A stretch of DNA of 64,000 bases, from positions 248,001-312,000 of the forward strand of contig NZ_BMNR01000005.1 in assembly GCF_014646655.1 (NCBI RefSeq), in the 5' to 3' direction. How positions within the stretch are numbered: position 1 is the stretch's first letter; each line of letters starts with the position of its first letter. The notes beneath the pieces were generated by a model. The model was not told the DNA's origin and searched no databases. It saw only the letters and a list, made by a program, of their open reading frames with translations. Source of the stretch: Yeosuana aromativorans. Its GTDB lineage: Bacteria; Bacteroidota; Bacteroidia; Flavobacteriales; Flavobacteriaceae. The position numbers were made by a program, and so were the translations under genes. This document shows positions 1 to 64,000 of the stretch, piece by piece.

Positions 1-1
1 T

Positions 2-94
2 AATATTGGCAATGCCATAGAGTTAATGGCTGAAGCAGAAGGCTTACAGGCACACAAAAACGCCGTAAGCATTCGATTAAAGAATTTAAAATAA
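2..94 (+). CDS. hisD: Histidinol dehydrogenase, C-terminal end (partial)
   Basis: Only the last 30 codons lie in the window, ending at TAA 92-94. The tail contains NAIELMAEAEGLQAHKNAV, which matches the C-terminal helix of histidinol dehydrogenase (NAD-dependent, last two steps of histidine synthesis). The call rests on this tail plus position directly upstream of hisC in a his cluster. The 5' part, and presumably hisG, lie outside the window. Confidence 0.85.
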   Translation, partial: NIGNAIELMAEAEGLQAHKNAVSIRLKNLK

Positions 95-97
95 TAA

Positions 98-168
98 GCG
101 TCATGCTGAACTTGTTTCAGCATCACACAAACAAATTAATGAGACACTGAAATACATTCAGTATGACG
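98..168. repeat. Palindromic intergenic repeat between hisD and hisC
   Basis: Outer arms CGTCATGCTGAA (99-110) and TTCAGTATGACG (157-168) are inverted with one mismatch. Inner arms around TTTCAG (115-120) and CTGAAA (147-152) extend the fold. The layout (GTCATnCTGAA...TTTCAG...CTGAAA...TTCAGnATGAC) is that of a dispersed palindromic repeat I associate with flavobacterial genomes. Its right arm supplies an in-frame ATG at 163, just before the likely hisC start. Confidence 0.75.
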
Positions 169-171
169 AAC

Positions 172-1215
172 ATGAATATTCAACGTTTAATACGACCTAC
201 AATCAAGGCATTAAAACCATATTCATCTGCAAGAGATGAGTTTCAAGGGGTGCCAGCTGATATGGTGTTTTTGGATGCCAATGAAAATCCGTTTGAAAAT
301 GGTGTGAACCGCTATCCAGATCCGCACCAAAACAGATTGAAATCCATTTTATCTGATATTAAAGGTATTCCAACACAAAATATGTTGCTTGGTAATGGCA
401 GTGATGAAGTCTTGGATCTCATTTTTAGAATGTTTTGTGAGCCTAATAAGGACAACGTTATTATATTGCCTCCAACGTATGGTATGTATGAGGTATTGGC
501 CAATTTAAATGCCATTGAAACGATTAAGGTACCATTATCTGAAAGTTTTCAACCTAAAGTTGATGCGATTTTAAACGAAACAAATGTAAATAGCAAACTG
601 TTATTTTTATGTTCGCCAAACAACCCAACAGGAAATAGTTTTTCCACGGATGATGTAGAACGTCTTCTTAAACAGTTTCAAGGGATTGTGGTTATTGATG
701 AAGCTTATATTGATTTTTCAAGTCAACAAAGTTGGCTTAACAGATTAGAGGAATTCCCAAATCTTATCGTCACACAAACCCTATCAAAAGCCTATGGTAT
801 GGCAGGTATTCGTTTGGGGATATGTTATGCGTCAACTGAAATTATTGAAGTACTTAACACCATCAAACCTCCTTATAACGTTAATGAACTGACACAGCAA
901 AAAGCCATTGAAAATCTAAATAAAAAAGAGCTGGCTGCAAATCAAATCGCTGATATTTTAAAGGAACGTGATATCTTAATAACTGAATTAAAAACCATTA
1001 GCTTTGTTTTAAAAATTTATCCATCTGATGCTAATTTCTTTTTAATACAAGTTGACGATGCCAATAAACGTTACAATCAGCTAATCAATCAAGGGATTGT
1101 CATCAGAAACAGAACCACACAACCCGGATGCAAGGATTGTTTAAGAATTACGGTTGGTACTGCTTCCGAAAACAAAAAATTAATACGTGTATTACAAGAC
1201 ATTCAAAGTAAATAG
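172..1215 (+). CDS. hisC: Histidinol-phosphate aminotransferase
   Basis: PLP-dependent class I/II aminotransferase that converts imidazole-acetol phosphate to histidinol phosphate with glutamate. Visible marks are YPDPHQ near residue 48, SPNNPTG at about 148-154, [10 protein letters not shown] near 173, and [14 protein letters not shown] with the Schiff-base lysine near residue 206. At about 347 residues the length is normal. An in-frame ATG at 163 would add three residues, but it lies inside the repeat arm 157-168. I therefore prefer ATG 172, which gives the usual MNIQ...[11 protein letters not shown]-terminus. Two bases separate the stop from hisB, so the genes are cotranscribed. Confidence 0.93.
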
Positions 1216-1217
1216 TT

Positions 1218-2351
1218 ATGAAAAAAGTATTGTTTATAGATCGTGACGGCACACTTATAAAAGAACCAGCGGACGAACAGATTGATTCCTTTGAAAAGTT
1301 ACAGTTTTACCCAAAGGTATTTCAGTATTTAAGTAAAATTGTCAAAGAGCTGGATTATGAATTGGTGATGGTAACTAATCAAGATGGGTTAGGAACCGAA
1401 ATTTATCCAGAAAACACCTTTTGGCCAGTCCATAACTTTATCATTAAATGCTTTGAAGATGAAGGTATTGTTTTTAGTGAACAATTGATAGACAGAACAT
1501 TTGCACGGGACAATGCCCCCACAAGAAAACCTAATACGGGGTTGCTAACAAACTATTTTTCTGATGAGTACGATTTGGAAAACTCGTTTGTAATAGGGGA
1601 TAGGTTGACCGATATTGAATTAGCTAAAAATTTAGGGGCAAAGGGAATTTACATCAATGATGAAACCCATTTAGGTGTTAATGAAATCACTGTTAAACGT
1701 GAGGAATTAAACGATTATATAGCTTTAGAAACCAATGATTGGCAAAAAATATATGCCTTTTTAAAAGCTGACGATAGAAGTGGCGGCATCATAAGAAACA
1801 CCAACGAAACCAAAATAGCCATTCAATTAAACCTTGATGGCACCGGAAAAAGTAAGATTAATACAGGCATTGCGTTCTTTGACCACATGCTGGACCAGAT
1901 TGCACGCCACGGACAATTGGATTTGACTATTAAGGTTGAAGGAGATCTAGAAGTTGATGAGCACCATACCATTGAAGATACAGCCATTGCCCTTGGGGAA
2001 TTGTTTAACAAGGTTTTAGGCAATAAGCTAGGTATCGAGCGTTACGGCTTTTGTTTGCCAATGGATGATTGTTACGCGCAAGCTGCCATAGATTTTGGCG
2101 GACGTAATTGGTTGGTTTGGGAAGCCGAATTTAAACGTGAAATGGTTGGTAAAATGCCAACCGAGATGTTTTATCATTTCTTTAAATCGTTTACCGATGG
2201 TGCCAAGTGCAATTTGAATATCAAAGCTGAGGGCACCAATGAGCATCATAAAATTGAAGCCATTTTTAAGGCCTTTGCAAAAGCTATTAAAATGGCGGTA
2301 AAACGTGATATTGAGAAAATGATATTGCCATCAACAAAAGGAATGCTTTAA
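1218..2351 (+). CDS. hisB: Bifunctional histidinol-phosphatase / imidazoleglycerol-phosphate dehydratase
   Basis: Fusion of two histidine enzymes in 377 residues. Residues 1-180 are a HAD-type histidinol phosphatase with the nucleophile motif DRDGT (8-12), VTNQDG near 52 and GDRLTD near 127. Residues from about 188 are imidazoleglycerol-phosphate dehydratase, with [12 protein letters not shown] (221-232) and the two metal-binding motifs DEHHTIED (247-254) and NEHHKIEA near 344. The phosphatase-first order matches the HisB fusion of enterobacteria and many Bacteroidota. It starts two bases after hisC. Confidence 0.96.
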
Positions 2352-2391
2352 AAAATTAAGAATTCAGACTTTAGAATTACGGAATTGAATT

Positions 2392-2412
2392 CGTAAATCG
2401 TAAATCGTAAAT
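2392..2412. repeat. Three tandem copies of CGTAAAT
   Basis: Perfect 7-base tandem units at 2392-2398, 2399-2405 and 2406-2412, in the 64-base gap between hisB and hisH. They end four bases before the hisH TTG start. The number of copies could change the spacing of any upstream translation signal. The preceding bases (GAATTC and AGAATTACGGAATT) are also repeat-like. Confidence 0.8.
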
Positions 2413-2415
2413 CAA

Positions 2416-2997
2416 TTGAAATTAGTCATCATAAATTACGGAGCCGGAAACATCAAAAGTATTCAATTTGCCTTTAACCGTTTGGGAATAGATGCGATTT
2501 TATCAAATGACCCTGAGGAAATTTTGTCTGCAGACAAAATTATTTTCCCAGGTGTTGGCGAAGCCAGTTCCGCCATGAAAAAGTTGCAAGAAACGGGGTT
2601 GGATACATTGATTCCCAATTTAAAACAACCGATTTTGGGTATTTGTTTGGGCATGCAGTTACTGTGCAATTCAACAGAAGAAGGCAACACGAAAGGCTTA
2701 GGGGTTTTCAATACAAATGTTAAACGGTTTTCCAATGAAGTTAAAGTACCACAAATGGGATGGAATGTCATTAAAAATCTAAAATCAGATTTGTTTTCTG
2801 GAATTAAGGAAAATGAATACATGTATTTAGTACATAGTTACTATGCCGAACATTGCAAACAAACCATTGCAACAACGGATTATGGTATCAACTATGCATC
2901 AGCATTACAACATAATAACTTTTTTGGGGTTCAATTTCATCCAGAAAAGAGTAGTTTAGCAGGAGAGAAAATATTAGATAATTTTTTAAAATTATAA
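2416..2997 (+). CDS. hisH: Imidazole glycerol phosphate synthase, glutaminase subunit
   Basis: Class I glutamine amidotransferase that feeds ammonia to HisF. The nucleophile Cys77 sits in GICLGMQLL, and the His175/Glu177 pair sits in FGVQFHPEKS. The length of 193 residues is normal. The start is TTG at 2416: MKLVIINYGAGNIKSI is the conserved N-terminus and no ATG is available there. It is separated from hisB by a short repeat tract but lies in the same run of genes. Confidence 0.94.
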   Translation: MKLVIINYGAGNIKSIQFAFNRLGIDAILSNDPEEILSADKIIFPGVGEASSAMKKLQETGLDTLIPNLKQPILGICLGMQLLCNSTEEGNTKGLGVFNTNVKRFSNEVKVPQMGWNVIKNLKSDLFSGIKENEYMYLVHSYYAEHCKQTIATTDYGINYASALQHNNFFGVQFHPEKSSLAGEKILDNFLKL

Positions 2998-3002
2998 ATA
3001 AG

Positions 3003-3058
3003 TCTTTAGTAATTAGTTGTTAGCCTTTAGCTAGTAGCCAAAAGCCTAAAGCCAAAAG
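3003..3058. repeat. TTAGC-type inverted intergenic repeat
   Basis: The 66-base gap between hisH and hisA is filled by TTAGC/TTTAGC-like units (TAGCCTTTAGCTAGTAGCC) followed by their approximate complement (AAAAGCCTAAAGCCAAAAG). The same repeat family recurs at 12,000-12,096 between leuC and leuD. It ends six bases before the hisA ATG. Confidence 0.7.
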
Positions 3059-3063
3059 ATAAA

Positions 3064-3798
3064 ATGAGAATTATACCAGCCATAGATATTATTGACGGAA
3101 AGTGTGTTCGCTTGACCAAAGGTAATTATGAAACTAAAAAAGTATATAATGAAAACCCTCTTGAAGTAGCAAAAGCCTTTGAATCCTCTGGAATTGAATA
3201 TCTGCACTTAGTGGATTTAGATGGAGCTAAAGCACAGCATATTGTTAATTTTAAAATTTTAGAGCAAATAGCATCCAAAACAAATTTAAAAATTGATTTT
3301 GGAGGTGGTCTAAAAGCAGATGAAGATTTACATATTGCTTTTAACTCTGGTGCCAAGCAAATCACGGGCGGTAGCATTGCCGTTAAAAACCCAAAGGTAT
3401 TTGAAGGTTGGATATCTAAATATGGCCCTACAAAAATCATTTTGGGGGCCGATAGTGACCAGGGCAAAGTTTCCATAAGCGGTTGGATGGAACAAAGCAA
3501 AGAGGACTTGATTCCCTTTATTAAAGGTTATCAAAAGAAAAGCATTCAATATGTCATTTGCACCGATATATCAAAAGATGGCATGCTTGAAGGGCCTTCA
3601 GTAGATTTATATAAGCAAATCATTTCAGAATGTTCCAATAGCAGTAATGGTCAATCCATTAAATTGATTGCATCGGGTGGTATTTCTTCCATTGAGGAAA
3701 TCCCTGTTCTTAAGGAAATAGGTTGCGAAGGCGTTATCATAGGTAAAGCCATATATGAAGATAGAATTACCCTAAAACAGCTTGAAAAATATATTTAA
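3064..3798 (+). CDS. hisA: ProFAR isomerase (phosphoribosylformimino-AICAR-phosphate isomerase)
   Basis: TIM-barrel isomerase for the fourth step of histidine synthesis, 244 residues. The start [17 protein letters not shown] carries the first catalytic Asp, and [14 protein letters not shown] carries the second. The phosphate-binding loops are FGGGL near residue 79 and IASGGISS near 201. It shares the barrel fold with its neighbour HisF, as expected for this ancient gene pair, and sits 14 bases upstream of it. Confidence 0.96.
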
Positions 3799-3812
3799 TT
3801 GATATCGGAACC

Positions 3813-4568
3813 ATGTTAACAAAACGAATCATACCGTGTTTAGACATTAAAAATGGGCGCACCGTAAAAGGTGTTAATTTTGTGGATTTAAGAGATGCTG
3901 GAGACCCTGTTGTTTTGGCCAAACAATATGCTGACAGAGGTGCTGACGAATTGGTTTTTTTGGATATTTCAGCCACTTTGGAAGGCAGAGCCACCACTTT
4001 GGAAATGGTCCTACATGTTGCTGAGCAGGTCAATATTCCGTTTACGGTTGGAGGTGGTATTTCATCAGTTGAAGATGTAAATGCATTGCTGCAATGCGGT
4101 GCTGATAAAGTCTCCATAAATTCTTCAGCAGTAAAACGCCCCGAGTTGGTTAATGAACTGGCAGATAAATTTGGAAGTCAGTGTGTAGTTGTAGCTATTG
4201 ATGCCAAACAGATTAATGGCAATTGGAAAGTCCATTTGGCTGGTGGCAGCATTCCAACCGATATTGATTTATTTGAATGGGCCAAAGAGGTAGAACAACG
4301 TGGTGCAGGTGAAATTTTATTTACATCCATGGATCATGATGGTACTAAAAATGGTTTTGCTAATGAGGCGTTGGCAAAGCTATCAGAAGAATTGAACATT
4401 CCAATCATTGCTTCAGGTGGTGCAGGAACCATTCAACATTTTATCGATACATTTAAAATAGGAAAAGCAGATGCTGCTCTAGCAGCAAGTGTTTTTCACT
4501 ACGGAGAGATACCTATTTTAGACTTGAAAAACGAATTAAAAAACAACAATATATCAGTACGATTATAA
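3813..4568 (+). CDS. hisF: Imidazole glycerol phosphate synthase, cyclase subunit
   Basis: TIM-barrel cyclase that partners HisH to make imidazole glycerol phosphate and AICAR, 251 residues. [20 protein letters not shown] carries catalytic Asp11. [12 protein letters not shown] near residue 170 carries the second catalytic Asp, and FTVGGGISS and IASGGAG are the phosphate loops. The gap to hisI/E is only nine bases. Confidence 0.97.
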
Positions 4569-4577
4569 TCTAAGATT

Positions 4578-5171
4578 ATGGAAATAAAATATAATAATGA
4601 CGGACTTGTTCCTGCTATTATCCAAGATGCCACAACAAAAAATGTGTTGATGTTGGGTTATATGAATGAAGAGGCCTATCAAAAAACCTTAGAAAGCAAA
4701 AAAGTCACTTTTTTTAGCAGAAGTAAACAACGTTTATGGACCAAAGGTGAAGAAAGTGGCCATTTTTTAAACCTTGTGGATATTAAAAACGATTGCGATA
4801 AGGACACCTTGTTAATTCAGGCAAATCCCGTTGGGCCTACTTGTCATACAGGTAGCGATACTTGCTGGAATGAAGATAATTCTCAGAGTTTTGGGTTTCT
4901 ATCCCAACTTGAAGAAGTGATAAAGAATAGGAAAGAAAATGCGGATTCTGAAACCTCGTATGTGGCATCCTTATTCAAAAAGGGCATCAATAAAATAGCT
5001 CAAAAAGTAGGAGAGGAGGCTGTAGAAGTGGTTATTGAAGCTAAAGACAACAATGATGATTTGTTCTTGGAAGAAAGTGCCGACTTGTTGTTCCATTATT
5101 TAATTCTACTTCAGGCAAAAGGGTACACATTAGAAGATATAACCAAAGTGCTTCAAAAACGACATAAATAA
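4578..5171 (+). CDS. hisIE: Bifunctional phosphoribosyl-AMP cyclohydrolase / phosphoribosyl-ATP pyrophosphatase
   Basis: Fusion of HisI (about residues 1-105) and HisE (about 110-197). The HisI part shows FFSRSKQRLWTKGEESGH and zinc-ligand cysteines in NDCDKDTLL and GPTCHTGSDTCW. The HisE part shows KVGEEAVEVVIEAKD and the helical ESADLLFHYLILL. It catalyses steps two and three of the pathway and is the last gene of the cluster, followed at once by a terminator hairpin. Confidence 0.96.
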   Translation: MEIKYNNDGLVPAIIQDATTKNVLMLGYMNEEAYQKTLESKKVTFFSRSKQRLWTKGEESGHFLNLVDIKNDCDKDTLLIQANPVGPTCHTGSDTCWNEDNSQSFGFLSQLEEVIKNRKENADSETSYVASLFKKGINKIAQKVGEEAVEVVIEAKDNNDDLFLEESADLLFHYLILLQAKGYTLEDITKVLQKRHK

Positions 5172-5181
5172 TTAACAAAGA

Positions 5182-5215
5182 AAAAGGCATTGATGATTTC
5201 AATGCCTTTTGTGTA
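5182..5215 (+). terminator. Rho-independent terminator of the his operon
   Basis: AAAAGGCATTGA, loop TGAT, then TCAATGCCTTTTG form a near-perfect hairpin ten bases after the hisIE stop. An A-rich left flank and T-rich right side mean it may also serve the convergent gene ending at 5236. Confidence 0.8.
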
Positions 5216-5235
5216 TTCAGTTTCTATTGTTTAGG

Positions 5236-5673
5236 TCAAGATATCCAATTTTTAGCTATCGATGTTTTCGATAGTTTAACCAATAAAGCAGCAATGATCG
5301 GGATGGAAATTGTCATTATCCAAGCAAAACTGTCGTAATAGTCAGATGCATTGGTCATAAATAATTCATGCGAAAATTGAACAAGAACAGCAATAAATGA
5401 TATTAAAAACAATGGTTTTGCCCATTTTTTTCTAAGTAGCAAAGCTATACAACCCAAAGCACCGGCAAAAACCGCTATCGCAAAAGCGGCAGTTGCCCAA
5501 GCTGGCGTTGCATCAAGAATAGCTAATTGTTGTTCATTAAAATTAGCTCTAAAAGCCTCGCTTTTATAAGCTTGCTGTAAGTATGCATTAACACCCATGA
5601 TATTCCATAAAAGGGCAATTACACTCACAACCCAAAACCAAATAGGTGGTTTGCTTGATGTCTTTTCAGTCAT
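5236..5673 (-). CDS. Small integral membrane protein, unknown function
   Basis: A 145-residue protein with about four hydrophobic helices: near residues 11-31 (WFWVVSVIALLWNIMGV), 58-80 (TAAFAIAVFAGALGCIALLL), 86-104 and 116-135. The cytoplasmic ends are lysine-rich. Proteins of this type are common in flavobacteria, sometimes named sugar transporter without evidence. Nothing here identifies a substrate. It is a single gene converging on the his operon and ends just beyond the shared hairpin. Confidence 0.75.
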   Translation of the reverse strand: MTEKTSSKPPIWFWVVSVIALLWNIMGVNAYLQQAYKSEAFRANFNEQQLAILDATPAWATAAFAIAVFAGALGCIALLLRKKWAKPLFLISFIAVLVQFSHELFMTNASDYYDSFAWIMTISIPIIAALLVKLSKTSIAKNWIS

Positions 5674-5779
5674 AATTAGATAGTTTTAGTTAGTAAAAAG
5701 TATTACAATTTATAAAAAATTTTGTCACAAATCTTAAATTACATACTTTCAAAAATATTTTAAATACTTCGTACACAAA

Positions 5780-6556
5780 TTGAAAAAATATTTTTATGTT
5801 GTTACTGTTCAATTTTTAGGGTACCGCTTTCACGGGTGGCAAAAGCAACCGTATTTAAAGACGGTGCACTTAATGATTGACAAGACCCTAAAATTCATTC
5901 TTGAAGGCAAATCCTTTAAAACACTAGGCTCTGGACGGACTGACGCGATGGTGTCTGCACAAGAAGCGGCTTTTGAATTGTTTTTAGAGCATCCCATTGA
6001 AGATTTAGATTCTTTTTTAGCCTTGTTCAATCACAATCTACCGCAAGACATCAGGGCTTTAACCATTAATGAAGTCAATGCTGAATTCAATATCATTCAA
6101 CATTCAAAAATAAAGGAATATCTTTATGTGTTTGCTCATGGTGGGAAGAACCATCCGTTTTGCGCGCCCTTAATGACCACTATTTTGGAGCCACTGGATA
6201 TTGAAATCATGAAAGCAGGTGCCAAGTGCTTTGAAGGCACACATTATTTTAAAAGCTATTGTTACAAAGCAACTGATGAAGGCATCTATACAAGGACTAT
6301 AGAGGCTTGTGAAATTGTTGAGAACACCATGTTTACAGCTAATTTTTTTCCTGAAAAAAGTTATGTTTTTAAAGTCAAGGGCAAAGGGTTTATGCGAAAC
6401 CAAATCAGGTTAATGATGGGCACATTGATTAAGTTGGGACGAGGCGACATAACCTTAGAATATATTAAAGACAGTTTAAAGCCAGAAAGCAAAGAGGTCA
6501 TGGATTATATTGCACCGGCATCTGGATTAATTCTTAATAAAATAAACTTCATTTAA
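5780..6556 (+). CDS. TruA-like pseudouridine synthase, divergent paralogue
   Basis: 258 residues of the TruA fold. The start shows YFYVVTVQFLGYRFHGWQKQP, matching the TruA N-terminal strand Y...YDG..F.GWQ.Q. The catalytic Asp is in GSGRTDAMVSAQEA near residue 53. In classical TruA this loop reads GRTDAGVHA, so Gly and His are replaced here while the Asp stays. GKGFMRNQIRLMMGTL near residue 210 is the conserved C-terminal motif. The start is TTG 5780, because any later ATG would remove the conserved N-terminus. It could be a second tRNA pseudouridine synthase with a changed target beside a normal TruA elsewhere. Confidence 0.8.
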   Translation: MKKYFYVVTVQFLGYRFHGWQKQPYLKTVHLMIDKTLKFILEGKSFKTLGSGRTDAMVSAQEAAFELFLEHPIEDLDSFLALFNHNLPQDIRALTINEVNAEFNIIQHSKIKEYLYVFAHGGKNHPFCAPLMTTILEPLDIEIMKAGAKCFEGTHYFKSYCYKATDEGIYTRTIEACEIVENTMFTANFFPEKSYVFKVKGKGFMRNQIRLMMGTLIKLGRGDITLEYIKDSLKPESKEVMDYIAPASGLILNKINFI

Positions 6557-6744
6557 TTTACTAGTATTATTTCAAATCGCTTCTTTTTTATAAGAACTTC
6601 ATGTTGTTATATGTGAATTGTACAATTCTTAATAAAAAACATGTAACGAGCAATAAACATTATAGAGTCATCTTTGTTTAATGGTATTTAGTTTATTACA
6701 AATAATCTAAATGCACATAATAAATTTAACTTAAAAATAGACTA

Positions 6745-7299
6745 ATGAAAAATTTAATGTTATTGATTGCAATAATACTGTCAGGGAACGCATTTGCTCA
6801 AGAAAAGCCTAAGGAGGTAAAACAAGAAACTGAAGTGAAGACTGTTAAAACAACAGATTCTGATAAAACCACTGAAAAAAAAGTAAAAGTAGTTACTAGA
6901 GAAACAGCTTCAGTTGAATTGGACAAAAAAGATCAGAACAAGACAAATCAAAATCGTATTAAAGCAACAAAAAAAGTCAAAAAAACTGTTTCCGTTGATA
7001 ATGATAATGACAACAATTATGATGTTTTAAGTCAAGAAACTTATTATATTTTAGGTGATGAAAAATATATGTTCACACCTAATAAAAAAGGTTTTGATAT
7101 TGCTTATGACAAAAATAAAGACAATGATCACTTGATAAAAGTTGGAAAAGCTTGGTCAACAAGTACAAATGGCTATTATATTTTAAATGGAAATATGCAC
7201 TCTGGTATTGGTTATTTTGATTCTAACGGAAATTTTGCGGTTGAATATTACAATAAAGATACTGATCAAGTTGAAGTCAAGACATACATAAAAAATTAG
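6745..7299 (+). CDS. Secreted Lys/Thr-rich protein, unknown function
   Basis: 184 residues beginning with a signal peptide (MKNLMLLIAIILSGNAFA, cleavage likely after Ala18). A low-complexity Lys/Glu/Thr segment follows (about 19-90), then a C-terminal domain rich in Tyr, Gly and Asn (YYILGDEKYMF, NGYYILNGNMHSGIGYF). I do not recognise the family. Its own terminator follows, so it is probably a monocistronic periplasmic or surface protein. Confidence 0.7.
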   Translation: MKNLMLLIAIILSGNAFAQEKPKEVKQETEVKTVKTTDSDKTTEKKVKVVTRETASVELDKKDQNKTNQNRIKATKKVKKTVSVDNDNDNNYDVLSQETYYILGDEKYMFTPNKKGFDIAYDKNKDNDHLIKVGKAWSTSTNGYYILNGNMHSGIGYFDSNGNFAVEYYNKDTDQVEVKTYIKN

Positions 7300-7322
7300 C
7301 ATTGTAAAATGTTAACACCTTA

Positions 7323-7360
7323 CAAAAAGTCCCGTTCCATTCGGGACTTTTTGTATTTTT
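7323..7360 (+). terminator. Strong rho-independent terminator
   Basis: CAAAAAGTCCCG (7323-7334) and CGGGACTTTTTG (7342-7353) form a perfect 12-base stem with a 7-base loop, then a T-rich tail. It lies 23 bases after the stop at 7299. Confidence 0.92.
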
Positions 7361-7384
7361 AAAAAATAATAAGGATTAACAACA

Positions 7385-8062
7385 ATGAACATAGCTATTT
7401 CACCAACTGTATTAGATTTTTTCAAAAGATTAGAAAAAAACAATAACCGGGATTGGTTTAATGACCATAAAAAAGAATTCAAATCCATAGAATCCGATAT
7501 AAAAAAGGTCTATAACACGCTGTTTGAATTACTAAAAACCCATGATGATGTGGATGGTGTAAAACTGTTTAGAATTTATCGGGATGTGCGTTTCTCAAAA
7601 AATAAATTACCTTATAAAACCCATTTTGGAGGCGCTTTCCACAGGGCAAAACCAAAATTACGTGGCGGATATTATTTGCATATTCAACCTAATGACCAAA
7701 GTTTTATTGCAGCAGGTTTTTGGGAACCCAACAAAGACGATTTGTTTAGAATTCGTAAGGAATTTGAAATGGATGACAGCGAGATGAGAGACATACTCAA
7801 CAATCAAGCTCTTAAAACCATTTGGGGAGATATTAAAGGTGATGAAGTTAAAACAGCTCCAAAAGGATTTAGTAAAGACCATGAGGCGATTGACCTAATC
7901 AAAAAGAAACAATATATTTTTACCAAGCCATTTAATGATAAAGAGGTTCTGGAACCTGATTTCATCAACACGGTCAATGAAGCGTTCAAGGCCATTCGCC
8001 CATACTTTAATTATATGAGCGATGTCCTTACAACCGATTTAAACGGCGTATCCACTATATAA
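7385..8062 (+). CDS. DUF2461 / TIGR02453 family protein
   Basis: 225 residues matching the DUF2461 family of unknown function. The family hallmarks are the N-terminal FFKRLEKNNNRDWFNDHKKEF, then RIYRDVRFSKNKLPYKTHFGG near residue 60 and GGYYLHIQPNDQSFIAAGFWEP near 98. It is a soluble, probably cytoplasmic protein. The last eight bases overlap the 3' end of the convergent gene at 8055. Confidence 0.88.
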   Translation: MNIAISPTVLDFFKRLEKNNNRDWFNDHKKEFKSIESDIKKVYNTLFELLKTHDDVDGVKLFRIYRDVRFSKNKLPYKTHFGGAFHRAKPKLRGGYYLHIQPNDQSFIAAGFWEPNKDDLFRIRKEFEMDDSEMRDILNNQALKTIWGDIKGDEVKTAPKGFSKDHEAIDLIKKKQYIFTKPFNDKEVLEPDFINTVNEAFKAIRPYFNYMSDVLTTDLNGVSTI

Positions 8063-8501
8063 TTTCTGATATGACATACTTGGTTTGATTAAACTCAAAC
8101 CGATCGTTTTGCTTTTTGTTCTTTAATAGCTGGCCAATAGGAGAACTTAATGAAATGGCAAAATACTCTTTGTTTTCCAATTCAATTTTACCAATGCTAG
8201 TAGCTAGGTAAAAGTTCATGCTATCTGTTTTTACAATGCTTCCCAGTACGGCATCAGTAGAATTTACATTGGTTTTTATCTGTTTCAAAAAGTCCTTAGC
8301 CTTTAGGGCGTCATTCATGTAAGCCATGTTTTTTTCAAGATCATTCAGCAATTTACCATTTCCGGAATCATCATCTTCTGAGTTTCCCTTGTCATTACTT
8401 TCAATGGCTTCCTTGATTAAATGTATTTCTTCTTTGTAATCTTGAATGCGCTTATCGACACGTTCATTACAAATTTGCAAAAGCTGTTGTTTTATCGTCA
8501 T
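8055..8501 (-). CDS. GreA/GreB-like transcription elongation factor homologue
   Basis: 148 residues. The first half is highly charged and helical (RIQDYKEEIHLIKEAIESN ... LNDLEKNMAYMNDALKA), resembling the Gre coiled coil that reaches into the RNA polymerase secondary channel. The C-terminus, from ISLSSPIGQLLKNKKQNDRFEF to YVISEI, resembles the Gre FKBP-like domain with its SPIG...L.G...GD signature. An acidic EDDDSG stretch lies near residues 42-47, but I cannot confirm it sits at the coil tip. Relatives are sometimes mislabelled 3-oxoacyl-ACP synthase. It is the second gene of a pair with the one starting at 8925. Confidence 0.65.
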   Translation of the reverse strand: MTIKQQLLQICNERVDKRIQDYKEEIHLIKEAIESNDKGNSEDDDSGNGKLLNDLEKNMAYMNDALKAKDFLKQIKTNVNSTDAVLGSIVKTDSMNFYLATSIGKIELENKEYFAISLSSPIGQLLKNKKQNDRFEFNQTKYVISEII

Positions 8502-8508
8502 TAAATAT

Positions 8509-8925
8509 CTAAACGGCTGTTAAAAATTCTGGTCGTTGAAAAAGTTGAATATTGCTGATTAATCTGTCCTTTACAATGTTCATCATGCGCTTGTTTAATG
8601 CTGATGAATTCTGGATATAGATTTTATATTCAGAAACAGTAAAAAGTCCTATTAAGATACCTTTCAATGAATTCCTGAATTTAATGTCTTTTTGAATGGC
8701 ATTTTCAATAAAATGAATGCGTTTTTCAACGGATAGTTCGTAGAAGGATCCCTTGTACTTATTGATATAGTTCTTAAAAACCTCAATAAGCAAATCATTC
8801 TGCAACTTAACTATGGGTCTAATAACCATATTTTGAAATCGCTCATCACTACTCATGGTATCATTGATTGTAGTAGTAGAAATCTCGGGACGGATACTTT
8901 CCAGGTTGGATTGTCTTGTGTTCAT
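8509..8925 (-). CDS. Conserved hypothetical protein paired with the GreA-like gene
   Basis: 138 residues, soluble, mostly helical by inspection (DERFQNMVIRPIVKLQNDL, EKRIHFIENAIQKDIKFRN). Flavobacterial relatives are often called glyoxalase, but I see no glyoxalase metal ligands and would not use that name. It lies seven bases upstream of the GreA-like gene on the same strand, so the two are probably cotranscribed and may work together. Confidence 0.75.
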   Translation of the reverse strand: MNTRQSNLESIRPEISTTTINDTMSSDERFQNMVIRPIVKLQNDLLIEVFKNYINKYKGSFYELSVEKRIHFIENAIQKDIKFRNSLKGILIGLFTVSEYKIYIQNSSALNKRMMNIVKDRLISNIQLFQRPEFLTAV

Positions 8926-9068
8926 GATTTAAGATTTTCAATAAAATTAAAGATTAATAAAACCGAACAAAACCAATGGGTTGATACTTTTTAACTACGT
9001 TATCAACAATTGGGAATTTTATATCTTTATGAAGTTATTTTTCAATAAACCTATTTAATACAGAATTC

Positions 9069-9956
9069 ATGAAATTTGGAAGTGTAGATAACCCAGAAAA
9101 TATCGACTTTACGTTGCCTAAAGATCATCCATCGACCAAACAAGTTTTAAATGCGGTTAAAGATGATAATGTTCCGGAAATATATGTAGGATGTGCCAAA
9201 TGGAACAAAGCAGACTTGAAAGGATTTTATCCTCGAGGAACAAAAGATGAGTTGGCCTATTATTCAACGCAATTCAATTCCATAGAACTCAATGCGACCT
9301 TTTACAGGATTTTCCCTTCGGAACAATTTGCAACTTGGTATGACAAAACACCCAAAGGATTTAAGTTTTTCCCAAAACTGAACCAAGAAATAAGTCATTG
9401 GAAACGCTTGCGAGACACTAAAGAAGTTGTTGAAAATTATTTATACAACGCATCCAATCTGAAAGAAAAACTGGGAACCGTCTTTTTGCAAATGCACAAT
9501 AATTACAGTCCGAAAGATTTTAATAGGGTTGAGGATTTTGTTGAACAATGGCCCAAAGAAATCCCGTTGGCTATTGAATTTAGACATACCGACTGGTATA
9601 ATGACGCCTCGGTAGCTAATGATTTATACCAACTTTTGGAAACACATGATATTTCTAATGTATTGGTCGACACGGCTGGAAGACGTGATTTATTGCATAT
9701 GCGCTTGACCAATGCTACCGCTTTTATACGGTATGTAGGTGCTAACCATCCGAGTGATTATGAGCGTTTGGATGATTGGATTGCTCGATTAAAAGATTGG
9801 AAAGCACAAGGCATTAAGGAAATAGATTTCTTTATCCATCAAAACATAGAAAAAGAATCGCCTTTGCTGTCCGCTTACTTTATTAGGAAATTGAATGATC
9901 AATTGGGCTATTCATTAACAATACCCAATGATGATTCGCAGCAACGCTTATTATAA
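9069..9956 (+). CDS. DUF72 (YecE-like) family protein
   Basis: 295 residues with a TIM-barrel-like layout typical of DUF72. Marks are IYVGCAKWNKADLKGFYP near residue 37, STQFNSIELNATFYRIFP near 66, KGFKFFPKLNQEISHW, then LGTVFLQMHNNYSP and PLAIEFRHTDWY. No function is established for the family. This version differs from the commonest YecE forms in starting with about 35 extra residues. Confidence 0.88.
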   Translation: MKFGSVDNPENIDFTLPKDHPSTKQVLNAVKDDNVPEIYVGCAKWNKADLKGFYPRGTKDELAYYSTQFNSIELNATFYRIFPSEQFATWYDKTPKGFKFFPKLNQEISHWKRLRDTKEVVENYLYNASNLKEKLGTVFLQMHNNYSPKDFNRVEDFVEQWPKEIPLAIEFRHTDWYNDASVANDLYQLLETHDISNVLVDTAGRRDLLHMRLTNATAFIRYVGANHPSDYERLDDWIARLKDWKAQGIKEIDFFIHQNIEKESPLLSAYFIRKLNDQLGYSLTIPNDDSQQRLL

Positions 9957-9982
9957 CCGTATATTTGTTAAAAATATGATAC

Positions 9983-10366
9983 ATGAAATTTCACACTAGA
10001 AAATGGGTAAAACCAGAAGACTTAAACCCTAATGGTACGTTGTTTGGAGGCCGTTTATTGGCATGGATTGATGAAGAAGCCGCTTTGTATGCGTCCATTC
10101 AACTGGAAAATCAAAAAATAGTCACTAAATACATGAGTGAAATCGATTTTATTTCGTCTGCCAACCAAGGTGATATCATTGAAATAGGTATGGAACCCGT
10201 TAAATTTGGAAAGACATCGTTAATCTTAAGTTGTGAAGTACGAAACAAAATGACCCGCGAAACCATAATTACCATTTCAAACATTGTCATGGTCAATTTG
10301 GGCCCTGACGGAAAAGCCAAACCACATGGAAAAACCCAAGTGGAATATGTAAAAGATAGATTATAA
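9983..10366 (+). CDS. Acyl-CoA thioesterase, YciA-like hotdog fold
   Basis: 127 residues, a single hotdog domain. NPNGTLFGGRLLAWIDEEAA (residues 12-31) is the signature of YciA/BFIT-type acyl-CoA hydrolases, with the active-site Asp in WIDE. GDIIEIGMEPVKFGKTSLIL is the second hotdog strand pair. It lies 26 bases after the DUF72 gene and may share its transcript. Confidence 0.88.
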   Translation: MKFHTRKWVKPEDLNPNGTLFGGRLLAWIDEEAALYASIQLENQKIVTKYMSEIDFISSANQGDIIEIGMEPVKFGKTSLILSCEVRNKMTRETIITISNIVMVNLGPDGKAKPHGKTQVEYVKDRL

Positions 10367-10523
10367 TAAGATTGCTTAAAAAAGCAGCTTTAAAATTTAT
10401 AAGCAAACAATCGTTTCTATTGAGATAAAATCGATTTTTATCAAATCCATTAATAATCCTATAAAAATGCATCAAAAGACACCTTAACTTTTGTTATTAT
10501 GATGAAAAAAGGGGAGTTTTTTA

Positions 10524-10531
10524 TAAATTTG
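10524..10531 (+). promoter_or_regulatory. Possible -7 box upstream of leuC
   Basis: TAAATTTG fits the Bacteroidota TAnnTTTG element and lies 72 bases before the leuC ATG. I do not see a TTG at the usual 17-23 base distance upstream, so the promoter is only half supported. The rest of 10,367-10,602 is AT-rich, with no leader peptide rich in leucine codons that I could find. Confidence 0.35.
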
Positions 10532-10602
10532 GCATCCTTATAATCTGGTTGATTTAACAGGTATTTACACACCAGATTTCAAAAATTAAATTAAAGATTT
10601 TT

Positions 10603-11997
10603 ATGAGCAAAACATTGTTTGACAAAGTATGGGACTCACATGTTGTTAGAAAAATTGAAGGAGGTCCTGACGTGTTTTTTATCGACCGTCATTTTATACA
10701 TGAGGTGACCAGTCCTGTTGCCTTTCTTGGCTTAAAAAGCAGAGGCTTGAAAGTATTATATCCAGAGCGCACATTTGCAACAGCCGACCATAACACGCCG
10801 ACTATCAATCAACATTTACCGGTTGAAGACCCGTTATCAGCAAATCAATTGAAGGCCCTGGAAGACAACTCCAACGAATACGGTATTAGTCACTGGGGTT
10901 TAGGACATCAAAAAAACGGTATTGTGCATGTTGTAGGACCAGAAAACGGTATTACATTCCCAGGAGCTACCATTGTTTGTGGTGATTCACATACATCTAC
11001 ACACGGGGCTTTTGGTGCCATTGCGTTTGGGATTGGAACATCAGAAGTAGAAATGGTATTATCAACGCAATGTATCATGCAACCAAAGCCTAAAAAAATG
11101 CGCATTAATGTCAATGGGCAATTAGGAAAAGGGGTAACACCAAAAGATGTGGCATTATATATTATTTCACAACTGTCAACATCGGGAGCTACAGGCTATT
11201 TTGTGGAATACGCAGGTGATGTGTTTGAAAACATGACCATGGAAGGCCGTATGACCGTATGTAACTTGTCTATTGAGATGGGTGCCCGAGGTGGCATGAT
11301 TGCGCCAGATGAAACTACTTTTGCTTACTTAAAAGATAAACCCTTATCACTAAAAGGCGCCGAATGGGATAAAGCCGTAGCCTATTGGAAAACGCTAAAA
11401 ACGGATGCCGATGCAACGTTTGATAAAGAAATAAGCTTTAATGCCAGTGATATTGAGCCTATGATTACTTATGGAACCAATCCAGGCATGGGCATTGGTA
11501 TTTCCAAACATATTCCAAAGGCAGAACAGGTTGAAGGAGGTAAAGCTACCTACAAAAAATCACTTGATTACATGGGCTATAACGAAAATGATTCCATGAT
11601 TGGCAAAAAAGTGGATTATGTATTCTTGGGAAGCTGTACCAATGGTAGAATTGAGGATTTTAGAGCGTTTGCTTCTATAGTAAAAGGAAAGAAAAAAGCA
11701 GATCATGTAACAGCTTGGTTAGTGCCAGGTTCTCATGAAGTGGAAGCTAAAATCAAGGAAGAAGGCATACTTGACATCATTACGGAAGCAGGTTTTAGTT
11801 TAAGACAACCTGGTTGTTCAGCTTGTTTGGCAATGAATGATGACAAAGTGCCTGCTGGAAAATATGCAGTAAGTACATCCAACAGGAATTTTGAGGGTCG
11901 TCAAGGACCTGGTTCCAGAACCTTATTGGCCAGTCCGTTGGTAGCTGCTGCTGCTGCGGTAACCGGTGTGGTAACAGATCCTAGGGATTTAATTTAA
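10603..11997 (+). CDS. leuC: 3-isopropylmalate dehydratase, large subunit
   Basis: 464 residues of the aconitase family. It isomerises 2- to 3-isopropylmalate together with LeuD. Signature segments are [19 protein letters not shown] near residue 26, [19 protein letters not shown] near 126, and the iron-sulfur ligands in [13 protein letters not shown] near 343 and [14 protein letters not shown] near 402. [15 protein letters not shown] is the substrate loop. It leads the leucine gene run. Confidence 0.97.
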
Positions 11998-11999
11998 TA

Positions 12000-12096
12000 G
12001 CTTTTAGCAATTGGCCGTTGGCCTTTAGCTAAATGTAAAAGTGAACAAGAGTAAAATAAAAATATTGCCATTAGCTAAAAGCTAAAGGCCAAAAGC
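12000..12096. repeat. TTAGC-type inverted repeat between leuC and leuD
   Basis: The left arm (12,000-12,032) contains GCTTTTAGC and GGCCTTTAGCTAA. The right arm (12,071-12,096) reads TTAGCTAAAAGCTAAAGG followed by CCAAAAGC and is close to its complement. The whole 107-base gap is this element. It is the same family as 3003-3058, which also sits inside an amino acid operon. Confidence 0.8.
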
Positions 12097-12104
12097 GAAA
12101 AAAT

Positions 12105-12701
12105 ATGGCTTACGATAAATTTAATATACTAACAAGCACAGCAGTACCTCTTCCATTGGAAAATGTGGACACTGATCAAATTATACCTGCCCGTTTCTTA
12201 AAAGCGACCAAGCGAGAAGGTTTTGGTGATAACCTATTTAGGGATTGGCGTTATAACAGTGACAATTCTCTTAAAGAGGATTTTGTATTGAACAATCCTA
12301 TCTACTCAGGTAAAATACTGGTAGGTGGTAAAAACTTTGGTTCAGGATCGTCTAGGGAACATGCTGCTTGGGCTGTCTATGACTACGGATTCCGTTGTGT
12401 GGTATCCAGCTTTTTTGCGGACATTTTCAAAAACAACTGTTTGAATATTGGTGTATTACCTGTTCAGATAAGTCCAGAATTCTCTGAACAGATTTTTGAA
12501 GCTATTTATGATGACCCAAAAACAGAAATAGAGGTCAATCTGCCTGCTCAAACCATAACAATCCTTTCTACTGGTGCTCAAGAATCCTTTGAAATCAATA
12601 GTTATAAAAAGGAAAACATGCTAAATGGTTTTGATGATATTGATTACCTTCAAAATATAAAAGGCGAGATAGAGTCTTTTGCTGACGGTCTATTGCTATA
12701 A
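12105..12701 (+). CDS. leuD: 3-isopropylmalate dehydratase, small subunit
   Basis: 198 residues, the swivelling domain partner of Leu[14 protein letters not shown] near residue 21 and [16 protein letters not shown] near 74 are the diagnostic motifs, and [16 protein letters not shown] follows. Length and order after leuC are normal. Only three bases separate its stop from the next ATG. Confidence 0.97.
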
Positions 12702-12704
12702 CTG

Positions 12705-14225
12705 ATGGCTCGAAAGAAAATAGAAATAATGGACACGACATTGCGCGATGGTGAGCAAACCTCGGGCGTGTCGTTTTCTGCTTCTGAAAAATTGACTATA
12801 GCCAAGCTTTTACTTGAAGAATTAAAGGTTGACCGTATTGAAATAGCCTCAGCCAGAGTCTCTGAGGGGGAGTTTCAAGCAGTAAAGAATGTCACAAATT
12901 GGGCTAGTCAAGCAGGGTATATTGATCAAGTAGAAGTATTGACTTTTGTGGATAAAGGTGTGTCCATTGACTGGATGATTGAAGCAGGCGCCAAGGTTCA
13001 AAACTTATTAACAAAAGGTTCATTAAATCATTTAACTCATCAATTAAAAAAGACTCCAAATCAGCATTTTAAAGAAATTGAAGAAAGTATTAATCTTGCG
13101 AAAGAAAAAGCCATTAAAACCAATGTCTATTTAGAGGATTGGAGCAATGGCATGCGAAATTCAAAAGACTATGTATTTGAATTTTTGGCTTTTTTGTCAA
13201 CTCAACCTATTAAGAGGATTATGCTTCCTGACACATTGGGTGTGTTAACCCCTGCGGAATCATTTGCGTTTGTTTCAGAAATAAAGTCTAAATACCCGCA
13301 TTTGCATTTTGACTTCCATGCTCATAACGATTACGATTTAGGGGTTTCCAATGCTTTAGAAGCTTTAAAAGCAGGGGCAGACGGTTTGCATTTAACCATC
13401 AATGGTATGGGAGAACGGGCAGGAAATGCGCCCATGGCCAGTACCATTGCCGTTATTAATGATTTTTTGCCTGCTGTAGAGGTAGGAGTGAATGAAAAAG
13501 TGCTGTATACAGTCAGTAAGTTGGTTGAGAATTTTTCTGGTGTCATGATTCCAGCTAATAAGCCCATCATTGGAGCCAATGTGTTTACCCAAACCGCGGG
13601 TATTCATGCCGATGGTGACAACAAGAAAAATTTATATTTCAGCGATCTACTGCCCGAGCGTTTTGGTAGAACCAGAAAATATGCGTTAGGCAAAGCGTCT
13701 GGAAAGGCCAATATCCAAAAAAACCTGCAAGAGTTAGGTCTTCAGTTGAATGATGAAGACTTAAAAAAGGTAACACAGCGGATTATAGAACTGGGTGACA
13801 AAAAACAAGTGGTCACCAAAGAGGATCTTCCGTATATTATTTCAGATGTGTTGGATAGAACGTATGAAGAAAAAGTAAAGGTTGAGTCGTATGTATTGAC
13901 GCATTCCAAAGGACTAAAGCCTTCCACAACGGTTTCCATTACTATCAATGGCAAAAACTATGAAGAGAACGCGTCTGGAGATGGGCAATTTGATGCCTTT
14001 ATGAACGCTATTCGAACCATTTTCAAAAACATAAATTTTGTACTGCCTAATTTAATTGATTATGCCGTACGGATTCCTCCAGGAAGCCATTCTGATGCCT
14101 TGTGCGAAACCATCATTACTTGGAAGAGCCCTGATAAGGAATTTAAAACCCGTGGCTTGGATTCAGACCAAACGGTATCTGCCATAAAAGCCACAGAAAA
14201 AATGTTGAATATTATTATTAATTAA
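12705..14225 (+). CDS. 2-isopropylmalate synthase-like or (R)-citramalate synthase-like enzyme
   Basis: 506 residues of the DRE-TIM aldolase family: catalytic domain MDTTLRDGEQTSGVSFSASEK (from residue 9), FHAHNDYDLGVSNALEALKAG near 205, GMGERAGNAP near 234, and a C-terminal regulatory LeuA-dimer domain from about residue 390. These enzymes condense acetyl-CoA with a 2-oxoacid: 2-oxoisovalerate for LeuA, pyruvate for CimA. Its place between leuD and leuB favours a leucine or citramalate role. The sequence alone does not settle the substrate, so I leave the symbol blank. Confidence 0.85.
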   Translation: MARKKIEIMDTTLRDGEQTSGVSFSASEKLTIAKLLLEELKVDRIEIASARVSEGEFQAVKNVTNWASQAGYIDQVEVLTFVDKGVSIDWMIEAGAKVQNLLTKGSLNHLTHQLKKTPNQHFKEIEESINLAKEKAIKTNVYLEDWSNGMRNSKDYVFEFLAFLSTQPIKRIMLPDTLGVLTPAESFAFVSEIKSKYPHLHFDFHAHNDYDLGVSNALEALKAGADGLHLTINGMGERAGNAPMASTIAVINDFLPAVEVGVNEKVLYTVSKLVENFSGVMIPANKPIIGANVFTQTAGIHADGDNKKNLYFSDLLPERFGRTRKYALGKASGKANIQKNLQELGLQLNDEDLKKVTQRIIELGDKKQVVTKEDLPYIISDVLDRTYEEKVKVESYVLTHSKGLKPSTTVSITINGKNYEENASGDGQFDAFMNAIRTIFKNINFVLPNLIDYAVRIPPGSHSDALCETIITWKSPDKEFKTRGLDSDQTVSAIKATEKMLNIIIN

Positions 14226-14243
14226 GATAACCATAAAGATTAT

Positions 14244-15302
14244 ATGAAATTGAATATAGCCCTTTTAGCAGGCGATGGCATTGGCCCAGAAGTTATAGAA
14301 CAAGCCGTTAAGGTAAGTGATGCAGTTGCTAAAAAATTTGGACACGACATTACATGGACTCCAGCTTTAACGGGTGCGGCAGCCATTGATGCAGTTGGCG
14401 AACCTTACCCCGATGAAACCCATGATGTTTGTGTAAAAGCCGATGCCGTATTATTCGGTGCTATTGGACATCCTAAATATGACAATGACCCAAGCGCTAA
14501 AGTGCGTCCGGAACAAGGTTTACTTAAAATGCGTAAAAAATTAGGGCTGTTTGCCAATGTAAGACCAACGTTTACATTTCCATCATTAATTGACAAATCA
14601 CCATTAAAAAAAGAACGTATTGAAGGTACAGATTTAGTGTTTTTACGTGAATTAACAGGCGGCATTTATTTTGGTGAAAAGGGTAGAAGAGATGGTGGTG
14701 AAACCGCTTACGATAATTGCGTGTATTCAAGGGAAGAAGTTCAACGTTTGGCAAAAAAAGGATTTGAACTGGCCATGACACGTTCTAAAAAATTGTGCTG
14801 TGTGGACAAAGCCAATGTACTGGAAACATCTCGTTTATGGAGAGAGACTGTACAAGCTATGGAAAAAGACTATCCTGAAGTAACCGTAAGCTATGAGTTT
14901 GTTGATGCCGTAGCCATGCGCTTGGTACAATGGCCCAATAGCTATGATGTATTAATTACAGAAAACTTGTTTGGTGATATATTAACCGATGAAGCTTCGG
15001 TGATTTCAGGCTCTATGGGATTAATGCCATCGGCGTCTGTTGGTACAGATAATCAATTATTTGAACCTATTCACGGATCATATCCACAAGCAACAGGCTT
15101 AAATATAGCAAACCCTTTAGCAACTGTATTATCGGCAGCAATGATGTTTGAAATGGCTTTTAATCTACCTGAAGAAGGTGCCGCTATTAGAGAAGTTGTC
15201 AATAAAGCTTTAGAAGAAGGCATGGTTACCGAAGATTTAGCCAATGGTGGTAAATCTTATGGCACAAAAGAAGTAGGGGATTGGTTAGCTGCCAATATTT
15301 AA
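14244..15302 (+). CDS. leuB: 3-isopropylmalate dehydrogenase
   Basis: 352 residues. It oxidatively decarboxylates 3-isopropylmalate with NAD. Visible motifs are [18 protein letters not shown] at the start, [14 protein letters not shown] near residue 135, the substrate Lys/Asp region near 190-225 ([16 protein letters not shown]), and [21 protein letters not shown] near 245. [12 protein letters not shown] completes the active site. It ends the leucine run and is followed by a terminator. Confidence 0.97.
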
Positions 15303-15326
15303 AAACACAACTAAACTAAATAATGT

Positions 15327-15359
15327 AACCGAGACTCTTTTATAGGGCTCGGTTTTTTT
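15327..15359 (+). terminator. Terminator after leuB, shared with the convergent channel gene
   Basis: AACCGAG (15,327-15,333) pairs with CTCGGTT (15,348-15,354), followed by seven Ts. It lies 24 bases after the leuB stop and abuts the stop of the minus-strand gene ending at 15,358. Confidence 0.82.
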
Positions 15360-16605
15360 ATGCCTTTACAAAACTGGATCCCGTTGGCAGTTCAAAAACT
15401 TCCAAATCAAAATAAGGAACAGCCGCTATCAAGTGGTCAAAAATATCAGCCATGATATACTCGTAGTTTTCCCAGCGTTTATCGCTACTAAATGCATAAA
15501 TTTCCAAAGGGATACCTTGAGATGTCGGTTCCAACTGCCGTACCATAATCATCATGTCTTTATTTATGGCCGAATGGCGTTCCAAATAGGTTTGGGCATA
15601 TTTTCTAAACACACCAATATTGGTCAAATTTCTGCCATTTAAAGCTAGTTCTTTGTTAATGCCATTACTGGAATTATAACTGTCTATATCGTTTTGACGG
15701 GTATCTAAATACGAATCAATTAATTGAATTTTTTTTAGTCTATCTATCTCATCTTTAGATAAATACTTAACACTACTTAATTTGATATTTAAAGCGCGTT
15801 TAATACGTCGTCCATCTGATTTTACCATGCCTCGCCAGTTCTTGAACGAATCAGATATTAAAGCATAAGTTGGAATCGTGGTGATGGTTTTATCAAAATT
15901 CTGGACCTTAACAGTGGCCAGGTTGATTTCAATAACATCACCATCGGCACCGTACTTTTCAAAAGTAATCCAATCGCCAATATGTACCATATCGTTTATG
16001 GATACTTGGATACTGGCTACAAAGCCCAAAATGGTATCCTTAAAAATCAATATGACTACAGCCGATGCGGCACCCAATGTGGTTATAAAATGTATAAATG
16101 CAATTCCCGTAAGAATAGCAATTGCAGAGAGAATACCGATAACCCAAGCAAAAATCATGAATACCTGAATATAGCTATCAATGGGTTTATCCTTTAAACT
16201 TGGCAGGGTTTTCATGTAATCCTTTATGGAATTCAAAACACTACGGACAATCCAAAGAGTTAAAACAATGGCAAATACCTGGAGTCCCTTTTCAACAAGC
16301 ATTTCATAATAACTGAAATCAGTAAGGACAATGGGCATAAACTGAAGCATGACCAATAGTGGGATGACATGCGCTACGTTTCTGGGAACTTTATTGGCCA
16401 CCAATAAATCATCAAAATTGGTTTTGGATTTTGACGCAAACTGTGAAAAGACCTGGATCAATAATTTTCTGATGATAAAATCAATGATATACACCAAAAT
16501 ACACAAAGCCAAGCCAAGTGCCAGCATATTGAGATATTTAGACGTTGTTTCGGTAAACCCAACAGATACCAAATAATCGTAAAGCAAATGTTTTAAGTCT
16601 TCCAT
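15358..16605 (-). CDS. MscS-family mechanosensitive channel, YbdG-like
   Basis: 415 residues, inner membrane. About five hydrophobic helices occupy residues 20-190. The pore-lining helix and beta domain follow: AASAVVILIFKDTILGFVASIQVSINDMVHIGDWI (about 185-220) and GDVIEINLATVKVQNFDKTITTIPTYAL. The long C-terminal domain and overall length resemble E. coli YbdG (MscM) more than the smaller MscS. It likely opens under membrane tension during osmotic downshift. A TACCTTTG box lies about 30 bases upstream of its ATG. Confidence 0.88.
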   Translation of the reverse strand: MEDLKHLLYDYLVSVGFTETTSKYLNMLALGLALCILVYIIDFIIRKLLIQVFSQFASKSKTNFDDLLVANKVPRNVAHVIPLLVMLQFMPIVLTDFSYYEMLVEKGLQVFAIVLTLWIVRSVLNSIKDYMKTLPSLKDKPIDSYIQVFMIFAWVIGILSAIAILTGIAFIHFITTLGAASAVVILIFKDTILGFVASIQVSINDMVHIGDWITFEKYGADGDVIEINLATVKVQNFDKTITTIPTYALISDSFKNWRGMVKSDGRRIKRALNIKLSSVKYLSKDEIDRLKKIQLIDSYLDTRQNDIDSYNSSNGINKELALNGRNLTNIGVFRKYAQTYLERHSAINKDMMIMVRQLEPTSQGIPLEIYAFSSDKRWENYEYIMADIFDHLIAAVPYFDLEVFELPTGSSFVKA

Positions 16606-16635
16606 AATGGATTAAACGCATTTAATAGGTTTGTG

Positions 16636-16643
16636 CAAAGGTA
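16636..16643 (-). promoter_or_regulatory. Possible -7 box of the MscS-type channel gene
   Basis: Read on the minus strand this is TACCTTTG, a full match to TAnnTTTG, 31 bases upstream of the ATG at 16,605. The expected upstream TTG is not clear, so support is moderate. Confidence 0.45.
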
Positions 16644-16863
16644 ATATTTAGACTCAGAAAACCAGTATGTAACTTAGGTTATAATTATATTGTAAAACAT
16701 ACATTATGACAATTTAAGAAACATTTAATACGCCATTAACATATAAAATTAATGGGCCACGTTATATAACTACATAATTTTTTGGATTTTTTAGCTGACG
16801 TAAGTCATTTTTTTATTAATTTAAACGAGTTAGTTTTATTTTCATAACAATTAATCCAGTAAC

Positions 16864-18978
16864 ATGAAAATATTTGACGATAAGCACATCAAAAACATTG
16901 TTTTGGTTGGGGCTCATAACAGCGGCAAAACAACACTTTCTGAAACCATGTTATTTGAGGCAGGTCTTATCAATAGGCGAGGCACTGTTGAGGACCACAA
17001 CACCGTTTCAGACTATCACAGTATAGAACATGAACGCAGTGCATCCATTTATGCCACACCTCTACATACCGAATGGCGCAATTACAAAATCAATATAATA
17101 GACACACCCGGACTGGATGATTTTATAGGAGAAATCATCGCATCCATTCGTGTGGCTGATACCGTGGTGACCACCATAAACGGTCGGCAAGGGGTGGAAG
17201 TAGGGACTGAGATTATTTGGAGCTATATAGATAAATATCATATTCCCACCTTGTTTGTGGTCAATCAAATCGATCATCCGGACACCAAATATGAAAATTC
17301 CATTAAAGGCATACAGTCATTGGTTGGCAATAATGCAGCCATCATACAATATCCTATAAAAATAGATGGCAGTCAAGGGATTGTGGATGTCTTGAAAATG
17401 AAACTCTATAAATTTGGTCCCAATGGCGGTAAACCTGAAAAGCTGCCTATTCCAGACGATCAAAAAGAGCGTGCCGAACAGTTGCATAATGAATTGGTTG
17501 AAAAAGCCGCCGAAAATGACGATGCGTTATTGGAATTGTTTTTTGAAAAAGGCACCCTAAATGAAGATGAAATGCGTGCCGGTATTAAAGCAGGTATGCT
17601 CAACCATGATTTGTATCCTATATTTTGTGTATCTGCCTTGAATGATATGGGCTCTGGACGTTTAATGGGCTTCATTGACAATGTGGCTCCGGCGGCAGCC
17701 GAATTAAAATCAGAGCAAACAGTACAAGGAGATGAGCTAGTACCAAAAAAAGACGGTCCAACCGTCTTGTTTATTTTTAAAACCCTCTTCCAAACCAATT
17801 TGGGACAAATTACCTTCTTTAAGGTAAAATCGGGGGAAGTCAATGTCAATGACCGCTTGACCAATTTTAGGACCGGTGAAACCGAAGTCATAAACCAGTT
17901 GTTCATCATGGATGGTAAGGAACGCCAATCTGTTTCAAAACTAACGGTTGGTGATATAGGGGCGACCTTAAAATTGAAATTCACGGAAACCAATGATACG
18001 TTATACAGTGGTAAAAAAGACATCGCATTACGGGATATCCAATATCCGGAAGACCGTATTGTGCTTGCCGTGAGCGCTGTTACACAAACCGATGATGAAA
18101 AATTGAGTGAAGCGCTTAAAAAAATCCACAGTCAAGATCCAACAGTCAGTTTAACGTTTTCAAAGGAAACCAAGGAATTCCTTTTGGGATGCCAAGGTGA
18201 ACTGCATTTAGCAACCATAGATTGGACCCTAAAAAATATCTATGGAGTGGAAGCTCAGTTTGTGAAACCAAAAACTCCATACAGGGAAACCATCCAACGC
18301 TCGTCAACTGCCAACTACCGCCATAAAAAACAATCGGGTGGTTCTGGGCAATTTGCACAAGTGCACCTAAAAATAGAACCTTGGTATGAAGGCATGCCAG
18401 AACCCGAAGGCTTTAACATTAGAGGAAAAGAGGATATCGATCTAAAATGGGGCGGTAAGCTGGTTTTTTATAACTGTATCGTGGGTGGAGTAATTGATAC
18501 ACGCTATTTACCATCCATTATGAAAGGTGTTTTGGAAGTCATGGAATCGGGGCCATTAACAGGTTCGTATATCCGTGATATTCGTGTGATGGTGTACGAC
18601 GGTAAAATGCACTCGGTGGATTCCAATGATATTTCCTTTAAAATTGCAGGAGCACACGCCTTTAGCGAAGCTTTTTTAAATGCCAACCCTAAATTGTTAG
18701 AACCTAGAAATGAGCTGGTTGTGAAAGTCCCAGAGGACATGGTAGGCCAGGTGATGACCGATTTGCAATCCAGAAGAGCCGTTATACAAGGCTTTGAAAA
18801 CAGTGATAATTATCAAATTTTAAACTGTTTGATACCAGCCGATGAACTGCATGGCTATTCAACCGATTTACGCTCGTTAACCCAAGGACGCGCCACGTTT
18901 AGCACTAAATTTTCATCGTATGAATCGGTGCCACCACATATTCAAAGCCAATTAGTAAAAAAGGAATTAGTAAACTAA
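16864..18978 (+). CDS. Elongation factor G-like translational GTPase (second EF-G type)
   Basis: 704 residues with EF-G domain order: GTPase (1-270), beta-barrel domain II (about 300-390), then domains III-V. The nucleotide motifs are altered: G1 reads GAHNSGKTT rather than GHVDAGKTT, switch I has EHERSAS where EF-G has RGITI, G3 DTPGLDDF is kept, and G4 is NQID rather than NKxD. Domain IV keeps HKKQSGGSGQFAQVHLKIEP. This fits the EF-G2-like group, whose cellular role is poorly known, rather than the main elongation factor. A coiled-coil gene follows 12 bases later. Confidence 0.85.
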   Translation: MKIFDDKHIKNIVLVGAHNSGKTTLSETMLFEAGLINRRGTVEDHNTVSDYHSIEHERSASIYATPLHTEWRNYKINIIDTPGLDDFIGEIIASIRVADTVVTTINGRQGVEVGTEIIWSYIDKYHIPTLFVVNQIDHPDTKYENSIKGIQSLVGNNAAIIQYPIKIDGSQGIVDVLKMKLYKFGPNGGKPEKLPIPDDQKERAEQLHNELVEKAAENDDALLELFFEKGTLNEDEMRAGIKAGMLNHDLYPIFCVSALNDMGSGRLMGFIDNVAPAAAELKSEQTVQGDELVPKKDGPTVLFIFKTLFQTNLGQITFFKVKSGEVNVNDRLTNFRTGETEVINQLFIMDGKERQSVSKLTVGDIGATLKLKFTETNDTLYSGKKDIALRDIQYPEDRIVLAVSAVTQTDDEKLSEALKKIHSQDPTVSLTFSKETKEFLLGCQGELHLATIDWTLKNIYGVEAQFVKPKTPYRETIQRSSTANYRHKKQSGGSGQFAQVHLKIEPWYEGMPEPEGFNIRGKEDIDLKWGGKLVFYNCIVGGVIDTRYLPSIMKGVLEVMESGPLTGSYIRDIRVMVYDGKMHSVDSNDISFKIAGAHAFSEAFLNANPKLLEPRNELVVKVPEDMVGQVMTDLQSRRAVIQGFENSDNYQILNCLIPADELHGYSTDLRSLTQGRATFSTKFSSYESVPPHIQSQLVKKELVN

Positions 18979-18990
18979 ATAGTAAGTATT

Positions 18991-19371
18991 ATGCAAACGA
19001 AAGTTTTATATTTAAGTGACCTGAAATTCAATTTAGACATCTGGAGAAGCGAATTAAAATTTCATTCCAACGAGATGGATTTATTTGAAGAAAAACTGGA
19101 GCAAATTGCTAAACGCGAATTTTCTCCCGAAGCTACGAGGCATTTGGAAGTTTTCCAAAACAGAATCATGATAGAACGAGATGCTATTTCTAAATTACTG
19201 CACCGCATTAGAAAGAAAAAAGAAGCGCTTGAGCATCCTGATTTTTTGGAACAATTAAATGGACGGTTACAAAACAATCAACATTCGTTGCGTGATGATA
19301 TGCAGACCTATATTAAATTGCATTACGAACTTAAAGAAGCCATGATGGATTTTTTCCTGGAATATTTATAA
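18991..19371 (+). CDS. Helical coiled-coil protein cotranscribed with the EF-G-like gene
   Basis: 126 residues, almost wholly charged amphipathic helix (MDLFEEKLEQIAKREF, RIRKKKEALEHPDFLEQL, MQTYIKLHYELKEAMMDFF). There is no signal peptide or membrane segment. It starts 12 bases after the EF-G-like stop and shares its terminator, so it is probably a functional partner of that GTPase. I do not recognise the family. Confidence 0.75.
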   Translation: MQTKVLYLSDLKFNLDIWRSELKFHSNEMDLFEEKLEQIAKREFSPEATRHLEVFQNRIMIERDAISKLLHRIRKKKEALEHPDFLEQLNGRLQNNQHSLRDDMQTYIKLHYELKEAMMDFFLEYL

Positions 19372-19398
19372 CTAACAACTAAACTATATTTTACATTG

Positions 19399-19436
19399 CA
19401 AAGCCATGGACGTATATATGTTTGTGGCTTTTTTTA
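19399..19436 (+). terminator. Terminator of the EF-G-like operon
   Basis: AAAGCCA (19,400-19,406) pairs with TGGCTTT (19,425-19,431), followed by a T-run to about 19,435. It lies about 28 bases after the stop at 19,371. Confidence 0.75.
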
Positions 19437-19468
19437 TTGGAATAAGACAATTGTGGAGTTGGGGCTTG

Positions 19469-19500
<32 letters not shown>

Positions 19501-19519
19501 TACAAATGTATACTTGAGT

Positions 19520-19610
19520 AAAAAGGCGAATACTTCAGTATTTGATATAATATCAGATATAACTTCGTGTGAGCGAATTATATCGACAGATATTATGTCA
19601 CAGCCTTTTT
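19520..19610. other. 91-base folded element, predicted three-way junction
   Basis: Nested arms are visible. The closing stem is AAAAAGGC (19,520-19,527) with GCCTTTTT (19,603-19,610). A short hairpin AATAC-TTCA-GTATT lies at 19,529-19,542. A long hairpin has GATATAATATC (19,544-19,554) against GATATTATGTC (19,589-19,599), AGATATAA against TTATATC, and TTCG against CGAA. It is a small structured RNA or a palindromic mobile or repeat element. The rest of 19,437-19,679 has no convincing gene. Confidence 0.55.
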
Positions 19611-19679
19611 ATGTATTCTATAAATATACTCGCTGAAAGAAGAATGCTCATTAACATTAGTTAGTATATCTACTGTTTA

Positions 19680-20459
19680 TTACAACACAATACTATTATC
19701 TAACCAACGCTGTAAAAGGTTATTGTTATGAGAAATAGCTACAAGATAAAATTTAGTAAAACGCTTAAAAACTTGTGATTCTTTGAGAGTTTCCATACAA
19801 ACCGACACAGGAGAAAGATAGTTGGAATGGATTAAAAATAGTTCCCCTTCGCGTTTTAAAAGATAGCCCACATGCCCTTGGTCAAAACCTATAAAATAGA
19901 GTCCCTCTTTCGTTAAGCTATCAATCTCTTCAAAAGCTTTTTCGGGTGTATCCTGAACAATCTTATTAATTACAGTGCCGCAACTAATCATTTTAGCTTC
20001 ATCAATAGGCGATTTTTGAGCCAATGTATAGCGGTTGAGATTTATTCCCATATCCCGCAAAGTGGTTGATATAAAATAACCACATGCAATTTCACCATGG
20101 TTAGGTATCGCCGTATGTCCATTAAAACTCCAAGGAGTACCGTACCAATGAGGTATAATCTTATCTACTAATTGATTGGTAAAAGCTCTTTCAACGTTAT
20201 TAAAACTTATAGTGCCCAACCTAAGGCCTTCTTTTAAACGCAAACGAAGTTTACCAGAATCTACTTTAGTGCCCGCATAAGAACTAGCAATACTATCAAG
20301 ATCTGTTTTAAATTCAAAAGGCATTGCTTCCTTTAAATTCATGGTTTTAGCTATAAACATGGACTTTTCAGTAACATGGGCATAAGCTACTACCTTGTCT
20401 ATTTTAGGGATGGTTTTGCTTAAAAATCCTAAAGAAAATAGTAGTGAATAAAATAACAT
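19680..20459 (-). CDS. Exported NlpC/P60-like (papain-fold) protein, putative
   Basis: 259 residues. A hydrophobic start (LFYSLLFSLGFL) suggests export. The central part reads HWYGTPWSFNGHT ... IACGYFISTTLRDMGINL near residues 104-140, then GFDQGHVGYLLKREGELFLIHSN near 192-215. This Cys-helix then GHVGYLL...IHSN layout resembles NlpC/P60 cysteine peptidases, with a candidate Cys in ACGYF and His in QGHVG. Such enzymes usually cut peptidoglycan stems. Similarity is by pattern only. It is followed upstream by another exported gene on the same strand, which may form a pair. Confidence 0.55.
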   Translation of the reverse strand: MLFYSLLFSLGFLSKTIPKIDKVVAYAHVTEKSMFIAKTMNLKEAMPFEFKTDLDSIASSYAGTKVDSGKLRLRLKEGLRLGTISFNNVERAFTNQLVDKIIPHWYGTPWSFNGHTAIPNHGEIACGYFISTTLRDMGINLNRYTLAQKSPIDEAKMISCGTVINKIVQDTPEKAFEEIDSLTKEGLYFIGFDQGHVGYLLKREGELFLIHSNYLSPVSVCMETLKESQVFKRFTKFYLVAISHNNNLLQRWLDNSIVL

Positions 20460-20565
20460 GCAGGTCTTTTTATATGTTTAGTTACCAAAATACCTGTCAT
20501 AACGTATTAAATAAGAAGTAATTATATTAAAACTGTTAAATTTTTATTTTCTGGGCGATTTGTTT

Positions 20566-21498
20566 TTAGATATTAAGATTTACCGCCCACCAAACTTCAT
20601 AATTTTTGGGTATTAAAGGATTGCTGCTTTGAAAACCTTGATCAGCAATTTTAAGTCCTATAATTTCATTTTTTTCATTGCACACATAGCTTATAAAAAT
20701 AAACGAATGTCCATACGAATCAAGTTTTTCAACATTTACACCCCGGACTACTTTTTCATAGTCTTCTTTATGCCGCCAAACTTGCATGAGTGCTCCGGGT
20801 CTTAATTGACCACTCCAAATTCCTAATGAATCAACTAAAGTGCCCATACCGGCATAGGCAATAGCACCGGCGTTGCCTTTGCCCCTATATTTTTCAGGGA
20901 GACTTCGCCATCCTTGGTTTGTGTCTGAAGCGGAATCATAAAGTATGTTATACGCTTGTTTAGCAGTATAGAATTGTGTGGCCATGCTATCCGGTAGGTC
21001 TTGATAGAGCAAATGACCGTGAACATCTTCATAAGCTTGTTCAAAACGTCCTTTACTTACATCTAGACAATGACCACTGGGCTTCTTGTTTTCGCTGCAT
21101 AGATAATTTTCTACTATCTTATCAGCCACTGGAGTATTAATGTCTAAAATATCCGAATTTGTAAATTTTTCAAGTAAAGTAGACTGTGATACAATATCGT
21201 TTTTTTTTGTGCTAGTAACCATTTGTGTCAATGAATCTTTGGAATTGGATGGTGGGAATGCTAGCTCTAGCTTTTGGCTAATATAGTCATGATTATCTAA
21301 ATCATAATCTTGTGCAGAAGATGCTGTATTGCCATTACTAGTATGCACTTGTACGGCATGTTGATCCAAACCCAAAAGGTTTATTTTCTGCATTTTTTTT
21401 GTCGAAGAACAACCTAATATTATAAGCACTATAAGCACTTTAAAAATGGAGAATGTAATAGGTTTCGTTAGGGATATTTTTATTGGGATGCGACGCAT
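20566..21498 (-). CDS. Lipoprotein with a CHAP-like C-terminal half, putative
   Basis: 310 residues. The N-terminus has a signal with lipobox LIILGCSS (Cys near residue 30), so it should be a lipoprotein. The middle is Ser/Asp/Lys-rich. The C-terminal half shows GKGNAGAIAYAGMGTLVD, LRPGALMQVWR and SYGHSFIFISYVCNEKNEI, recalling the CHAP/NlpC pattern of helix, PGD..W strand and GH strand. The position where a catalytic Cys would be expected appears to be Ala, so it may be inactive or serve as a binding partner. The next gene downstream (106 bases) is the Cys-containing protein at 19,680-20,459. Confidence 0.5.
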   Translation of the reverse strand: MRRIPIKISLTKPITFSIFKVLIVLIILGCSSTKKMQKINLLGLDQHAVQVHTSNGNTASSAQDYDLDNHDYISQKLELAFPPSNSKDSLTQMVTSTKKNDIVSQSTLLEKFTNSDILDINTPVADKIVENYLCSENKKPSGHCLDVSKGRFEQAYEDVHGHLLYQDLPDSMATQFYTAKQAYNILYDSASDTNQGWRSLPEKYRGKGNAGAIAYAGMGTLVDSLGIWSGQLRPGALMQVWRHKEDYEKVVRGVNVEKLDSYGHSFIFISYVCNEKNEIIGLKIADQGFQSSNPLIPKNYEVWWAVNLNI

Positions 21499-21822
21499 TT
21501 CTCAAACTTTTATTCACGTTTTTTGATTGCCTTAGCCTAGATCTAGTAGAACTAGAGCACTGTATAATTCCTCCTAACTAAGGCAATTACTATCAGTAAA
21601 TCAAAGCTAGTTGATCTTATAACAAAAAGAAATGATGCTTATCAGTCTAAATGGAAAGCAATTTTAAAATTATAACTATGAAAAGTATTGATTGAAAATA
21701 AATCATTCCACATATATTATTCTTACCTCCTATGCCTTCAGCTATACTCAGTACAAGCTTGTTGTATAAAAAAGGGAATGCTTGATTCCGCTCCTATTTA
21801 AGAAAAACTAAAAAATGAATGT
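21499..21822. other. Gene-free stretch with inverted repeat and possible gene remnant
   Basis: 324 bases between two minus-strand genes. A perfect 10-base inverted repeat, ATTGCCTTAG (21,526-21,535) and CTAAGGCAAT (21,578-21,587), with palindrome CTAGATCTAG (21,537-21,546) inside, lies upstream of the lipoprotein gene. On the plus strand an open stretch of 35 codons (21,571-21,675) without ATG reads like protein (ISKSKLVDLITKRNDAYQS) and could be a decayed gene. Nothing else stands out. Confidence 0.4.
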
Positions 21823-23118
21823 TTAAAATGTAGAAGCCACATCTGTACTATGGTCTGTAGTCGTTTTTAAATGGTTATCGTTAAAAACCTCTTTGATAAT
21901 TTTATACAAATCCGGGATAACGGTTTGCGCCAGTCTGCAATTGTTGTTCATCAGTACGCAGATCCCTAAATCGTCTTCAGAAATGACTGCAATTTCATTG
22001 CGGTAATTGTTCACACTGCCGCCGTGATGAATCATGGTTTTTTCTTCACCGTTATCCATAAATTTATGGATTCTCCATCCAAAGCCATAGTATGAACGTT
22101 CATGGCCTGGCCAACGTTGGTAATATTTGCTATGGCCCTTGATTTCAATAAATGGGGTAAATGCTTCCTGCAAGGCATTCTTATCCATAATTTCTGGATG
22201 ATGCCCTAACAACAACTCCATCCATTTTGCCATATCACCGGCACTGGCATTGATACCGCCTGCCGCAACGGCGTTATAGTAATGATGATTGAGTTTTAAT
22301 GGCGTCCAACCATAACGCCTTTTGGAATGTGGCATGGCCACATTGTCTTGCTGTGCCAAGGTTTTGTAATCCGTGCATGTGTGATCCATGTGCAATGGCT
22401 TAAAAAGTTTGGTTTGCAGTAAAGTTCTGAAATCTTGACCAGTGGCGTCATGCATCATTACACTAGACAATGCAAACATGGCATTTTGATAACTATATAC
22501 CGATCCAGGCTCACTTATGGGCTTTATTGATTTAAAACGACTGGCTATATCTGTTAATGACAATCCGGCCTCAACAAGATTGGTATAACTATGATACGGT
22601 GCGCCGGACGTTTGTGATAAAATAGTGGCCAGTGTGACATGCTTAGTATTGGTACTGTCTCCCAACTGAAAATTCGGGATATAGTCACTTACTTTGTCTG
22701 TCCAATCCAGTTTTCCATCACATTTTAAATCGGCAGCCAAAACACCAGTAAACCCTTTTGACAGTGATCCTAACCGAAATACGGTCTCACCATCAACGGC
22801 ATCCTTGTATTTAACATTTCGTTTGCCGTATCCATCAGAAATAATTATGGAATCCCCTTTCACAATGCTCACCCCTGCCCCTACTATATCACCAGATGCA
22901 ATGGCCTTTTTGAAATACTTAGAAAGCGCCTCCTTTACCGCTTGTTTACGCCATTGGTATAATGCAATTGCTTTTTGGTCAACTACCGGTTTATCCAAAT
23001 CATCAGATGGACTGGCCTTGCTTGTAACAGGACTGGAAATAGGCATTATACTTGAGGTTAGTATAAAAAGCGTAAAAATGGCGAATAACGGTATTCCTAT
23101 TAGTTTGAATCCCTTCAT
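21823..23118 (-). CDS. Serine hydrolase, class C beta-lactamase / EstB-like family
   Basis: About 431 residues, exported (KGFKLIGIPLFAIFTLFILTSS at the start). The nucleophile motif SxxK is GSLSKGFTG, the second motif is YSYQN (YxN type), and the third is HHGGSVNNYRNE, i.e. HGG rather than the KTG of true beta-lactamases. That set is typical of penicillin-binding-protein-like esterases and D-aminopeptidases. I start at ATG 23,118. A GTG at 23,154 would add 12 residues ahead of the signal peptide. No antibiotic role can be inferred. Confidence 0.85.
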   Translation of the reverse strand: MKGFKLIGIPLFAIFTLFILTSSIMPISSPVTSKASPSDDLDKPVVDQKAIALYQWRKQAVKEALSKYFKKAIASGDIVGAGVSIVKGDSIIISDGYGKRNVKYKDAVDGETVFRLGSLSKGFTGVLAADLKCDGKLDWTDKVSDYIPNFQLGDSTNTKHVTLATILSQTSGAPYHSYTNLVEAGLSLTDIASRFKSIKPISEPGSVYSYQNAMFALSSVMMHDATGQDFRTLLQTKLFKPLHMDHTCTDYKTLAQQDNVAMPHSKRRYGWTPLKLNHHYYNAVAAGGINASAGDMAKWMELLLGHHPEIMDKNALQEAFTPFIEIKGHSKYYQRWPGHERSYYGFGWRIHKFMDNGEEKTMIHHGGSVNNYRNEIAVISEDDLGICVLMNNNCRLAQTVIPDLYKIIKEVFNDNHLKTTTDHSTDVASTF

Positions 23119-23258
23119 AAGTAAAAAAAAGTTAGGTTTTGGATGCAAAGCCACGAATATAGGATAAAATACTTAAAAATCCGATAAAATACATATAAAT
23201 TTTTAAATTATAACTTCCTTTAAAACAATACTTGGTTAATAAAATCAATATTTATCAT

Positions 23259-23296
23259 AAAAAAACCAGCACGTAAACTGAATTACGTGCTGGTTT
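23259..23296 (-). terminator. Terminator of the alcohol dehydrogenase operon
   Basis: AAACCAGCACGTAA (23,263-23,276) and TTACGTGCTGGTTT (23,283-23,296) form a perfect 14-base stem. On the minus strand it is followed by a T-run, 25 bases after the dehydrogenase stop. Confidence 0.92.
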
Positions 23297-23321
23297 ATTG
23301 ACTACCTACTACTAGAACAAA

Positions 23322-24380
23322 CTAGTTTTTAAGCGATTGCATATCAATCACAAAACGGTATTTTACATCATTGCTTGTTACGCGTTCATAAGCCGAGTTA
23401 ATGTCTTGCATATTAATCAATTCTATATCACTGGTGATATTATGTTTTCCACAAAAATCAAGCATCTCTTGGGTCTCTTTTATGCCACCAATTAATGATC
23501 CGGCAATACGTTTACGTCCCATAATAATACTGCCTCCATGAAATGGTTTTAAGGGTTCAACAGCACCAACCAATACCATGGTCGCATCAATTTTTAGTAA
23601 TGCTAAGTAGGGATCCATGTCATGACCAACAGGAATGGTATTCAGTAAAAAATCAAAACTACCTTGATGTTTTTTCATGCCCTCTTGGTTTTTGGAAATC
23701 AATACATCATGGGCACCTAATTTTTTTGCGTCTTCACCTTTTTCTGGTGATGTGGTAATCATAACTACATGGGCTCCCAATGCATTCGCGAATTTGACTC
23801 CCATATGTCCTAAGCCACCCAAGCCAATAACACCAACTTTATCCCCTTTTTTTACCTTCCAGTGACTTAATGGCGACCACGTAGTAATACCAGCACACAA
23901 TAAAGGCGCAGTAGCTGCTTCATCTAAATTCTCTGGCACACGCAAGACAAATTGTTTGTCAACGACTACCGAGGTAGAATAACCACCATAGGTTTGAGTA
24001 CCCGGAATGTGTTTATTTGGACTATTGTAAGTGAACGTAGCTCCATTTTCGCAAAATTGCTCTAAATCTTGTTGACAAGCAGAACATGTATGACATGAAT
24101 CTACCATACAGCCCACACCTACTAAATCACCTACTTTGAAGTTACTTACGCCATTTCCTACTTCTACTACCCGACCAATAATTTCATGGCCTGGTACCAC
24201 TGGGTATTTAGAGCCTTTCCAATCATTTCTTACGGTATGAATATCACTATGGCATACACCACAGTATGTGATATCAATTTTTACATCATCTTGACCTACT
24301 TGTCTGCGTTCTATATTCAAAGGTTTTAAATCTTCAGTTGAAGCTGTTGCTCCGTAGGCTTTTATTGTTATTGTTGACAT
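23322..24380 (-). CDS. Zinc-dependent NAD(P) alcohol/aldehyde dehydrogenase, YahK/CAD type
   Basis: 352 residues, medium-chain dehydrogenase. Catalytic zinc motifs are YCGVCHSDIH near residue 37 and GHEIIGRVVEVG near 64. Structural zinc cysteines are in SCHTCSACQQDLEQFC near 94-109. The Rossmann loop is GLGGLGHMGVKFA near 177. This pattern is that of cinnamyl-alcohol-type reductases that detoxify aldehydes. It is the last gene of a run with OsmC and old yellow enzyme, five bases after OsmC. Confidence 0.93.
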   Translation of the reverse strand: MSTITIKAYGATASTEDLKPLNIERRQVGQDDVKIDITYCGVCHSDIHTVRNDWKGSKYPVVPGHEIIGRVVEVGNGVSNFKVGDLVGVGCMVDSCHTCSACQQDLEQFCENGATFTYNSPNKHIPGTQTYGGYSTSVVVDKQFVLRVPENLDEAATAPLLCAGITTWSPLSHWKVKKGDKVGVIGLGGLGHMGVKFANALGAHVVMITTSPEKGEDAKKLGAHDVLISKNQEGMKKHQGSFDFLLNTIPVGHDMDPYLALLKIDATMVLVGAVEPLKPFHGGSIIMGRKRIAGSLIGGIKETQEMLDFCGKHNITSDIELINMQDINSAYERVTSNDVKYRFVIDMQSLKN

Positions 24381-24385
24381 ATTAT

Positions 24386-24811
24386 TTATGCGTTTTTTAA
24401 GGTTACTTTTAATTCTATTTCTGTATCCAATAATTTAGATATTGGACAGACTTCTTTAGCTTTATGTGCTATTTGCTGAAATTGTTCAGCATCAATTCCT
24501 GGAACATCACCCTCTAAGTTTAAACTAACTTTAGTGATGGATCCATCTTCAAACAGAACCGTTGCATCAACATCTAAGGTGGTTGCCGTATAGTTATCTT
24601 CATTTAATAAGAAACTTAATTGCATGGCAAAACAGCCTGTATGCGCAGCACCAATTAATTCTTCTGGGTTGGTTCCTTTGTTGCCATCTTCAAACCGTGT
24701 ATGAAACGAATATGGCGTATTTTCAAGAACATTACTTCCTGTAGTTAAACTTCCTTTTCCGTCTTTGCCACTACCTTTCCAAACAGCACTTGCTTTTCTT
24801 GTAAATTTCAT
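24386..24811 (-). CDS. OsmC-family peroxide reductase
   Basis: 141 residues resembling OsmC itself. KASAVWKGSGKDGKGSLTTGS at the start and NPEELIGAAHTGCFAMQLSF carry the first redox Cys. KEVCPISKLL near residue 122 carries the second. OsmC reduces organic hydroperoxides using thiols. It lies between the reductase and dehydrogenase genes with short gaps, fitting one stress operon. A second OsmC-type gene is at 41,167. Confidence 0.92.
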   Translation of the reverse strand: MKFTRKASAVWKGSGKDGKGSLTTGSNVLENTPYSFHTRFEDGNKGTNPEELIGAAHTGCFAMQLSFLLNEDNYTATTLDVDATVLFEDGSITKVSLNLEGDVPGIDAEQFQQIAHKAKEVCPISKLLDTEIELKVTLKNA

Positions 24812-24829
24812 ATTATTGTATGTTTTTAG

Positions 24830-25936
24830 TTAAACAGTTTCTTTTTTAGTTGCCTTGGGATAGTCTGTGTAGCCTTTTGGTCCTGGGGTGTAAAAGGTAT
24901 CTTTATCCCAGTCAGCTAAGTCAATATTTTGTTCAAAACGCTCCACTAAGTCGGGATTGGAAATAAATGGTTTTCCAAAGGATACTAAATCAGCAAGACC
25001 GTCTTCAATAATTTTATTTCCTGTTTCCTGATTAAATTCTGAATTGATCATTAAAGTACCTTTATATAACGGCCTAAAATGTTTAGCAATATCTGTAACC
25101 GCATACGGAATATCTGATACATCGGTAAATGGTTCTGAAAGATGAACGTAAGCCAAGTTATGATCATTCAATTTTTTGATGATATATTCAAACGTTGGAA
25201 TGGTATCTTCATCCATGGTCATTCCAAATACTCCGTTTAAGGATGGATTGAAACGAGCTCCAATTTTTTCCTGTGGAATAACTTCCTTAATGGCGTCCAG
25301 AACTTCAAAAAAGAAACGCGCTCTGTTTTCAATGCTTCCGCCATATTCATCAGTTCTTTTATTAGAGGTTCCGTTGAAAAATTGATGAAATAAATAGCCA
25401 TTCGACGAATGTATTTCCACACCATCAAACCCTGCTTTTACGGCATTTGCTGCTGCCTGTTTGAAATCATTAACCGTGGTTTTAATGTCTTCAAGAGTCA
25501 TTTCCTTTGGTGTGACGGTATCTTTAAATCCTTCAGGTGTGTAGGATTGTGCATTGGGGTTGATGGCCGAAGCCGACAACGGTAATTCACCATTATGAAA
25601 ATACGGATGTGACATACGTCCTACGTGCCATAATTGGATAAAAATAGTTCCACCCTGGTCGTGTACGCGTTTGGTTACTTTTTTCCAGCCTTCTACTTGG
25701 GCTTCAGTATGAATTCCTGGTGTATTGATATAACCAACTGCTCGTTCAGAAACTTGGGATCCTTCTGTAATAATCAATCCTGCCGAAGCGCGTTGTTCAT
25801 AATACAAACCTTGCAAATCATCTGTTGGTACTTTACCTTCGTTATCAGCACGACTACGTGTCATAGGTGCCATAACGACACGATTTTTGAGGTTTAAATT
25901 TTTATGATAAGGCGTTAATAAGGGTTGTTTGCTCAT
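24830..25936 (-). CDS. Old yellow enzyme / alkene reductase (NemA-like)
   Basis: 368 residues, an FMN TIM-barrel that reduces activated C=C bonds, quinones and nitro compounds with NAD(P)H. Marks are LKNRVVMAPMTRSRADNEGKVP at the start (FMN loop), IFIQLWHVGRMSHP near residue 97, and the family motif VEIHSSNGYLFHQF with RTDEYGGSIENRARF near 190. It is the first structural gene of the ADH-OsmC run. A full promoter with an FNR-like box lies directly upstream. Confidence 0.94.
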   Translation of the reverse strand: MSKQPLLTPYHKNLNLKNRVVMAPMTRSRADNEGKVPTDDLQGLYYEQRASAGLIITEGSQVSERAVGYINTPGIHTEAQVEGWKKVTKRVHDQGGTIFIQLWHVGRMSHPYFHNGELPLSASAINPNAQSYTPEGFKDTVTPKEMTLEDIKTTVNDFKQAAANAVKAGFDGVEIHSSNGYLFHQFFNGTSNKRTDEYGGSIENRARFFFEVLDAIKEVIPQEKIGARFNPSLNGVFGMTMDEDTIPTFEYIIKKLNDHNLAYVHLSEPFTDVSDIPYAVTDIAKHFRPLYKGTLMINSEFNQETGNKIIEDGLADLVSFGKPFISNPDLVERFEQNIDLADWDKDTFYTPGPKGYTDYPKATKKETV

Positions 25937-25982
25937 TATTATTGTATTTTTTACGTTAAAATTTTTTTTAAATCTTCACTTA

Positions 25983-26026
25983 CAAAAATACAATAGCTGA
26001 ACATCAATTCAATTGACATACATCAA
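25983..26026 (-). promoter_or_regulatory. Promoter of the old yellow enzyme operon with an FNR-like box
   Basis: On the minus strand: TTG (26,012-26,010), 19 bases, then TATTTTTG (25,990-25,983), a complete Bacteroidota promoter 47 bases before the ATG. Directly upstream at 26,026-26,013 is TTGATGTATGTCAA, an inverted repeat TTGAT-N4-GTCAA that matches the FNR half-site TTGAT. The upstream Crp/Fnr gene has the matching E--SR recognition helix. A second ATTGATGT lies a little downstream. Confidence 0.7.
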
Positions 26027-26037
26027 TTAAGAAAGTA

Positions 26038-26613
26038 TTAACGTCTTAATTTGGAACGCACCCTGCTTAGGTTTTCGGCAGACACACCCAAGTAATTGGC
26101 TATATCATAATTGGGTATTCTGTCTTCAATACTGGGATACGATTCGCAAAATTCCAGATAGCGTTCCTTTGTATCTTTTTCTAATGACGATAATATACGT
26201 TTCCGTTGAGAAATAAAAGCATTTGTAACAAGCAATCTGAAATAGCGCTCAAAGACCGGAGCCTGTTTGAAAAGCTCTTGCAGGCGGTCATAATTTATAG
26301 ATAATAAAGTTGAATTTTCAATGGTTTCAATATGCAATCGTGAAGGAACTCCGTTGTAGAAGGCATCAAAATCACCAATCCACCAGTTCTCGACAGCAAA
26401 CTGTATGATATGTTTATGTCCTTTTTCATCCAGATAATAGGCTTTTAAACACCCTTTTACAACAAAATACTCATGTTTTACTTGTGTACCGGGTTGTAAT
26501 AAAAATTTACCTTTATCAACTGATATAGAATTTAAAGAGGATAGAAACAATTTCAAATCCTGTTCTGTTGGACTAACGTAATGTTTTAAATGTGTTACGA
26601 TTATTTCATGCAT
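26038..26613 (-). CDS. Crp/Fnr-family transcription regulator
   Basis: 191 residues. The N-terminal cyclic-nucleotide-binding-like beta roll runs to about residue 115 (LLQPGTQVKHEYFVVKGCLKAYY), then a dimer helix, then a C-terminal helix-turn-helix at about 168-191 (YDIANYLGVSAENLSRVRSK). The recognition helix has E--SR (SAENLSR), as in FNR (TVETISR), which reads TTGAT half-sites. There is no cysteine cluster for iron-sulfur oxygen sensing. It lies directly upstream of the old yellow enzyme operon and may control it. Confidence 0.9.
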   Translation of the reverse strand: MHEIIVTHLKHYVSPTEQDLKLFLSSLNSISVDKGKFLLQPGTQVKHEYFVVKGCLKAYYLDEKGHKHIIQFAVENWWIGDFDAFYNGVPSRLHIETIENSTLLSINYDRLQELFKQAPVFERYFRLLVTNAFISQRKRILSSLEKDTKERYLEFCESYPSIEDRIPNYDIANYLGVSAENLSRVRSKLRR

Positions 26614-26667
26614 ACAGCAAATATGGCAAATATTTGTGATACTTAAATCTTATAATCATAGCCTATT

Positions 26668-26721
26668 TAAAAAAAGAGTTTAACAGCTCCTCTCCTATTA
26701 TAAAAAGGAACTTTTAACTCT
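26668..26721 (-). terminator. Terminator after the 100-residue membrane protein gene
   Basis: AGAGTTTAACAGCTCCT pairs imperfectly with AGGAACTTTTAACTCT. On the minus strand seven Ts follow (the A-run at about 26,668-26,675), downstream of the gene ending at 26,753. Confidence 0.65.
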
Positions 26722-26752
26722 ATAAATTAATCTATCATGTTGTTTTGTGAAC

Positions 26753-27055
26753 TTATATGATAAGCAATATCAATAAAATAACTATAATGGCACCAGCCGA
26801 AATGTAAAGTCCATTTCCAGAAGATCTCACTTCTTTTTTTATTTCCCTAACTTCAATACGAAGGTCTTTTTTCTCACTTCGGGTTAATGATGATTTGTCC
26901 ATGTCTTTAATTTCTTCCAAACGATTAAGCATGACTGTGATTTCTGCTGGAATTTCATTTGTTATTGGGGTTGCAGCACTTTCAGAAGCATTAGCTAACG
27001 AAAATGTGCCTAATGATACCATGAGTACCATTAAAAAAAGTCTTGTTGTTTTCAT
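26753..27055 (-). CDS. Small exported protein with C-terminal membrane anchor
   Basis: 100 residues: signal peptide (MKTTRLFLMVLMVSLGTFSLANA), a charged helical middle (VMLNRLEEIKDMDKSSLTRSEKKDLRIEVREIKKEV), and a C-terminal hydrophobic helix (LYISAGAIIVILLILLII). Such short Bacteroidota proteins are common and have no assigned function. It has its own terminator. Confidence 0.7.
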   Translation of the reverse strand: MKTTRLFLMVLMVSLGTFSLANASESAATPITNEIPAEITVMLNRLEEIKDMDKSSLTRSEKKDLRIEVREIKKEVRSSGNGLYISAGAIIVILLILLII

Positions 27056-27220
27056 CTTTTGTATGTTTAATTATGAATTTAAATATCAACCTATTTTGGC
27101 AATAAACCGTTACATATTTCTAATTGAAATTTGTATAATTCACATATAAAAACAACCTAAATCAGACAAATTATATTGCTAAAAACAGTTTCAAACATTA
27201 GTTTAACGCTTGTGAATTGA

Positions 27221-27248
27221 CATAAAAAAACCATCAATATGATGGTTT
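27221..27248 (-). terminator. Terminator of the cold-shock gene
   Basis: AAACCATC (27,228-27,235) and GATGGTTT (27,241-27,248) form a perfect stem. Read on the minus strand, a T-run follows, 24 bases after the stop at 27,273. Confidence 0.85.
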
Positions 27249-27272
27249 CTTCATTACATTACTGTAGATTTT

Positions 27273-27464
27273 TTAAATTAAACTCACTTTAACAGCGCTT
27301 AATCCTTTGTCTCCTTGTTCTACGTCAAATTTTACTTTGTCGTCTTCTTTAATATCATCAATAAGATTTGTGGAATGCACAAAAATTTCTTCGTCTGAAT
27401 CATTTAGTTTTATAAAGCCAAATCCTTTGGCGTTATTAAAAAATTTCACGGTACCTTCTTTCAT
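27273..27464 (-). CDS. Cold-shock protein, CspA family
   Basis: 63 residues from ATG 27,464: KEGTVKFFNNAKGFGFIKLN with both RNA-binding motifs (KGFGFI, and EEIFVHST as the FVH motif). It ends at GDKGLSAVKVSLI. An upstream in-frame ATG would add 17 lysine-rich residues not seen in the family, so I reject it. It binds single-stranded RNA and DNA as a chaperone. The AT-rich leader of about 85 bases up to 27,549 could hold cold-responsive structure. Confidence 0.93.
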   Translation of the reverse strand: MKEGTVKFFNNAKGFGFIKLNDSDEEIFVHSTNLIDDIKEDDKVKFDVEQGDKGLSAVKVSLI

Positions 27465-27549
27465 TGTATTTGTTTTATTAGTGTTTATTAATTTTTTAAT
27501 TATCTGTTTAATCATGATTTTTGTTTTTTGTTACAATTCAGTATTTATT

Positions 27550-28647
27550 TTATGAAGCGCTTATCGGCTCTTCTTTTCCTAAAAGCCGAAGCATTTTAAC
27601 ATGGTCTAAGATGGCTTGAAACATACTTTGTTTAACATGGTAAGACATGCCAAATTCCCGAGCCGTTTCAGACACTATTTTTGTTAATTTTTTATAGTGC
27701 ACATGGCACACGTCTGGTAAGACATGGTGCTCCACTTGATAATTCAACCCACCTATAAGCCAAAACAACAGCTTGCTTTTGGGCGCAAAATTACTAGTGG
27801 TGGCAAATTGATGTCTATACCACTCGTTTTTCATCATACCTTCTTCATTTGGCAGCGGAAAGTCATTTGCCGGCATGATATGGGCTATTTGAAACACAAT
27901 GCTTACCAAGGTGCCTGTAATAAGATGCATACACAAAAAGCCTAATATTATCAACCACCAAGACAATGGGACCATAAACAATGGCAGAACAAGAGCATAC
28001 GAGTAGTAGAATAACTTCCAAATAGCCATTTTAAGTAATTCTCTACGGTATTGGTCTTTGTTTTTTAAAAGCCCCATCGTTTTATAGCGTTTTAAACGGA
28101 CAAAATCTTTAGCCGTAATCCAAAACAAGGTGGATATGGCATAAAAAAACCAAATATAGATATGTTGGAATTTTTGTGACCAATGGTATTTGGCATGTGG
28201 TGAGAACCTAAGAAAAAATGGTGTATTGATATCATCATCGGCGTGCTCTATATTGGTATAGGTATGATGCAAAACATTATGCTGGATTTTCCAGACAGAG
28301 GCATTGGCACCTATAAGATTGAACGTATAGCCTAACAGGGTATTGACCTTTTTATTTTTTGAATATGAGCCATGAATAGCGTCATGCATAACGTCCATAC
28401 CTATGCCAGACATGCCCAAGCCACTAATGATATAGAGTGTAAAAAGCAACCAAGTCGTTGTCACCAAGCCTGTAGACAATAAAATCAATGGTACAAAAAA
28501 TAAGAACATCATGACCACTGTTTTAACCATCATGTTAGCATTGGCGTGTCTACTTAAGTTATTTGTGTTGAAATACAAATTGACACGACTCCGTAACGTT
28601 TTTGAAAAATCGCTATCAATTGTTCTTGAAAACTTTGGATTTTCCAT
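27550..28647 (-). CDS. Membrane fatty acid desaturase, acyl-CoA / front-end type
   Basis: About 365 residues from ATG 28,647. The three histidine boxes of di-iron desaturases are present: HDAIHG, HNVLHHTY, and QVEHHVLPDVCH with an initial Gln. Four to five hydrophobic helices lie between them. The QxxHH third box is typical of delta-5/6 (front-end) and DesA3-like desaturases. It introduces a double bond into membrane lipid acyl chains. Its position next to a cold-shock gene fits membrane adjustment to cold, but that is inference. Confidence 0.9.
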   Translation of the reverse strand: MENPKFSRTIDSDFSKTLRSRVNLYFNTNNLSRHANANMMVKTVVMMFLFFVPLILLSTGLVTTTWLLFTLYIISGLGMSGIGMDVMHDAIHGSYSKNKKVNTLLGYTFNLIGANASVWKIQHNVLHHTYTNIEHADDDINTPFFLRFSPHAKYHWSQKFQHIYIWFFYAISTLFWITAKDFVRLKRYKTMGLLKNKDQYRRELLKMAIWKLFYYSYALVLPLFMVPLSWWLIILGFLCMHLITGTLVSIVFQIAHIMPANDFPLPNEEGMMKNEWYRHQFATTSNFAPKSKLLFWLIGGLNYQVEHHVLPDVCHVHYKKLTKIVSETAREFGMSYHVKQSMFQAILDHVKMLRLLGKEEPISAS

Positions 28648-29038
28648 AATAATCTTCTTTTTATTGATGTGTGAGCACTCCAACTTCAAAAAAACCATAC
28701 CTTTTTAATGTGTATTAAATTGTTTGAAGCTTACAGGGCATCTTTAGAATGTTGATTATGAAGAATATCTTTTGAAGAACTACTGTATAGGTGTATCCAA
28801 AAAGTTTGCTAAATAAATTATCTAATAGACTGCTCTATTGCAGTATTGAAGAAAGCAAAGGATTAAATAATATTGGAGTACAAATTAAATAAAGAAAGGC
28901 TGTTCAACTAGCTAACGTTACAAAGATAGGTAAAATTAACTGTATATTAACCAATTATATGTTAAAGCTTGGCGTTCAACCAATAAATGCCATACTAGTT
29001 GCTTGAAGCTAATTACAGATATTTTATTGCAAACAACG
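28648..29038. other. Gene-free stretch upstream of the desaturase
   Basis: 391 AT-rich bases between two minus-strand genes. The part nearest 28,648 should hold the desaturase promoter and leader. A small palindromic piece, ACTGC...GCAGT, lies near 28,829-28,844. I found no complete TTG/TAnnTTTG pair and no open frame worth reporting. Confidence 0.5.
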
Positions 29039-29587
29039 CTATTCAAGGGCTTGTACTTTGCCTTGGTATCGCATGGGATTGCGCTGGGCACTTGTTACCG
29101 TGATATCGGTATTTAAATTAGGCCATATGGTAATATACACTTGATAGGTTTCAGAAGGCGAATTGGTATCACGAATGTTAAATTGCATGGTATATTCGGC
29201 ATTCTTTTCCTTTTTTATTTTCAAATTGTTAGGAAGACCTTCAAATTCAATGCCTTCATTATTATTGTAGCCTCCCCCAAAGTGACGTTCACCAAAAAAA
29301 GGCAATTTGGCCCTTACACTATCTTGCTGCATTTTTAAATAATTGGTAATTCCTGATATATCAATATTACCTGCAGAACTGCCACTGGGTATCAATCCTA
29401 CATTGGCCAATTGGTTCATGGCACTGGTAACCTGGGGTTGTGCCCAACTGGATTTAATACTGAATTCTGGTTTCTGCATCATGGAATCCAATGCCTTGGT
29501 TTGAGCTTCAGTTACAGAGGATTTGGATGATGAACACGATGTAATGGCCAGTATCAAGAAGCCAAAAACAAAATGACTAAGTTTCAT
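29039..29587 (-). CDS. DUF4251 lipoprotein
   Basis: 182 residues with signal and lipobox (FLILAITSCSSS, Cys near residue 18). The rest matches DUF4251, a Bacteroidota family of unknown function: FSIKSSWAQPQVTSAMNQL, LPFFGERHFGGGYNNNEGIEFEGLPNN, and the C-terminal QVYITIWPNLNTDITVTSAQRNPMRYQG. It overlaps the upstream gene by four bases (ATGA), so they are translationally coupled. Confidence 0.88.
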   Translation of the reverse strand: MKLSHFVFGFLILAITSCSSSKSSVTEAQTKALDSMMQKPEFSIKSSWAQPQVTSAMNQLANVGLIPSGSSAGNIDISGITNYLKMQQDSVRAKLPFFGERHFGGGYNNNEGIEFEGLPNNLKIKKEKNAEYTMQFNIRDTNSPSETYQVYITIWPNLNTDITVTSAQRNPMRYQGKVQALE

Positions 29588-29961
29588 TTTTTATTATCAT
29601 TAAGTTTAACAACTTTTATTGGTTGGATATCCTGACGTATCTTTTTATAGACATTATATTGAATTCTGGTCAAAATATCTTTCATGTCTAGCGACTCCTC
29701 AACAGCTAATTGGGTCAAGGCATCCAATTCTGCTTTTCCGTCATAGTCTGCTTTTACCTTTTGTGACAACTCCAAATAATCCTTAATTTTATCTTGAAAA
29801 ATGGGCAATTGCCTTCCCGTTAACCCCAATTGTGCATCATAGGCACTGGTAATCTCTTGAGCCATTTTTCTGGTTTCTTTATTTGAATATATTGTATCTG
29901 GATACTGCGCAAATGACAGCGTGGTAAAGAATATAATAACTAGTGTGCATATTGTTTTCAT
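29584..29961 (-). CDS. Small exported protein coupled to DUF4251
   Basis: 125 residues with a signal peptide (MKTICTLVIIFFTTLSFAQ). The mature part is charged and helical (YDAQLGLTGRQLPIFQDKI, SLDMKDILTRIQYNVYKKIR) and may bind in the periplasm. Its layout recalls small Spy-like or DUF4168-like helical proteins, but I cannot place it. The stop overlaps the DUF4251 start. Confidence 0.75.
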   Translation of the reverse strand: MKTICTLVIIFFTTLSFAQYPDTIYSNKETRKMAQEITSAYDAQLGLTGRQLPIFQDKIKDYLELSQKVKADYDGKAELDALTQLAVEESLDMKDILTRIQYNVYKKIRQDIQPIKVVKLNDNKK

Positions 29962-30099
29962 AATTTTTTCTTTCTTAAAATATAAAGAAAATTTAGGTCT
30001 CTGTCAAGTTTTTAATATATGTTAACAGTTATGTTTTTTTAAATGTAAAGTTTTATTGTTTTTTTATTACATCAAAGTTTGAAGCAAATTCTTGAATGG

Positions 30100-30139
30100 A
30101 AAAAGTAAGAACTAATAGCATCAATAGTCTCACTTTTTT
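30100..30139 (-). terminator. Terminator of the cytochrome-porin operon
   Basis: AAAAAGT (30,100-30,106) and ACTTTTTT (30,132-30,139) close a longer imperfect stem (AGA/TCT, CTAAT side). T-runs exist in both directions. It lies about 25 bases after the porin-type gene on the minus strand. Confidence 0.65.
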
Positions 30140-30162
30140 AATAAAATTTTAAAGTGTAATAC

Positions 30163-31515
30163 CTAAAAAGCAAACCATAATTGTAAATACAGCATATTAT
30201 TGTCAGATGCATTTCTTCCAAAACCGTCATAATTGTTTGATGCTCCATTGAATTTATTATAAGCAAAATATTGTAGACTTAATTTTGTGTTTTCCCATGG
30301 TAAATAATCTATTTGTGTTTTTATTCCACTGTTATCAGGTGTTTCAGAGTTATTTCCAGAAACAGCTTCCGCTGAGAAAAGACCATTATCTGAAGATCCT
30401 GAGGTATTAAAATATCCTGCTGTAAAATTGATGCCTTGTTTAAGATAAATACTACCATCAATATCAAACTTTTTTAAGTTGTTGTTTAAATATTCACTGT
30501 TTCCTGCATCATAAGTGGCATTTAATTTTTGATTTTCATGTGTATAGGCTGTATGTAGTGTAAATTGACCATTAGTAAATTGACGCTCGTATTGCATATC
30601 AAAAGCAACGTCAGTATAATTATCAGTATTATCGGCTATACCATCTGGATATATTTTTGTAGCCAATCCAAAAGTTCCAACTGATAAATAATTTTTACCA
30701 AATTGTTTTTGTATAGCAGCTCTCCAATACGGTGAAGTTCCACTTAAAGCACCAAAAACAGAGGAATCTGGTGGCAGTGCGGCTCCTAATTGTGCTGTCT
30801 TATAACCAGACAATTCAAAATAAAACATATTGTTTACCATTGCATACGCTCCCAGTCCTGCAACAGATCCTCCTAAGTTCTCAATCATTGGGCTTGCGTC
30901 AGGAGTTGGAGCTACTCCAGATGATGTATATGGGTAACCCCAAGCGGGTGTTGTATTCCATAGGTCTTGAACAGTTGGGTTATTATTTAATGTGAATCCA
31001 TAAGTTATAGGTATTTTTCCAGAAGTTTGATTGGCATAACGTATATCTGTATTATCCAATCCTATTGTTCCAGATTCATTATCCAAAGTTAACTGAATAA
31101 AAGTCCCAATATTTGGAGTGACTTGTCCTGCATAAAACAAACTTAATTGTTGAGGAAATTCTAGATTATTGTTTTGTGTGTCAGGCATTGTTTTGTTTAA
31201 GCTAGTGTAACCTGTTTGAAACATCCCCGACATTGGAGAAATTCCTAAAACACGTAAATATTGTCTAATGTCCTTTTCATCTTTACTGGATAATTCCTCA
31301 CTTATGGTTTTAATTCCTGTTAACGTATAGCCATTTAATTTAAAAGCTCTACCAAAAGCCGTTAGTTGTGGGAATACGGTATGACATGCTGAGCAAGCTA
31401 AACCTGTTTGACGAGCATAACTTGGAACGGCGAAAAGATTTACTGGTAAAAAAAATAAAGCAAACAAAAAACCTATTAAAGGAATTGTTTTTACTCTAGT
31501 TAGTTTTGCTTTCAT
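30163..31515 (-). CDS. Outer-membrane cytochrome-porin fusion, Cyc2-like architecture
   Basis: 450 residues. After a signal peptide (about 1-29) comes YARQTGLACSACHTVFPQL with one CxxCH heme site (near residues 41-45), then AFGRAFKLNGYTL. The remainder alternates like a beta-barrel with many Gly, Asn and aromatic residues and ends in YLQLWFAF, a C-terminal Phe typical of outer-membrane barrels. A single N-terminal heme followed by a porin is the layout of Cyc2, the iron-oxidising outer-membrane cytochrome, including the ARQTG..C..CH and FGR.FK..GY motifs. Substrate here is unknown. A soluble cytochrome c gene lies 13 bases upstream. Confidence 0.75.
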   Translation of the reverse strand: MKAKLTRVKTIPLIGFLFALFFLPVNLFAVPSYARQTGLACSACHTVFPQLTAFGRAFKLNGYTLTGIKTISEELSSKDEKDIRQYLRVLGISPMSGMFQTGYTSLNKTMPDTQNNNLEFPQQLSLFYAGQVTPNIGTFIQLTLDNESGTIGLDNTDIRYANQTSGKIPITYGFTLNNNPTVQDLWNTTPAWGYPYTSSGVAPTPDASPMIENLGGSVAGLGAYAMVNNMFYFELSGYKTAQLGAALPPDSSVFGALSGTSPYWRAAIQKQFGKNYLSVGTFGLATKIYPDGIADNTDNYTDVAFDMQYERQFTNGQFTLHTAYTHENQKLNATYDAGNSEYLNNNLKKFDIDGSIYLKQGINFTAGYFNTSGSSDNGLFSAEAVSGNNSETPDNSGIKTQIDYLPWENTKLSLQYFAYNKFNGASNNYDGFGRNASDNNMLYLQLWFAF

Positions 31516-31528
31516 ATTATTTAAAAAT

Positions 31529-31933
31529 TTATTGTTGATTTTCTAATACACGTATATAAGTGACCAATTGCCAACGTTGATCTTCTGAAAATATATCCTT
31601 ATAAGAAGCCATAGGAGGATTACCTTGTGACATTTTCCAGAAAAGAGCACCATCGCTTTCATCTTTTACTCTTTTTGAAAGAAAATTAGCGGGTTTTGGG
31701 TTTAAGCTGACACCCCCACCGCCAGTACCATCTCCCTTCATGCCATGACATAGGACACATGTTTGCCTAAATATCATTTTACCTTTGTTTGCCGCCAATG
31801 TATTACCAGAGAATGGATTTTTTAAGTCATTAGCCGATTCTGGAGCTTTCCAGGTACTCTCCTGAGCTAAAATTTCATTACTTGTAAATAATATAAAAAG
31901 AAAAACACAAAGGTATTTAGTTATTGTTTTCAT
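31529..31933 (-). CDS. Periplasmic mono-heme cytochrome c
   Basis: 134 residues with a signal peptide (ITKYLCVFLFILFTSNEILAQ). The heme site is RQTCVLCHGMKGDGTGGGG near residue 56, and the likely Met ligand is in NPPMASY near 107. It is class I cytochrome-like, ending IRVLENQQ. It precedes the cytochrome-porin fusion on the same transcript (13-base gap), so it may pass electrons to or from that protein. Confidence 0.88.
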   Translation of the reverse strand: MKTITKYLCVFLFILFTSNEILAQESTWKAPESANDLKNPFSGNTLAANKGKMIFRQTCVLCHGMKGDGTGGGGVSLNPKPANFLSKRVKDESDGALFWKMSQGNPPMASYKDIFSEDQRWQLVTYIRVLENQQ

Positions 31934-32071
31934 TCCAGTAGTTGTATTTTAATGACGAATTTATATATTAAGTTTAGTAGCCAGTGATACTTTAGTAGCA
32001 CTTAAGAAAAGAATTCCTAAAAAATTATAAATATTGCTTGGAAAGAGTAGCCTTTAACAAAAACAAAAATT

Positions 32072-33070
32072 ATGATTCAAACTATTTTATTAAAACAAAG
32101 ACCCACAGGAAGACCTAAAATATCAGATTTTGAATTTATAACTGAAGAATCGGATTTGACATTGAAGAAAGATGAGATGCTTCTGGAAACAGTTTATGTT
32201 TCTGTAGACCCCTATCTAAGAGGCCGAATGAGCGATGCCAAATCCTATGTAGATCCATTTAAAATTAATAAACCCATATATTCCGGTAGTATAGCAAAAG
32301 TCATTGCATCAAAACATAACAAATTTAATGAAGGGGATTATGTTTCTGGTATGTTAGACTGGAAAACAAAACAAATTTCTAATGGAAACGGACTGATAAA
32401 AGTTGATGCTACTAAGGCTCCTTTGAGTGCCTATTTAGGTGTTTTGGGTATGACAGGTTTAACCGCATATTTAGGACTTACAGAAATTGGACAACCCAAG
32501 ACAGGCGAAACACTAGTAGTTTCAGGTGCCGCTGGTGCTGTAGGGAGCATTGTTGGACAAATTGGTAAAATATTGGGGTTAAACGTTATTGGTATAGCCG
32601 GCACAGATGAAAAAGTGAATATGATAACCTCAGAATTTGGATTTGACCACGGTATTAACTACAATTCATCAACCAATATGAATGCAGCTATTAAAAAAGT
32701 AGCAACTAGTGGTGTAGATATTTATTTTGATAATGTTGGTGGCCCTATTTCAGATGCAGTACTATTTAATATTAACAAATTTGCCAGAATGATTATTTGC
32801 GGAGCCATTTCGGTATATAACAATACAGAATTACCCCAAAGTGTAAGTGTACAGCCATTTTTAATAAAAAACAGTGCATTAATGCAAGGTTTTATTATAT
32901 CAAATTTTTCTGAGAAATTTCCGGAAGCTATAAATCAATTAGCCACATGGTTAGCTGATGGAAAATTAACCTATACCGAGACAATTGTTGAAGGTTTTGA
33001 AAATATTCCAAAAGCATTCATTGATTTATTTGACGGAAAAAATAAAGGGAAAATGATTGTTAGAATCTAA
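32072..33070 (+). CDS. NADP-dependent medium-chain reductase, CurA / prostaglandin reductase type
   Basis: 332 residues, zinc-free MDR family. Marks are VSVDPYLRGRMSDAKSYVDPF near residue 48, VLGMTGLTAYLGLTEIGQPK near 127, and the Rossmann loop VVSGAAGAVGSIVGQIGKILG near 148. GVDIYFDNVGGPISDAVL follows. Relatives reduce alpha,beta-unsaturated ketones and aldehydes (CurA, leukotriene B4 12-hydroxydehydrogenase). It is a single gene. Confidence 0.9.
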   Translation: MIQTILLKQRPTGRPKISDFEFITEESDLTLKKDEMLLETVYVSVDPYLRGRMSDAKSYVDPFKINKPIYSGSIAKVIASKHNKFNEGDYVSGMLDWKTKQISNGNGLIKVDATKAPLSAYLGVLGMTGLTAYLGLTEIGQPKTGETLVVSGAAGAVGSIVGQIGKILGLNVIGIAGTDEKVNMITSEFGFDHGINYNSSTNMNAAIKKVATSGVDIYFDNVGGPISDAVLFNINKFARMIICGAISVYNNTELPQSVSVQPFLIKNSALMQGFIISNFSEKFPEAINQLATWLADGKLTYTETIVEGFENIPKAFIDLFDGKNKGKMIVRI

Positions 33071-33084
33071 ACAAAGTAAACCTA

Positions 33085-33714
33085 TTACTGTTCCTCTGGG
33101 CTATTTTCGGTCAGTACTATATCTTTGGTAGCCACATACATGCCGTCCTTTTGTTGTTCCAATCTGAGCATGCTTTGTACTGCCTTTGCTCGGCAAGCCA
33201 ATGTTAGGTCTGGTATTAGCGGATCATCATTAAAAAAGAATGCATTTAATTCGTATTCTGGTTTGCCAGGTTGTTTAATGATGCGATGGATTTGTTTTAA
33301 TTCCTTGGTATGCATGTATTTGCCAGGCATGAATGTATAAAAGGTATAATGACCATCAGTGTCGGTTTTTATCCAGCCACGATGATATACATAACGCTTA
33401 CGTAAATCATCACGTTTCATTTCATAATTACCATTCTCATCAGGTTGATAGATGTACAGAATCACATCACTGGCAGGTGTGACACCATCTGGTTCGAAAA
33501 TGGTTCCTGAAATTTTTAGTTTATTGGGTTTTGATGCAAAATCAGGAATGGTATCAACGTTATTCAATTGAGATTCTGAATAATCATAAATAGGACTACG
33601 TTTTTTATAATTAAACGGAATGGTTTCTGAAGCATCGGCTGTTTCTTGAGCCAAAAGGATGGTATTTGAACTTATCAAACAGACCAGACTAAAAAGAGTT
33701 ACTAGATTTTTCAT
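33085..33714 (-). CDS. Exported intradiol-dioxygenase-like protein with altered metal site
   Basis: 209 residues with a signal peptide (TLFSLVCLISSNTILLAQ). The domain KLKISGTIFEPDGVTPASDV, then VYHRGWIKTDTDGHYTFYTFMPGKYM, follows the intradiol ring-cleavage dioxygenase fold. Catalytic members have two Tyr and a HxH pair; here the corresponding stretch reads LKQIHRIIK, with Gln in place of the first His. It may lack the normal non-heme iron chemistry or bind differently. The substrate is unknown. Export is unusual for catechol cleavage and suggests a surface role. Confidence 0.75.
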   Translation of the reverse strand: MKNLVTLFSLVCLISSNTILLAQETADASETIPFNYKKRSPIYDYSESQLNNVDTIPDFASKPNKLKISGTIFEPDGVTPASDVILYIYQPDENGNYEMKRDDLRKRYVYHRGWIKTDTDGHYTFYTFMPGKYMHTKELKQIHRIIKQPGKPEYELNAFFFNDDPLIPDLTLACRAKAVQSMLRLEQQKDGMYVATKDIVLTENSPEEQ

Positions 33715-33840
33715 GGGGCTAATCTTATTAATTCGTTTAAAATTAAATCATTATGCCCGTTAAAGAATTAAAAATCTTATGAACGCAGGATTTTTTCGTT
33801 AAAATGATGACAACGACAAAAATCATCGATAAAAATAACA

Positions 33841-34386
33841 CTAAGAAGTCAATATAATTTTTTGTTCCCAGTCCCAAGTTTTACTTGGCTCTCTAGATGT
33901 CAAAATTAAATGATTGACTTCAAAGGTGTTTGCATATCCCATTTTACTAAAAAAGTCAAAACTAGCTTCCAAAGTTGCTTTATCAAAAGTTTTGGAAATT
34001 GTTATATGTGGTGTTTTACTAATTTTAAGTAAACTGCTTTTGAAGTGCAGATCACGTACCCAAATAGTTTTAAGTTGTTCATGGATTAAGTTTATTTCTT
34101 TAGTCACGGGAACATCTAAAAACAGTAGTTTTGGAAAGACCTTAAACCCTTCAATACTTAGATTAAACGTTTTATTATAAGCTAATTGAGTAAAAAAATT
34201 AATTAATTTATCATGATATTGGTAATCCATATCAAATTGTGCCAAGGTGATGTGTGGGTTCGAATTAGATAGTGGATGATTTCCGTACTTAGTGATAAAT
34301 TGCTTCTTGAAACCAAAAATATCATCATAAGTTGAATTTGTAGGAACAATTCTGATATTGTATGTTTTTATTATGGACATATTCAT
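33841..34386 (-). CDS. 2H phosphoesterase, 2'-5' RNA ligase-like
   Basis: 181 residues with two HxT/S motifs that define the 2H superfamily: NPHITLAQFD near residue 46 and TPHITISKTF near 126. The spacing of about 80 residues fits. Members hydrolyse cyclic phosphates or ligate RNA ends. The substrate cannot be told from sequence. It is a single gene. ATG 34,386 is used; the third residue is also Met. Confidence 0.85.
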   Translation of the reverse strand: MNMSIIKTYNIRIVPTNSTYDDIFGFKKQFITKYGNHPLSNSNPHITLAQFDMDYQYHDKLINFFTQLAYNKTFNLSIEGFKVFPKLLFLDVPVTKEINLIHEQLKTIWVRDLHFKSSLLKISKTPHITISKTFDKATLEASFDFFSKMGYANTFEVNHLILTSREPSKTWDWEQKIILTS

Positions 34387-34466
34387 TTGGTGAAAAGCTG
34401 AAAAAATTATTGAAATCTGTTTTTAAACTAACAATACAACTGAACTCAATAGTTATTCAAAACCAA

Positions 34467-35570
34467 TTAACCAGCCAACGAAACGCCTATTAACGTTCCA
34501 ATACCATAAGTAATGGCTGCGGCCAACAGACCAAATAACACTTGCCTAAAACCAGAATACCAAACACTTTTTCCTGTAAACAAGGTAATGGCAGCTCCTA
34601 TTAAAAACAATCCGAAGGCACTTAAAATGGTGCTAGAAATAATGGCATTTAAACCACCGGAAAAAAAGAACGGTATCACAGGAATAATAGCGCCAATTGC
34701 AAATAAAATAAAGGAGGCCACAGCGGCTTCCATAGCTGAACCTTGCAAGTCCTCTTTATTGATTCCCAATTCCTCTTTTACCAACACTTCATGGGCATGT
34801 TCCTTATTTTTCATGATATCATGGGCCATTTGTTTGGCTTGCTCTTTGGGAATGCCCTTAGCCTGATAGATCAATGCCAGCTCTTTCTTCTCGCCTTCCG
34901 GGTTGACCTCCAGCTCTTCCATTTCCAATTCCATTTGGTTTTCATATAATTCCTGGGAACTTTTTACTGAAATCCACTCCCCTAATGACATGGATAATGC
35001 GCCTGCCAGCAATCCAGCAATACCGGCCAACAATACCTCGTTTTGGCCACTGGTAGCACCAGCAATACCCATGACCAAACTAAAATTGGATACCAGTCCA
35101 TCATTGCCGCCCAGTACGGCTGCTCTTAAGGCGTTTCCGCCAACAGAACGGTGCCTTTTTTCAAAACGGGACAAATTGGAACCTGAAATTTTATGCTTGT
35201 TATTGTCCAGAATATTTTTAAGGATTTCAACATGAGCCGTATCAGACAATGATGCATTTGTATTTGTTGTTTTTCTGGCTGAAATGATGGAGGACGCTAT
35301 ACTGCGTTCGGTATCCATTAAGACCCCCAATACATAATCATATCCTAATAGTTTTCCTATAATTTTTAAGGTTTTGGCTCGATTGGAAGGCTTTGGCAAT
35401 TTTTCTATCGGTATGTTATGGCTTTTCATAAAAGCCAAGGCATGGCCCTGCTCTATGCCGCTCATTTCCTTGAAAATATCGGCTACATTATCATCGAGTT
35501 CGTTTTGGGCTAAAATGCCATATAAATAACTGGCATCTACCTCTGTTTGAATATTTTTTAGTGGATTCAT
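34467..35570 (-). CDS. VIT1/CCC1-family transporter with N-terminal ferritin-like domain
   Basis: About 367 residues. The N-terminal 140 residues are a rubrerythrin/ferritin-like helical bundle (SYLYGILAQNELDDNVADIF, EIEQ-type Glu pairs such as MSGIEQGHA). The rest is a VIT1-type membrane domain: LRAAVLGGNDGLVSNFSLVMG, LAGALSMSLGEWISVKSSQELYENQ, then three more helices. Related proteins export iron or manganese, with the bundle sensing metal. I start at ATG 35,570. The TTG at 35,585 would add five residues. Confidence 0.9.
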   Translation of the reverse strand: MNPLKNIQTEVDASYLYGILAQNELDDNVADIFKEMSGIEQGHALAFMKSHNIPIEKLPKPSNRAKTLKIIGKLLGYDYVLGVLMDTERSIASSIISARKTTNTNASLSDTAHVEILKNILDNNKHKISGSNLSRFEKRHRSVGGNALRAAVLGGNDGLVSNFSLVMGIAGATSGQNEVLLAGIAGLLAGALSMSLGEWISVKSSQELYENQMELEMEELEVNPEGEKKELALIYQAKGIPKEQAKQMAHDIMKNKEHAHEVLVKEELGINKEDLQGSAMEAAVASFILFAIGAIIPVIPFFFSGGLNAIISSTILSAFGLFLIGAAITLFTGKSVWYSGFRQVLFGLLAAAITYGIGTLIGVSLAG

Positions 35571-35682
35571 AATTAGTGATTTCAAAATGAAATTGTAAAC
35601 TCACTAAGTTAGAATAAATCATGCGTTTATTTGCTGACTAAAGTCACATTATATCAACAAATGGATATTTAAATCCAAGCGT

Positions 35683-36366
35683 TTACTTTTTAAGAAATTT
35701 CTTGATATGATCGTTGGAACCATAAACCACTAGAATATCATCAACATTCAACATATCGTTAGGATGTGCCAAACCTTGTACTTTTGTAATGTTTCTAGTT
35801 TTGCCTATGATGCTTTTTTCTTCGCTATTGGATATGGTGGTCAATACCAACAAGTTGTAATTCTCACGAATGCCGATTTCCTTAATGGTTTTACCGGCGT
35901 ATTTTTCTGGTAAATTAACCTCAACAATACTATAGTCATCACTCAACTCAAACGAATCCACAACACCTTTTAAACACAGCTTTTTTGCCCATCGTTCTGC
36001 TGATTCCTCTTCGGGGTGCACAATTTCATCCACACCAATAGCGTGCAATACTTTTTCATGCAAAGGCTCAATGGCCCTGCTAATTAACCGCTTAACCTGA
36101 AAATTTTTAAACAACGCTGTGGCCATGACATTGGCACCTTTATTTTCCCCAATGGCAATAATAACCATATCGGTATCTGCCAAGGGCAATCCAGACACGG
36201 TAAATTCATCGGTGGCATCCATACAAATGGTGTGTGATATTTTTTCTTTGTAGACATCAACACGGTTCATATCGGTATCAATACCAATGACTTCATTTCC
36301 TTTTTCCGTCAATTTTTTGGCCAATGAGGCTCCAAAATTCCCTAAACCAACAATGATATATTTCAT
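35683..36366 (-). CDS. Potassium uptake regulator, KtrA/TrkA type
   Basis: 227 residues: RCK-N domain with nucleotide loop IVGLGNFGASLAKKLTEKG near residue 4 and VIGIDTDMNRVDVYK, then an RCK-C domain from about 140 ending VVYGSNDHIKKFLK. It gates the membrane subunit encoded seven bases upstream. The pair is the usual Ktr system for K+ uptake driven by Na+ or H+. Confidence 0.92.
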   Translation of the reverse strand: MKYIIVGLGNFGASLAKKLTEKGNEVIGIDTDMNRVDVYKEKISHTICMDATDEFTVSGLPLADTDMVIIAIGENKGANVMATALFKNFQVKRLISRAIEPLHEKVLHAIGVDEIVHPEEESAERWAKKLCLKGVVDSFELSDDYSIVEVNLPEKYAGKTIKEIGIRENYNLLVLTTISNSEEKSIIGKTRNITKVQGLAHPNDMLNVDDILVVYGSNDHIKKFLKK

Positions 36367-36373
36367 CTTTTCT

Positions 36374-38143
36374 TTAATTTATTGTAATTTCCTCTTTTGG
36401 ATATCGATAGTTTTGTTGTTTTACTTTTTTGAATACAGCAATCAATATAGACAACATACTAACCCTTCCCACAAACATGACAACTATGATAACCAATTTG
36501 CTCAACGCACTTAGTTTTGCTGTGATACCAAGACTTAAACCAACCGTACTATAGGCCGAAAAACATTCAAAAGCAATGTTTAACAAGCTCTTGTCGCTAT
36601 CAAAAATTGAAATGAGCATGACAGCCAAGCCTATTACCAATAAGGACAAAGCAATGACCGCAAAAGCCCTTCTAACGGAGACATCGGCTATTTCACGTCG
36701 GAATATTTCAATTTTTGCCTTTCCTCGTGCTAAGCTAATAAAGTTTAAGATAGCTACTGCAAAGGTATTGGTTTTTATACCACCACCGGTAGATGCTGGA
36801 GATGCCCCAACCCACATCAATAGAAAAATCATCATGATAGTGGAAAAGTTTAAAGCTGACATATCTATTGTGTTAAACCCAGCCGTTCTAGGTGTGGCCG
36901 CTCCAAATAAGGCTGTTATGAATTTACCAAATCCGTGATGGGTTGCTAGCGTATTGTTGTATTCATTAATATAAAAAATAATTGTACCAAATACGGTTAA
37001 TGATATGGTAGTTACCAATGCAATCCGGCTGTTTAGGTTGAGAACCCATGGGATATATTCTTTCTTTTTGTGTCCGAAATAAAATAACCGCTTAGTAAAG
37101 TAATACTTTAGATACTTTAAAATGTTAACTACAATTGGGAAGCCCAATCCGCCCAAAATCAAGGTCAGCACAATAACAGTTTGTAGGTAATAATTATATT
37201 TAAAACCCTCCTCATATAGATTGTTTGGCAGTGTTGAAAAACCTGCGTTACAAAATGCCGATATGGAATGGAAAACCGAAAAGAACAAGCGTTCTGAAAA
37301 CGATTCAAACAGTGCTTTATTTAAACTGGTAAATATCAATATGGCCGATGTTAATTCAATAAAAAAGGTAATGGCCAGAATCCTTTTTAAGGTAGAGAAT
37401 ACCTCACCTAGTTTATCACCAGTAACATCGCTTAATGTCAGCTGGTTTTCATAGGTTGATCCACCTTTAAAAAAATAACTGAAATAACTGGCAAATGTTA
37501 AAATACCCAAGCCCCCTATCTGTATCAAACACAAAATAATAGTTTGGCCAAACAAGGTAAAGTAGCTACCTGTGTCTACCACTATCAATCCAGTCACACA
37601 GACAGCGCTGGTTGAAGTAAACAAGGCGTTTAAAAATGAAATATCAGTATACGTTGCATTAGGCAACATGAGCAAAAAGGCACCAGCTAAAATGATTGAC
37701 AAGAAACTTATAATAAATAACTGTGCCGGGTTTAAGACCGTTCGCTTAAAATTAATGTTCTGTTCAGAAAATTCACGGGTAAAGGTCAGTATGATAACAA
37801 ACTTTACCCAATTATCATTGTACAAAAATGAGAGATGGTGATGGGCTTCTTCAGAAAAGAAATGAATGTACAAAACAAGCAAGGTGATAAAAATACTCAC
37901 AATATCAAATGCCAATACACTGTTTTTGATTTTCTTTTCCTTTGTGGTATACCGCAATACAGAAGTTAATACTCCCAGTAATAATATTACAAAATAACAG
38001 GCATTCAGCACGCGTTGCACTCCCGGTGATTGCTCAAAACCGTAATCAAATATAAAAAGAAAGAGTCCTAGTAAGCTCAGTATAAAAACCAATCGATACA
38101 ATTGTTTTAAAACAAATTGAAACGATATTTTAGTTATTCCCAA
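36374..38143 (-). CDS. Potassium transporter, KtrB/TrkH type
   Basis: 589 residues. The four pore-loop repeats are visible: TSTSAVCVTGLIVVDTGSYF near residue 180, SISAFCNAGFSTLPN near 293, GAATPRTAGFNTIDM near 405, and ECFSAYSTVGLSLGIT near 530. Each carries the conserved filter Gly. About 140 extra N-terminal residues add four hydrophobic helices, longer than classical KtrB. Seven bases separate it from the ktrA-type gene. Confidence 0.92.
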   Translation of the reverse strand: MGITKISFQFVLKQLYRLVFILSLLGLFLFIFDYGFEQSPGVQRVLNACYFVILLLGVLTSVLRYTTKEKKIKNSVLAFDIVSIFITLLVLYIHFFSEEAHHHLSFLYNDNWVKFVIILTFTREFSEQNINFKRTVLNPAQLFIISFLSIILAGAFLLMLPNATYTDISFLNALFTSTSAVCVTGLIVVDTGSYFTLFGQTIILCLIQIGGLGILTFASYFSYFFKGGSTYENQLTLSDVTGDKLGEVFSTLKRILAITFFIELTSAILIFTSLNKALFESFSERLFFSVFHSISAFCNAGFSTLPNNLYEEGFKYNYYLQTVIVLTLILGGLGFPIVVNILKYLKYYFTKRLFYFGHKKKEYIPWVLNLNSRIALVTTISLTVFGTIIFYINEYNNTLATHHGFGKFITALFGAATPRTAGFNTIDMSALNFSTIMMIFLLMWVGASPASTGGGIKTNTFAVAILNFISLARGKAKIEIFRREIADVSVRRAFAVIALSLLVIGLAVMLISIFDSDKSLLNIAFECFSAYSTVGLSLGITAKLSALSKLVIIVVMFVGRVSMLSILIAVFKKVKQQNYRYPKEEITIN

Positions 38144-38333
38144 CGTAATAAAGTAATTTTTTTGTAAAAATAAGTTTTATACAGCAAATGCTTCAAGTTT
38201 TCAATAAAAAATATTAATACACACGCAACTATCCATCTACCAATTTGTTCATTTTAAGCTATTAAAATCTAGTCTATAAATTATTTTAACTTTTTTTTAA
38301 CATCAGTTTTATTCAACATATTTTCATAATTAA

Positions 38334-38368
38334 TACTTTTGTTAACCATTTGGTTAAACTAATTAGTT
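38334..38368 (+). promoter_or_regulatory. Promoter box and TetR-type operator of the efflux operon
   Basis: TACTTTTG (38,334-38,341) fits TAnnTTTG. Immediately after it lies TTAACCATTTGGTTAA (38,342-38,357), two 7-base inverted arms with spacer TT, then AACTAATTAGTT (38,357-38,368), a perfect 12-base palindrome, four bases before the tetR ATG at 38,373. A repressor bound here would cover the transcription start. Confidence 0.7.
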
Positions 38369-38372
38369 AATA

Positions 38373-38984
38373 ATGAAAACACCCAAAGACCAAAACACGG
38401 AACAGAATATATTACAAGCTGCAAAAAGTGTCTTTCAGCGTAAAGGTATGGATGGGGCCAGGATGCAAGAAATAGCTGATGAAGCTGGAATTAACAAAGC
38501 CTTGCTCCATTATTATTACAGAAGCAAACAATTGCTTTTTGAAGCCGTTTTTAAAAGTGCCTTTTCTCTGTTGGCTCCGCAACTAAACAAAATATTGAAT
38601 GATGAATCTTCCTTAGAGGATAAAATCAAAAACTTTACAAGCAATTATATTTCGTTCATCAGCAAACATCCTTACTTGCCAAATTTTGTGATTCAGGAAA
38701 TTAACAGAAACCCGGAATTTATATTGAACATGAAAGGGAACATAGGGTTTCCAAATTTAGAAACCTTTAAAAAACAAGTGGATGATGAAGTGAACAAAAA
38801 ACATATAAAACCGATTAAAGCAGAGCAACTGTTTATCAATATTTTATCATTAAGTGTCTTTCCTTTTATTGGGGCTCCATTACTCAAAGCTATTGGCAAT
38901 ATCGATGACGCTCAATTTAAGGTATTGGTTGAAGAACGAAAAACACATGTCGCTCAATTTATCATCAACTCCATTAAAGCATGA
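38373..38984 (+). CDS. TetR/AcrR-family repressor of the efflux operon
   Basis: 203 residues. The N-terminal HTH is ILQAAKSVFQRKGMDGARMQ with EIADEAGINKALLHYYYRSK (about 13-55), the classic TetR helix set. The C-terminal ligand domain is variable (FVIQEINRNPEFI, SVFPFIGAPLLKAIG). It is the first gene of an efflux operon and is preceded by palindromes that it probably binds. Its ligand should be a toxic substrate of the pump. Confidence 0.93.
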   Translation: MKTPKDQNTEQNILQAAKSVFQRKGMDGARMQEIADEAGINKALLHYYYRSKQLLFEAVFKSAFSLLAPQLNKILNDESSLEDKIKNFTSNYISFISKHPYLPNFVIQEINRNPEFILNMKGNIGFPNLETFKKQVDDEVNKKHIKPIKAEQLFINILSLSVFPFIGAPLLKAIGNIDDAQFKVLVEERKTHVAQFIINSIKA

Positions 38985-38988
38985 TGTC

Positions 38989-40239
38989 ATGAAATACAGT
39001 GTTATTTATATTACTTTGCTTCTATCATTTAGTGCATTTGCCCAAGAGCAACTATCATTGGAAGATTGCTACCAGCTGGTTGATAAAAATTATCCATTGG
39101 CAAAACAGCAATCCTTGTTAGAAAATCAAAACGCTTATGATTTAGAGGCTATCAAGACCCAAGCTTTGCCACAACTCAGTTTGGCTGCACAGGCCACTTA
39201 TCAGTCAGAAGTTACGCAAGTACCCATACCCAATATGGGAATTGAGCCATTAAACAAGGATCAATATCGAGCTACCGCAACCATTAATCAATTGATTTAC
39301 AATGGCAATCGCATTGAAGCGTCATTAAATGCCCAAAAAACAAACTTAAAAACCCAACAAAAACAAGTTGAAGTGAGTTTGTACCAACTTAAAAAACAGG
39401 TTAACCAAATCTATTTTTCCATTCTATTGTTGCAAGAAAAAAACGCTTTGCTAGAGGCCAAACAAGAACAGCTAACAACTCGTATTAAAGAGGTGAAATC
39501 TGGGATAGAATATGGCACAGTTTTACCGGCATCGGATAAAGTGCTCGAGGCCGAATTAATAAAAATCCAACAACAGCTTTTAGATAATAACTATAACAAA
39601 AACAGTTTATTTGAAACCTTATCATTACTCACTGGATCTGACTTAAACCCAAAAATATCCTTAGAGAATCCTGAGCTTACTGCACCTTTGCAAGCAGGTA
39701 TTTCCCGTCCAGAATTGGAATTGTTCCAACTTAAAAAAGAACAAATACAAGCAAATGAACAACTGCTTTCCAAAAATAATTATCCCAAACTTTCAGGATT
39801 TGCAACAGGCGGTTATGGCAATCCAGGTTTGAACATGTTGGATAATTCGTTTCAAGGATTTTATACCGTTGGATTGCAATTGAACTGGAAGGTTTTTGAT
39901 TGGAATTCAAACAAAAAAGAACGGCAATCCCTTTTGGTAAAAAACGATATTATTGATACAGAAACAGAGGTTTTTAATTTAAAAACCAACATGGAGCTGA
40001 GACAACAAGAATCAGACATGCAAAAAATAAACGAGTTGATTGCAACCGATAACCAAATCATCAAGTTAAGGCAAGGCGTTTTAAAAGCCGCAGAATCACA
40101 ATTAAAAAACGGCGTGATTACCGCTTCTGCTTACATTACGGAATTGACCAATTTATTTGAAGATGAAACCAATTTAAAAACACATACCATACAGTTATTA
40201 CTTGTAAAAGCCAATTACAACATCACTAAAGGACAATAA
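38989..40239 (+). CDS. TolC-family outer-membrane efflux channel
   Basis: About 416 residues starting at ATG 38,989, four bases after the tetR stop. A signal peptide (MKYSVIYITLLLSFSAFAQ) is followed by two long coiled-coil repeats of the OEP family (LSLEDCYQLVDKNYPLAKQQ; ISRPELELFQLKKEQIQANEQ). A frame that continues further upstream inside tetR is not needed, since the signal peptide fixes this start. It forms the outer-membrane exit duct for the pump genes that follow. Confidence 0.93.
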   Translation: MKYSVIYITLLLSFSAFAQEQLSLEDCYQLVDKNYPLAKQQSLLENQNAYDLEAIKTQALPQLSLAAQATYQSEVTQVPIPNMGIEPLNKDQYRATATINQLIYNGNRIEASLNAQKTNLKTQQKQVEVSLYQLKKQVNQIYFSILLLQEKNALLEAKQEQLTTRIKEVKSGIEYGTVLPASDKVLEAELIKIQQQLLDNNYNKNSLFETLSLLTGSDLNPKISLENPELTAPLQAGISRPELELFQLKKEQIQANEQLLSKNNYPKLSGFATGGYGNPGLNMLDNSFQGFYTVGLQLNWKVFDWNSNKKERQSLLVKNDIIDTETEVFNLKTNMELRQQESDMQKINELIATDNQIIKLRQGVLKAAESQLKNGVITASAYITELTNLFEDETNLKTHTIQLLLVKANYNITKGQ

Positions 40240-40242
40240 ACC

Positions 40243-41136
40243 ATGAAGACACACATACACATTATATCCATTTTAAGCATCGTATCCACTACCCTTTTAT
40301 CTTGTGGTAACAGCAATGACAGAGCTGATGGCTATGGCAATTTTGAAGCCACAGAAATTATGGTTTCTGCTGAGAACAACGGAAAACTAGAAGCATTCAA
40401 TATACAGGAAGGCCAACTACTTGAAAAAGATGCTTTTGTTGGGTATATTGACACCATTCCGTTATCCTTAAAACGCGAGCAATTAGACGTTTCAAAAACC
40501 ACAACCATATCAAAATCAAAAGGTGTTTTGTCGCAAATCAGTGTTTTAAGAGCACAGTTGGAGACTGCTAAAAAGAACCGAGAACGCATTGAAAATTTAT
40601 TAAAGGATAACGCAGCGACCCAAAAACAACTGGATGACATCAATGGTGAAATTGATGTTTTAAACCAAAAAATAATCAGCATAGAAACCCAAAACACACC
40701 AATTGTCAATGAATTGAAAAACATTGATATTCAAATCAAACAAATTGAAGACCAGATCCAAAAAAGCAAAATCATCAACCCCATTCAAGGAACTGTTTTA
40801 GTAAAATATGCAGAACCTAAAGAAATCACATCATTTGGCAAGCCATTGTACAAAATAGCTGATTTAAACACCATGCAATTGCGCGTTTACATTAGCGAAA
40901 CCCAACTTGCCAATATTAAAATTGGTCAAGAGGTTACCGTTAAAATTGATACAGATACATCCATAAAATCCTATAAGGGAACTATTACATGGATTGCTTC
41001 GGAAGCTGAATTTACACCCAAAATCATTCAAACAAAAGAAGAACGCGTTGCTTTGGTGTATGCCGTAAAAATCGACGTTAAAAATGACGGTGCCCTTAAA
41101 ATAGGCATGCCAGCTGAAATGTGGATTGACAATTAA
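40243..41136 (+). CDS. Membrane fusion (HlyD/YbhG-like) periplasmic adaptor
   Basis: 297 residues. The start has a lipobox (STTLLSCGNSN), so it is probably a lipoprotein. The lipoyl-like half-motifs are VSAENNGKLEAFNIQEGQLL and IINPIQGTVLVKYAEPKEIT, flanking a long helical hairpin (about 85-165). Beta-barrel domain: LNTMQLRVYISETQLANIK. It links the ABC permeases to the TolC-type channel. Three bases separate it from the tolC-type gene. Confidence 0.93.
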   Translation: MKTHIHIISILSIVSTTLLSCGNSNDRADGYGNFEATEIMVSAENNGKLEAFNIQEGQLLEKDAFVGYIDTIPLSLKREQLDVSKTTTISKSKGVLSQISVLRAQLETAKKNRERIENLLKDNAATQKQLDDINGEIDVLNQKIISIETQNTPIVNELKNIDIQIKQIEDQIQKSKIINPIQGTVLVKYAEPKEITSFGKPLYKIADLNTMQLRVYISETQLANIKIGQEVTVKIDTDTSIKSYKGTITWIASEAEFTPKIIQTKEERVALVYAVKIDVKNDGALKIGMPAEMWIDN

Positions 41137-41166
41137 ATAACTCTAAATAATTAAAATACCAGTATT

Positions 41167-41628
41167 ATGGAAGACAAACATATTTATAATGTGAACATAG
41201 CTTGGACACAAGACCGAAAAGGAATGATGTGTTCACCAGAATTGCACAAAGCAGATAATAACGACATGAACTGCATTGAAGTTGCTACACCACCACAGTT
41301 TTCAAGTGGTATGCCCAATATTTGGTCGCCAGAACATTTGTTCACTGCAGCCGTTAGCAGTTGCTTAATGACTACTTTTTTGGCAGTTGCTGAATATTCA
41401 AAATTTGAATTCGTAAGTTTTAAATGTGGTGCCAAAGGTGTTTTGGATAAAGTGGATGGAAAATTTGTGATGACCGAAGTATTACTGTTTCCTGAGGTTA
41501 CTATTTCCGAAGAAAGCCAGCGGGATCGTGCTTTACGGATTTTGGAAAAATCAGAAAAAGCGTGTTTGATCTCCAATTCCATTACATCAAAAGTAACCAT
41601 GGAACCAAAAATCATCGTTCAAAATTAA
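41167..41628 (+). CDS. OsmC-family protein inside the efflux operon
   Basis: 153 residues of the OsmC/Ohr fold: NIWSPEHLFTAAVSSCLMTTFLAVAEYSK with the first Cys near residue 60, and SEKACLISNSITSKV with the second near 138. This is the YhfA-like branch rather than classical OsmC. It probably reduces hydroperoxides or thiols. It is unusual in lying between the adaptor and the ABC ATPase genes of an export pump; only six bases separate it from the next gene. Confidence 0.9.
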   Translation: MEDKHIYNVNIAWTQDRKGMMCSPELHKADNNDMNCIEVATPPQFSSGMPNIWSPEHLFTAAVSSCLMTTFLAVAEYSKFEFVSFKCGAKGVLDKVDGKFVMTEVLLFPEVTISEESQRDRALRILEKSEKACLISNSITSKVTMEPKIIVQN

Positions 41629-41634
41629 GACACA

Positions 41635-42537
41635 TTGAGTATTTCGGTTAGTCATATCAATAAGTCATACAAAGACATCAGGGCTCTTCAAGACGTCTCT
41701 TTTGAAGTGAAAAAAGGAGAAATATTTGGTCTTATTGGTCCTGATGGTGCAGGCAAGACAACCTTATTCAGAATATTGGCAACCTTATTGATTGCAGATT
41801 CTGGCCAAGCTTCCGTAGCTGGACATGATGTTGTAAAAGATTATAAAACCATTCGAAATTGTGTAGGTTACATGCCGGGTAAGTTTTCATTGTACCAAGA
41901 CTTAACGGTTGAAGAAAACCTGGAGTTTTTTGCCACAATTTTCAAAACAACCATTAAAGAAAACTATCACTTAATTGAAGACATTTACAAACAAATTGAA
42001 CCGTTTAAAACCAGAAGAGCAGGAAAATTATCAGGTGGTATGAAACAAAAATTGGCTTTATGCTGTGCGTTGATTCATAAACCAGAGGTTTTGTTTTTAG
42101 ACGAACCCACAACTGGTGTGGATCCTGTATCCAGAAAAGAATTCTGGGATATGTTAAAACGATTGCAGCAAAAGGGCATCACTATTTTAGTCTCCACGCC
42201 TTATATGGATGAAGCCTCACTGTGTGACCGAATTGCCTTTATTCAAGATGGAAAAATCCTTGAGATTGATTCTCCAGAAGCAATAGTGAAACATTTTACA
42301 AAAACCATTTACAATTTAAGCGCCAACAATATGTATAAGCTCATTGAAAGTCTAAAGACCTATGAGCATGCGCATAGTGTCTATCCGTTTGGTGAATTTG
42401 TGCACTATACAGATACTAGAGATGTATTTGATATAGATGAATTGCAACACTATTTGAAAAATATCGGGCTTAACGATATTACAATTGAAATTGCAAAACC
42501 TACCATAGAGGACACGTTTATGGCCTTAGCAAAATAA
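41635..42537 (+). CDS. ABC transporter ATPase, first subunit of efflux pump
   Basis: 300 residues. Walker A GPDGAGKTTLF near residue 36, signature LSGGMKQKLALCCAL near 133, Walker B VLFLDEPTTGVDP near 153. The start is TTG 41,635, giving the normal N-terminus SISVSHINKSYKDIRALQDV. Two ATPase genes followed by two permease genes match the YbhF-S-R type pump, here with the ATPases as separate genes rather than one fused protein. Confidence 0.92.
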   Translation: MSISVSHINKSYKDIRALQDVSFEVKKGEIFGLIGPDGAGKTTLFRILATLLIADSGQASVAGHDVVKDYKTIRNCVGYMPGKFSLYQDLTVEENLEFFATIFKTTIKENYHLIEDIYKQIEPFKTRRAGKLSGGMKQKLALCCALIHKPEVLFLDEPTTGVDPVSRKEFWDMLKRLQQKGITILVSTPYMDEASLCDRIAFIQDGKILEIDSPEAIVKHFTKTIYNLSANNMYKLIESLKTYEHAHSVYPFGEFVHYTDTRDVFDIDELQHYLKNIGLNDITIEIAKPTIEDTFMALAK

Positions 42538-42541
42538 TGTA

Positions 42542-43264
42542 ATGGAACGTGTTATAGAAGTTGAGAGTTTAACAAAAAAATTTGGAGCCTTTACGGCTGT
42601 GGATTCCATATCGTTCCATGTAAAAAAAGGCGAGATTTTTGGATTTTTGGGTGCCAACGGAGCTGGAAAAACAACCGCCATGAAAATGCTCATTGGAATT
42701 TCACATCCAACATCGGGCAAAGCTACCGTTGCAGGTTTTGATGTGTTTACAGAAGCCGAATCCATCAAAAAGAATATTGGCTACATGAGCCAAAAATTTG
42801 CTTTGTATGACGATTTAACAGTTAAGGAAAACATTACGTTTTATGGAGGTATTTATGGATTATCACGCGCCAAAATAAAAATAAAAACCCAACAACTCAT
42901 TGAGGAATTGGGACTTGAGGATATTGCAAACAATATGGTTGGCTCGTTGCCCTTGGGATGGAAACAAAAACTAGCCTTTTCGGTTGCACTATTACACAAT
43001 CCGAAAATAGTGTTTCTTGATGAACCCACAGGAGGCGTTGACCCCATAACCAGACGTCAGTTTTGGGAAATGATCTATAAAACGGCCAATCAGGGAACGA
43101 CCATTTTTGTAACCACCCATTATATGGATGAAGCTGAATATTGTGACCGCGTTTCCATTATGGTCAATGGGAATATTGAAGCGTTGGATACGCCAAAAAA
43201 TCTCAAAAAACAATTTAGTGCCCACAGTATGAACGATGTGTTTTTAAAATTAGCCAGAGGATGA
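42542..43264 (+). CDS. ABC transporter ATPase, second subunit, with altered signature
   Basis: 240 residues. Walker A GANGAGKTTAMKM near residue 37, Walker B IVFLDEPTGGVDP near 159. The signature reads LPLGWKQKLAFSVAL where LSGG is usual, as in the second half of YbhF-type ATPases. One of the two composite ATP sites may therefore work differently. It overlaps the permease gene by four bases (ATGA). Confidence 0.92.
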   Translation: MERVIEVESLTKKFGAFTAVDSISFHVKKGEIFGFLGANGAGKTTAMKMLIGISHPTSGKATVAGFDVFTEAESIKKNIGYMSQKFALYDDLTVKENITFYGGIYGLSRAKIKIKTQQLIEELGLEDIANNMVGSLPLGWKQKLAFSVALLHNPKIVFLDEPTGGVDPITRRQFWEMIYKTANQGTTIFVTTHYMDEAEYCDRVSIMVNGNIEALDTPKNLKKQFSAHSMNDVFLKLARG

Positions 43265-44367
43265 AGTTGTTTTTAGGATTTATAAAAAAAGAGTTTTACC
43301 ATATTCTAAGGGATCGGCGTTCCTTGTTTATTTTATTTGGTATGCCCATCGTTCAAATTTTGCTTTTTGGATTTGCCATTACCAATGAAATCAACAATGT
43401 TAACATTGCTATTTTAGACCATTCTAAAGACGTTACCACAAAAAAAATAATTGATAACATTTCGGCTTCAAAATACTTTAGCATCAATGCCTTTATTCAA
43501 CAAGAAAACGATATTGAATCGGTATTTAAAAAAGGGCAAACCAAAGCAGTGATTAGTTTTGAAAAAGACTTCAATCAACATTTGATAAAAAATGGACAAG
43601 CCACCGTTCAGATTATCACAGATGCAACAGACCCCAATACGGCGAATACCATATCCAATTATGTCAATGCCATCATTCAATCGCAGGTTAAGGAATTAAA
43701 TAAAGGAATAGACAAAGGGTATCAAATTATTCCACAAACCCGTATGGTTTATAATCCAGAACTAAAGAGTGTATTCATGTTTGTACCGGGAATTATGACA
43801 GTTATTTTGATGTTGGTATCCGCCATGATGACCTCCATTTCCATAACCCGCGAAAAAGAATTGGGAACCATGGAAGTCATTTTGGTGTCGCCATTAAAAC
43901 CATTACAGGTTATTGCCGGTAAAGTAGTGCCTTACATTGCGCTTTCGGTGATCAACGCTACGGTTATAATTCTATTAAGCCTCTTTGTTTTTAAAATGCC
44001 TATACAAGGAAGCTTAATTTTACTGGCGTTTGAAACGGTTTTGTTTATTGTTACGGCTTTGGCTTTGGGCATTTTGATATCAACTATAGCGGCAACCCAA
44101 CAAACCGCCATGATGATATCGCTTATGGGGCTTATGCTGCCCGTAATCATATTATCCGGGTTTATTTTTCCTATTTCCAGTATGCCGCTTGTGTTGCAAA
44201 TAATCAGCAACATCATTCCTGCCAAATGGTTTATTATTATTTTGAAAGCCATTATGCTAAAAGGTGTTGGCTTTTCATTTATTTGGAAGGAAACTCTTAT
44301 ACTATTGGGAATGACGGTGTTTTTTATAGCATTAAGCATTAAAAAATATAAAATACGATTGGAATAA
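43261..44367 (+). CDS. ABC-2 type permease, first subunit
   Basis: 368 residues. FIKKEFYHILRDRRSLFILF near the start and one N-terminal helix, then a periplasmic loop to about 175, then five helices (FVPGIMTVILMLVSAMMTSIS; FIVTALALGILISTIAATQQ). SITREKELGTMEVILVSPL is the ABC-2 EKE-type motif. It is YbhS/YbhR-like. It forms the membrane channel with the next gene, which overlaps it by one base. Confidence 0.92.
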   Translation: MKLFLGFIKKEFYHILRDRRSLFILFGMPIVQILLFGFAITNEINNVNIAILDHSKDVTTKKIIDNISASKYFSINAFIQQENDIESVFKKGQTKAVISFEKDFNQHLIKNGQATVQIITDATDPNTANTISNYVNAIIQSQVKELNKGIDKGYQIIPQTRMVYNPELKSVFMFVPGIMTVILMLVSAMMTSISITREKELGTMEVILVSPLKPLQVIAGKVVPYIALSVINATVIILLSLFVFKMPIQGSLILLAFETVLFIVTALALGILISTIAATQQTAMMISLMGLMLPVIILSGFIFPISSMPLVLQIISNIIPAKWFIIILKAIMLKGVGFSFIWKETLILLGMTVFFIALSIKKYKIRLE

Positions 44368-45488
44368 TGAAGATATTGGGTTTTATCATACAAAAAGAGT
44401 TTAAGCAAATCTTCAGGAACAAAGGCATGCTCCCCATTATTTTTGTCATGCCCATTGTACAACTTCTTATTCTGTCCAATGCCGCAACTTTTGATATTAA
44501 AAATATCAAATTCTCATATATTGACCATGACCATACTCCAACATCAAGAGCACTGATAGAACAATTTGATGCCTCAACGTATTTTAATGTTGTTACAGAT
44601 TTTCCCTCGGAAAACAAAGCGCAATCAGCCATGCTAAAAGGAGATGTAGATGTTGTTTTGGAAATACCCAATCATTTTGAGCGTAATTTGGTAAAAGGAA
44701 AAAACATACCATTAGGCGTAACAATCAACGCTATTGACGGTGCAGCCGCGGGTGTTGAAAATGTCTACATTACACAAATCCTGCAACGGTTTAACAAAGC
44801 CATTCAGTTGAACGTATTTCAGCCAACTAATGCATTGTCAAAGCCTGTTAACATCCTAACCATTCCATCGTTTTGGTATAATAAAACCCTAAATTATAAA
44901 ACTTACATGGTGCCGGGTATATTGGTGTTACTGGTAACCATGATTACCCTGTTTTTGTCAGGAATGAACATTGTTCGTGAAAAAGAAATAGGGACTTTAG
45001 AACAAATAAATGTAACGCCCATTAGAAAGAGAGAATTCATTATTGGGAAGTTATTCCCGTTTTGGGTTCTAGGGTTAGCTATTTTAAGTATCGGGTTGAT
45101 AATTGCCAAGTTTGTGTTTAATGTACCCATTGTGGGCAATCTTGGTTTGATGTATTTATACACATCAATCTATATTTTGGTCATTTTAGGCATCGGTCTT
45201 TTTATATCAAATTTCACCGATACGCAACAGCAAGCTATGTTTATATCGTGGTTTTTCATGGTCATATTCATTTTGATGAGTGGTTTGTTCACCCCTATAG
45301 AGAGTATGCCAAAATGGGCTCAATTAATTACGGAATTCAACCCCATAAAATATTTTGTTGAAGTGATGCGAATGGTCATGTTAAAGGGCTCGTTATTAAA
45401 CGATATCTTACCACAACTATTAAAAACCCTTCTTTATGCCTTTGTAATGAACGGATTGGCAGTTTGGAAGTATAGAAAGACAACTTAG
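44367..45488 (+). CDS. ABC-2 type permease, second subunit
   Basis: 373 residues with the same topology: IIQKEFKQIFRNKGMLPIIF at the start, a periplasmic loop, then helices (MVPGILVLLVTMITLFLSGM; LFISNFTDTQQQAMFISWFF). NIVREKEIGTLEQINVTPI is the coupling-loop motif. It is a paralogue of the preceding gene, about one third identical by eye. It ends the efflux operon. Confidence 0.92.
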   Translation: MKILGFIIQKEFKQIFRNKGMLPIIFVMPIVQLLILSNAATFDIKNIKFSYIDHDHTPTSRALIEQFDASTYFNVVTDFPSENKAQSAMLKGDVDVVLEIPNHFERNLVKGKNIPLGVTINAIDGAAAGVENVYITQILQRFNKAIQLNVFQPTNALSKPVNILTIPSFWYNKTLNYKTYMVPGILVLLVTMITLFLSGMNIVREKEIGTLEQINVTPIRKREFIIGKLFPFWVLGLAILSIGLIIAKFVFNVPIVGNLGLMYLYTSIYILVILGIGLFISNFTDTQQQAMFISWFFMVIFILMSGLFTPIESMPKWAQLITEFNPIKYFVEVMRMVMLKGSLLNDILPQLLKTLLYAFVMNGLAVWKYRKTT

Positions 45489-45505
45489 TAATAAATCTTT
45501 TAAAT

Positions 45506-46204
45506 TTATTTTTTTACACGGATTTGTTTCATAATATCTTCCATCATTTCAACTTGCACTTGTTGAATATTCAATAGTTCCTGTTGCTGATGAATAATTA
45601 AATGATCAATTTTTTCATGGAGCATTCTAATTTCAAGTTCGGATTTTAGGTTGACCATATAATCTTGTTTGGAACGCTCTCTGTCTTTCTCTTCTTGCCT
45701 GTTTTGGCTCATCATAATAACTGGTGCTTGTAATGCAGCCAAACATGACAAAATAAGATTTAAAAGAATAAATGGGTACGGATCAAACCCCTTATTTAAA
45801 AGAAAATAGACATTTGATGAAATCCAAATTAAAATAAAAAGACCAAACAAAATAATAAACGACCAACTTCCACCAAACGAAGCTATGTTATCAGCTAAAC
45901 GTTGTCCAAATGTAAAATTATTATTATCAATTGGTTCTTTTTTATTGATAACTTCTTCGTTTTCAATTGTTTTTAAAACATCTTGTTCTAAAACACTCAA
46001 CTCGCCTACTTCATCAATTAAATAATTGGCAATATATTTTTGTCTATATTGATTCAGTTCCGAAATTGAAATAGCACTTTTTAAATTAAAATCAGGGTGG
46101 TCTTTCTTGATCAATTCAAAAATGGATTTTCTAATTGATTTTGCTAAAACCCTTTCACTGTACTGAAACTCATTTTTTGAAATTTCACTTATAAATGTTT
46201 TCAT
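45506..46204 (-). CDS. DUF1003 membrane protein
   Basis: 232 residues. The core FGQRLADNIASFGGSWSFI, then ILIWISSNVYFL, and FDPYPFILLNLILSCLAAL with APVIMMSQNRQEEKDRERS is the DUF1003 signature: two transmembrane helices and a charged tail (residues 120-190). Coiled-coil helices follow. The N-terminal 100 residues are soluble. Function is unknown. It converges on the efflux operon. Confidence 0.9.
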   Translation of the reverse strand: MKTFISEISKNEFQYSERVLAKSIRKSIFELIKKDHPDFNLKSAISISELNQYRQKYIANYLIDEVGELSVLEQDVLKTIENEEVINKKEPIDNNNFTFGQRLADNIASFGGSWSFIILFGLFILIWISSNVYFLLNKGFDPYPFILLNLILSCLAALQAPVIMMSQNRQEEKDRERSKQDYMVNLKSELEIRMLHEKIDHLIIHQQQELLNIQQVQVEMMEDIMKQIRVKK

Positions 46205-46248
46205 TATAAAAGATTTTTATTATAAAAGTACAATTAAATCCATCTCAA

Positions 46249-46280
46249 TTTGTAATATTGATTAATTACAAATACTTTTG
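46249..46280 (+). promoter_or_regulatory. Promoter of the APC-type permease gene
   Basis: TTTG (46,249-46,252), 20 bases, then TACTTTTG (46,273-46,280), an exact match to the Bacteroidota promoter form, 27 bases before the ATG at 46,307. Confidence 0.7.
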
Positions 46281-46306
46281 AAATACTTGCTTTACAAAAA
46301 CTTGCA

Positions 46307-48037
46307 ATGAAGAAAAAACTTAATGAACTTGAAGCGACTGCCATTTGTGGAAATGATATCAGTTCATCATGTTTGTATGTATCTGCACTTGCCATAGTGT
46401 ATGCTGGACAGTATGCATGGATTTCATTATTGATGGTATCATTGATCCTATTTTTATTCCGAAGGATTTACGGCGAAGTGGTTGGTGCATTACCGTTAAA
46501 TGGAGGTGCTTATAATGCCTTACTGAACACAACCAAAAAATCAACGGCCTCCTTTGCCGCATCGTTAACAGTGCTTTCATACATGGCAACGGCGGTTATT
46601 TCGGCTAGTGAAGCCATCAAATATGCACACAGTCTATGGCATGAAATACCTATTGTGTATGCAACAATTGCATTGTTGTTGGTTTTTATGGGACTGGTCA
46701 TTTTAGGTATTGGTGAATCTTCAAAGGTAGCTATTGCTATCTTCTTATTTCATTTAACCTCACTCGTTATCCTATGCGCTTTCTGTATATATTTTCTGTT
46801 TAGTAATGGATTTGATGTTTTAATCAGCAACTTTAAATCTCCCATTGAAGGCAGTATAGCAACGGCTCTGTTTTTTGGATTTGCGGCGGCCATGCTGGGC
46901 ATTAGTGGATTTGAAAGTTCGGCTAATTACGTAGAGGAACAAAAAAAGGGCGTCTTTCCAAAAACCCTAAAAAACATGTGGATTATTGTTACCATTTTTA
47001 ATCCGCTATTAGCATTTTTAGCTTTGTCTATCATACCGTTATCCACAATTAATGCGAACGAGGAAACCCTATTGTCATTTATGGGGAATTTAACAGGCGG
47101 CAATTGGTTATCCTATGTAGTTTCCATTGATGCTGCCTTAGTGCTAAGTGGTGCTGTTTTAACATCGTATGTGGGTGTTGGTGGTTTGGTGGAACGTATG
47201 GCCTTGGATAGGATTTTACCTAAAGAGCTATTAATAAAGAACAAAAGAGGAAGTTCTTACTTAATTTTTATTACGTTTTTCTTTTTGGCCGTTTCAGTAT
47301 TGTTAATCACTAAAGGCGATCTAAAAGCATTAGCTGGCGTTTACACCATTGCGTTTTTGGGTGTCATGGCTCTATTTGGAGTAGGAAATCTACTTTTGAA
47401 AATTAAAAGAAGTCGATTGCCTCGTCCTGAAACAGCCAGTTATCCAGCAGTATTAATTGCTATCATAGGCATATTTTTAGCTTTATTAGGGAATGTTATT
47501 TTAAATCCTGGATATTTGGCCATCTTTTTGGAATATCTGGTTCCCACCATTTTAGTGGTTGGGTTTATGCTTTACCGTACACCAATTTTAAAAGGAATTT
47601 TACTGTTTCTAGACTATATAACACCTTCAGACAAACTGTTTTTTCAAAAAACAAAACGCAAAATAAATGTAGCCATACGGAAAATCAATTCCCAAGAATT
47701 TGTGTTTTTTACTAAAGGAGACAATGTAGAAGGCATTAATAAAGTACTGCAATATATTTCGGCAAATGAAGAAACCAGACGGTTAAAAATAGTTAATATC
47801 ATTAGCAAAGGGGAAAAAGTAACCGATAGACTTAAAACTGATATTGAGGTATTGGACAGAGCCTATCCAAAAGTTGTCATTGAATTTATAGAAGAAGCGG
47901 GCAACTTTGGTCCTGAAAAAATTAAGGAATTATCCAAGCGTTGGAATATCCCCGTTAATTTTATGTTTATAGGACATCCGGGAAACAAATTTCCATACAA
48001 ATTACATGAACTAGGAGAAGTACGGTTAATTATTTAG
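46307..48037 (+). CDS. APC-family amino acid permease with C-terminal soluble domain
   Basis: 576 residues. About twelve hydrophobic helices fill residues 15-425. The first carries ELEATAICGNDISSSCLYVS and EVVGALPLNGGAYNALLN near 48, the usual APC unwound-helix region. Residues about 455-576 are soluble (INSQEFVFFTKGDNVEGINK, VIEFIEEAGNFGPEKIKEL) and resemble a universal-stress-protein-like fold appended to a transporter. Substrate is probably an amino acid or amine. Its 3' end overlaps the convergent EamA gene by 12 bases. Confidence 0.85.
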   Translation: MKKKLNELEATAICGNDISSSCLYVSALAIVYAGQYAWISLLMVSLILFLFRRIYGEVVGALPLNGGAYNALLNTTKKSTASFAASLTVLSYMATAVISASEAIKYAHSLWHEIPIVYATIALLLVFMGLVILGIGESSKVAIAIFLFHLTSLVILCAFCIYFLFSNGFDVLISNFKSPIEGSIATALFFGFAAAMLGISGFESSANYVEEQKKGVFPKTLKNMWIIVTIFNPLLAFLALSIIPLSTINANEETLLSFMGNLTGGNWLSYVVSIDAALVLSGAVLTSYVGVGGLVERMALDRILPKELLIKNKRGSSYLIFITFFFLAVSVLLITKGDLKALAGVYTIAFLGVMALFGVGNLLLKIKRSRLPRPETASYPAVLIAIIGIFLALLGNVILNPGYLAIFLEYLVPTILVVGFMLYRTPILKGILLFLDYITPSDKLFFQKTKRKINVAIRKINSQEFVFFTKGDNVEGINKVLQYISANEETRRLKIVNIISKGEKVTDRLKTDIEVLDRAYPKVVIEFIEEAGNFGPEKIKELSKRWNIPVNFMFIGHPGNKFPYKLHELGEVRLII

Positions 48038-48874
48038 CTTCTTTTCCTTGTACCAAACATTTAAAATCAATCCGCCGATAATCAGGGCTATTCCTAGGAT
48101 ACTCCAGAAGGTGTAAACTTCACCAAACCAGAATATTCCAAGCAATAAGGTAAAAATAACCTCAATATATTTTAATGGAGCCACTTGGCTAGTAGCTGCC
48201 GTTTGAAAAGCCTTGGTCATGTATATCTGACCAAAATAACCAAATACACCTAAACTGAACAGGAAAATCCATTCCACGCCATTGGGCGTTGTCCAGTTTC
48301 CAATGGATAACAAACCGCCCACCATGGTAGCAATGACCATAAAATAATTGACAATGACAACCGGGTGGTCACGCTTTCCAATTTTGCTAATAATAACAAA
48401 TACAAAACCACTCAAAACAGATGCCATTAAGACCAACACGAGGCCATAAGTGCTAACATTTCTATCCAATCCTTTTAATACTAATACGCCTGAAAAAGCC
48501 ATGAGAAAGAACAGCCATTGGATAGGCTTAATTTTTTCCTTTAAAAATAAAACAGCAAAAATAGCCGCAAAAATTGGAGCTATGTAACGTAATGATACAG
48601 CGGTACCAACCGATAAGTATTTGATGGACATAAAAAACAAGGTCATGGAACTTACACCAACCAAACCCCGTAACACCAATAGTTTTCGGTTGTTTCCTAA
48701 AATAGGAATCTTGTTTTTTAAAAGAAATCCAAAGGTAAAAAATAAAGAACTTGCCGACCTGAAAAATACAATTTGAAAGGCATTGACATTTACCAAGTAC
48801 TTTACCGTAGCATTCATGCACGCAAAAGCCATAGTACTTAAAATCATGTATTTTATGGCTTTTTTTATTTCCAA
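48026..48874 (-). CDS. EamA/DMT-family transporter
   Basis: 282 residues, about ten short hydrophobic helices in two five-helix repeats (from KYMILSTMAFACMNATVKYLV and from YGLVLVLMASVLSGFVFVII). VLRGLVGVSSMTLFFMSIKYLSVGTAVSLRY is the EamA core. Such proteins carry small metabolites, often outward. It lies 32 bases downstream of the agmatine deiminase gene on the same strand and so might move a polyamine-pathway compound, but that is guesswork. Confidence 0.88.
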   Translation of the reverse strand: MEIKKAIKYMILSTMAFACMNATVKYLVNVNAFQIVFFRSASSLFFTFGFLLKNKIPILGNNRKLLVLRGLVGVSSMTLFFMSIKYLSVGTAVSLRYIAPIFAAIFAVLFLKEKIKPIQWLFFLMAFSGVLVLKGLDRNVSTYGLVLVLMASVLSGFVFVIISKIGKRDHPVVIVNYFMVIATMVGGLLSIGNWTTPNGVEWIFLFSLGVFGYFGQIYMTKAFQTAATSQVAPLKYIEVIFTLLLGIFWFGEVYTFWSILGIALIIGGLILNVWYKEKKLNN

Positions 48875-48906
48875 TAGATGGATTTTATGCTTTAAGTTTT
48901 AAGAAT

Positions 48907-49935
48907 TTATTCAGGGATTTGCTGACTTAAACAATGTAAGGTACCAAAGCCCCATATTAAATCAATGGCACTTATCCCAATGATTTCCCTATTTGGAAAA
49001 CAATCCGCAATAATATTTAAAGCCATTCTATCATGAACATCGTTAAAGGTTGGCACTAATACGTAGTTGTTAATGATCAAGAAATTAGCATAGCTTGCTG
49101 GAATGGTAACACCATCAAATTCCAGTTTTTTAGGCATGGGTAATTCAACAATATTAGGTGACTTACCGGTTTCTAATACCGACGTTTTAAGTCGCTTGAA
49201 ATTATCTTGCAACGCTTTATAGTTGGCACTTTTTTTGTCAGTTTCAACAACCGTAATAATGGTGTCTTCATTTACAAAACGACATAAATCATCTATATGT
49301 CCATGGGTATCATCACCAATTATACCGTCACCAAGCCAAATCACATTGGTAACACCAAGATATTCCTTAAAAACGGCTTCGTAATCTGCTTTTGTAAAAC
49401 CACTATTTCTAACCTGTATAGTTGGATGCAATAAGCATTCTTCTGAAGTTAATAAGGTGCCTGTTCCATTCACATCTATAGCACCACCTTCCAAAACCAC
49501 GGGTTTGCCTTTATACATCACTTGGACTAAAGGAATGTTTAAGTGATTCGCTACTTTTGAAGGAACATGCTTATCCAACTGAAAGTTGGTGTACTTAGCC
49601 CAGCCATTAAAATTGAAGTTTAATGCCTCTCGTTTCGTTCCATTTTTAACAATGATGGGGCCAGAATCACGCATCCAGCTCCTATTGGTCTTATGAATAA
49701 TGAATGATATGTTTGAAATATTCACATGCGCCGTAACCAACATGTCATGAACTTTCTTTTTTAGCTTATCATCAGCAACTACTAAAAAAACGGTTTCAAT
49801 ACTAGCTACTTTTTTAATAAATTCCACAAAAGCCCATTGAATGGCTCCGTATTTTCCGGGCCAATCCTTACCATTATGTGGAAAACAAAGAAAGATACCT
49901 TGTTGCTTTTCCCATTCTGCTGGAAACCGTCTCAT
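48907..49935 (-). CDS. aguA: Agmatine deiminase
   Basis: 342 residues of the PPAD family. It hydrolyses agmatine to N-carbamoylputrescine and ammonia. Motifs: RSWMRDSGPIIVKNG near residue 85, VLEGGAIDVNGTGTLLTSEEC near 147, GDGIIGDDTHGHIDD near 203, and the nucleophile Cys in GFGTLHCLSQQIPE at the C-terminus. It overlaps the aguB-type start by one base, forming a coupled pair that completes agmatine to putrescine. Confidence 0.95.
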   Translation of the reverse strand: MRRFPAEWEKQQGIFLCFPHNGKDWPGKYGAIQWAFVEFIKKVASIETVFLVVADDKLKKKVHDMLVTAHVNISNISFIIHKTNRSWMRDSGPIIVKNGTKREALNFNFNGWAKYTNFQLDKHVPSKVANHLNIPLVQVMYKGKPVVLEGGAIDVNGTGTLLTSEECLLHPTIQVRNSGFTKADYEAVFKEYLGVTNVIWLGDGIIGDDTHGHIDDLCRFVNEDTIITVVETDKKSANYKALQDNFKRLKTSVLETGKSPNIVELPMPKKLEFDGVTIPASYANFLIINNYVLVPTFNDVHDRMALNIIADCFPNREIIGISAIDLIWGFGTLHCLSQQIPE

Positions 49936-50822
49936 TAATCTATAGCCCGTTTAGTGATGTCGCCAAAAGCATCTACTCGCCTATCCCTGAAAAACGGCCA
50001 ATTTTGACGCACATTTTCCTGTAAATCCAAGTCCACTTCAGCAATTAAAATTTCTTCTTTATCATGGGAAGCCTGCGCCAAGATTTCACCTTGAGGACCT
50101 GCAATAAATGAGGCTCCCCAAAATTCAATGCCATCTGTATTAGGTAAATATTGTTCCAATCCAATGCGGTTGGCTGCTGCCACATACACACCATTGGCCA
50201 CTGCGTGCCCTTTCATGACATTAATCCAAGCGCCATATTGATTAACACCATATTCTGCTTTTTCCTTGGGGTGCCAACCAATAGCTGTGGGATAAAACAA
50301 CACGTCGGCTCCTTTTAACGCCGTTAATCTGGCTGCTTCTGGATACCATTGATCCCAACAAATTAATACACCAATATTCCCCTTTTTGGTTTTATTGCTT
50401 TTAAAGCCTAAATCGCCTGGTGTAAAATAAAACTTCTCATAAAAATGAGGATCATCAGGAATGTGCATCTTGCGGTACAAACCAGCCTCTGAACCATCCG
50501 TATCTAAAATGTAAGCACTGTTATGGTAAATACCAGCCATTCGTTTTTCAAAAAATGGCACCACAATCACAACGCCCAATTCCTTGGCTAAATCACTAAA
50601 GGCGTTAAATGATGTACTATAAAGCGGCTCGGCATAAGCAAAATTGTCAACATCTTCGCTTTGGCAAAAATAATGACTGCTGTAAAGCTCTGGCAACGAA
50701 ATGACTTCGGCTCCCATTTTAGCAGCATCTTTTACCCAACTCAAACATTTTTTCAAGTTGTTTTCTGGCTTATCATTTAAATTAAGCTGAATAACAGCAA
50801 TTTTGTATGTTCTTTGTCCCAT
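49935..50822 (-). CDS. aguB: N-carbamoylputrescine amidase
   Basis: 295 residues, carbon-nitrogen hydrolase. The Glu-Lys-Cys triad is in SLPELYSSHYF near residue 44, GLYRKMHIPDDPHFYEKFYF near 120, and GVLICWDQWYPEAARL near 155. The DQWYPEAAR after the Cys is characteristic of this substrate group. It makes putrescine, CO2 and ammonia. A strong promoter lies upstream, and aguA follows with overlap. Confidence 0.95.
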   Translation of the reverse strand: MGQRTYKIAVIQLNLNDKPENNLKKCLSWVKDAAKMGAEVISLPELYSSHYFCQSEDVDNFAYAEPLYSTSFNAFSDLAKELGVVIVVPFFEKRMAGIYHNSAYILDTDGSEAGLYRKMHIPDDPHFYEKFYFTPGDLGFKSNKTKKGNIGVLICWDQWYPEAARLTALKGADVLFYPTAIGWHPKEKAEYGVNQYGAWINVMKGHAVANGVYVAAANRIGLEQYLPNTDGIEFWGASFIAGPQGEILAQASHDKEEILIAEVDLDLQENVRQNWPFFRDRRVDAFGDITKRAID

Positions 50823-50840
50823 GTTGTATGTTTAGGTATA

Positions 50841-50873
50841 CAAAAATAAGTATTTAGATGTGAGAGCCACAAA
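50841..50873 (-). promoter_or_regulatory. Promoter of the aguB-aguA pair
   Basis: On the minus strand: TTTG (50,873-50,870), 21 bases, TATTTTTG (50,848-50,841), then 18 bases to the aguB ATG at 50,822. Both elements match the Bacteroidota consensus exactly. Confidence 0.72.
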
Positions 50874-50922
50874 TTTTTAAGGATTTTACAAACAAGCACC
50901 CTATGTCTAGTTTATAATACCA

Positions 50923-51837
50923 TCAAACCACTTTAGTTCTCCTGAAGGATGTTCTTGTGGTATTAATAAAGTAAACGCCTGTAAGCAATATAACCGTAGC
51001 AATTACAGATTGTGTTGTGATGCGCTCTTCCAGAAAATACCATCCTAGAAACAACGCTATAATAGGGTTTACATAGGTTGACGTTGCTACTTTTTCTGGC
51101 GATACAACCTTTAGCAAATAATTAAATGACGTAAATGCTATGATACTTCCAAAAAAGATGAGCAAAAGCATGGATCCTTGTACCTTGGGCGACCAATTTA
51201 ATGGTGAGGACCATGTTTCGCCAAAACAAAAGCTAGCTATTGCCAACATGATGCCTCCCGTTAGCATTTGGTATCCTGTGTTGACAAAGTAATTAGAGGG
51301 TAAATCTGCTTTGCCAACAAACAAACTGCCATAGGACCAACTGAGCATACAAACAAATATCATTAGCATACCAATGATGCTTCCTTCATTATTGATGATT
51401 TGTTTTTGACTAACCAAAAGATAAATTCCTATTACACCCAAAACGATACCAACTATGGACATGGGTTGTATTTTTTTGCCATGGAGCAGTCGCATCATAA
51501 TCAGGACTACCAACGGTTGAGCCGATATTTCCAAAGCGGCAAATCCACTATCAACATATTTTAATGCCCAAACAACAACGCCATTGCCAAAACTGAGAAA
51601 TAAAAACCCTGCAATGATCGTGTTTTTAAGCTGGGACAACGTAATAGCTAAACTGATTCGCATGAGTTTTGCAATCAAAAATATAATCAAACCTGCACTG
51701 ACAAAACGAATGGAGGCCAATTTAAATGGCGGTAAGTCTGTTACGGCAATTTTATTCAGTAGATAGGTTGAGCCCCAAATAACATAAATTGCAAAAAAGG
51801 CCAACACAATCAATATGGTTTTGCGAGAAGCGCTCAT
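50923..51837 (-). CDS. EamA/DMT-family transporter (YedA-like)
   Basis: 304 residues with about ten helices. IYVIWGSTYLLNKIAVTDLPP at residue 18 with the WGS(T/N) motif, and FLFLSFGNGVVVWALKYVDSG near 80 are typical of YedA/RhaT-like DMT exporters. The second EamA repeat starts near 150, with FTSFNYLLKVVSPEKVATSTYVNP near 240. Substrate unknown. It is not closely similar to the other DMT protein at 48,026. Confidence 0.88.
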   Translation of the reverse strand: MSASRKTILIVLAFFAIYVIWGSTYLLNKIAVTDLPPFKLASIRFVSAGLIIFLIAKLMRISLAITLSQLKNTIIAGFLFLSFGNGVVVWALKYVDSGFAALEISAQPLVVLIMMRLLHGKKIQPMSIVGIVLGVIGIYLLVSQKQIINNEGSIIGMLMIFVCMLSWSYGSLFVGKADLPSNYFVNTGYQMLTGGIMLAIASFCFGETWSSPLNWSPKVQGSMLLLIFFGSIIAFTSFNYLLKVVSPEKVATSTYVNPIIALFLGWYFLEERITTQSVIATVILLTGVYFINTTRTSFRRTKVV

Positions 51838-51893
51838 ATTTATAATTTCAAAAAAATCGATAAAATAATTGGAACAACCTGCTTGGTGACACT

Positions 51894-52640
51894 CTAAACA
51901 TTATTGAAAAGTTCCGTTACAATAGTAGTGTCCAATGATAAGCGTTCGCCTGTTTGTCCTTTTTTATTATACTCCAATTTATTAACAACATAGCGCATTA
52001 CTTCCTTTCTAGCAACATCACGTTCATTACCTTTAACAACAATCCAAGGCGCATGTGGTTTGGCTGTTTTTTTAAACATAGCTTCTTTATAAAACGTGAA
52101 CTCTTTCCATTTTGATTGCGCCTCAACATCCACACTGCTCAATTTCCATTGCTTCAATGGATTATGCACACGTTCTTCCAATCGCCGCTTTTGTTCTTCA
52201 GCATCAATGGAAAACCAAAATTTAAATAAGTGAATACCGTCTTGAACCAACATTTTTTCTAAAGAAACGACTTGTCTATTAAATAAGTTATATTGCTTTT
52301 TGGAGCAAAATCCCATTACGGGCTCCACAACCGCCCTATTGTACCAGCTTCTATCAAAAAGCACGATTTCTCCTGGTCCGGGCAAATGTTCTATATAGCG
52401 TTGGAAATACCACTGACCAGCCTCTCTTTCGGTTGGTTTTGAAAGAGCTACTACTTTAAAAAGCCTTGGATTTAAAAAACGAATGAACCGCATAATAGCA
52501 CCACCTTTTCCGGCTGTATCGCGCCCTTCAAATAAAATAAGTACACGTTGATTGGTTTCTTTGATATGTTGCTGTAACCAAACCAATTCGGTTTGTAAAT
52601 TAAGATACTCTTCGTCTTGCTCCAGCAGGTGTAAAGCCAC
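51894..52640 (-). CDS. Polyphosphate kinase 2
   Basis: 248 residues, class I PPK2 layout. Walker A is EGRDTAGKGGAIMRF near residue 38, and the lid and Walker B region is GEIVLFDRSWYNRAVVEPVMGF near 90. FKFWFSIDAEEQKRRLEER near 137 follows. It moves phosphate between polyphosphate and nucleotides. The start is GTG at 52,640 (reads ALHLLEQDEEYLNL); it is a little short at the N-terminus compared with many PPK2 proteins but includes the full kinase core. Confidence 0.92.
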   Translation of the reverse strand: MALHLLEQDEEYLNLQTELVWLQQHIKETNQRVLILFEGRDTAGKGGAIMRFIRFLNPRLFKVVALSKPTEREAGQWYFQRYIEHLPGPGEIVLFDRSWYNRAVVEPVMGFCSKKQYNLFNRQVVSLEKMLVQDGIHLFKFWFSIDAEEQKRRLEERVHNPLKQWKLSSVDVEAQSKWKEFTFYKEAMFKKTAKPHAPWIVVKGNERDVARKEVMRYVVNKLEYNKKGQTGERLSLDTTIVTELFNNV

Positions 52641-52673
52641 TTTTTAAACTATTTATAATTGATGGGGAATCTT

Positions 52674-53123
52674 CTAGACCTTTTTCACGCGAACCGCATT
52701 CATGCCTTTTTGCCCACGTTCCAGTTCATACTGAACTTTATCGTTTTCCTGAATATCTTCAAGCAAGCCACTTACATGAACAAAATATTTTTCTTGGTTT
52801 TCTGCATCAATGATGAAACCAAATCCTTTTGAAGAATCAAAAAAGGATACTTTCCCTTTTCTTGTAGGATCCTCTTCTTCTCGTTCTTCTTTTTTGGGAA
52901 TGCCTATCTCTATGCTTTCTGCTTCCACTTTTACTTTCATGGAAGGATCTGGCGGGGTGTCCGTTAAATTACCATTGTAATCTACATAAGCAAATTGAAT
53001 ACCTTGTGGGTTTTCTTTGGCCTCTGCTTTTCTAGCTTCTTTTTTCTTTTGTTTTTCCTCTCTTTTCTTTAGACGCTTTTTTTCTTTTTCAATTTTGTTA
53101 AATGTGACTTGTGATTTTGCCAT
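52674..53123 (-). CDS. Cold-shock-domain protein with long charged N-terminus
   Basis: 149 residues. Residues 1-85 are mostly Lys/Glu/Arg (KIEKEKKRLKKREEKQKK, EIGIPKKEEREEED) and likely disordered. The C-terminal 60 residues are a cold-shock domain: RKGKVSFFDSSKGFGFIIDA with the RNP motif KGFGFI, and EKYFVHVSGLLEDI as the FVH motif. It is probably an RNA-binding chaperone. It lies 33 bases upstream of the PPK2 gene on the same strand. The other cold-shock gene here (27,273) is the minimal form. Confidence 0.9.
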   Translation of the reverse strand: MAKSQVTFNKIEKEKKRLKKREEKQKKKEARKAEAKENPQGIQFAYVDYNGNLTDTPPDPSMKVKVEAESIEIGIPKKEEREEEDPTRKGKVSFFDSSKGFGFIIDAENQEKYFVHVSGLLEDIQENDKVQYELERGQKGMNAVRVKKV

Positions 53124-53167
53124 TACTGATTATTTCCTGTTTTTAAGTTACTGTGATTAATTGAAGA

Positions 53168-53272
53168 TAATGTAATTTTTATTAAAATCTTGTACAAGAA
53201 ACTCTTTGGTATTGAAAATTGTATAAAAATTGCCTTAACTTGCTTATTGCGTAAAGGTAATGTAATTTTTAT
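53168..53272. repeat. 15-base direct repeat upstream of the cold-shock-domain gene
   Basis: TAATGTAATTTTTAT occurs perfectly at 53,168-53,182 and 53,258-53,272, 90 bases apart. A palindrome CTTGTACAAG lies between at 53,189-53,198. The region is the leader of the minus-strand cold-shock-domain gene, and no gene fits it. Confidence 0.7.
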
Positions 53273-53312
53273 GTATGAAAAAATAAAAAATAAGAGTGTA
53301 AATATGAAATCC

Positions 53313-54863
53313 TTAATCTTTAGGAGCATATCCGTGTATGGATTCAAAAATTTCATCAAAGTTTGCCCTTAGATAGGCATTCAATTTTTTTCGATATTCC
53401 CCTTTAAGCCATTCCACAAAGTTAAAGGTACTTTTGCTGATGCATTTTGTGTAACGATTAATCCTGAAATCAATATCATCACCCAGTTTTTTAGCCAACG
53501 CCAACGCATCATAGACATCTTCACTGTTTTCTATGCATATTTTGGCATGTTGCGCAATGGAACGTTCTAAAACCACTTTAGAGGATTCCCCATTTCTAAT
53601 GGAATCCACGTAGGTTTCATGAACATTAAAGGTCACATCTTCAGATTTTGAAAACTCTGCGCGCAATTCATCGGGCATTTCATACCTAAAATTGCTCTCA
53701 AGCTCTTCATCACTTAATAAGGAGTCTAAATAATAGTTAGGAGACCTAAATATGCGTTGCCAATCTAAATTATCACCCCACGGTCCAAAACGATGGAAAT
53801 TGTTACCCAAATCAATAACATCAAATGTTTTTTTGTTTTTCAAGATCCTGGAACCACGACCTATCATTTGATAATACAAGGTTAGGGATTTGGTTGCTCG
53901 GTTCAAAATAATACTTTCCACGGTTGGTTCATCAAATCCTGTGGTTAATATACTGACAGATGTTAAAATGGCATCGGGTGTTTTTTTAAACCACTTTAAG
54001 ATAAGTGCCCGTTCTTTTTTGGTGTTGGTATTGTCTAAGTGCGCAATTGGATATCCAGCAGCTCTAAACGTGTCATAGACATGCAAGGATGTATTGATAC
54101 CATTATTGAAAATCAGTGTTTTTTTGCCTTTTGAACGTTCTTCATATGCATTCAAAAGTTTGGTAAGCATGTCGTTATCAGTATACAAATCCTCTGATGA
54201 TTTGACTGTATAATCACCATTGGCACCAACAACTAAGGAAGTTAAACCAACATTATAGGTAAACATTTCCGCACGAGCCAAAAACCCGTTTTGTATTAAT
54301 GACTCAATGCTTTCACCAACAATCAATTCATCATAATTGTCGGTCATTGGCAATTCAATATTAGAACTTAAAGGTGTTGCAGTTACCCCAAGGATGAAAG
54401 ACTTACTAAAAAATTTAAACAGTTTAGTAAACGAATTATAATGGGCTTCATCAATGATTACCAAACCAATATCAGAAATATCCAATTTATCGTCATTCAA
54501 GCGATTGTTCAAAGTTTCCACCATAGCCACAAAGCAGCTGTACTCGCCTTGGTCGCTCAAATTGGCTTTGCTATCCACCACTTTATTGACAACCCCAAAC
54601 TCAGTAAGAACCGCTGAGGTTTGCTTGCAAAGCTCAATGCGGTGCGTCATTACTAATACCTTCTTATTGTGATGTTTTAAATACTGTCTAACAATTTCAG
54701 AAAATATGACGGTCTTACCACCGCCTGTTGGTAACTGATAGAGCAAATGATAGTCATCTGGCGCTTCTTCAAAACGTTTAAATATTTTGCTAATAGCCCC
54801 TTTTTGGTAACTATATAAATCCTTACCTACTTTACGATCTTCTAAATCTGATTTTTTTGACAT
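53313..54863 (-). CDS. DEAD/DEAH-type superfamily 2 helicase
   Basis: 516 residues. Motif I is LPTGGGKTVIFSEI near residue 45, motif II is VIIDEAHYNSF (DEAH) near 133, and motif III is GVTATPL near 155. The C-terminal RecA domain has TTGFDEPTVESIILNRATKS near 312 and YYQMIGRGSRIL near 333 (motif VI). The order matches Ssl2/RadD-like helicases. The C-terminal 130 residues are helical and unassigned. It looks like a housekeeping helicase in this setting; no nuclease or methylase lies nearby. Confidence 0.92.
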   Translation of the reverse strand: MSKKSDLEDRKVGKDLYSYQKGAISKIFKRFEEAPDDYHLLYQLPTGGGKTVIFSEIVRQYLKHHNKKVLVMTHRIELCKQTSAVLTEFGVVNKVVDSKANLSDQGEYSCFVAMVETLNNRLNDDKLDISDIGLVIIDEAHYNSFTKLFKFFSKSFILGVTATPLSSNIELPMTDNYDELIVGESIESLIQNGFLARAEMFTYNVGLTSLVVGANGDYTVKSSEDLYTDNDMLTKLLNAYEERSKGKKTLIFNNGINTSLHVYDTFRAAGYPIAHLDNTNTKKERALILKWFKKTPDAILTSVSILTTGFDEPTVESIILNRATKSLTLYYQMIGRGSRILKNKKTFDVIDLGNNFHRFGPWGDNLDWQRIFRSPNYYLDSLLSDEELESNFRYEMPDELRAEFSKSEDVTFNVHETYVDSIRNGESSKVVLERSIAQHAKICIENSEDVYDALALAKKLGDDIDFRINRYTKCISKSTFNFVEWLKGEYRKKLNAYLRANFDEIFESIHGYAPKD

Positions 54864-54883
54864 CCCTTAATCTTGACAGGGTG

Positions 54884-54891
54884 CAAAAATA
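54884..54891 (-). promoter_or_regulatory. Possible -7 box of the helicase gene
   Basis: On the minus strand this is TATTTTTG, a full TAnnTTTG match, 20 bases before the ATG at 54,863. No clear TTG is seen at the usual distance upstream. Confidence 0.5.
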
Positions 54892-55021
54892 ACACCTTTA
54901 AAGGGTTTTTGACGAATGATTGCTTTTAATTTTTTAATAAAATTCAAATAAAACTATATGATGATTTCATTATAGTGGGTAAAATAATTCCTATTTTTAC
55001 AGTCAAAACCATTAAAAAATC

Positions 55022-56035
55022 ATGGACATAAACGACAAAAGCAAAACAAAATCATATATAGCGGCAACTGACAGATACGGACACATGGTGTATAACCGAT
55101 CCGGTAAAAGCGGCGTGCTTTTGCCCGCTATATCATTGGGTTTATGGCATAACTTTGGTTTTGTTGACAATATCCATAATGCACGTGAAGTGTTGCGATG
55201 TGCATTTGATTTGGGAATCACGCATTTTGACTTGGCCAATAATTACGGACCGCCTTTCGGATCAGCAGAAGAGAATTTTGGCACTATTTTTAAAGCTGAT
55301 TTTAAACCGTATAGAGATGAACTTTTTATAGCATCAAAAGCGGGATATGATATGTGGCCCGGTCCCTATGGAAATTTTGGCTCCAGAAAATATTTAATCG
55401 CCAGTTTGGATCAAAGCCTAAAACGCATGGGATTGGATTATGTAGATATTTTTTACCATCATAGGCCAGATCCGGATACACCTTTAGAGGAAACCATGGG
55501 AGCTTTGGCAGATATTGTTAGGCAAGGCAAGGCGTTGTATGTTGGCATATCCAACTATCAACCTGAAGAAACCCAGCAAGCAGCAGATATTCTCAAGCGT
55601 TTGAATGTTCCTTTTATACTGCATCAAGCACGCTATTCCATGTTAGATCGTTGGGTTGAGGATGGGCTTTTAAGCACCTTGGAACAAAACGGCGTTGGCT
55701 GTATTGCTTTTTCTCCATTAGCACAGGGTATGCTTACGGACAAATACCTGAATGGCATTCCAAAAGATTCCAGAGCCGCTAAAGATTTCACCTATTTGGA
55801 TGTGGAAACGGTTCATTCAAATCTAGAGAAAGTAAAGCAGTTATCATCTATAGCACAACAACGTGGGCAAAAACTATCACAAATGGCTATTGCATGGATT
55901 TTAAGACAGCCACAAGTTGCATCGGTACTGATTGGTGCTAGTTCTGCCAGGCAATTGATTGAAAATGTTCAATCCATAGATAATTTGGAATTCAGTCCAG
56001 AAGAATTAAAACAGATTGAAACGATAATATCTTAA
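55022..56035 (+). CDS. Aldo/keto reductase, YghZ-like (glyceraldehyde 3-phosphate reductase type)
   Basis: 337 residues, AKR/Kv-beta-like TIM barrel. Motifs: MVYNRSGKSGVLLPAISLGL near residue 21, THFDLANNYGPPFGSAEENFG near 68, AGYDMWPGPYGNFGSRKYL near 103, DYVDIFYHHRPDPDTPLEET near 139. The catalytic Tyr is in NNYGP. The long run of identical motifs matches E. coli YghZ, which reduces L-glyceraldehyde 3-phosphate and methylglyoxal. It is a single gene. Confidence 0.93.
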   Translation: MDINDKSKTKSYIAATDRYGHMVYNRSGKSGVLLPAISLGLWHNFGFVDNIHNAREVLRCAFDLGITHFDLANNYGPPFGSAEENFGTIFKADFKPYRDELFIASKAGYDMWPGPYGNFGSRKYLIASLDQSLKRMGLDYVDIFYHHRPDPDTPLEETMGALADIVRQGKALYVGISNYQPEETQQAADILKRLNVPFILHQARYSMLDRWVEDGLLSTLEQNGVGCIAFSPLAQGMLTDKYLNGIPKDSRAAKDFTYLDVETVHSNLEKVKQLSSIAQQRGQKLSQMAIAWILRQPQVASVLIGASSARQLIENVQSIDNLEFSPEELKQIETIIS

Positions 56036-56043
56036 TTTATTGG

Positions 56044-56718
56044 CTATTCTTTTACTATAATAATGGTGGCTTTAACTCCTGTTGCCAAATTCCATCTGTT
56101 TGAAGATACTAAGTTGCCCATGTCATCAACTACTTGGAACTCTGCCGTATTTGGCCCAGATTCTCCTTGGTTTAAGGCTACAAAATCTATTTTATTGAAT
56201 CCTTTTTGCAAGTTGAGTTTTATGCCTTTAAACCCGCCAGTTAAATAGACACTGGATTGAATTACGTCATCATTTAATCGAACCTGAATTAAATCGCCAT
56301 CAACTTCGCCAAAATCACGATAGACAACATTTACAAATTTAGAATTGCTTTTAAAATCACCGAAATACTGATCGGTTGTACTGCCATTACGTTGTTCAAC
56401 CTCTTGTGGAGATAGTTTTGTGCTTTCTAAATTTTTATTGACTTGCTTTTCATACAATTCTCCTGGATTGCCAAAGGTTTCTCCAAACATAGAGAATTCC
56501 TTTTTTGGCTCGTTTACATTTGAATTGGACTTAGGAATGGTCATTCCGTTAAATGAGTTGTTTTGGTTTGGTTTTGAAGGAAGCAGTTTAAACGTATCGG
56601 CGGAATCTTTCTTGCTTTCTACTGCTGGAATAGATCTGGATTTATTTTGACTATCAATTTGTGCATGAGCTGCTATTGAAATCAAGATAAATATATAGTA
56701 TATAAAATTAAATTTCAT
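56044..56718 (-). CDS. Secreted protein of unknown function
   Basis: 224 residues with a signal peptide (MKFNFIYYIFILISIAAHAQ). A Ser/Asn/Lys-rich linker follows, then a C-terminal beta-rich domain (FVNVVYRDFGEVDGDLIQVR, LQKGFNKIDFVALNQGESGP, ending WNLATGVKATIIIVKE). The layout suggests a periplasmic or surface protein. Family not recognised. It converges with the aldo/keto reductase gene. Confidence 0.75.
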   Translation of the reverse strand: MKFNFIYYIFILISIAAHAQIDSQNKSRSIPAVESKKDSADTFKLLPSKPNQNNSFNGMTIPKSNSNVNEPKKEFSMFGETFGNPGELYEKQVNKNLESTKLSPQEVEQRNGSTTDQYFGDFKSNSKFVNVVYRDFGEVDGDLIQVRLNDDVIQSSVYLTGGFKGIKLNLQKGFNKIDFVALNQGESGPNTAEFQVVDDMGNLVSSNRWNLATGVKATIIIVKE

Positions 56719-57011
56719 TTCCTTTAAAAATTACATAAACGATTCTAAGGCCAATTTATTTTTAATGGTTTATTGACCAAAGATATTTTATTATCACAAG
56801 TAGTTCTATACTCTGTACATGTTTTTTGATTCATTTAACAAAAACCGTTCCTATTATTTGTTGTTATTGGTGATTTGCTAACTCCTCTCCTATTTGTTTC
56901 ATCATAAATATGTTAAAAATTGTTAATTTATTATTATGTTATACATAGTACTGTAACAAATTTAATTCTTGGTCGTCTATAAAGTATAAAACAATCAAAA
57001 ACATAGAAACC
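56719..57011. promoter_or_regulatory. Leader and probable promoter region of the peptide array
   Basis: 293 AT-rich bases with no gene. TGTTATACATAGTACTGTAACA (near 56,937-56,958) has 5-base arms TGTTA/TAACA and could be a regulator site. A weak promoter, TTG then about 17 bases then TATACATA, lies nearby. I do not find an exact TAnnTTTG box. The element CAATCAAAAA at 56,992 precedes the first peptide start by 20 bases. Confidence 0.4.
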
Positions 57012-57098
57012 ATGAGAACATTAGACAGTAACAAATTAACAGAATCATTAAAAAATTCTAAAAGCCATCTTTGGAATTGTAAAAGACGCTTTAGATAA
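57012..57098 (+). CDS. Basic 28-residue peptide, array copy 1
   Basis: ATG 57,012 to TAA 57,096-57,098. It starts MRTLDSNKLTESL and ends KSHLWNCKRRFR, net charge near +6, with no signal peptide or membrane segment. Compared with copy 3 it has synonymous codon changes at T3, S6, N7, S18, N22 and R26, which indicates selection on the peptide. It is the most diverged of the three equal-length copies and the only one with a Cys (C23). CAATCAAAAA lies 20 bases upstream. Function unknown. Confidence 0.72.
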   Translation: MRTLDSNKLTESLKNSKSHLWNCKRRFR

Positions 57099-57141
57099 GT
57101 ATCACAAAAAAATAATCATCAATCAAAAAAAACAAACAATC

Positions 57142-57228
57142 ATGAAAACTTTAAACAGCAATGAATTATCAGGAACTTTAAGTACATCTAAAAGTTACAA
57201 TTGGAACACAAAAAGACGTTACAGATAA
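57142..57228 (+). CDS. Basic 28-residue peptide, array copy 2
   Basis: ATG 57,142 to TAA 57,226-57,228, exactly 130 bases after copy 1. It starts MKTLNSNELSGTL and ends KSYNWNTKRRYR, net charge near +5. It differs from copy 3 at five residues (K2R, L9F, T15P, S16A, T23S) and at two silent sites (T12, L13). CAATCAAAAA starts 22 bases upstream. There are no homologues I recognise. Confidence 0.75.
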   Translation: MKTLNSNELSGTLSTSKSYNWNTKRRYR

Positions 57229-57271
57229 CTTTTTAATTACAAATTATTCAACAATCAAAAAATAAACTATT

Positions 57272-57358
57272 ATGAGAACTTTAAACAGCAATGAATTTTC
57301 AGGAACCTTGAGTCCTGCTAAAAGTTACAATTGGAACAGCAAAAGACGTTACAGATAA
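57272..57358 (+). CDS. Basic 28-residue peptide, array copy 3
   Basis: ATG 57,272 to TAA 57,356-57,358, again 130 bases after the previous copy. It starts MRTLNSNEFSGTL and ends KSYNWNSKRRYR. Residues shared by all three copies are T3, L4, S6, N7, L13, K17, S18, W21, N22, K24, R25, R26 and R28, so the C-terminal half is most constrained. CAATCAAAAA starts 20 bases upstream. Confidence 0.75.
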   Translation: MRTLNSNEFSGTLSPAKSYNWNSKRRYR

Positions 57359-57393
57359 GTAGCGTCTTTAAAACCATCATCAATCAAAAAACA

Positions 57394-57528
57394 ATGAGAA
57401 CAATCAACAACATATCAAAACGAATAAACCGCTTAACTACAGAAAATTTTTCTGTGAACAAACGAATCATAAACTTCAATAACTCCATTGAAGCTCTATG
57501 GGTAGGATCTAAACGGTATGCTCATTAA
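57394..57528 (+). CDS. Related 44-residue basic peptide, array copy 4
   Basis: ATG 57,394 to TAA 57,526-57,528. It starts MRTINNISKR like the others and ends ALWVGSKRYAH, echoing the W-x-x-K-R-R-Y-R tail, but with an extra 16 residues in the middle (RLTTENFSVNKRIINF). Net charge is near +6. CAATCAAAAA starts 13 bases upstream. An in-frame TTG at 57,331 would overlap copy 3 and I reject it. It is the last gene before the terminator. Confidence 0.7.
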   Translation: MRTINNISKRINRLTTENFSVNKRIINFNNSIEALWVGSKRYAH

Positions 57529-57574
57529 CCTTTAACTTAAAACTTACAAGAACATGCAGCTAAAAAATTAATCG

Positions 57575-57604
57575 AGTCTAGAAACCAATTTCTAGACTTT
57601 TTTT
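57575..57604 (+). terminator. Terminator of the peptide array
   Basis: AGTCTAGAAA (57,575-57,584), loop CCAA, TTTCTAGACT (57,589-57,598), then seven Ts: a perfect 10-base stem. It lies 46 bases after the last peptide stop and also abuts the convergent gene ending at 57,603. Confidence 0.93.
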
Positions 57605-58019
57605 ATTGTAGTGTATCTTTTGGCACCCCGTAATCAATATAAATCTTTTTCCACCCCCAATCTTTTGCTGCTTTGACATCTATGCCCATATAAATATCTA
57701 TATGGTTTCTTTTACGGCTGTGCATTTTGTCCTTCACAAAATAGACGCCTTCAAATCCTTTTATTTTAACAGGTGTATTGTATTTTAAGCCTTTCTTCAA
57801 TAAATCACTTGACACGGCTATGTATTTCATACCCGGTTTTAAACTATCACCAAATGCGGTAATACTTGGATTGGAATCTGTTTGACTTTTAAGCGAATTG
57901 TATGCCGTTGCGGTTACTTTAATGGTATGCCAGGTATAATTTCGCTCAAATTCATCATGTTTGTCCTTACAACTAAAAGTCAACAAAATAACACATAATA
58001 TATAAAGCCTCATGTTCAT
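57603..58019 (-). CDS. 3D-domain lipoprotein (double-psi barrel)
   Basis: About 138 residues from ATG 58,019 (or 58,013). Signal with lipobox LLTFSC. The rest is a 3D/RlpA-like double-psi barrel: VTATAYNSLKSQTDSN, KPGMKYIAVSSDLLKKGLKY, then YFVKDKMHSRKRNHIDIYMG with the Asp residues that give the domain its name, and DWGWKKIYIDYG. Such domains include lytic transglycosylases (MltA type) and other wall-linked proteins. Longer upstream starts would place lysine-rich residues ahead of the signal peptide and are unlikely. Confidence 0.85.
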   Translation of the reverse strand: MNMRLYILCVILLTFSCKDKHDEFERNYTWHTIKVTATAYNSLKSQTDSNPSITAFGDSLKPGMKYIAVSSDLLKKGLKYNTPVKIKGFEGVYFVKDKMHSRKRNHIDIYMGIDVKAAKDWGWKKIYIDYGVPKDTLQ

Positions 58020-58094
58020 GTTGAAGAATTTTAAATTTAAAGATACAATTTTAATCGAAAAAGAAATCTCCAAGATTCTACTTCGGGATATGAT

Positions 58095-58131
58095 AAAAAA
58101 AAGAGAGTTTTTAGCTCTCTTTTTTTTAAAA
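58095..58131 (-). terminator. Terminator of the hsp20 gene
   Basis: AGAGAG, loop TTTTTAG, CTCTCT (58,102-58,120 region) flanked by A- and T-runs, so it works on either strand. On the minus strand it is about 10-20 bases after the hsp20 stop at 58,141. Confidence 0.8.
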
Positions 58132-58140
58132 TTTCTTTTT

Positions 58141-58620
58141 TTAAGAGATTTTAATATTCTTAAGTGGTTTTTTCTTGGCTTCATCTCGTTTTGGAAGCAT
58201 AATCTTCATGATACCATCTTTATAGGATGCTGAAATTTTATCAGTATCAACAGATTCTGGTATTGAGAACGTACGCTTGAACGAAGAATATCCAAATTCC
58301 CTACGTGTGTAATTTTCAGTATCCTCATTTTGTTCTGTTTCCTTTTCAACACCTATTGACAATAGATTATTATCCACATTGATATCAAAATCAGATTTAT
58401 CTAATCCAGGAACTGCCATTTCTACCACAAATTCATTGGCGCCATCAATGACATTTACCGCTGGTAAAGTTATACCAGTATTGAAATTAGACATAAATTC
58501 ATTTCCAAAACTTTTACCTAGAAAATCATCAAACCATGAAGGTAAGCTTGGTAACGAAGCTAAATTATAGTCATGGTTTCTTTTGTTACCGTTTTTAATT
58601 GTTGGAATTAAAGTGCTCAT
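58141..58620 (-). CDS. Small heat-shock protein, Hsp20 / alpha-crystallin family
   Basis: 159 residues. The alpha-crystallin domain runs from about 45: LPAVNVIDGANEFVVEMAVPGLDKSDF, then DNNLLSIGVEKE, and the late motif SIPESVDTDKISASYKDGIMKIMLPK near 117. The C-terminal tail is LKNIKIS with an IxI-like end. It holds unfolding proteins. Twin palindromes at 58,694 and 58,715 lie about 75-110 bases upstream and are probable control sites. Confidence 0.94.
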   Translation of the reverse strand: MSTLIPTIKNGNKRNHDYNLASLPSLPSWFDDFLGKSFGNEFMSNFNTGITLPAVNVIDGANEFVVEMAVPGLDKSDFDINVDNNLLSIGVEKETEQNEDTENYTRREFGYSSFKRTFSIPESVDTDKISASYKDGIMKIMLPKRDEAKKKPLKNIKIS

Positions 58621-58693
58621 AACTAAATATTTTAAAAGTTAAACATTCAATTTTTAATTGATATTATGCAAATAAAATACCAATTAAAAACAC

Positions 58694-58729
58694 CTGAATT
58701 TTTTTCAGTTCAATCTGACATTTTTTCAG
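58694..58729. promoter_or_regulatory. Twin 15-base palindromes upstream of hsp20
   Basis: CTGAATTTTTTTCAG (58,694-58,708) and CTGACATTTTTTCAG (58,715-58,729): both are CTGA-N7-TCAG inverted repeats with AT cores, offset by exactly 21 bases, two DNA turns, so two dimers would bind on the same face. A weak TTTATTTG-like box lies between them and the hsp20 start. Confidence 0.65.
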
Positions 58730-58763
58730 ATTAAGACACTAGTTAACAAGTGTTTAACTTAAT
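58730..58763. other. Inverted repeat at the end of the E1 gene
   Basis: ATTAAG (58,730-58,735) with CTTAAT (58,758-58,763), and inner ACACT/AGTGT, separated by AGTTAACA. It overlaps the E1 stop region at 58,759-58,763 and abuts the hsp20 palindromes. It could be an imperfect transcription end without a T-run. Confidence 0.4.
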
Positions 58764-60762
58764 ATTCCAATAAACTTTTTAATTCCGATTCAAATGTGTT
58801 CTTAGGAAGATATTGTTCTTCCAATTGTTTTAAAAACGGTATCGGTGTTTCCAAACTGGCAACGCGTTTTACAGGAGCATCTAAATATTCAAAACAATGT
58901 TCCATGATAAGTGCCGAAATGTCACTGCCAATACCTCCAAACAACGAATCTTCCTGTAGAATTATGGCACGACCTGTTTTTTTAACCGAGGTATAAATGG
59001 TTTCTGTGTCCAACGGCTGCAGAGTTCGCAAATCTATGACATCGGCTTGTATGTCCAAATTATTATCTAATGTTTCTAATGCCCAATGCACTGCTGCCCC
59101 ATAACTAATAATGGTTACATCATCTCCTTTCCTTAGTACAGAAGCTTTACCAAATGGTAAGGTGTAATAATCTATTGGAACCTCTTGGCGAATGCTTCTA
59201 TACAATCCTTTATGCTCAAAAAATAAAACAGGGTTTGGGTCATTGATAGCTGTTGCCAATAACCCTTTAGCATCATATGGAAACGCAGGATACACCACTT
59301 TTAATCCGGGTGTTTTGGTAAACCAGGCTTCATTAGTTTGTGAATGAAATGGTCCAGCGCCAACACCGGCACCACAAGGCATTCTGATAACAACATCGGC
59401 TTGTTGTCCCCACCTGTAATGTGATTTTGCCAAATAATTTACAATGGGATTAAACCCTGAGGATACAAAATCCGCAAATTGCATTTCAACAACACTTTTC
59501 ATCCCTGCAATGGAAAGCCCCATGGCAACTTCTACAATTGCCGATTCACAAATGGGCGTATTTCTAACACGTTCTTTGCCAAATTGTTTAACAAATCCTT
59601 CGGTTATTTTAAAAGCCCCTCCGTATTCTGCAATATCTTGTCCCATGATAACCAGATCATGATGACGCTCCATGCTTTGCTTCAACCCATCAGAAATAGC
59701 ATCTATCAATCGTAATTGGTTTGTTTCTGGTTTTTTTTCAATTTCCTGATATTCAAATGATTTATATACATCATTTAATTCGTTTGTTTTATCAGGAACA
59801 ATATCGTCTTCATCAAAAGCAATCTTTAAATGTGTATTGATTTCGCTTATTATATCTTCCTTAATAGCTATCTCTAACGATTCATTCAAGACCCCTTGAT
59901 CCTTTAAAAAAGTTTGGAAATTTATAACCGGGTCTTTAGATGCCCAAGTATCCATAAGCTCCTGCGGAATGTATTTAGTACCACTGGCTTCTTCATGGCC
60001 ACGCATTCTAAAGGTTTTAAATTCCAATAAAATAGGTCTTGGTGATTGCCGCATACTGTCCGCAATGGCTGTTACCCTTGTAAAAACTTCAAGAATATTA
60101 TTGCCGTCAATAATATGGCTTTCCATGCCATATCCAATACCTTTATCGGCAATATGTTCACAACGATATTGTTCATTTGTTGGTGTAGACAGCCCATATC
60201 CGTTATTCTCTATACAAAACAGGACGGGCAGCTGCCATACAGATGCAACATTCAACGCTTCATGAAAATCACCTTCACTAGTTCCGCCTTCACCAGAAAA
60301 CACAGCTGTCACTTGATTTTTATTTTTTAAATTACTGGCTAGAGCAATGCCGTCAGCTACGCCAAGTTGAGGTCCCAAATGGGAAATCATACCAATGATT
60401 TTGAATTCTTGTGTACCAAAATGAAATGACCGGTCACGACCTTTTGTAAATCCAGACGCTTTTCCTTGCCATTGTGCAAATAATCTGGAGAGCGGAATCT
60501 CCCTAGTTGTGAATACTCCCAAATTACGGTGCATGGGCAAAATATATTCATCCATGTTCATCGCCATGGTAACACCAACAGAAATAGCTTCTTGACCAAT
60601 GCCTGAAAACCATTTGCTTATTTTTCCTTGACGCAATAAAACAAGCATTTTTTCCTCTATCAATCTAGGTTTTAAAAGATTTTTATACAGCAGTATTAAG
60701 GTATCATTATCAATATCTTGAGTGTTATACTGTATTGTGTGTAACGCGATTGGAGAACTCAT
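58759..60762 (-). CDS. 2-oxoacid dehydrogenase E1, fused alpha and beta subunits
   Basis: About 667 residues from ATG 60,762. The alpha half (to about 330) has the thiamine diphosphate motif AVFSGEGGTSEGDFHEALNV near 163 and ENNGYGLSTP near 190. The beta half (from about 350) starts RLIDAISDGLKQSMERH, then IMGQDIAEYGGAFKITEG and QEDSLFGGIGSDISALIMEH. Branched-chain or pyruvate-type E1 proteins are normally two chains; a fused form is common in Bacteroidota. E2 and E3 are not in the window. The TTG at 60,777 would add five residues and is less likely. Confidence 0.93.
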   Translation of the reverse strand: MSSPIALHTIQYNTQDIDNDTLILLYKNLLKPRLIEEKMLVLLRQGKISKWFSGIGQEAISVGVTMAMNMDEYILPMHRNLGVFTTREIPLSRLFAQWQGKASGFTKGRDRSFHFGTQEFKIIGMISHLGPQLGVADGIALASNLKNKNQVTAVFSGEGGTSEGDFHEALNVASVWQLPVLFCIENNGYGLSTPTNEQYRCEHIADKGIGYGMESHIIDGNNILEVFTRVTAIADSMRQSPRPILLEFKTFRMRGHEEASGTKYIPQELMDTWASKDPVINFQTFLKDQGVLNESLEIAIKEDIISEINTHLKIAFDEDDIVPDKTNELNDVYKSFEYQEIEKKPETNQLRLIDAISDGLKQSMERHHDLVIMGQDIAEYGGAFKITEGFVKQFGKERVRNTPICESAIVEVAMGLSIAGMKSVVEMQFADFVSSGFNPIVNYLAKSHYRWGQQADVVIRMPCGAGVGAGPFHSQTNEAWFTKTPGLKVVYPAFPYDAKGLLATAINDPNPVLFFEHKGLYRSIRQEVPIDYYTLPFGKASVLRKGDDVTIISYGAAVHWALETLDNNLDIQADVIDLRTLQPLDTETIYTSVKKTGRAIILQEDSLFGGIGSDISALIMEHCFEYLDAPVKRVASLETPIPFLKQLEEQYLPKNTFESELKSLLEY

Positions 60763-60784
60763 ATTCTGGATTTTCAAACTGACT

Positions 60785-60792
60785 CAAATATA
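60785..60792 (-). promoter_or_regulatory. Possible -7 box of the E1 gene
   Basis: On the minus strand this is TATATTTG (a TAnnTTTG match), 22 bases before the ATG at 60,762. The TTG at proper spacing is not clear. The opposing promoter at 60,838-60,867 drives the gene on the plus strand. Confidence 0.5.
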
Positions 60793-60837
60793 CCACAAAT
60801 TGATTATTTGTAGTAAAAAGTTACATAAAATACAATG

Positions 60838-60867
60838 TTTGAACATGATTATGTTTTTGTACATTTG
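60838..60867 (+). promoter_or_regulatory. Promoter of the 2OG-Fe(II) oxygenase gene
   Basis: TTTG (60,838-60,841), 18 bases, TACATTTG (60,860-60,867), a full consensus match 27 bases before the ATG at 60,895. Confidence 0.72.
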
Positions 60868-60894
60868 TATTGATAGACTTCTAAAAACAAACTT

Positions 60895-61845
60895 ATGAAT
60901 CATATTCCAAGTGTTAATTTATCTGATTTTATTTCTGGTGATGAAAACAAAAAACAGAAATTTGTTGAAGAAATAGGCAAAGCTTATGAAGATATAGGCT
61001 TTGTTGCCTTAAAAGGTCATTTTTTAAATGATGCCCTAGTAGAAAAATTATACACAGAAGTTAAAAAGTTTTTTAGTTTACCCCTTGAAACCAAACAGAA
61101 GTATGAAATACCCGGAATTGGTGGGCAGCGCGGTTATGTGTCATTTGGAAAAGAAAGTGCCAAAGGCAAAAAAGAAGGGGATCTCAAAGAATTTTGGCAT
61201 TTTGGACAATATGTTGAAAATGATCCAAAGTTAGAAGCTGAGTATCCAAAAAACGTAATCGTTGAAGAGTTACCGGAATTCAATACAGTAGGAAAAGAAG
61301 CCTATAGAATGCTTGAGAAAACTGCTAAATACGTTTTACGTGCCTTAGCCTTACATTTAAAATTGGAAGAAACCTACTTTGATAACTATATTCATAACGG
61401 CAATTCCATTCTAAGACCTATTCACTATCCTCCAATTACCGAAGAACCCAAAGAAGCCGTGCGAGCGGCAGCTCATGGTGACATTAACTTGATAACGCTT
61501 TTAATGGGTGCTCAAGGACGTGGGTTGCAAGTGAAAAACAATAAAGGCGAATGGATTGATGCCATTGCCGAGCCTGACGAATTAATGATTAATGTTGGTG
61601 ATATGCTCTCAAGGCATACCAATAACAAGTTGAAATCCACCATCCACCAGGTTATCAATCCACCTCGTGAACTTTGGGGTACATCACGCTATTCCATTCC
61701 GTTTTTTATGCACCCCATTAGTGATATGAAATTGGACGTGCTTGATAGTTGTATTGATAATGATAATCCTAAACAATATGACGATATTACCGCAGGTGAG
61801 TTTTTGAATGAGCGTTTAATCGAGCTTGGACTCATAAAAAAGTGA
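60895..61845 (+). CDS. 2-oxoglutarate/Fe(II) oxygenase, isopenicillin N synthase-like
   Basis: 316 residues. The DIOX_N domain (residues 3-110) begins PSVNLSDFISGDENKK and has DIGFVALKGH. The Fe-binding HxD is in AAHGDINLITLLM near residue 198, the distal His in TIHQVINP near 255, and the 2-oxoglutarate Arg in RYSIPFFMHP near 268. The same fold includes ethylene-forming and IPNS enzymes; bacterial members often act on small metabolites or antibiotics. The real substrate is unknown. Confidence 0.92.
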   Translation: MNHIPSVNLSDFISGDENKKQKFVEEIGKAYEDIGFVALKGHFLNDALVEKLYTEVKKFFSLPLETKQKYEIPGIGGQRGYVSFGKESAKGKKEGDLKEFWHFGQYVENDPKLEAEYPKNVIVEELPEFNTVGKEAYRMLEKTAKYVLRALALHLKLEETYFDNYIHNGNSILRPIHYPPITEEPKEAVRAAAHGDINLITLLMGAQGRGLQVKNNKGEWIDAIAEPDELMINVGDMLSRHTNNKLKSTIHQVINPPRELWGTSRYSIPFFMHPISDMKLDVLDSCIDNDNPKQYDDITAGEFLNERLIELGLIKK

Positions 61846-61873
61846 TGTAATCCCAAAAAAAGCAAACAGCCAT

Positions 61874-62200
61874 ATGGATTTGCAAGACCAGTTAAAAAAA
61901 CTATTTCCGGAGCACACTTCAGAAGAAACGTCCAATGAAAGTGATGACCATTCTATTTGGATGCAGGATGATCCCATTTTATGCAAATATGAAAAACGAA
62001 AAGGCAAACCCATTACGATATTAGAGGGTTACACAGGAGCTAATGAAGACTTTAAAGCCTTGGCAAAAGAAATCAAAACAACACTGAGTGTTGGCGGAAG
62101 CTTTAAAGACGATAAAATAATTATTCAAGGGGATTACCGAGATAAAATTATGCAACTATTAAAAGACAAAGGATTTGCCGTCAAACGTGTGGGAGGTTAA
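61874..62200 (+). CDS. SUI1/eIF1-like translation factor (YciH type)
   Basis: 108 residues. The eIF1/SUI1 core is GKPITILEGYTGANEDFKAL with AKEIKTTLSVGGSFKDDKI and IIQGDYRDKIMQLLKDKGF, ending VKRVGG. Bacterial YciH-type proteins resemble the eukaryotic start-codon factor eIF1. It sits 28 bases after the oxygenase and four bases before the next gene, so the transcript may be shared. Confidence 0.93.
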   Translation: MDLQDQLKKLFPEHTSEETSNESDDHSIWMQDDPILCKYEKRKGKPITILEGYTGANEDFKALAKEIKTTLSVGGSFKDDKIIIQGDYRDKIMQLLKDKGFAVKRVGG

Positions 62201-62203
62201 TCT

Positions 62204-63145
62204 ATGGATGCGCATCCACTTCATATTACCAACGGAAGCAGTTTAACCACCATCTTAAAAGATCTTGATTTTACTGGCGATATCCTTACATGGGAAGAAA
62301 TGCTCTGTGAAGGACCGACCATCTACAATATAAATTCAGACGAGTTTTTAAAAATCCGAGCGTCGTTTTTCAACTCATATTATAATGTCGATTTAAACAT
62401 TAAGGAAATAAAAGACGACCTAGATATACTTAATCACACAGAAAACTATACCGAAATCATTCTTTGGTTTGAATATGATTTGTTTTGCCACATTAATATG
62501 ATTGCTGTCATAGCCTTGCTACATCAAAAAAAAATAGACTTACCACTTTATTTGGTTTGCAGTGGCAGAATTGAAGGCGAAAAAAGCTTAAAAGGCTTAT
62601 CAGAACTGACAGAAAACCAATTAAATAATCATTTTAAAAACAAAGTAAGGCTCACTAAAAACGATATAGATTTAGCCATTTCAATCTGGGATATTTATTG
62701 TGGCAAAGACCATAACCTTTTAAAACCCTACATTGTTAAGCGTTCCAATTTTGAATATTTAAGCAGTTGCCTAAAAGCACATTTAGAACGTTTTCCTGAT
62801 TCAAAATCAGGGCTCAACGTCTTGGAAACCAATATTCTTGAGATCATTAAAGAGAAAGACATAAAATCAGAGAACCATCTATTGGGTTACGCATTAAACT
62901 ATCAGGGCTATTATGGTTATGGTGACATCCAATTTACAAGAATCATCAAATGCCTGAGAATATTTTTTTCAGAAGATGAAAAAGGGATATCCCTTAACAG
63001 GAAAGGTCATGAAGCCTTATTGGGACAGCATAATTTTTCTTTGGAAATCAATAATGCCATTGAATTTGGGGGCGTCAATAAATTGGACTTTCAATTCAGC
63101 AAAAAACAAAATAAACTTATTAAAACCATATTAAATGCCTATTAA
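62204..63145 (+). CDS. DUF1835 domain protein
   Basis: 313 residues. The N-terminal DUF1835 reads HITNGSSLTTILKDLDFTGD, then ILTWEEMLCEGPTIYN near residue 28, ILWFEYDLFCHINMIAVIALL near 86, and LYLVCSGRIEGEKSLKGLSEL near 114. The C-terminal half is helical and may be DUF3658-like. Function unknown. It overlaps the following gene by 11 bases. Confidence 0.88.
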   Translation: MDAHPLHITNGSSLTTILKDLDFTGDILTWEEMLCEGPTIYNINSDEFLKIRASFFNSYYNVDLNIKEIKDDLDILNHTENYTEIILWFEYDLFCHINMIAVIALLHQKKIDLPLYLVCSGRIEGEKSLKGLSELTENQLNNHFKNKVRLTKNDIDLAISIWDIYCGKDHNLLKPYIVKRSNFEYLSSCLKAHLERFPDSKSGLNVLETNILEIIKEKDIKSENHLLGYALNYQGYYGYGDIQFTRIIKCLRIFFSEDEKGISLNRKGHEALLGQHNFSLEINNAIEFGGVNKLDFQFSKKQNKLIKTILNAY

Positions 63146-63998
63146 AGAATCTGAACTTATTTTAAATCCTAATGGTAGTGTTTATCATTTGAATTTAAAA
63201 CCTGAAAACATAGCGCAAAACGTCATTTTTGTTGGTGACCAAGACCGGGTAGAGAAAATAACAAAACATTTTGACACCATAGAATTCAAAATCCAAAAAC
63301 GTGAATTCAAAACCCAAACAGGAACTTATAACGGTAAGAGAATAACCGTTATTTCAACTGGCATTGGCCCTGATAACATTGATATTGTTCTAAATGAACT
63401 GGATGCCTTGGTCAATATCGATTTAACTACCAGGCAACCCAAAGATAACCTGACCAGCTTAAACATTTTAAGAGTTGGCACATCAGGTTCGTTACAAGAT
63501 GATATTCCTGTTGATTCATTTGTTTTGAGTACACATGGGTTAGATTTAAACGCCATGCTTCATGCATATCAGATAGATGCTGTATGCAACCCTGATATTG
63601 AACAGGCGTTTGTTAAACATACCAACTGGAACCCAGATAAAGGACGACCTCTCATTATAGGAAATAGTAAATCCATACAAGAAAAGTTTGAAAGCAATCA
63701 AGTATTTAAAGGTATTACCGCAACTGCTGGAGGCTTTTATGGACCTCAAGGTCGTGTGTTGCGATTACCGTTACAAGACCCAGAATTAAACCATAAAATT
63801 GATTCATTCAACTTTAAAGGCAATAGAATTTCAAATCTTGAAATGGAAACATCGGTTATTTATGGACTTTCAAAACTGTTGGGCCATAATGCCTTATCGC
63901 TTAACGCCATAATAGCCAATAGGGCTAACGGGACTTTTAGCAAAAACCCTGGGTTGGCAGTTGAGAATCTTATTAAATATGCTTTGGAGCGTATTTAA
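63135..63998 (+). CDS. Nucleoside phosphorylase (uridine phosphorylase type)
   Basis: 287 residues, PNP/UDP family 1. NVIFVGDQDRVEKITKHF near residue 28, ISTGIGPDNIDIVLNEL near 72, LRVGTSGSLQDDIPVDSFVL near 113, and GGFYGPQGRVLRLPL near 197. The active-site NLEMETSVIYGL near 235 is the conserved E-M-E motif. It splits nucleosides into base and sugar phosphate for salvage. The gene ends at TAA 63,996-63,998 and is complete. Confidence 0.92.
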   Translation: MPIKESELILNPNGSVYHLNLKPENIAQNVIFVGDQDRVEKITKHFDTIEFKIQKREFKTQTGTYNGKRITVISTGIGPDNIDIVLNELDALVNIDLTTRQPKDNLTSLNILRVGTSGSLQDDIPVDSFVLSTHGLDLNAMLHAYQIDAVCNPDIEQAFVKHTNWNPDKGRPLIIGNSKSIQEKFESNQVFKGITATAGGFYGPQGRVLRLPLQDPELNHKIDSFNFKGNRISNLEMETSVIYGLSKLLGHNALSLNAIIANRANGTFSKNPGLAVENLIKYALERI

Positions 63999-64000
63999 CA

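What the first reader, a model, noticed from the sequence alone, without database searches (positions are those of the whole stretch)
57012..57528. Tandem array of tiny basic peptide genes
Three 28-residue frames repeat with starts exactly 130 bases apart (57,012; 57,142; 57,272), and a fourth related 44-residue frame starts at 57,394. Copies 1-3 share TL..SN near the start and KS..WN.KRR.R at the end; copy 4 keeps MRTI and W...KRY. Copies differ at silent positions (T3, S6, N7, S18, N22, R26 between copies 1 and 3), so the protein, not just the DNA, appears conserved. Each ATG has CAATCAAAAA 13-22 bases upstream, and the set ends in a strong terminator. The peptides are strongly basic (about +5 to +6) and lack signal or membrane segments. 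I know of no family with this pattern. Candidates are RNA- or ribosome-binding stress peptides, antimicrobial peptides, or released signals. No peptide-processing or export gene lies next to the array, which argues against a modified secreted peptide.
Basis: partly seen in the sequence, partly recalled or inferred. Interest (0 to 1): 0.88.

Follow-up and report, generated by a model that had tools for sequence, protein, structure and literature searches.

The report
Tandem stress-regulated microprotein genes in Flavobacteriaceae
Many Flavobacteriaceae carry rows of tiny genes that each make a short, positively charged peptide with the same kind of ending, all behind one strikingly conserved switch that looks shared with a membrane-stress operon; I found no name for them and their job is unknown.

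Summary
In detail: three 28-codon genes 130 bp apart and a related 44-codon gene at 57012-57528. They belong to an unnamed microprotein family found in 52 of 149 sampled genomes of the window's family and 7 of 7 of its genus; 59 of 107 distinct loci hold two or more copies. Selection acts on the protein (pN/pS 0.22 within arrays), and nearly every copy has the A-rich start region known from Flavobacterium. 98 of 107 loci have GTAACA-N15-CGTC upstream; controls 0 of 1788. From the promoter alone, 51 of 56 sites lead to short peptides ending W-x3-[RK]-x-[YF], against 2 of 987 random stretches, including a second, 37-residue family in other genera. A palindrome beside it resembles one before the PadR-PspC (phage-shock-like) operon, 29 of 30 loci examined. 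Best reading: effector peptides of an envelope-stress response, usually in genomes without PspA, with an ECF-type promoter. Regulator and molecular target are inferred, not shown.

The parts
56911..56926 (+). two TGTTAA boxes (56911-56916, 56921-56926), upstream part of the conserved cis block
   Evidence: consensus of 98 aligned loci keeps GTTAAAAt.TGTTAA; similar boxes precede the PadR-operon palindrome in most printed loci; positions checked
56932..56950 (.). palindromic operator-like site TATTATG-N5-CATAGTA
   Evidence: one of three exact matches to the pattern in the 3.76-Mb genome
56952..56980 (+). ECF-sigma-type promoter: TGTAACA (-35), 15 bp, CGTCTAT (-10)
   Evidence: spacing 15 in 98 of 98 loci that have it (107 examined) and in 57 of 58 pattern sites
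57012..57098 (+). peptide gene 1, MRTLDSNKLTESLKNSKSHLWNCKRRFR, with its A-rich start region at about 56992-57011
57142..57228 (+). peptide gene 2, MKTLNSNELSGTLSTSKSYNWNTKRRYR, with its A-rich start region at about 57120-57141
57272..57358 (+). peptide gene 3, MRTLNSNEFSGTLSPAKSYNWNSKRRYR, with its A-rich start region at about 57252-57271
57394..57528 (+). 44-aa companion gene (..W-x3-KRYAH), a conserved last member of many arrays
57574..57604 (+). terminator-like hairpin and T run closing the unit
   Evidence: similar element after 40 of 105 family loci, mononucleotide shuffles 5 of 210

Best explanation
This is a self-contained stress operon that makes several near-identical cytoplasmic microproteins from one transcript. 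Shown by sequence: peptide genes under purifying selection, each with an A-rich start region, behind one conserved composite promoter. Inferred from shared cis sequence: an ECF-type sigma factor reads TGTAACA-N15-CGTCTAT, and the palindrome abutting its upstream edge is bound by the PadR repressor of the DUF4870-PadR-PspC/LiaF-TM/Toastrack operon, so the array is switched on in envelope stress. Inferred, weakest step: the tandem genes raise dosage, and the peptides dock in large numbers on one abundant, conserved, anionic partner through the C-terminal W-x3-[RK]-x-[YF] motif (median +5 in the last 12 residues of the 28-aa family). My first choice is the inner face of the stressed membrane or the PspC complex there: a soluble arm of a phage-shock-like response in genomes that mostly lack PspA. 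Rough odds: real peptide genes 0.97; PadR/ECF stress control 0.7; membrane or PSP-complex target 0.35.
For: Family in 52 of 149 family genomes and 7 of 7 genus genomes. pN/pS 0.22 over 77 within-locus pairs; 10 of 10 within-locus pairs with identical peptide differ in DNA. A at -3 in 94-97%, at -12 in 95-100%, at -13 in 85-97%, at -6 in 68-79% of copies, matching the F. johnsoniae determinants (PMC6847099, abstract and passages). GTAACA-N15-CGTC in 98 of 107 peptide-selected loci and the palindrome in 85 of 107, controls 0 of 1788 for both. Promoter-anchored: 51 of 56 sites give W-x3-[RK]-x-[YF] peptides, control 2 of 987. In an order-wide sample 10 of 11 sites that I then examined did so; four of those ten lie in genomes already known to hold the peptides, six in genomes with no earlier hit. 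PadR-operon palindrome in 29 of 30 loci examined; a matrix from those 29 has its best match of the locus at the array promoter in 90 of 107 loci, 20 column-shuffled matrices 1-15 of 107. In the window's genome the operon codes DUF4870, PadR and a PspC/LiaI-LiaF-TM/Toastrack protein. PspA in 14 of 149 genomes, not in the window's.
Against: No expression, peptide or binding data. Binding of this PadR to the palindrome and the identity of the sigma factor are untested. Array sites (CATAGTACTG) and PadR-operon sites (mostly CATAATACC) differ, and only 53 of 107 array regions score above zero against the operon matrix; 17 of 107 fail the best-match test, 9 of 107 lack the promoter and 22 the palindrome. 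In the window's genome alone the patterns are not enriched: palindrome with one mismatch 31 matches against 41 for the reversed control, ECF pattern with one mismatch 10 against 11, exact 2 against 2. PadR is nearly universal (57 of 60 genomes) while arrays or their promoter are in 73 of 149, so the arrays are not needed wherever PadR is. Avoidance of PspA is weak (3 of 14 genomes with PspA have arrays, 64 of 135 without; P 0.09, or 0.047 with promoter-only genomes added), uncorrected for relatedness. Some promoter sites drive secreted proteins instead. The 44-aa model is of little value (pLDDT 72, pTM 0.33).
Confidence: 0.45

Rival explanations
1. Ribosome- or RNA-binding stress peptides: the Arg-rich, Trp/Tyr-bearing tail binds rRNA or mRNA, and high dosage matches the ribosome pool.
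For: Basic, aromatic, polar, multi-copy, A-rich start regions.
Against: No similarity to any solved chain at E<=10 for the 28-aa profile. The cis link found is to a membrane-stress operon.
Confidence: 0.25
2. Regulatory docking peptides: the W-x3-R-x-Y tail binds a protein (anti-sigma factor, PadR/HAAS, protease or RNA polymerase) and tunes the response.
For: Fixed-register motif with differing N-termini across peptide types looks like a short linear docking motif.
Against: Several copies per transcript suggest a stoichiometric target; no regulator-like partner was recognised among the recurrent neighbour clusters, which were judged by eye.
Confidence: 0.2
3. Exported antimicrobial or signal peptides, as in leaderless peptide operons such as phenol-soluble modulins.
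For: Tandem leaderless short ORFs; cationic, Trp/Arg-rich ends; clade-specific versions. An M19 membrane-dipeptidase gene lies within 1.5 kb of 7 of 40 arrays.
Against: No peptide exporter, modification or immunity gene was recognised among the recurrent neighbour clusters (by eye; only some were profiled). The peptides are very polar: best 15-residue hydropathy median -0.78, maximum 0.28. No relatives found in viral contigs.
Confidence: 0.1
4. The transcript acts as RNA (an sRNA, or a leader controlling a downstream gene) and the peptides are secondary.
For: Whole-transcript folding z -2.2 with 20 shuffles. An ExbD/TolR gene follows on the same strand within 1 kb in 17 of 40 loci, and a terminator-like element was found after only 40 of 105 loci.
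Against: Third codon positions vary most and pN/pS is 0.22. In the window a terminator-like hairpin follows and the next gene is on the other strand. No Rfam match in the window.
Confidence: 0.07
5. Type I toxin-antitoxin genes in tandem.
For: Short repeated ORFs.
Against: Such toxins are typically hydrophobic single-pass peptides (recalled); these are not. I did not look for a conserved antisense RNA.
Confidence: 0.03

Closest known systems
HAAS-PadR / PspC-Toastrack phage-shock-like systems (PMC11237479, passages read)
   Same: Shares an operator-like palindrome with the PadR-PspC operon; perhaps the same stimulus.
   Different: No peptide component is described in the passages I read; the peptides match no family of Pfam, which holds PSP families.
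SM6 ECF-type promoters of Flavobacterium psychrophilum (PMC9723704, passages read)
   Same: CGT box in the -10 region, read there as ECF type.
   Different: Those drive T9SS and Band-7 genes; no such -35 or palindrome is described in the passages read.
Phenol-soluble modulin alpha operon of staphylococci (recalled)
   Same: Tandem leaderless short peptide genes on one transcript.
   Different: Amphipathic secreted peptides with a transporter; these are polar and basic, and no exporter was recognised nearby.
Small stress proteins such as E. coli SRA or RMF (recalled)
   Same: Short, basic, stress-linked.
   Different: Single genes without a tandem array (recalled); no sequence match to solved chains found.

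Membership tests
Any named protein family (Pfam, NCBIfam, PHROGs) | match to a curated profile | tested here: not met
   28-aa: 0 for the window copies in Pfam; 0 of 30 members in NCBIfam and PHROGs. 44-aa: 0 (14 members). 37-aa: Pfam only, one of 19 members at E 0.096.
PadR/PSP regulon | same operator as the PadR-PspC operon | tested here: met
   29 of 30 operon loci; best match at the array in 90 of 107 loci, though only 53 of 107 score above zero
PadR/PSP regulon | transcription changes with PadR | not testable with these tools
   needs deletion and RNA-seq
ECF sigma regulon | -35 (TGTAAC) and -10 (CGTC) at fixed spacing | tested here: met
   15 bp in all 98 of 107 loci that have the pair and in 57 of 58 pattern sites
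ECF sigma regulon | a known sigma factor recognises it | not testable with these tools
   no sigma gene was recognised by eye at the nine own-genome sites printed, besides the array itself
Phenol-soluble modulin-like peptides | hydrophobic, amphipathic peptide | tested here: not met
   hydropathy only; hydrophobic moment was not computed
Type I toxin | hydrophobic transmembrane peptide | tested here: not met
Leader peptide / attenuator | controls a downstream gene on the same transcript | tested here: inconclusive
   not so in the window (terminator-like hairpin, opposite-strand neighbour); elsewhere an ExbD/TolR gene follows in 17 of 40 loci
RiPP precursor | modification or export enzymes nearby | tested here: inconclusive
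   none recognised by eye among the recurrent clusters of 40 loci; neighbours were not all profiled

The most novel reading that the evidence does not exclude
Flavobacteriaceae have replaced PspA, the soluble effector of the phage-shock response, with swarms of interchangeable microproteins. One PadR/ECF switch drives readily swapped peptide families whose only fixed part is a C-terminal W-x3-[RK]-x-[YF] docking motif for a shared partner at the membrane.
Probability: 0.2. Interest if true: 0.92.

Novelty: categorically new. Interest (0 to 1): 0.76.

Why it matters
About half of the sampled Flavobacteriaceae genomes (73 of 149 by peptide hit or promoter; three of these have only secreted proteins behind the promoter) carry a class that no library searched here names and that standard gene calling may skip because of size. 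The fixed promoter makes it possible to find new members with no peptide similarity and ties them, by inference, to envelope stress, so the question of what carries out a phage-shock-like response without PspA becomes directly testable. A fixed C-terminal motif with exchangeable N-termini behind one promoter is an unusual way to build an effector set.

Tried and rejected
Rfam scan of the window: no match. PDB sequence search: none for the 28-aa family; one chance-level hit (E 1.2) for the 37-aa family. A phylum-wide profile search (9 of 395 genomes; at most 21 candidates scored per genome) gave four weak hits outside the family (E 0.0026-0.0094) that I take as chance and one at E 0.005 inside it. 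Profile comparison of the 28-aa and 37-aa families aligned the W/R/Y tail but is weak (E 0.0022, probability 13%); 28-aa against the 44-aa companion was not significant (E 0.1, probability 0.6%). I therefore do not claim common descent. The AlphaFold2 model of the 44-aa peptide is uninformative, so no fold search was run. RNA-based function was put low. The viral contig scan found no relative. Literature: ten searches listed no paper that I recognised as describing this; the search for peptide and promoter strings gave 0 papers. Passages were read in three papers only; the rest were seen as listings.

Caveats on counts: the 107 loci were chosen by a peptide pattern that fixes several residues, so invariance there is partly built in; arrays identical in DNA were counted once. 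One search kept the best 80 of 285. Locus L059 gave no peptide and was dropped from the neighbour counts. Of 59 PadR matches 30 were examined. Two of 58 promoter sites lacked held downstream DNA and were left out. Of the five sites without the motif, four lead to 134-188-aa proteins with a signal-like start (by eye) and the fifth to a 37-aa array ending in RNHTH. In one search (16 of 395 genomes) the reversed pattern gave 2 matches, and one true-strand site (L301) leads to no such peptide.

Full report
What is there. Four short frames on the + strand at 57012, 57142, 57272 (28 codons each) and 57394 (44 codons) are as described, followed by a terminator-like hairpin. The next gene is on the other strand. 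The genome holds one more copy elsewhere, with a different companion (L004). The window copies match nothing in Pfam, NCBIfam or Rfam, and 30 relatives nothing in NCBIfam or PHROGs.

A family, not a local oddity. With copy 3 as query, 52 of 149 genomes of the same family match at E<=0.05, many with 2-4 copies about 120-155 bp apart; 7 of 7 genomes of the genus match. Named relatives, from the best 80 of 285, include Flavivirga, Algibacter, Winogradskyella, Lacinutrix and Mangrovimonas. A phylum sample gave only four weak hits outside the family (9 of 395 in all). Among 107 distinct loci there are 180 copies; 59 loci have two or more, median spacing 137 bp. A 38-50-aa frame ending W-x3-[KR]-[RK]-[YF] follows or overlaps in 37 of 80 named loci; in two of these it is, by eye, an N-terminally extended 28-aa peptide.

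The protein is what is conserved. Within arrays pS is 0.355 and pN 0.079, ratio 0.22 over 77 pairs; between loci 0.39. All 10 within-locus pairs with identical peptide differ in DNA. For the three window pairs, pS/pN are 0.68/0.24, 0.74/0.24 and 0.23/0.08. Over 107 first and 73 later copies A prevails at -13, -12, -6 and -3, the positions that raise translation in Flavobacterium johnsoniae (PMC6847099, abstract and passages). So CAATCAAAAA is best read as part of the start region.

The switch. Printing the upstream DNA of first copies showed a conserved block of about 70 bp: two TGTTAA boxes, a palindrome TACTWTG-N5-CATAGTA, then TGTAACA-N15-CGTCTAT. In 107 loci chosen by peptide, 98 have GTAACA-N15-CGTC although 13-17 was allowed, and 85 have the palindrome; 1788 control stretches have neither. 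A -35/-10 pair of this kind is typical of ECF sigma factors (general knowledge; a CGT -10 box is assigned to ECF factors in PMC9723704, passages). In the window's genome alone these patterns, with one mismatch, are no commoner than their reversed controls, so it is the position upstream of arrays across genomes that carries the argument.

Promoter-first test. The pattern ATAGTACTGTAACA-N10..22-CGTCT was searched without regard to peptides: 58 sites in 49 of 149 genomes, reversed-pattern controls 0. Of 56 sites with DNA held downstream, 51 are followed within 700 bp by a 20-50-aa frame ending W-x3-[RK]-x-[YF], against 2 of 987 random stretches. Many are not the 28-aa family: a 37-aa family (PTES..., FFS.F..SKRVRW.E.RNY) occurs in 16 of 149 genomes, also in tandem. 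In an order-wide sample 16 of 395 genomes had the site within one mismatch, all in the window's family (reversed control 2). Of 11 sites then examined 10 led to such peptides, six of them in genomes with no earlier peptide hit and several with new N-termini. Four sites lead to secreted-looking proteins of 134-188 aa. The peptide ends are alike but descent is not proved.

Link to envelope stress. In the window's genome exact palindromes lie at three places: both arrays and upstream of an operon DUF4870-PadR-large membrane protein. [quoted passage not shown] Of 30 such operons examined, 29 have the palindrome at 12-13 of 14 positions; shuffles reach 9-11. A matrix from those 29 finds its best match of the locus at the array promoter in 90 of 107 cases, 20 column-shuffled versions in 1-15; the fit is often modest, 53 of 107 scoring above zero. 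PspA itself occurs in 14 of 149 genomes and not in the window's; it overlaps arrays less than expected, weakly. Two further ECF-type sites in the genome precede a DUF4870 gene and an ankyrin-repeat protein.

Neighbours. Over 40 loci an ExbD/TolR gene follows on the same strand within 1 kb in 17, and an M19 dipeptidase gene lies within 1.5 kb in 7. Arrays also sit among unrelated genes, so this looks like chromosomal context (inference).

Mechanism. I infer that envelope stress relieves PadR repression while an ECF factor drives the array, giving several starts per mRNA and so a high dose of peptide. The 28-aa peptides are polar with a median of +5 in the last 12 residues, so they probably act in the cytoplasm, docking by the fixed tail. 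The inner membrane surface or the PspC complex is my first choice; ribosome/RNA or a regulator are close rivals. No call tests the target.

Novelty. No family, solved chain or paper was found for the peptides, tail motif or promoter string in the searches made. The regulation resembles known PSP and ECF control; for the peptide class and the one-promoter, many-peptides design I know of no precedent.

Noticed in passing
L193 (two sites), L210, L222: The same composite promoter drives secreted-looking 134-188-aa proteins instead of peptides; in L193 the protein has repeats around GF[DN]T..YLP.NFNP.
   Followed up: partly
L218, L220, L221: A third short peptide type (RP.IY...FGW.TD..YD) precedes the 37-aa copies in some arrays.
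   Followed up: no
L004 and L226: The second unit of the window's genome and one of a congener carry a different 42-aa companion (MTTLI.NNSKE...).
   Followed up: no
L258, L264 (own genome): ECF-type sites precede a DUF4870 gene and an ankyrin-repeat protein, candidates for the same regulon, though such sites are no commoner than controls.
   Followed up: partly
56044-56718 (-): Protein without a Pfam match whose cluster (C0) occurs in 25 of 40 array loci.
   Followed up: no
57603-58022 (-): Small 3D-domain-like protein (Pfam 3D below cut-off); its cluster (C3) occurs in 21 of 40 array loci.
   Followed up: no
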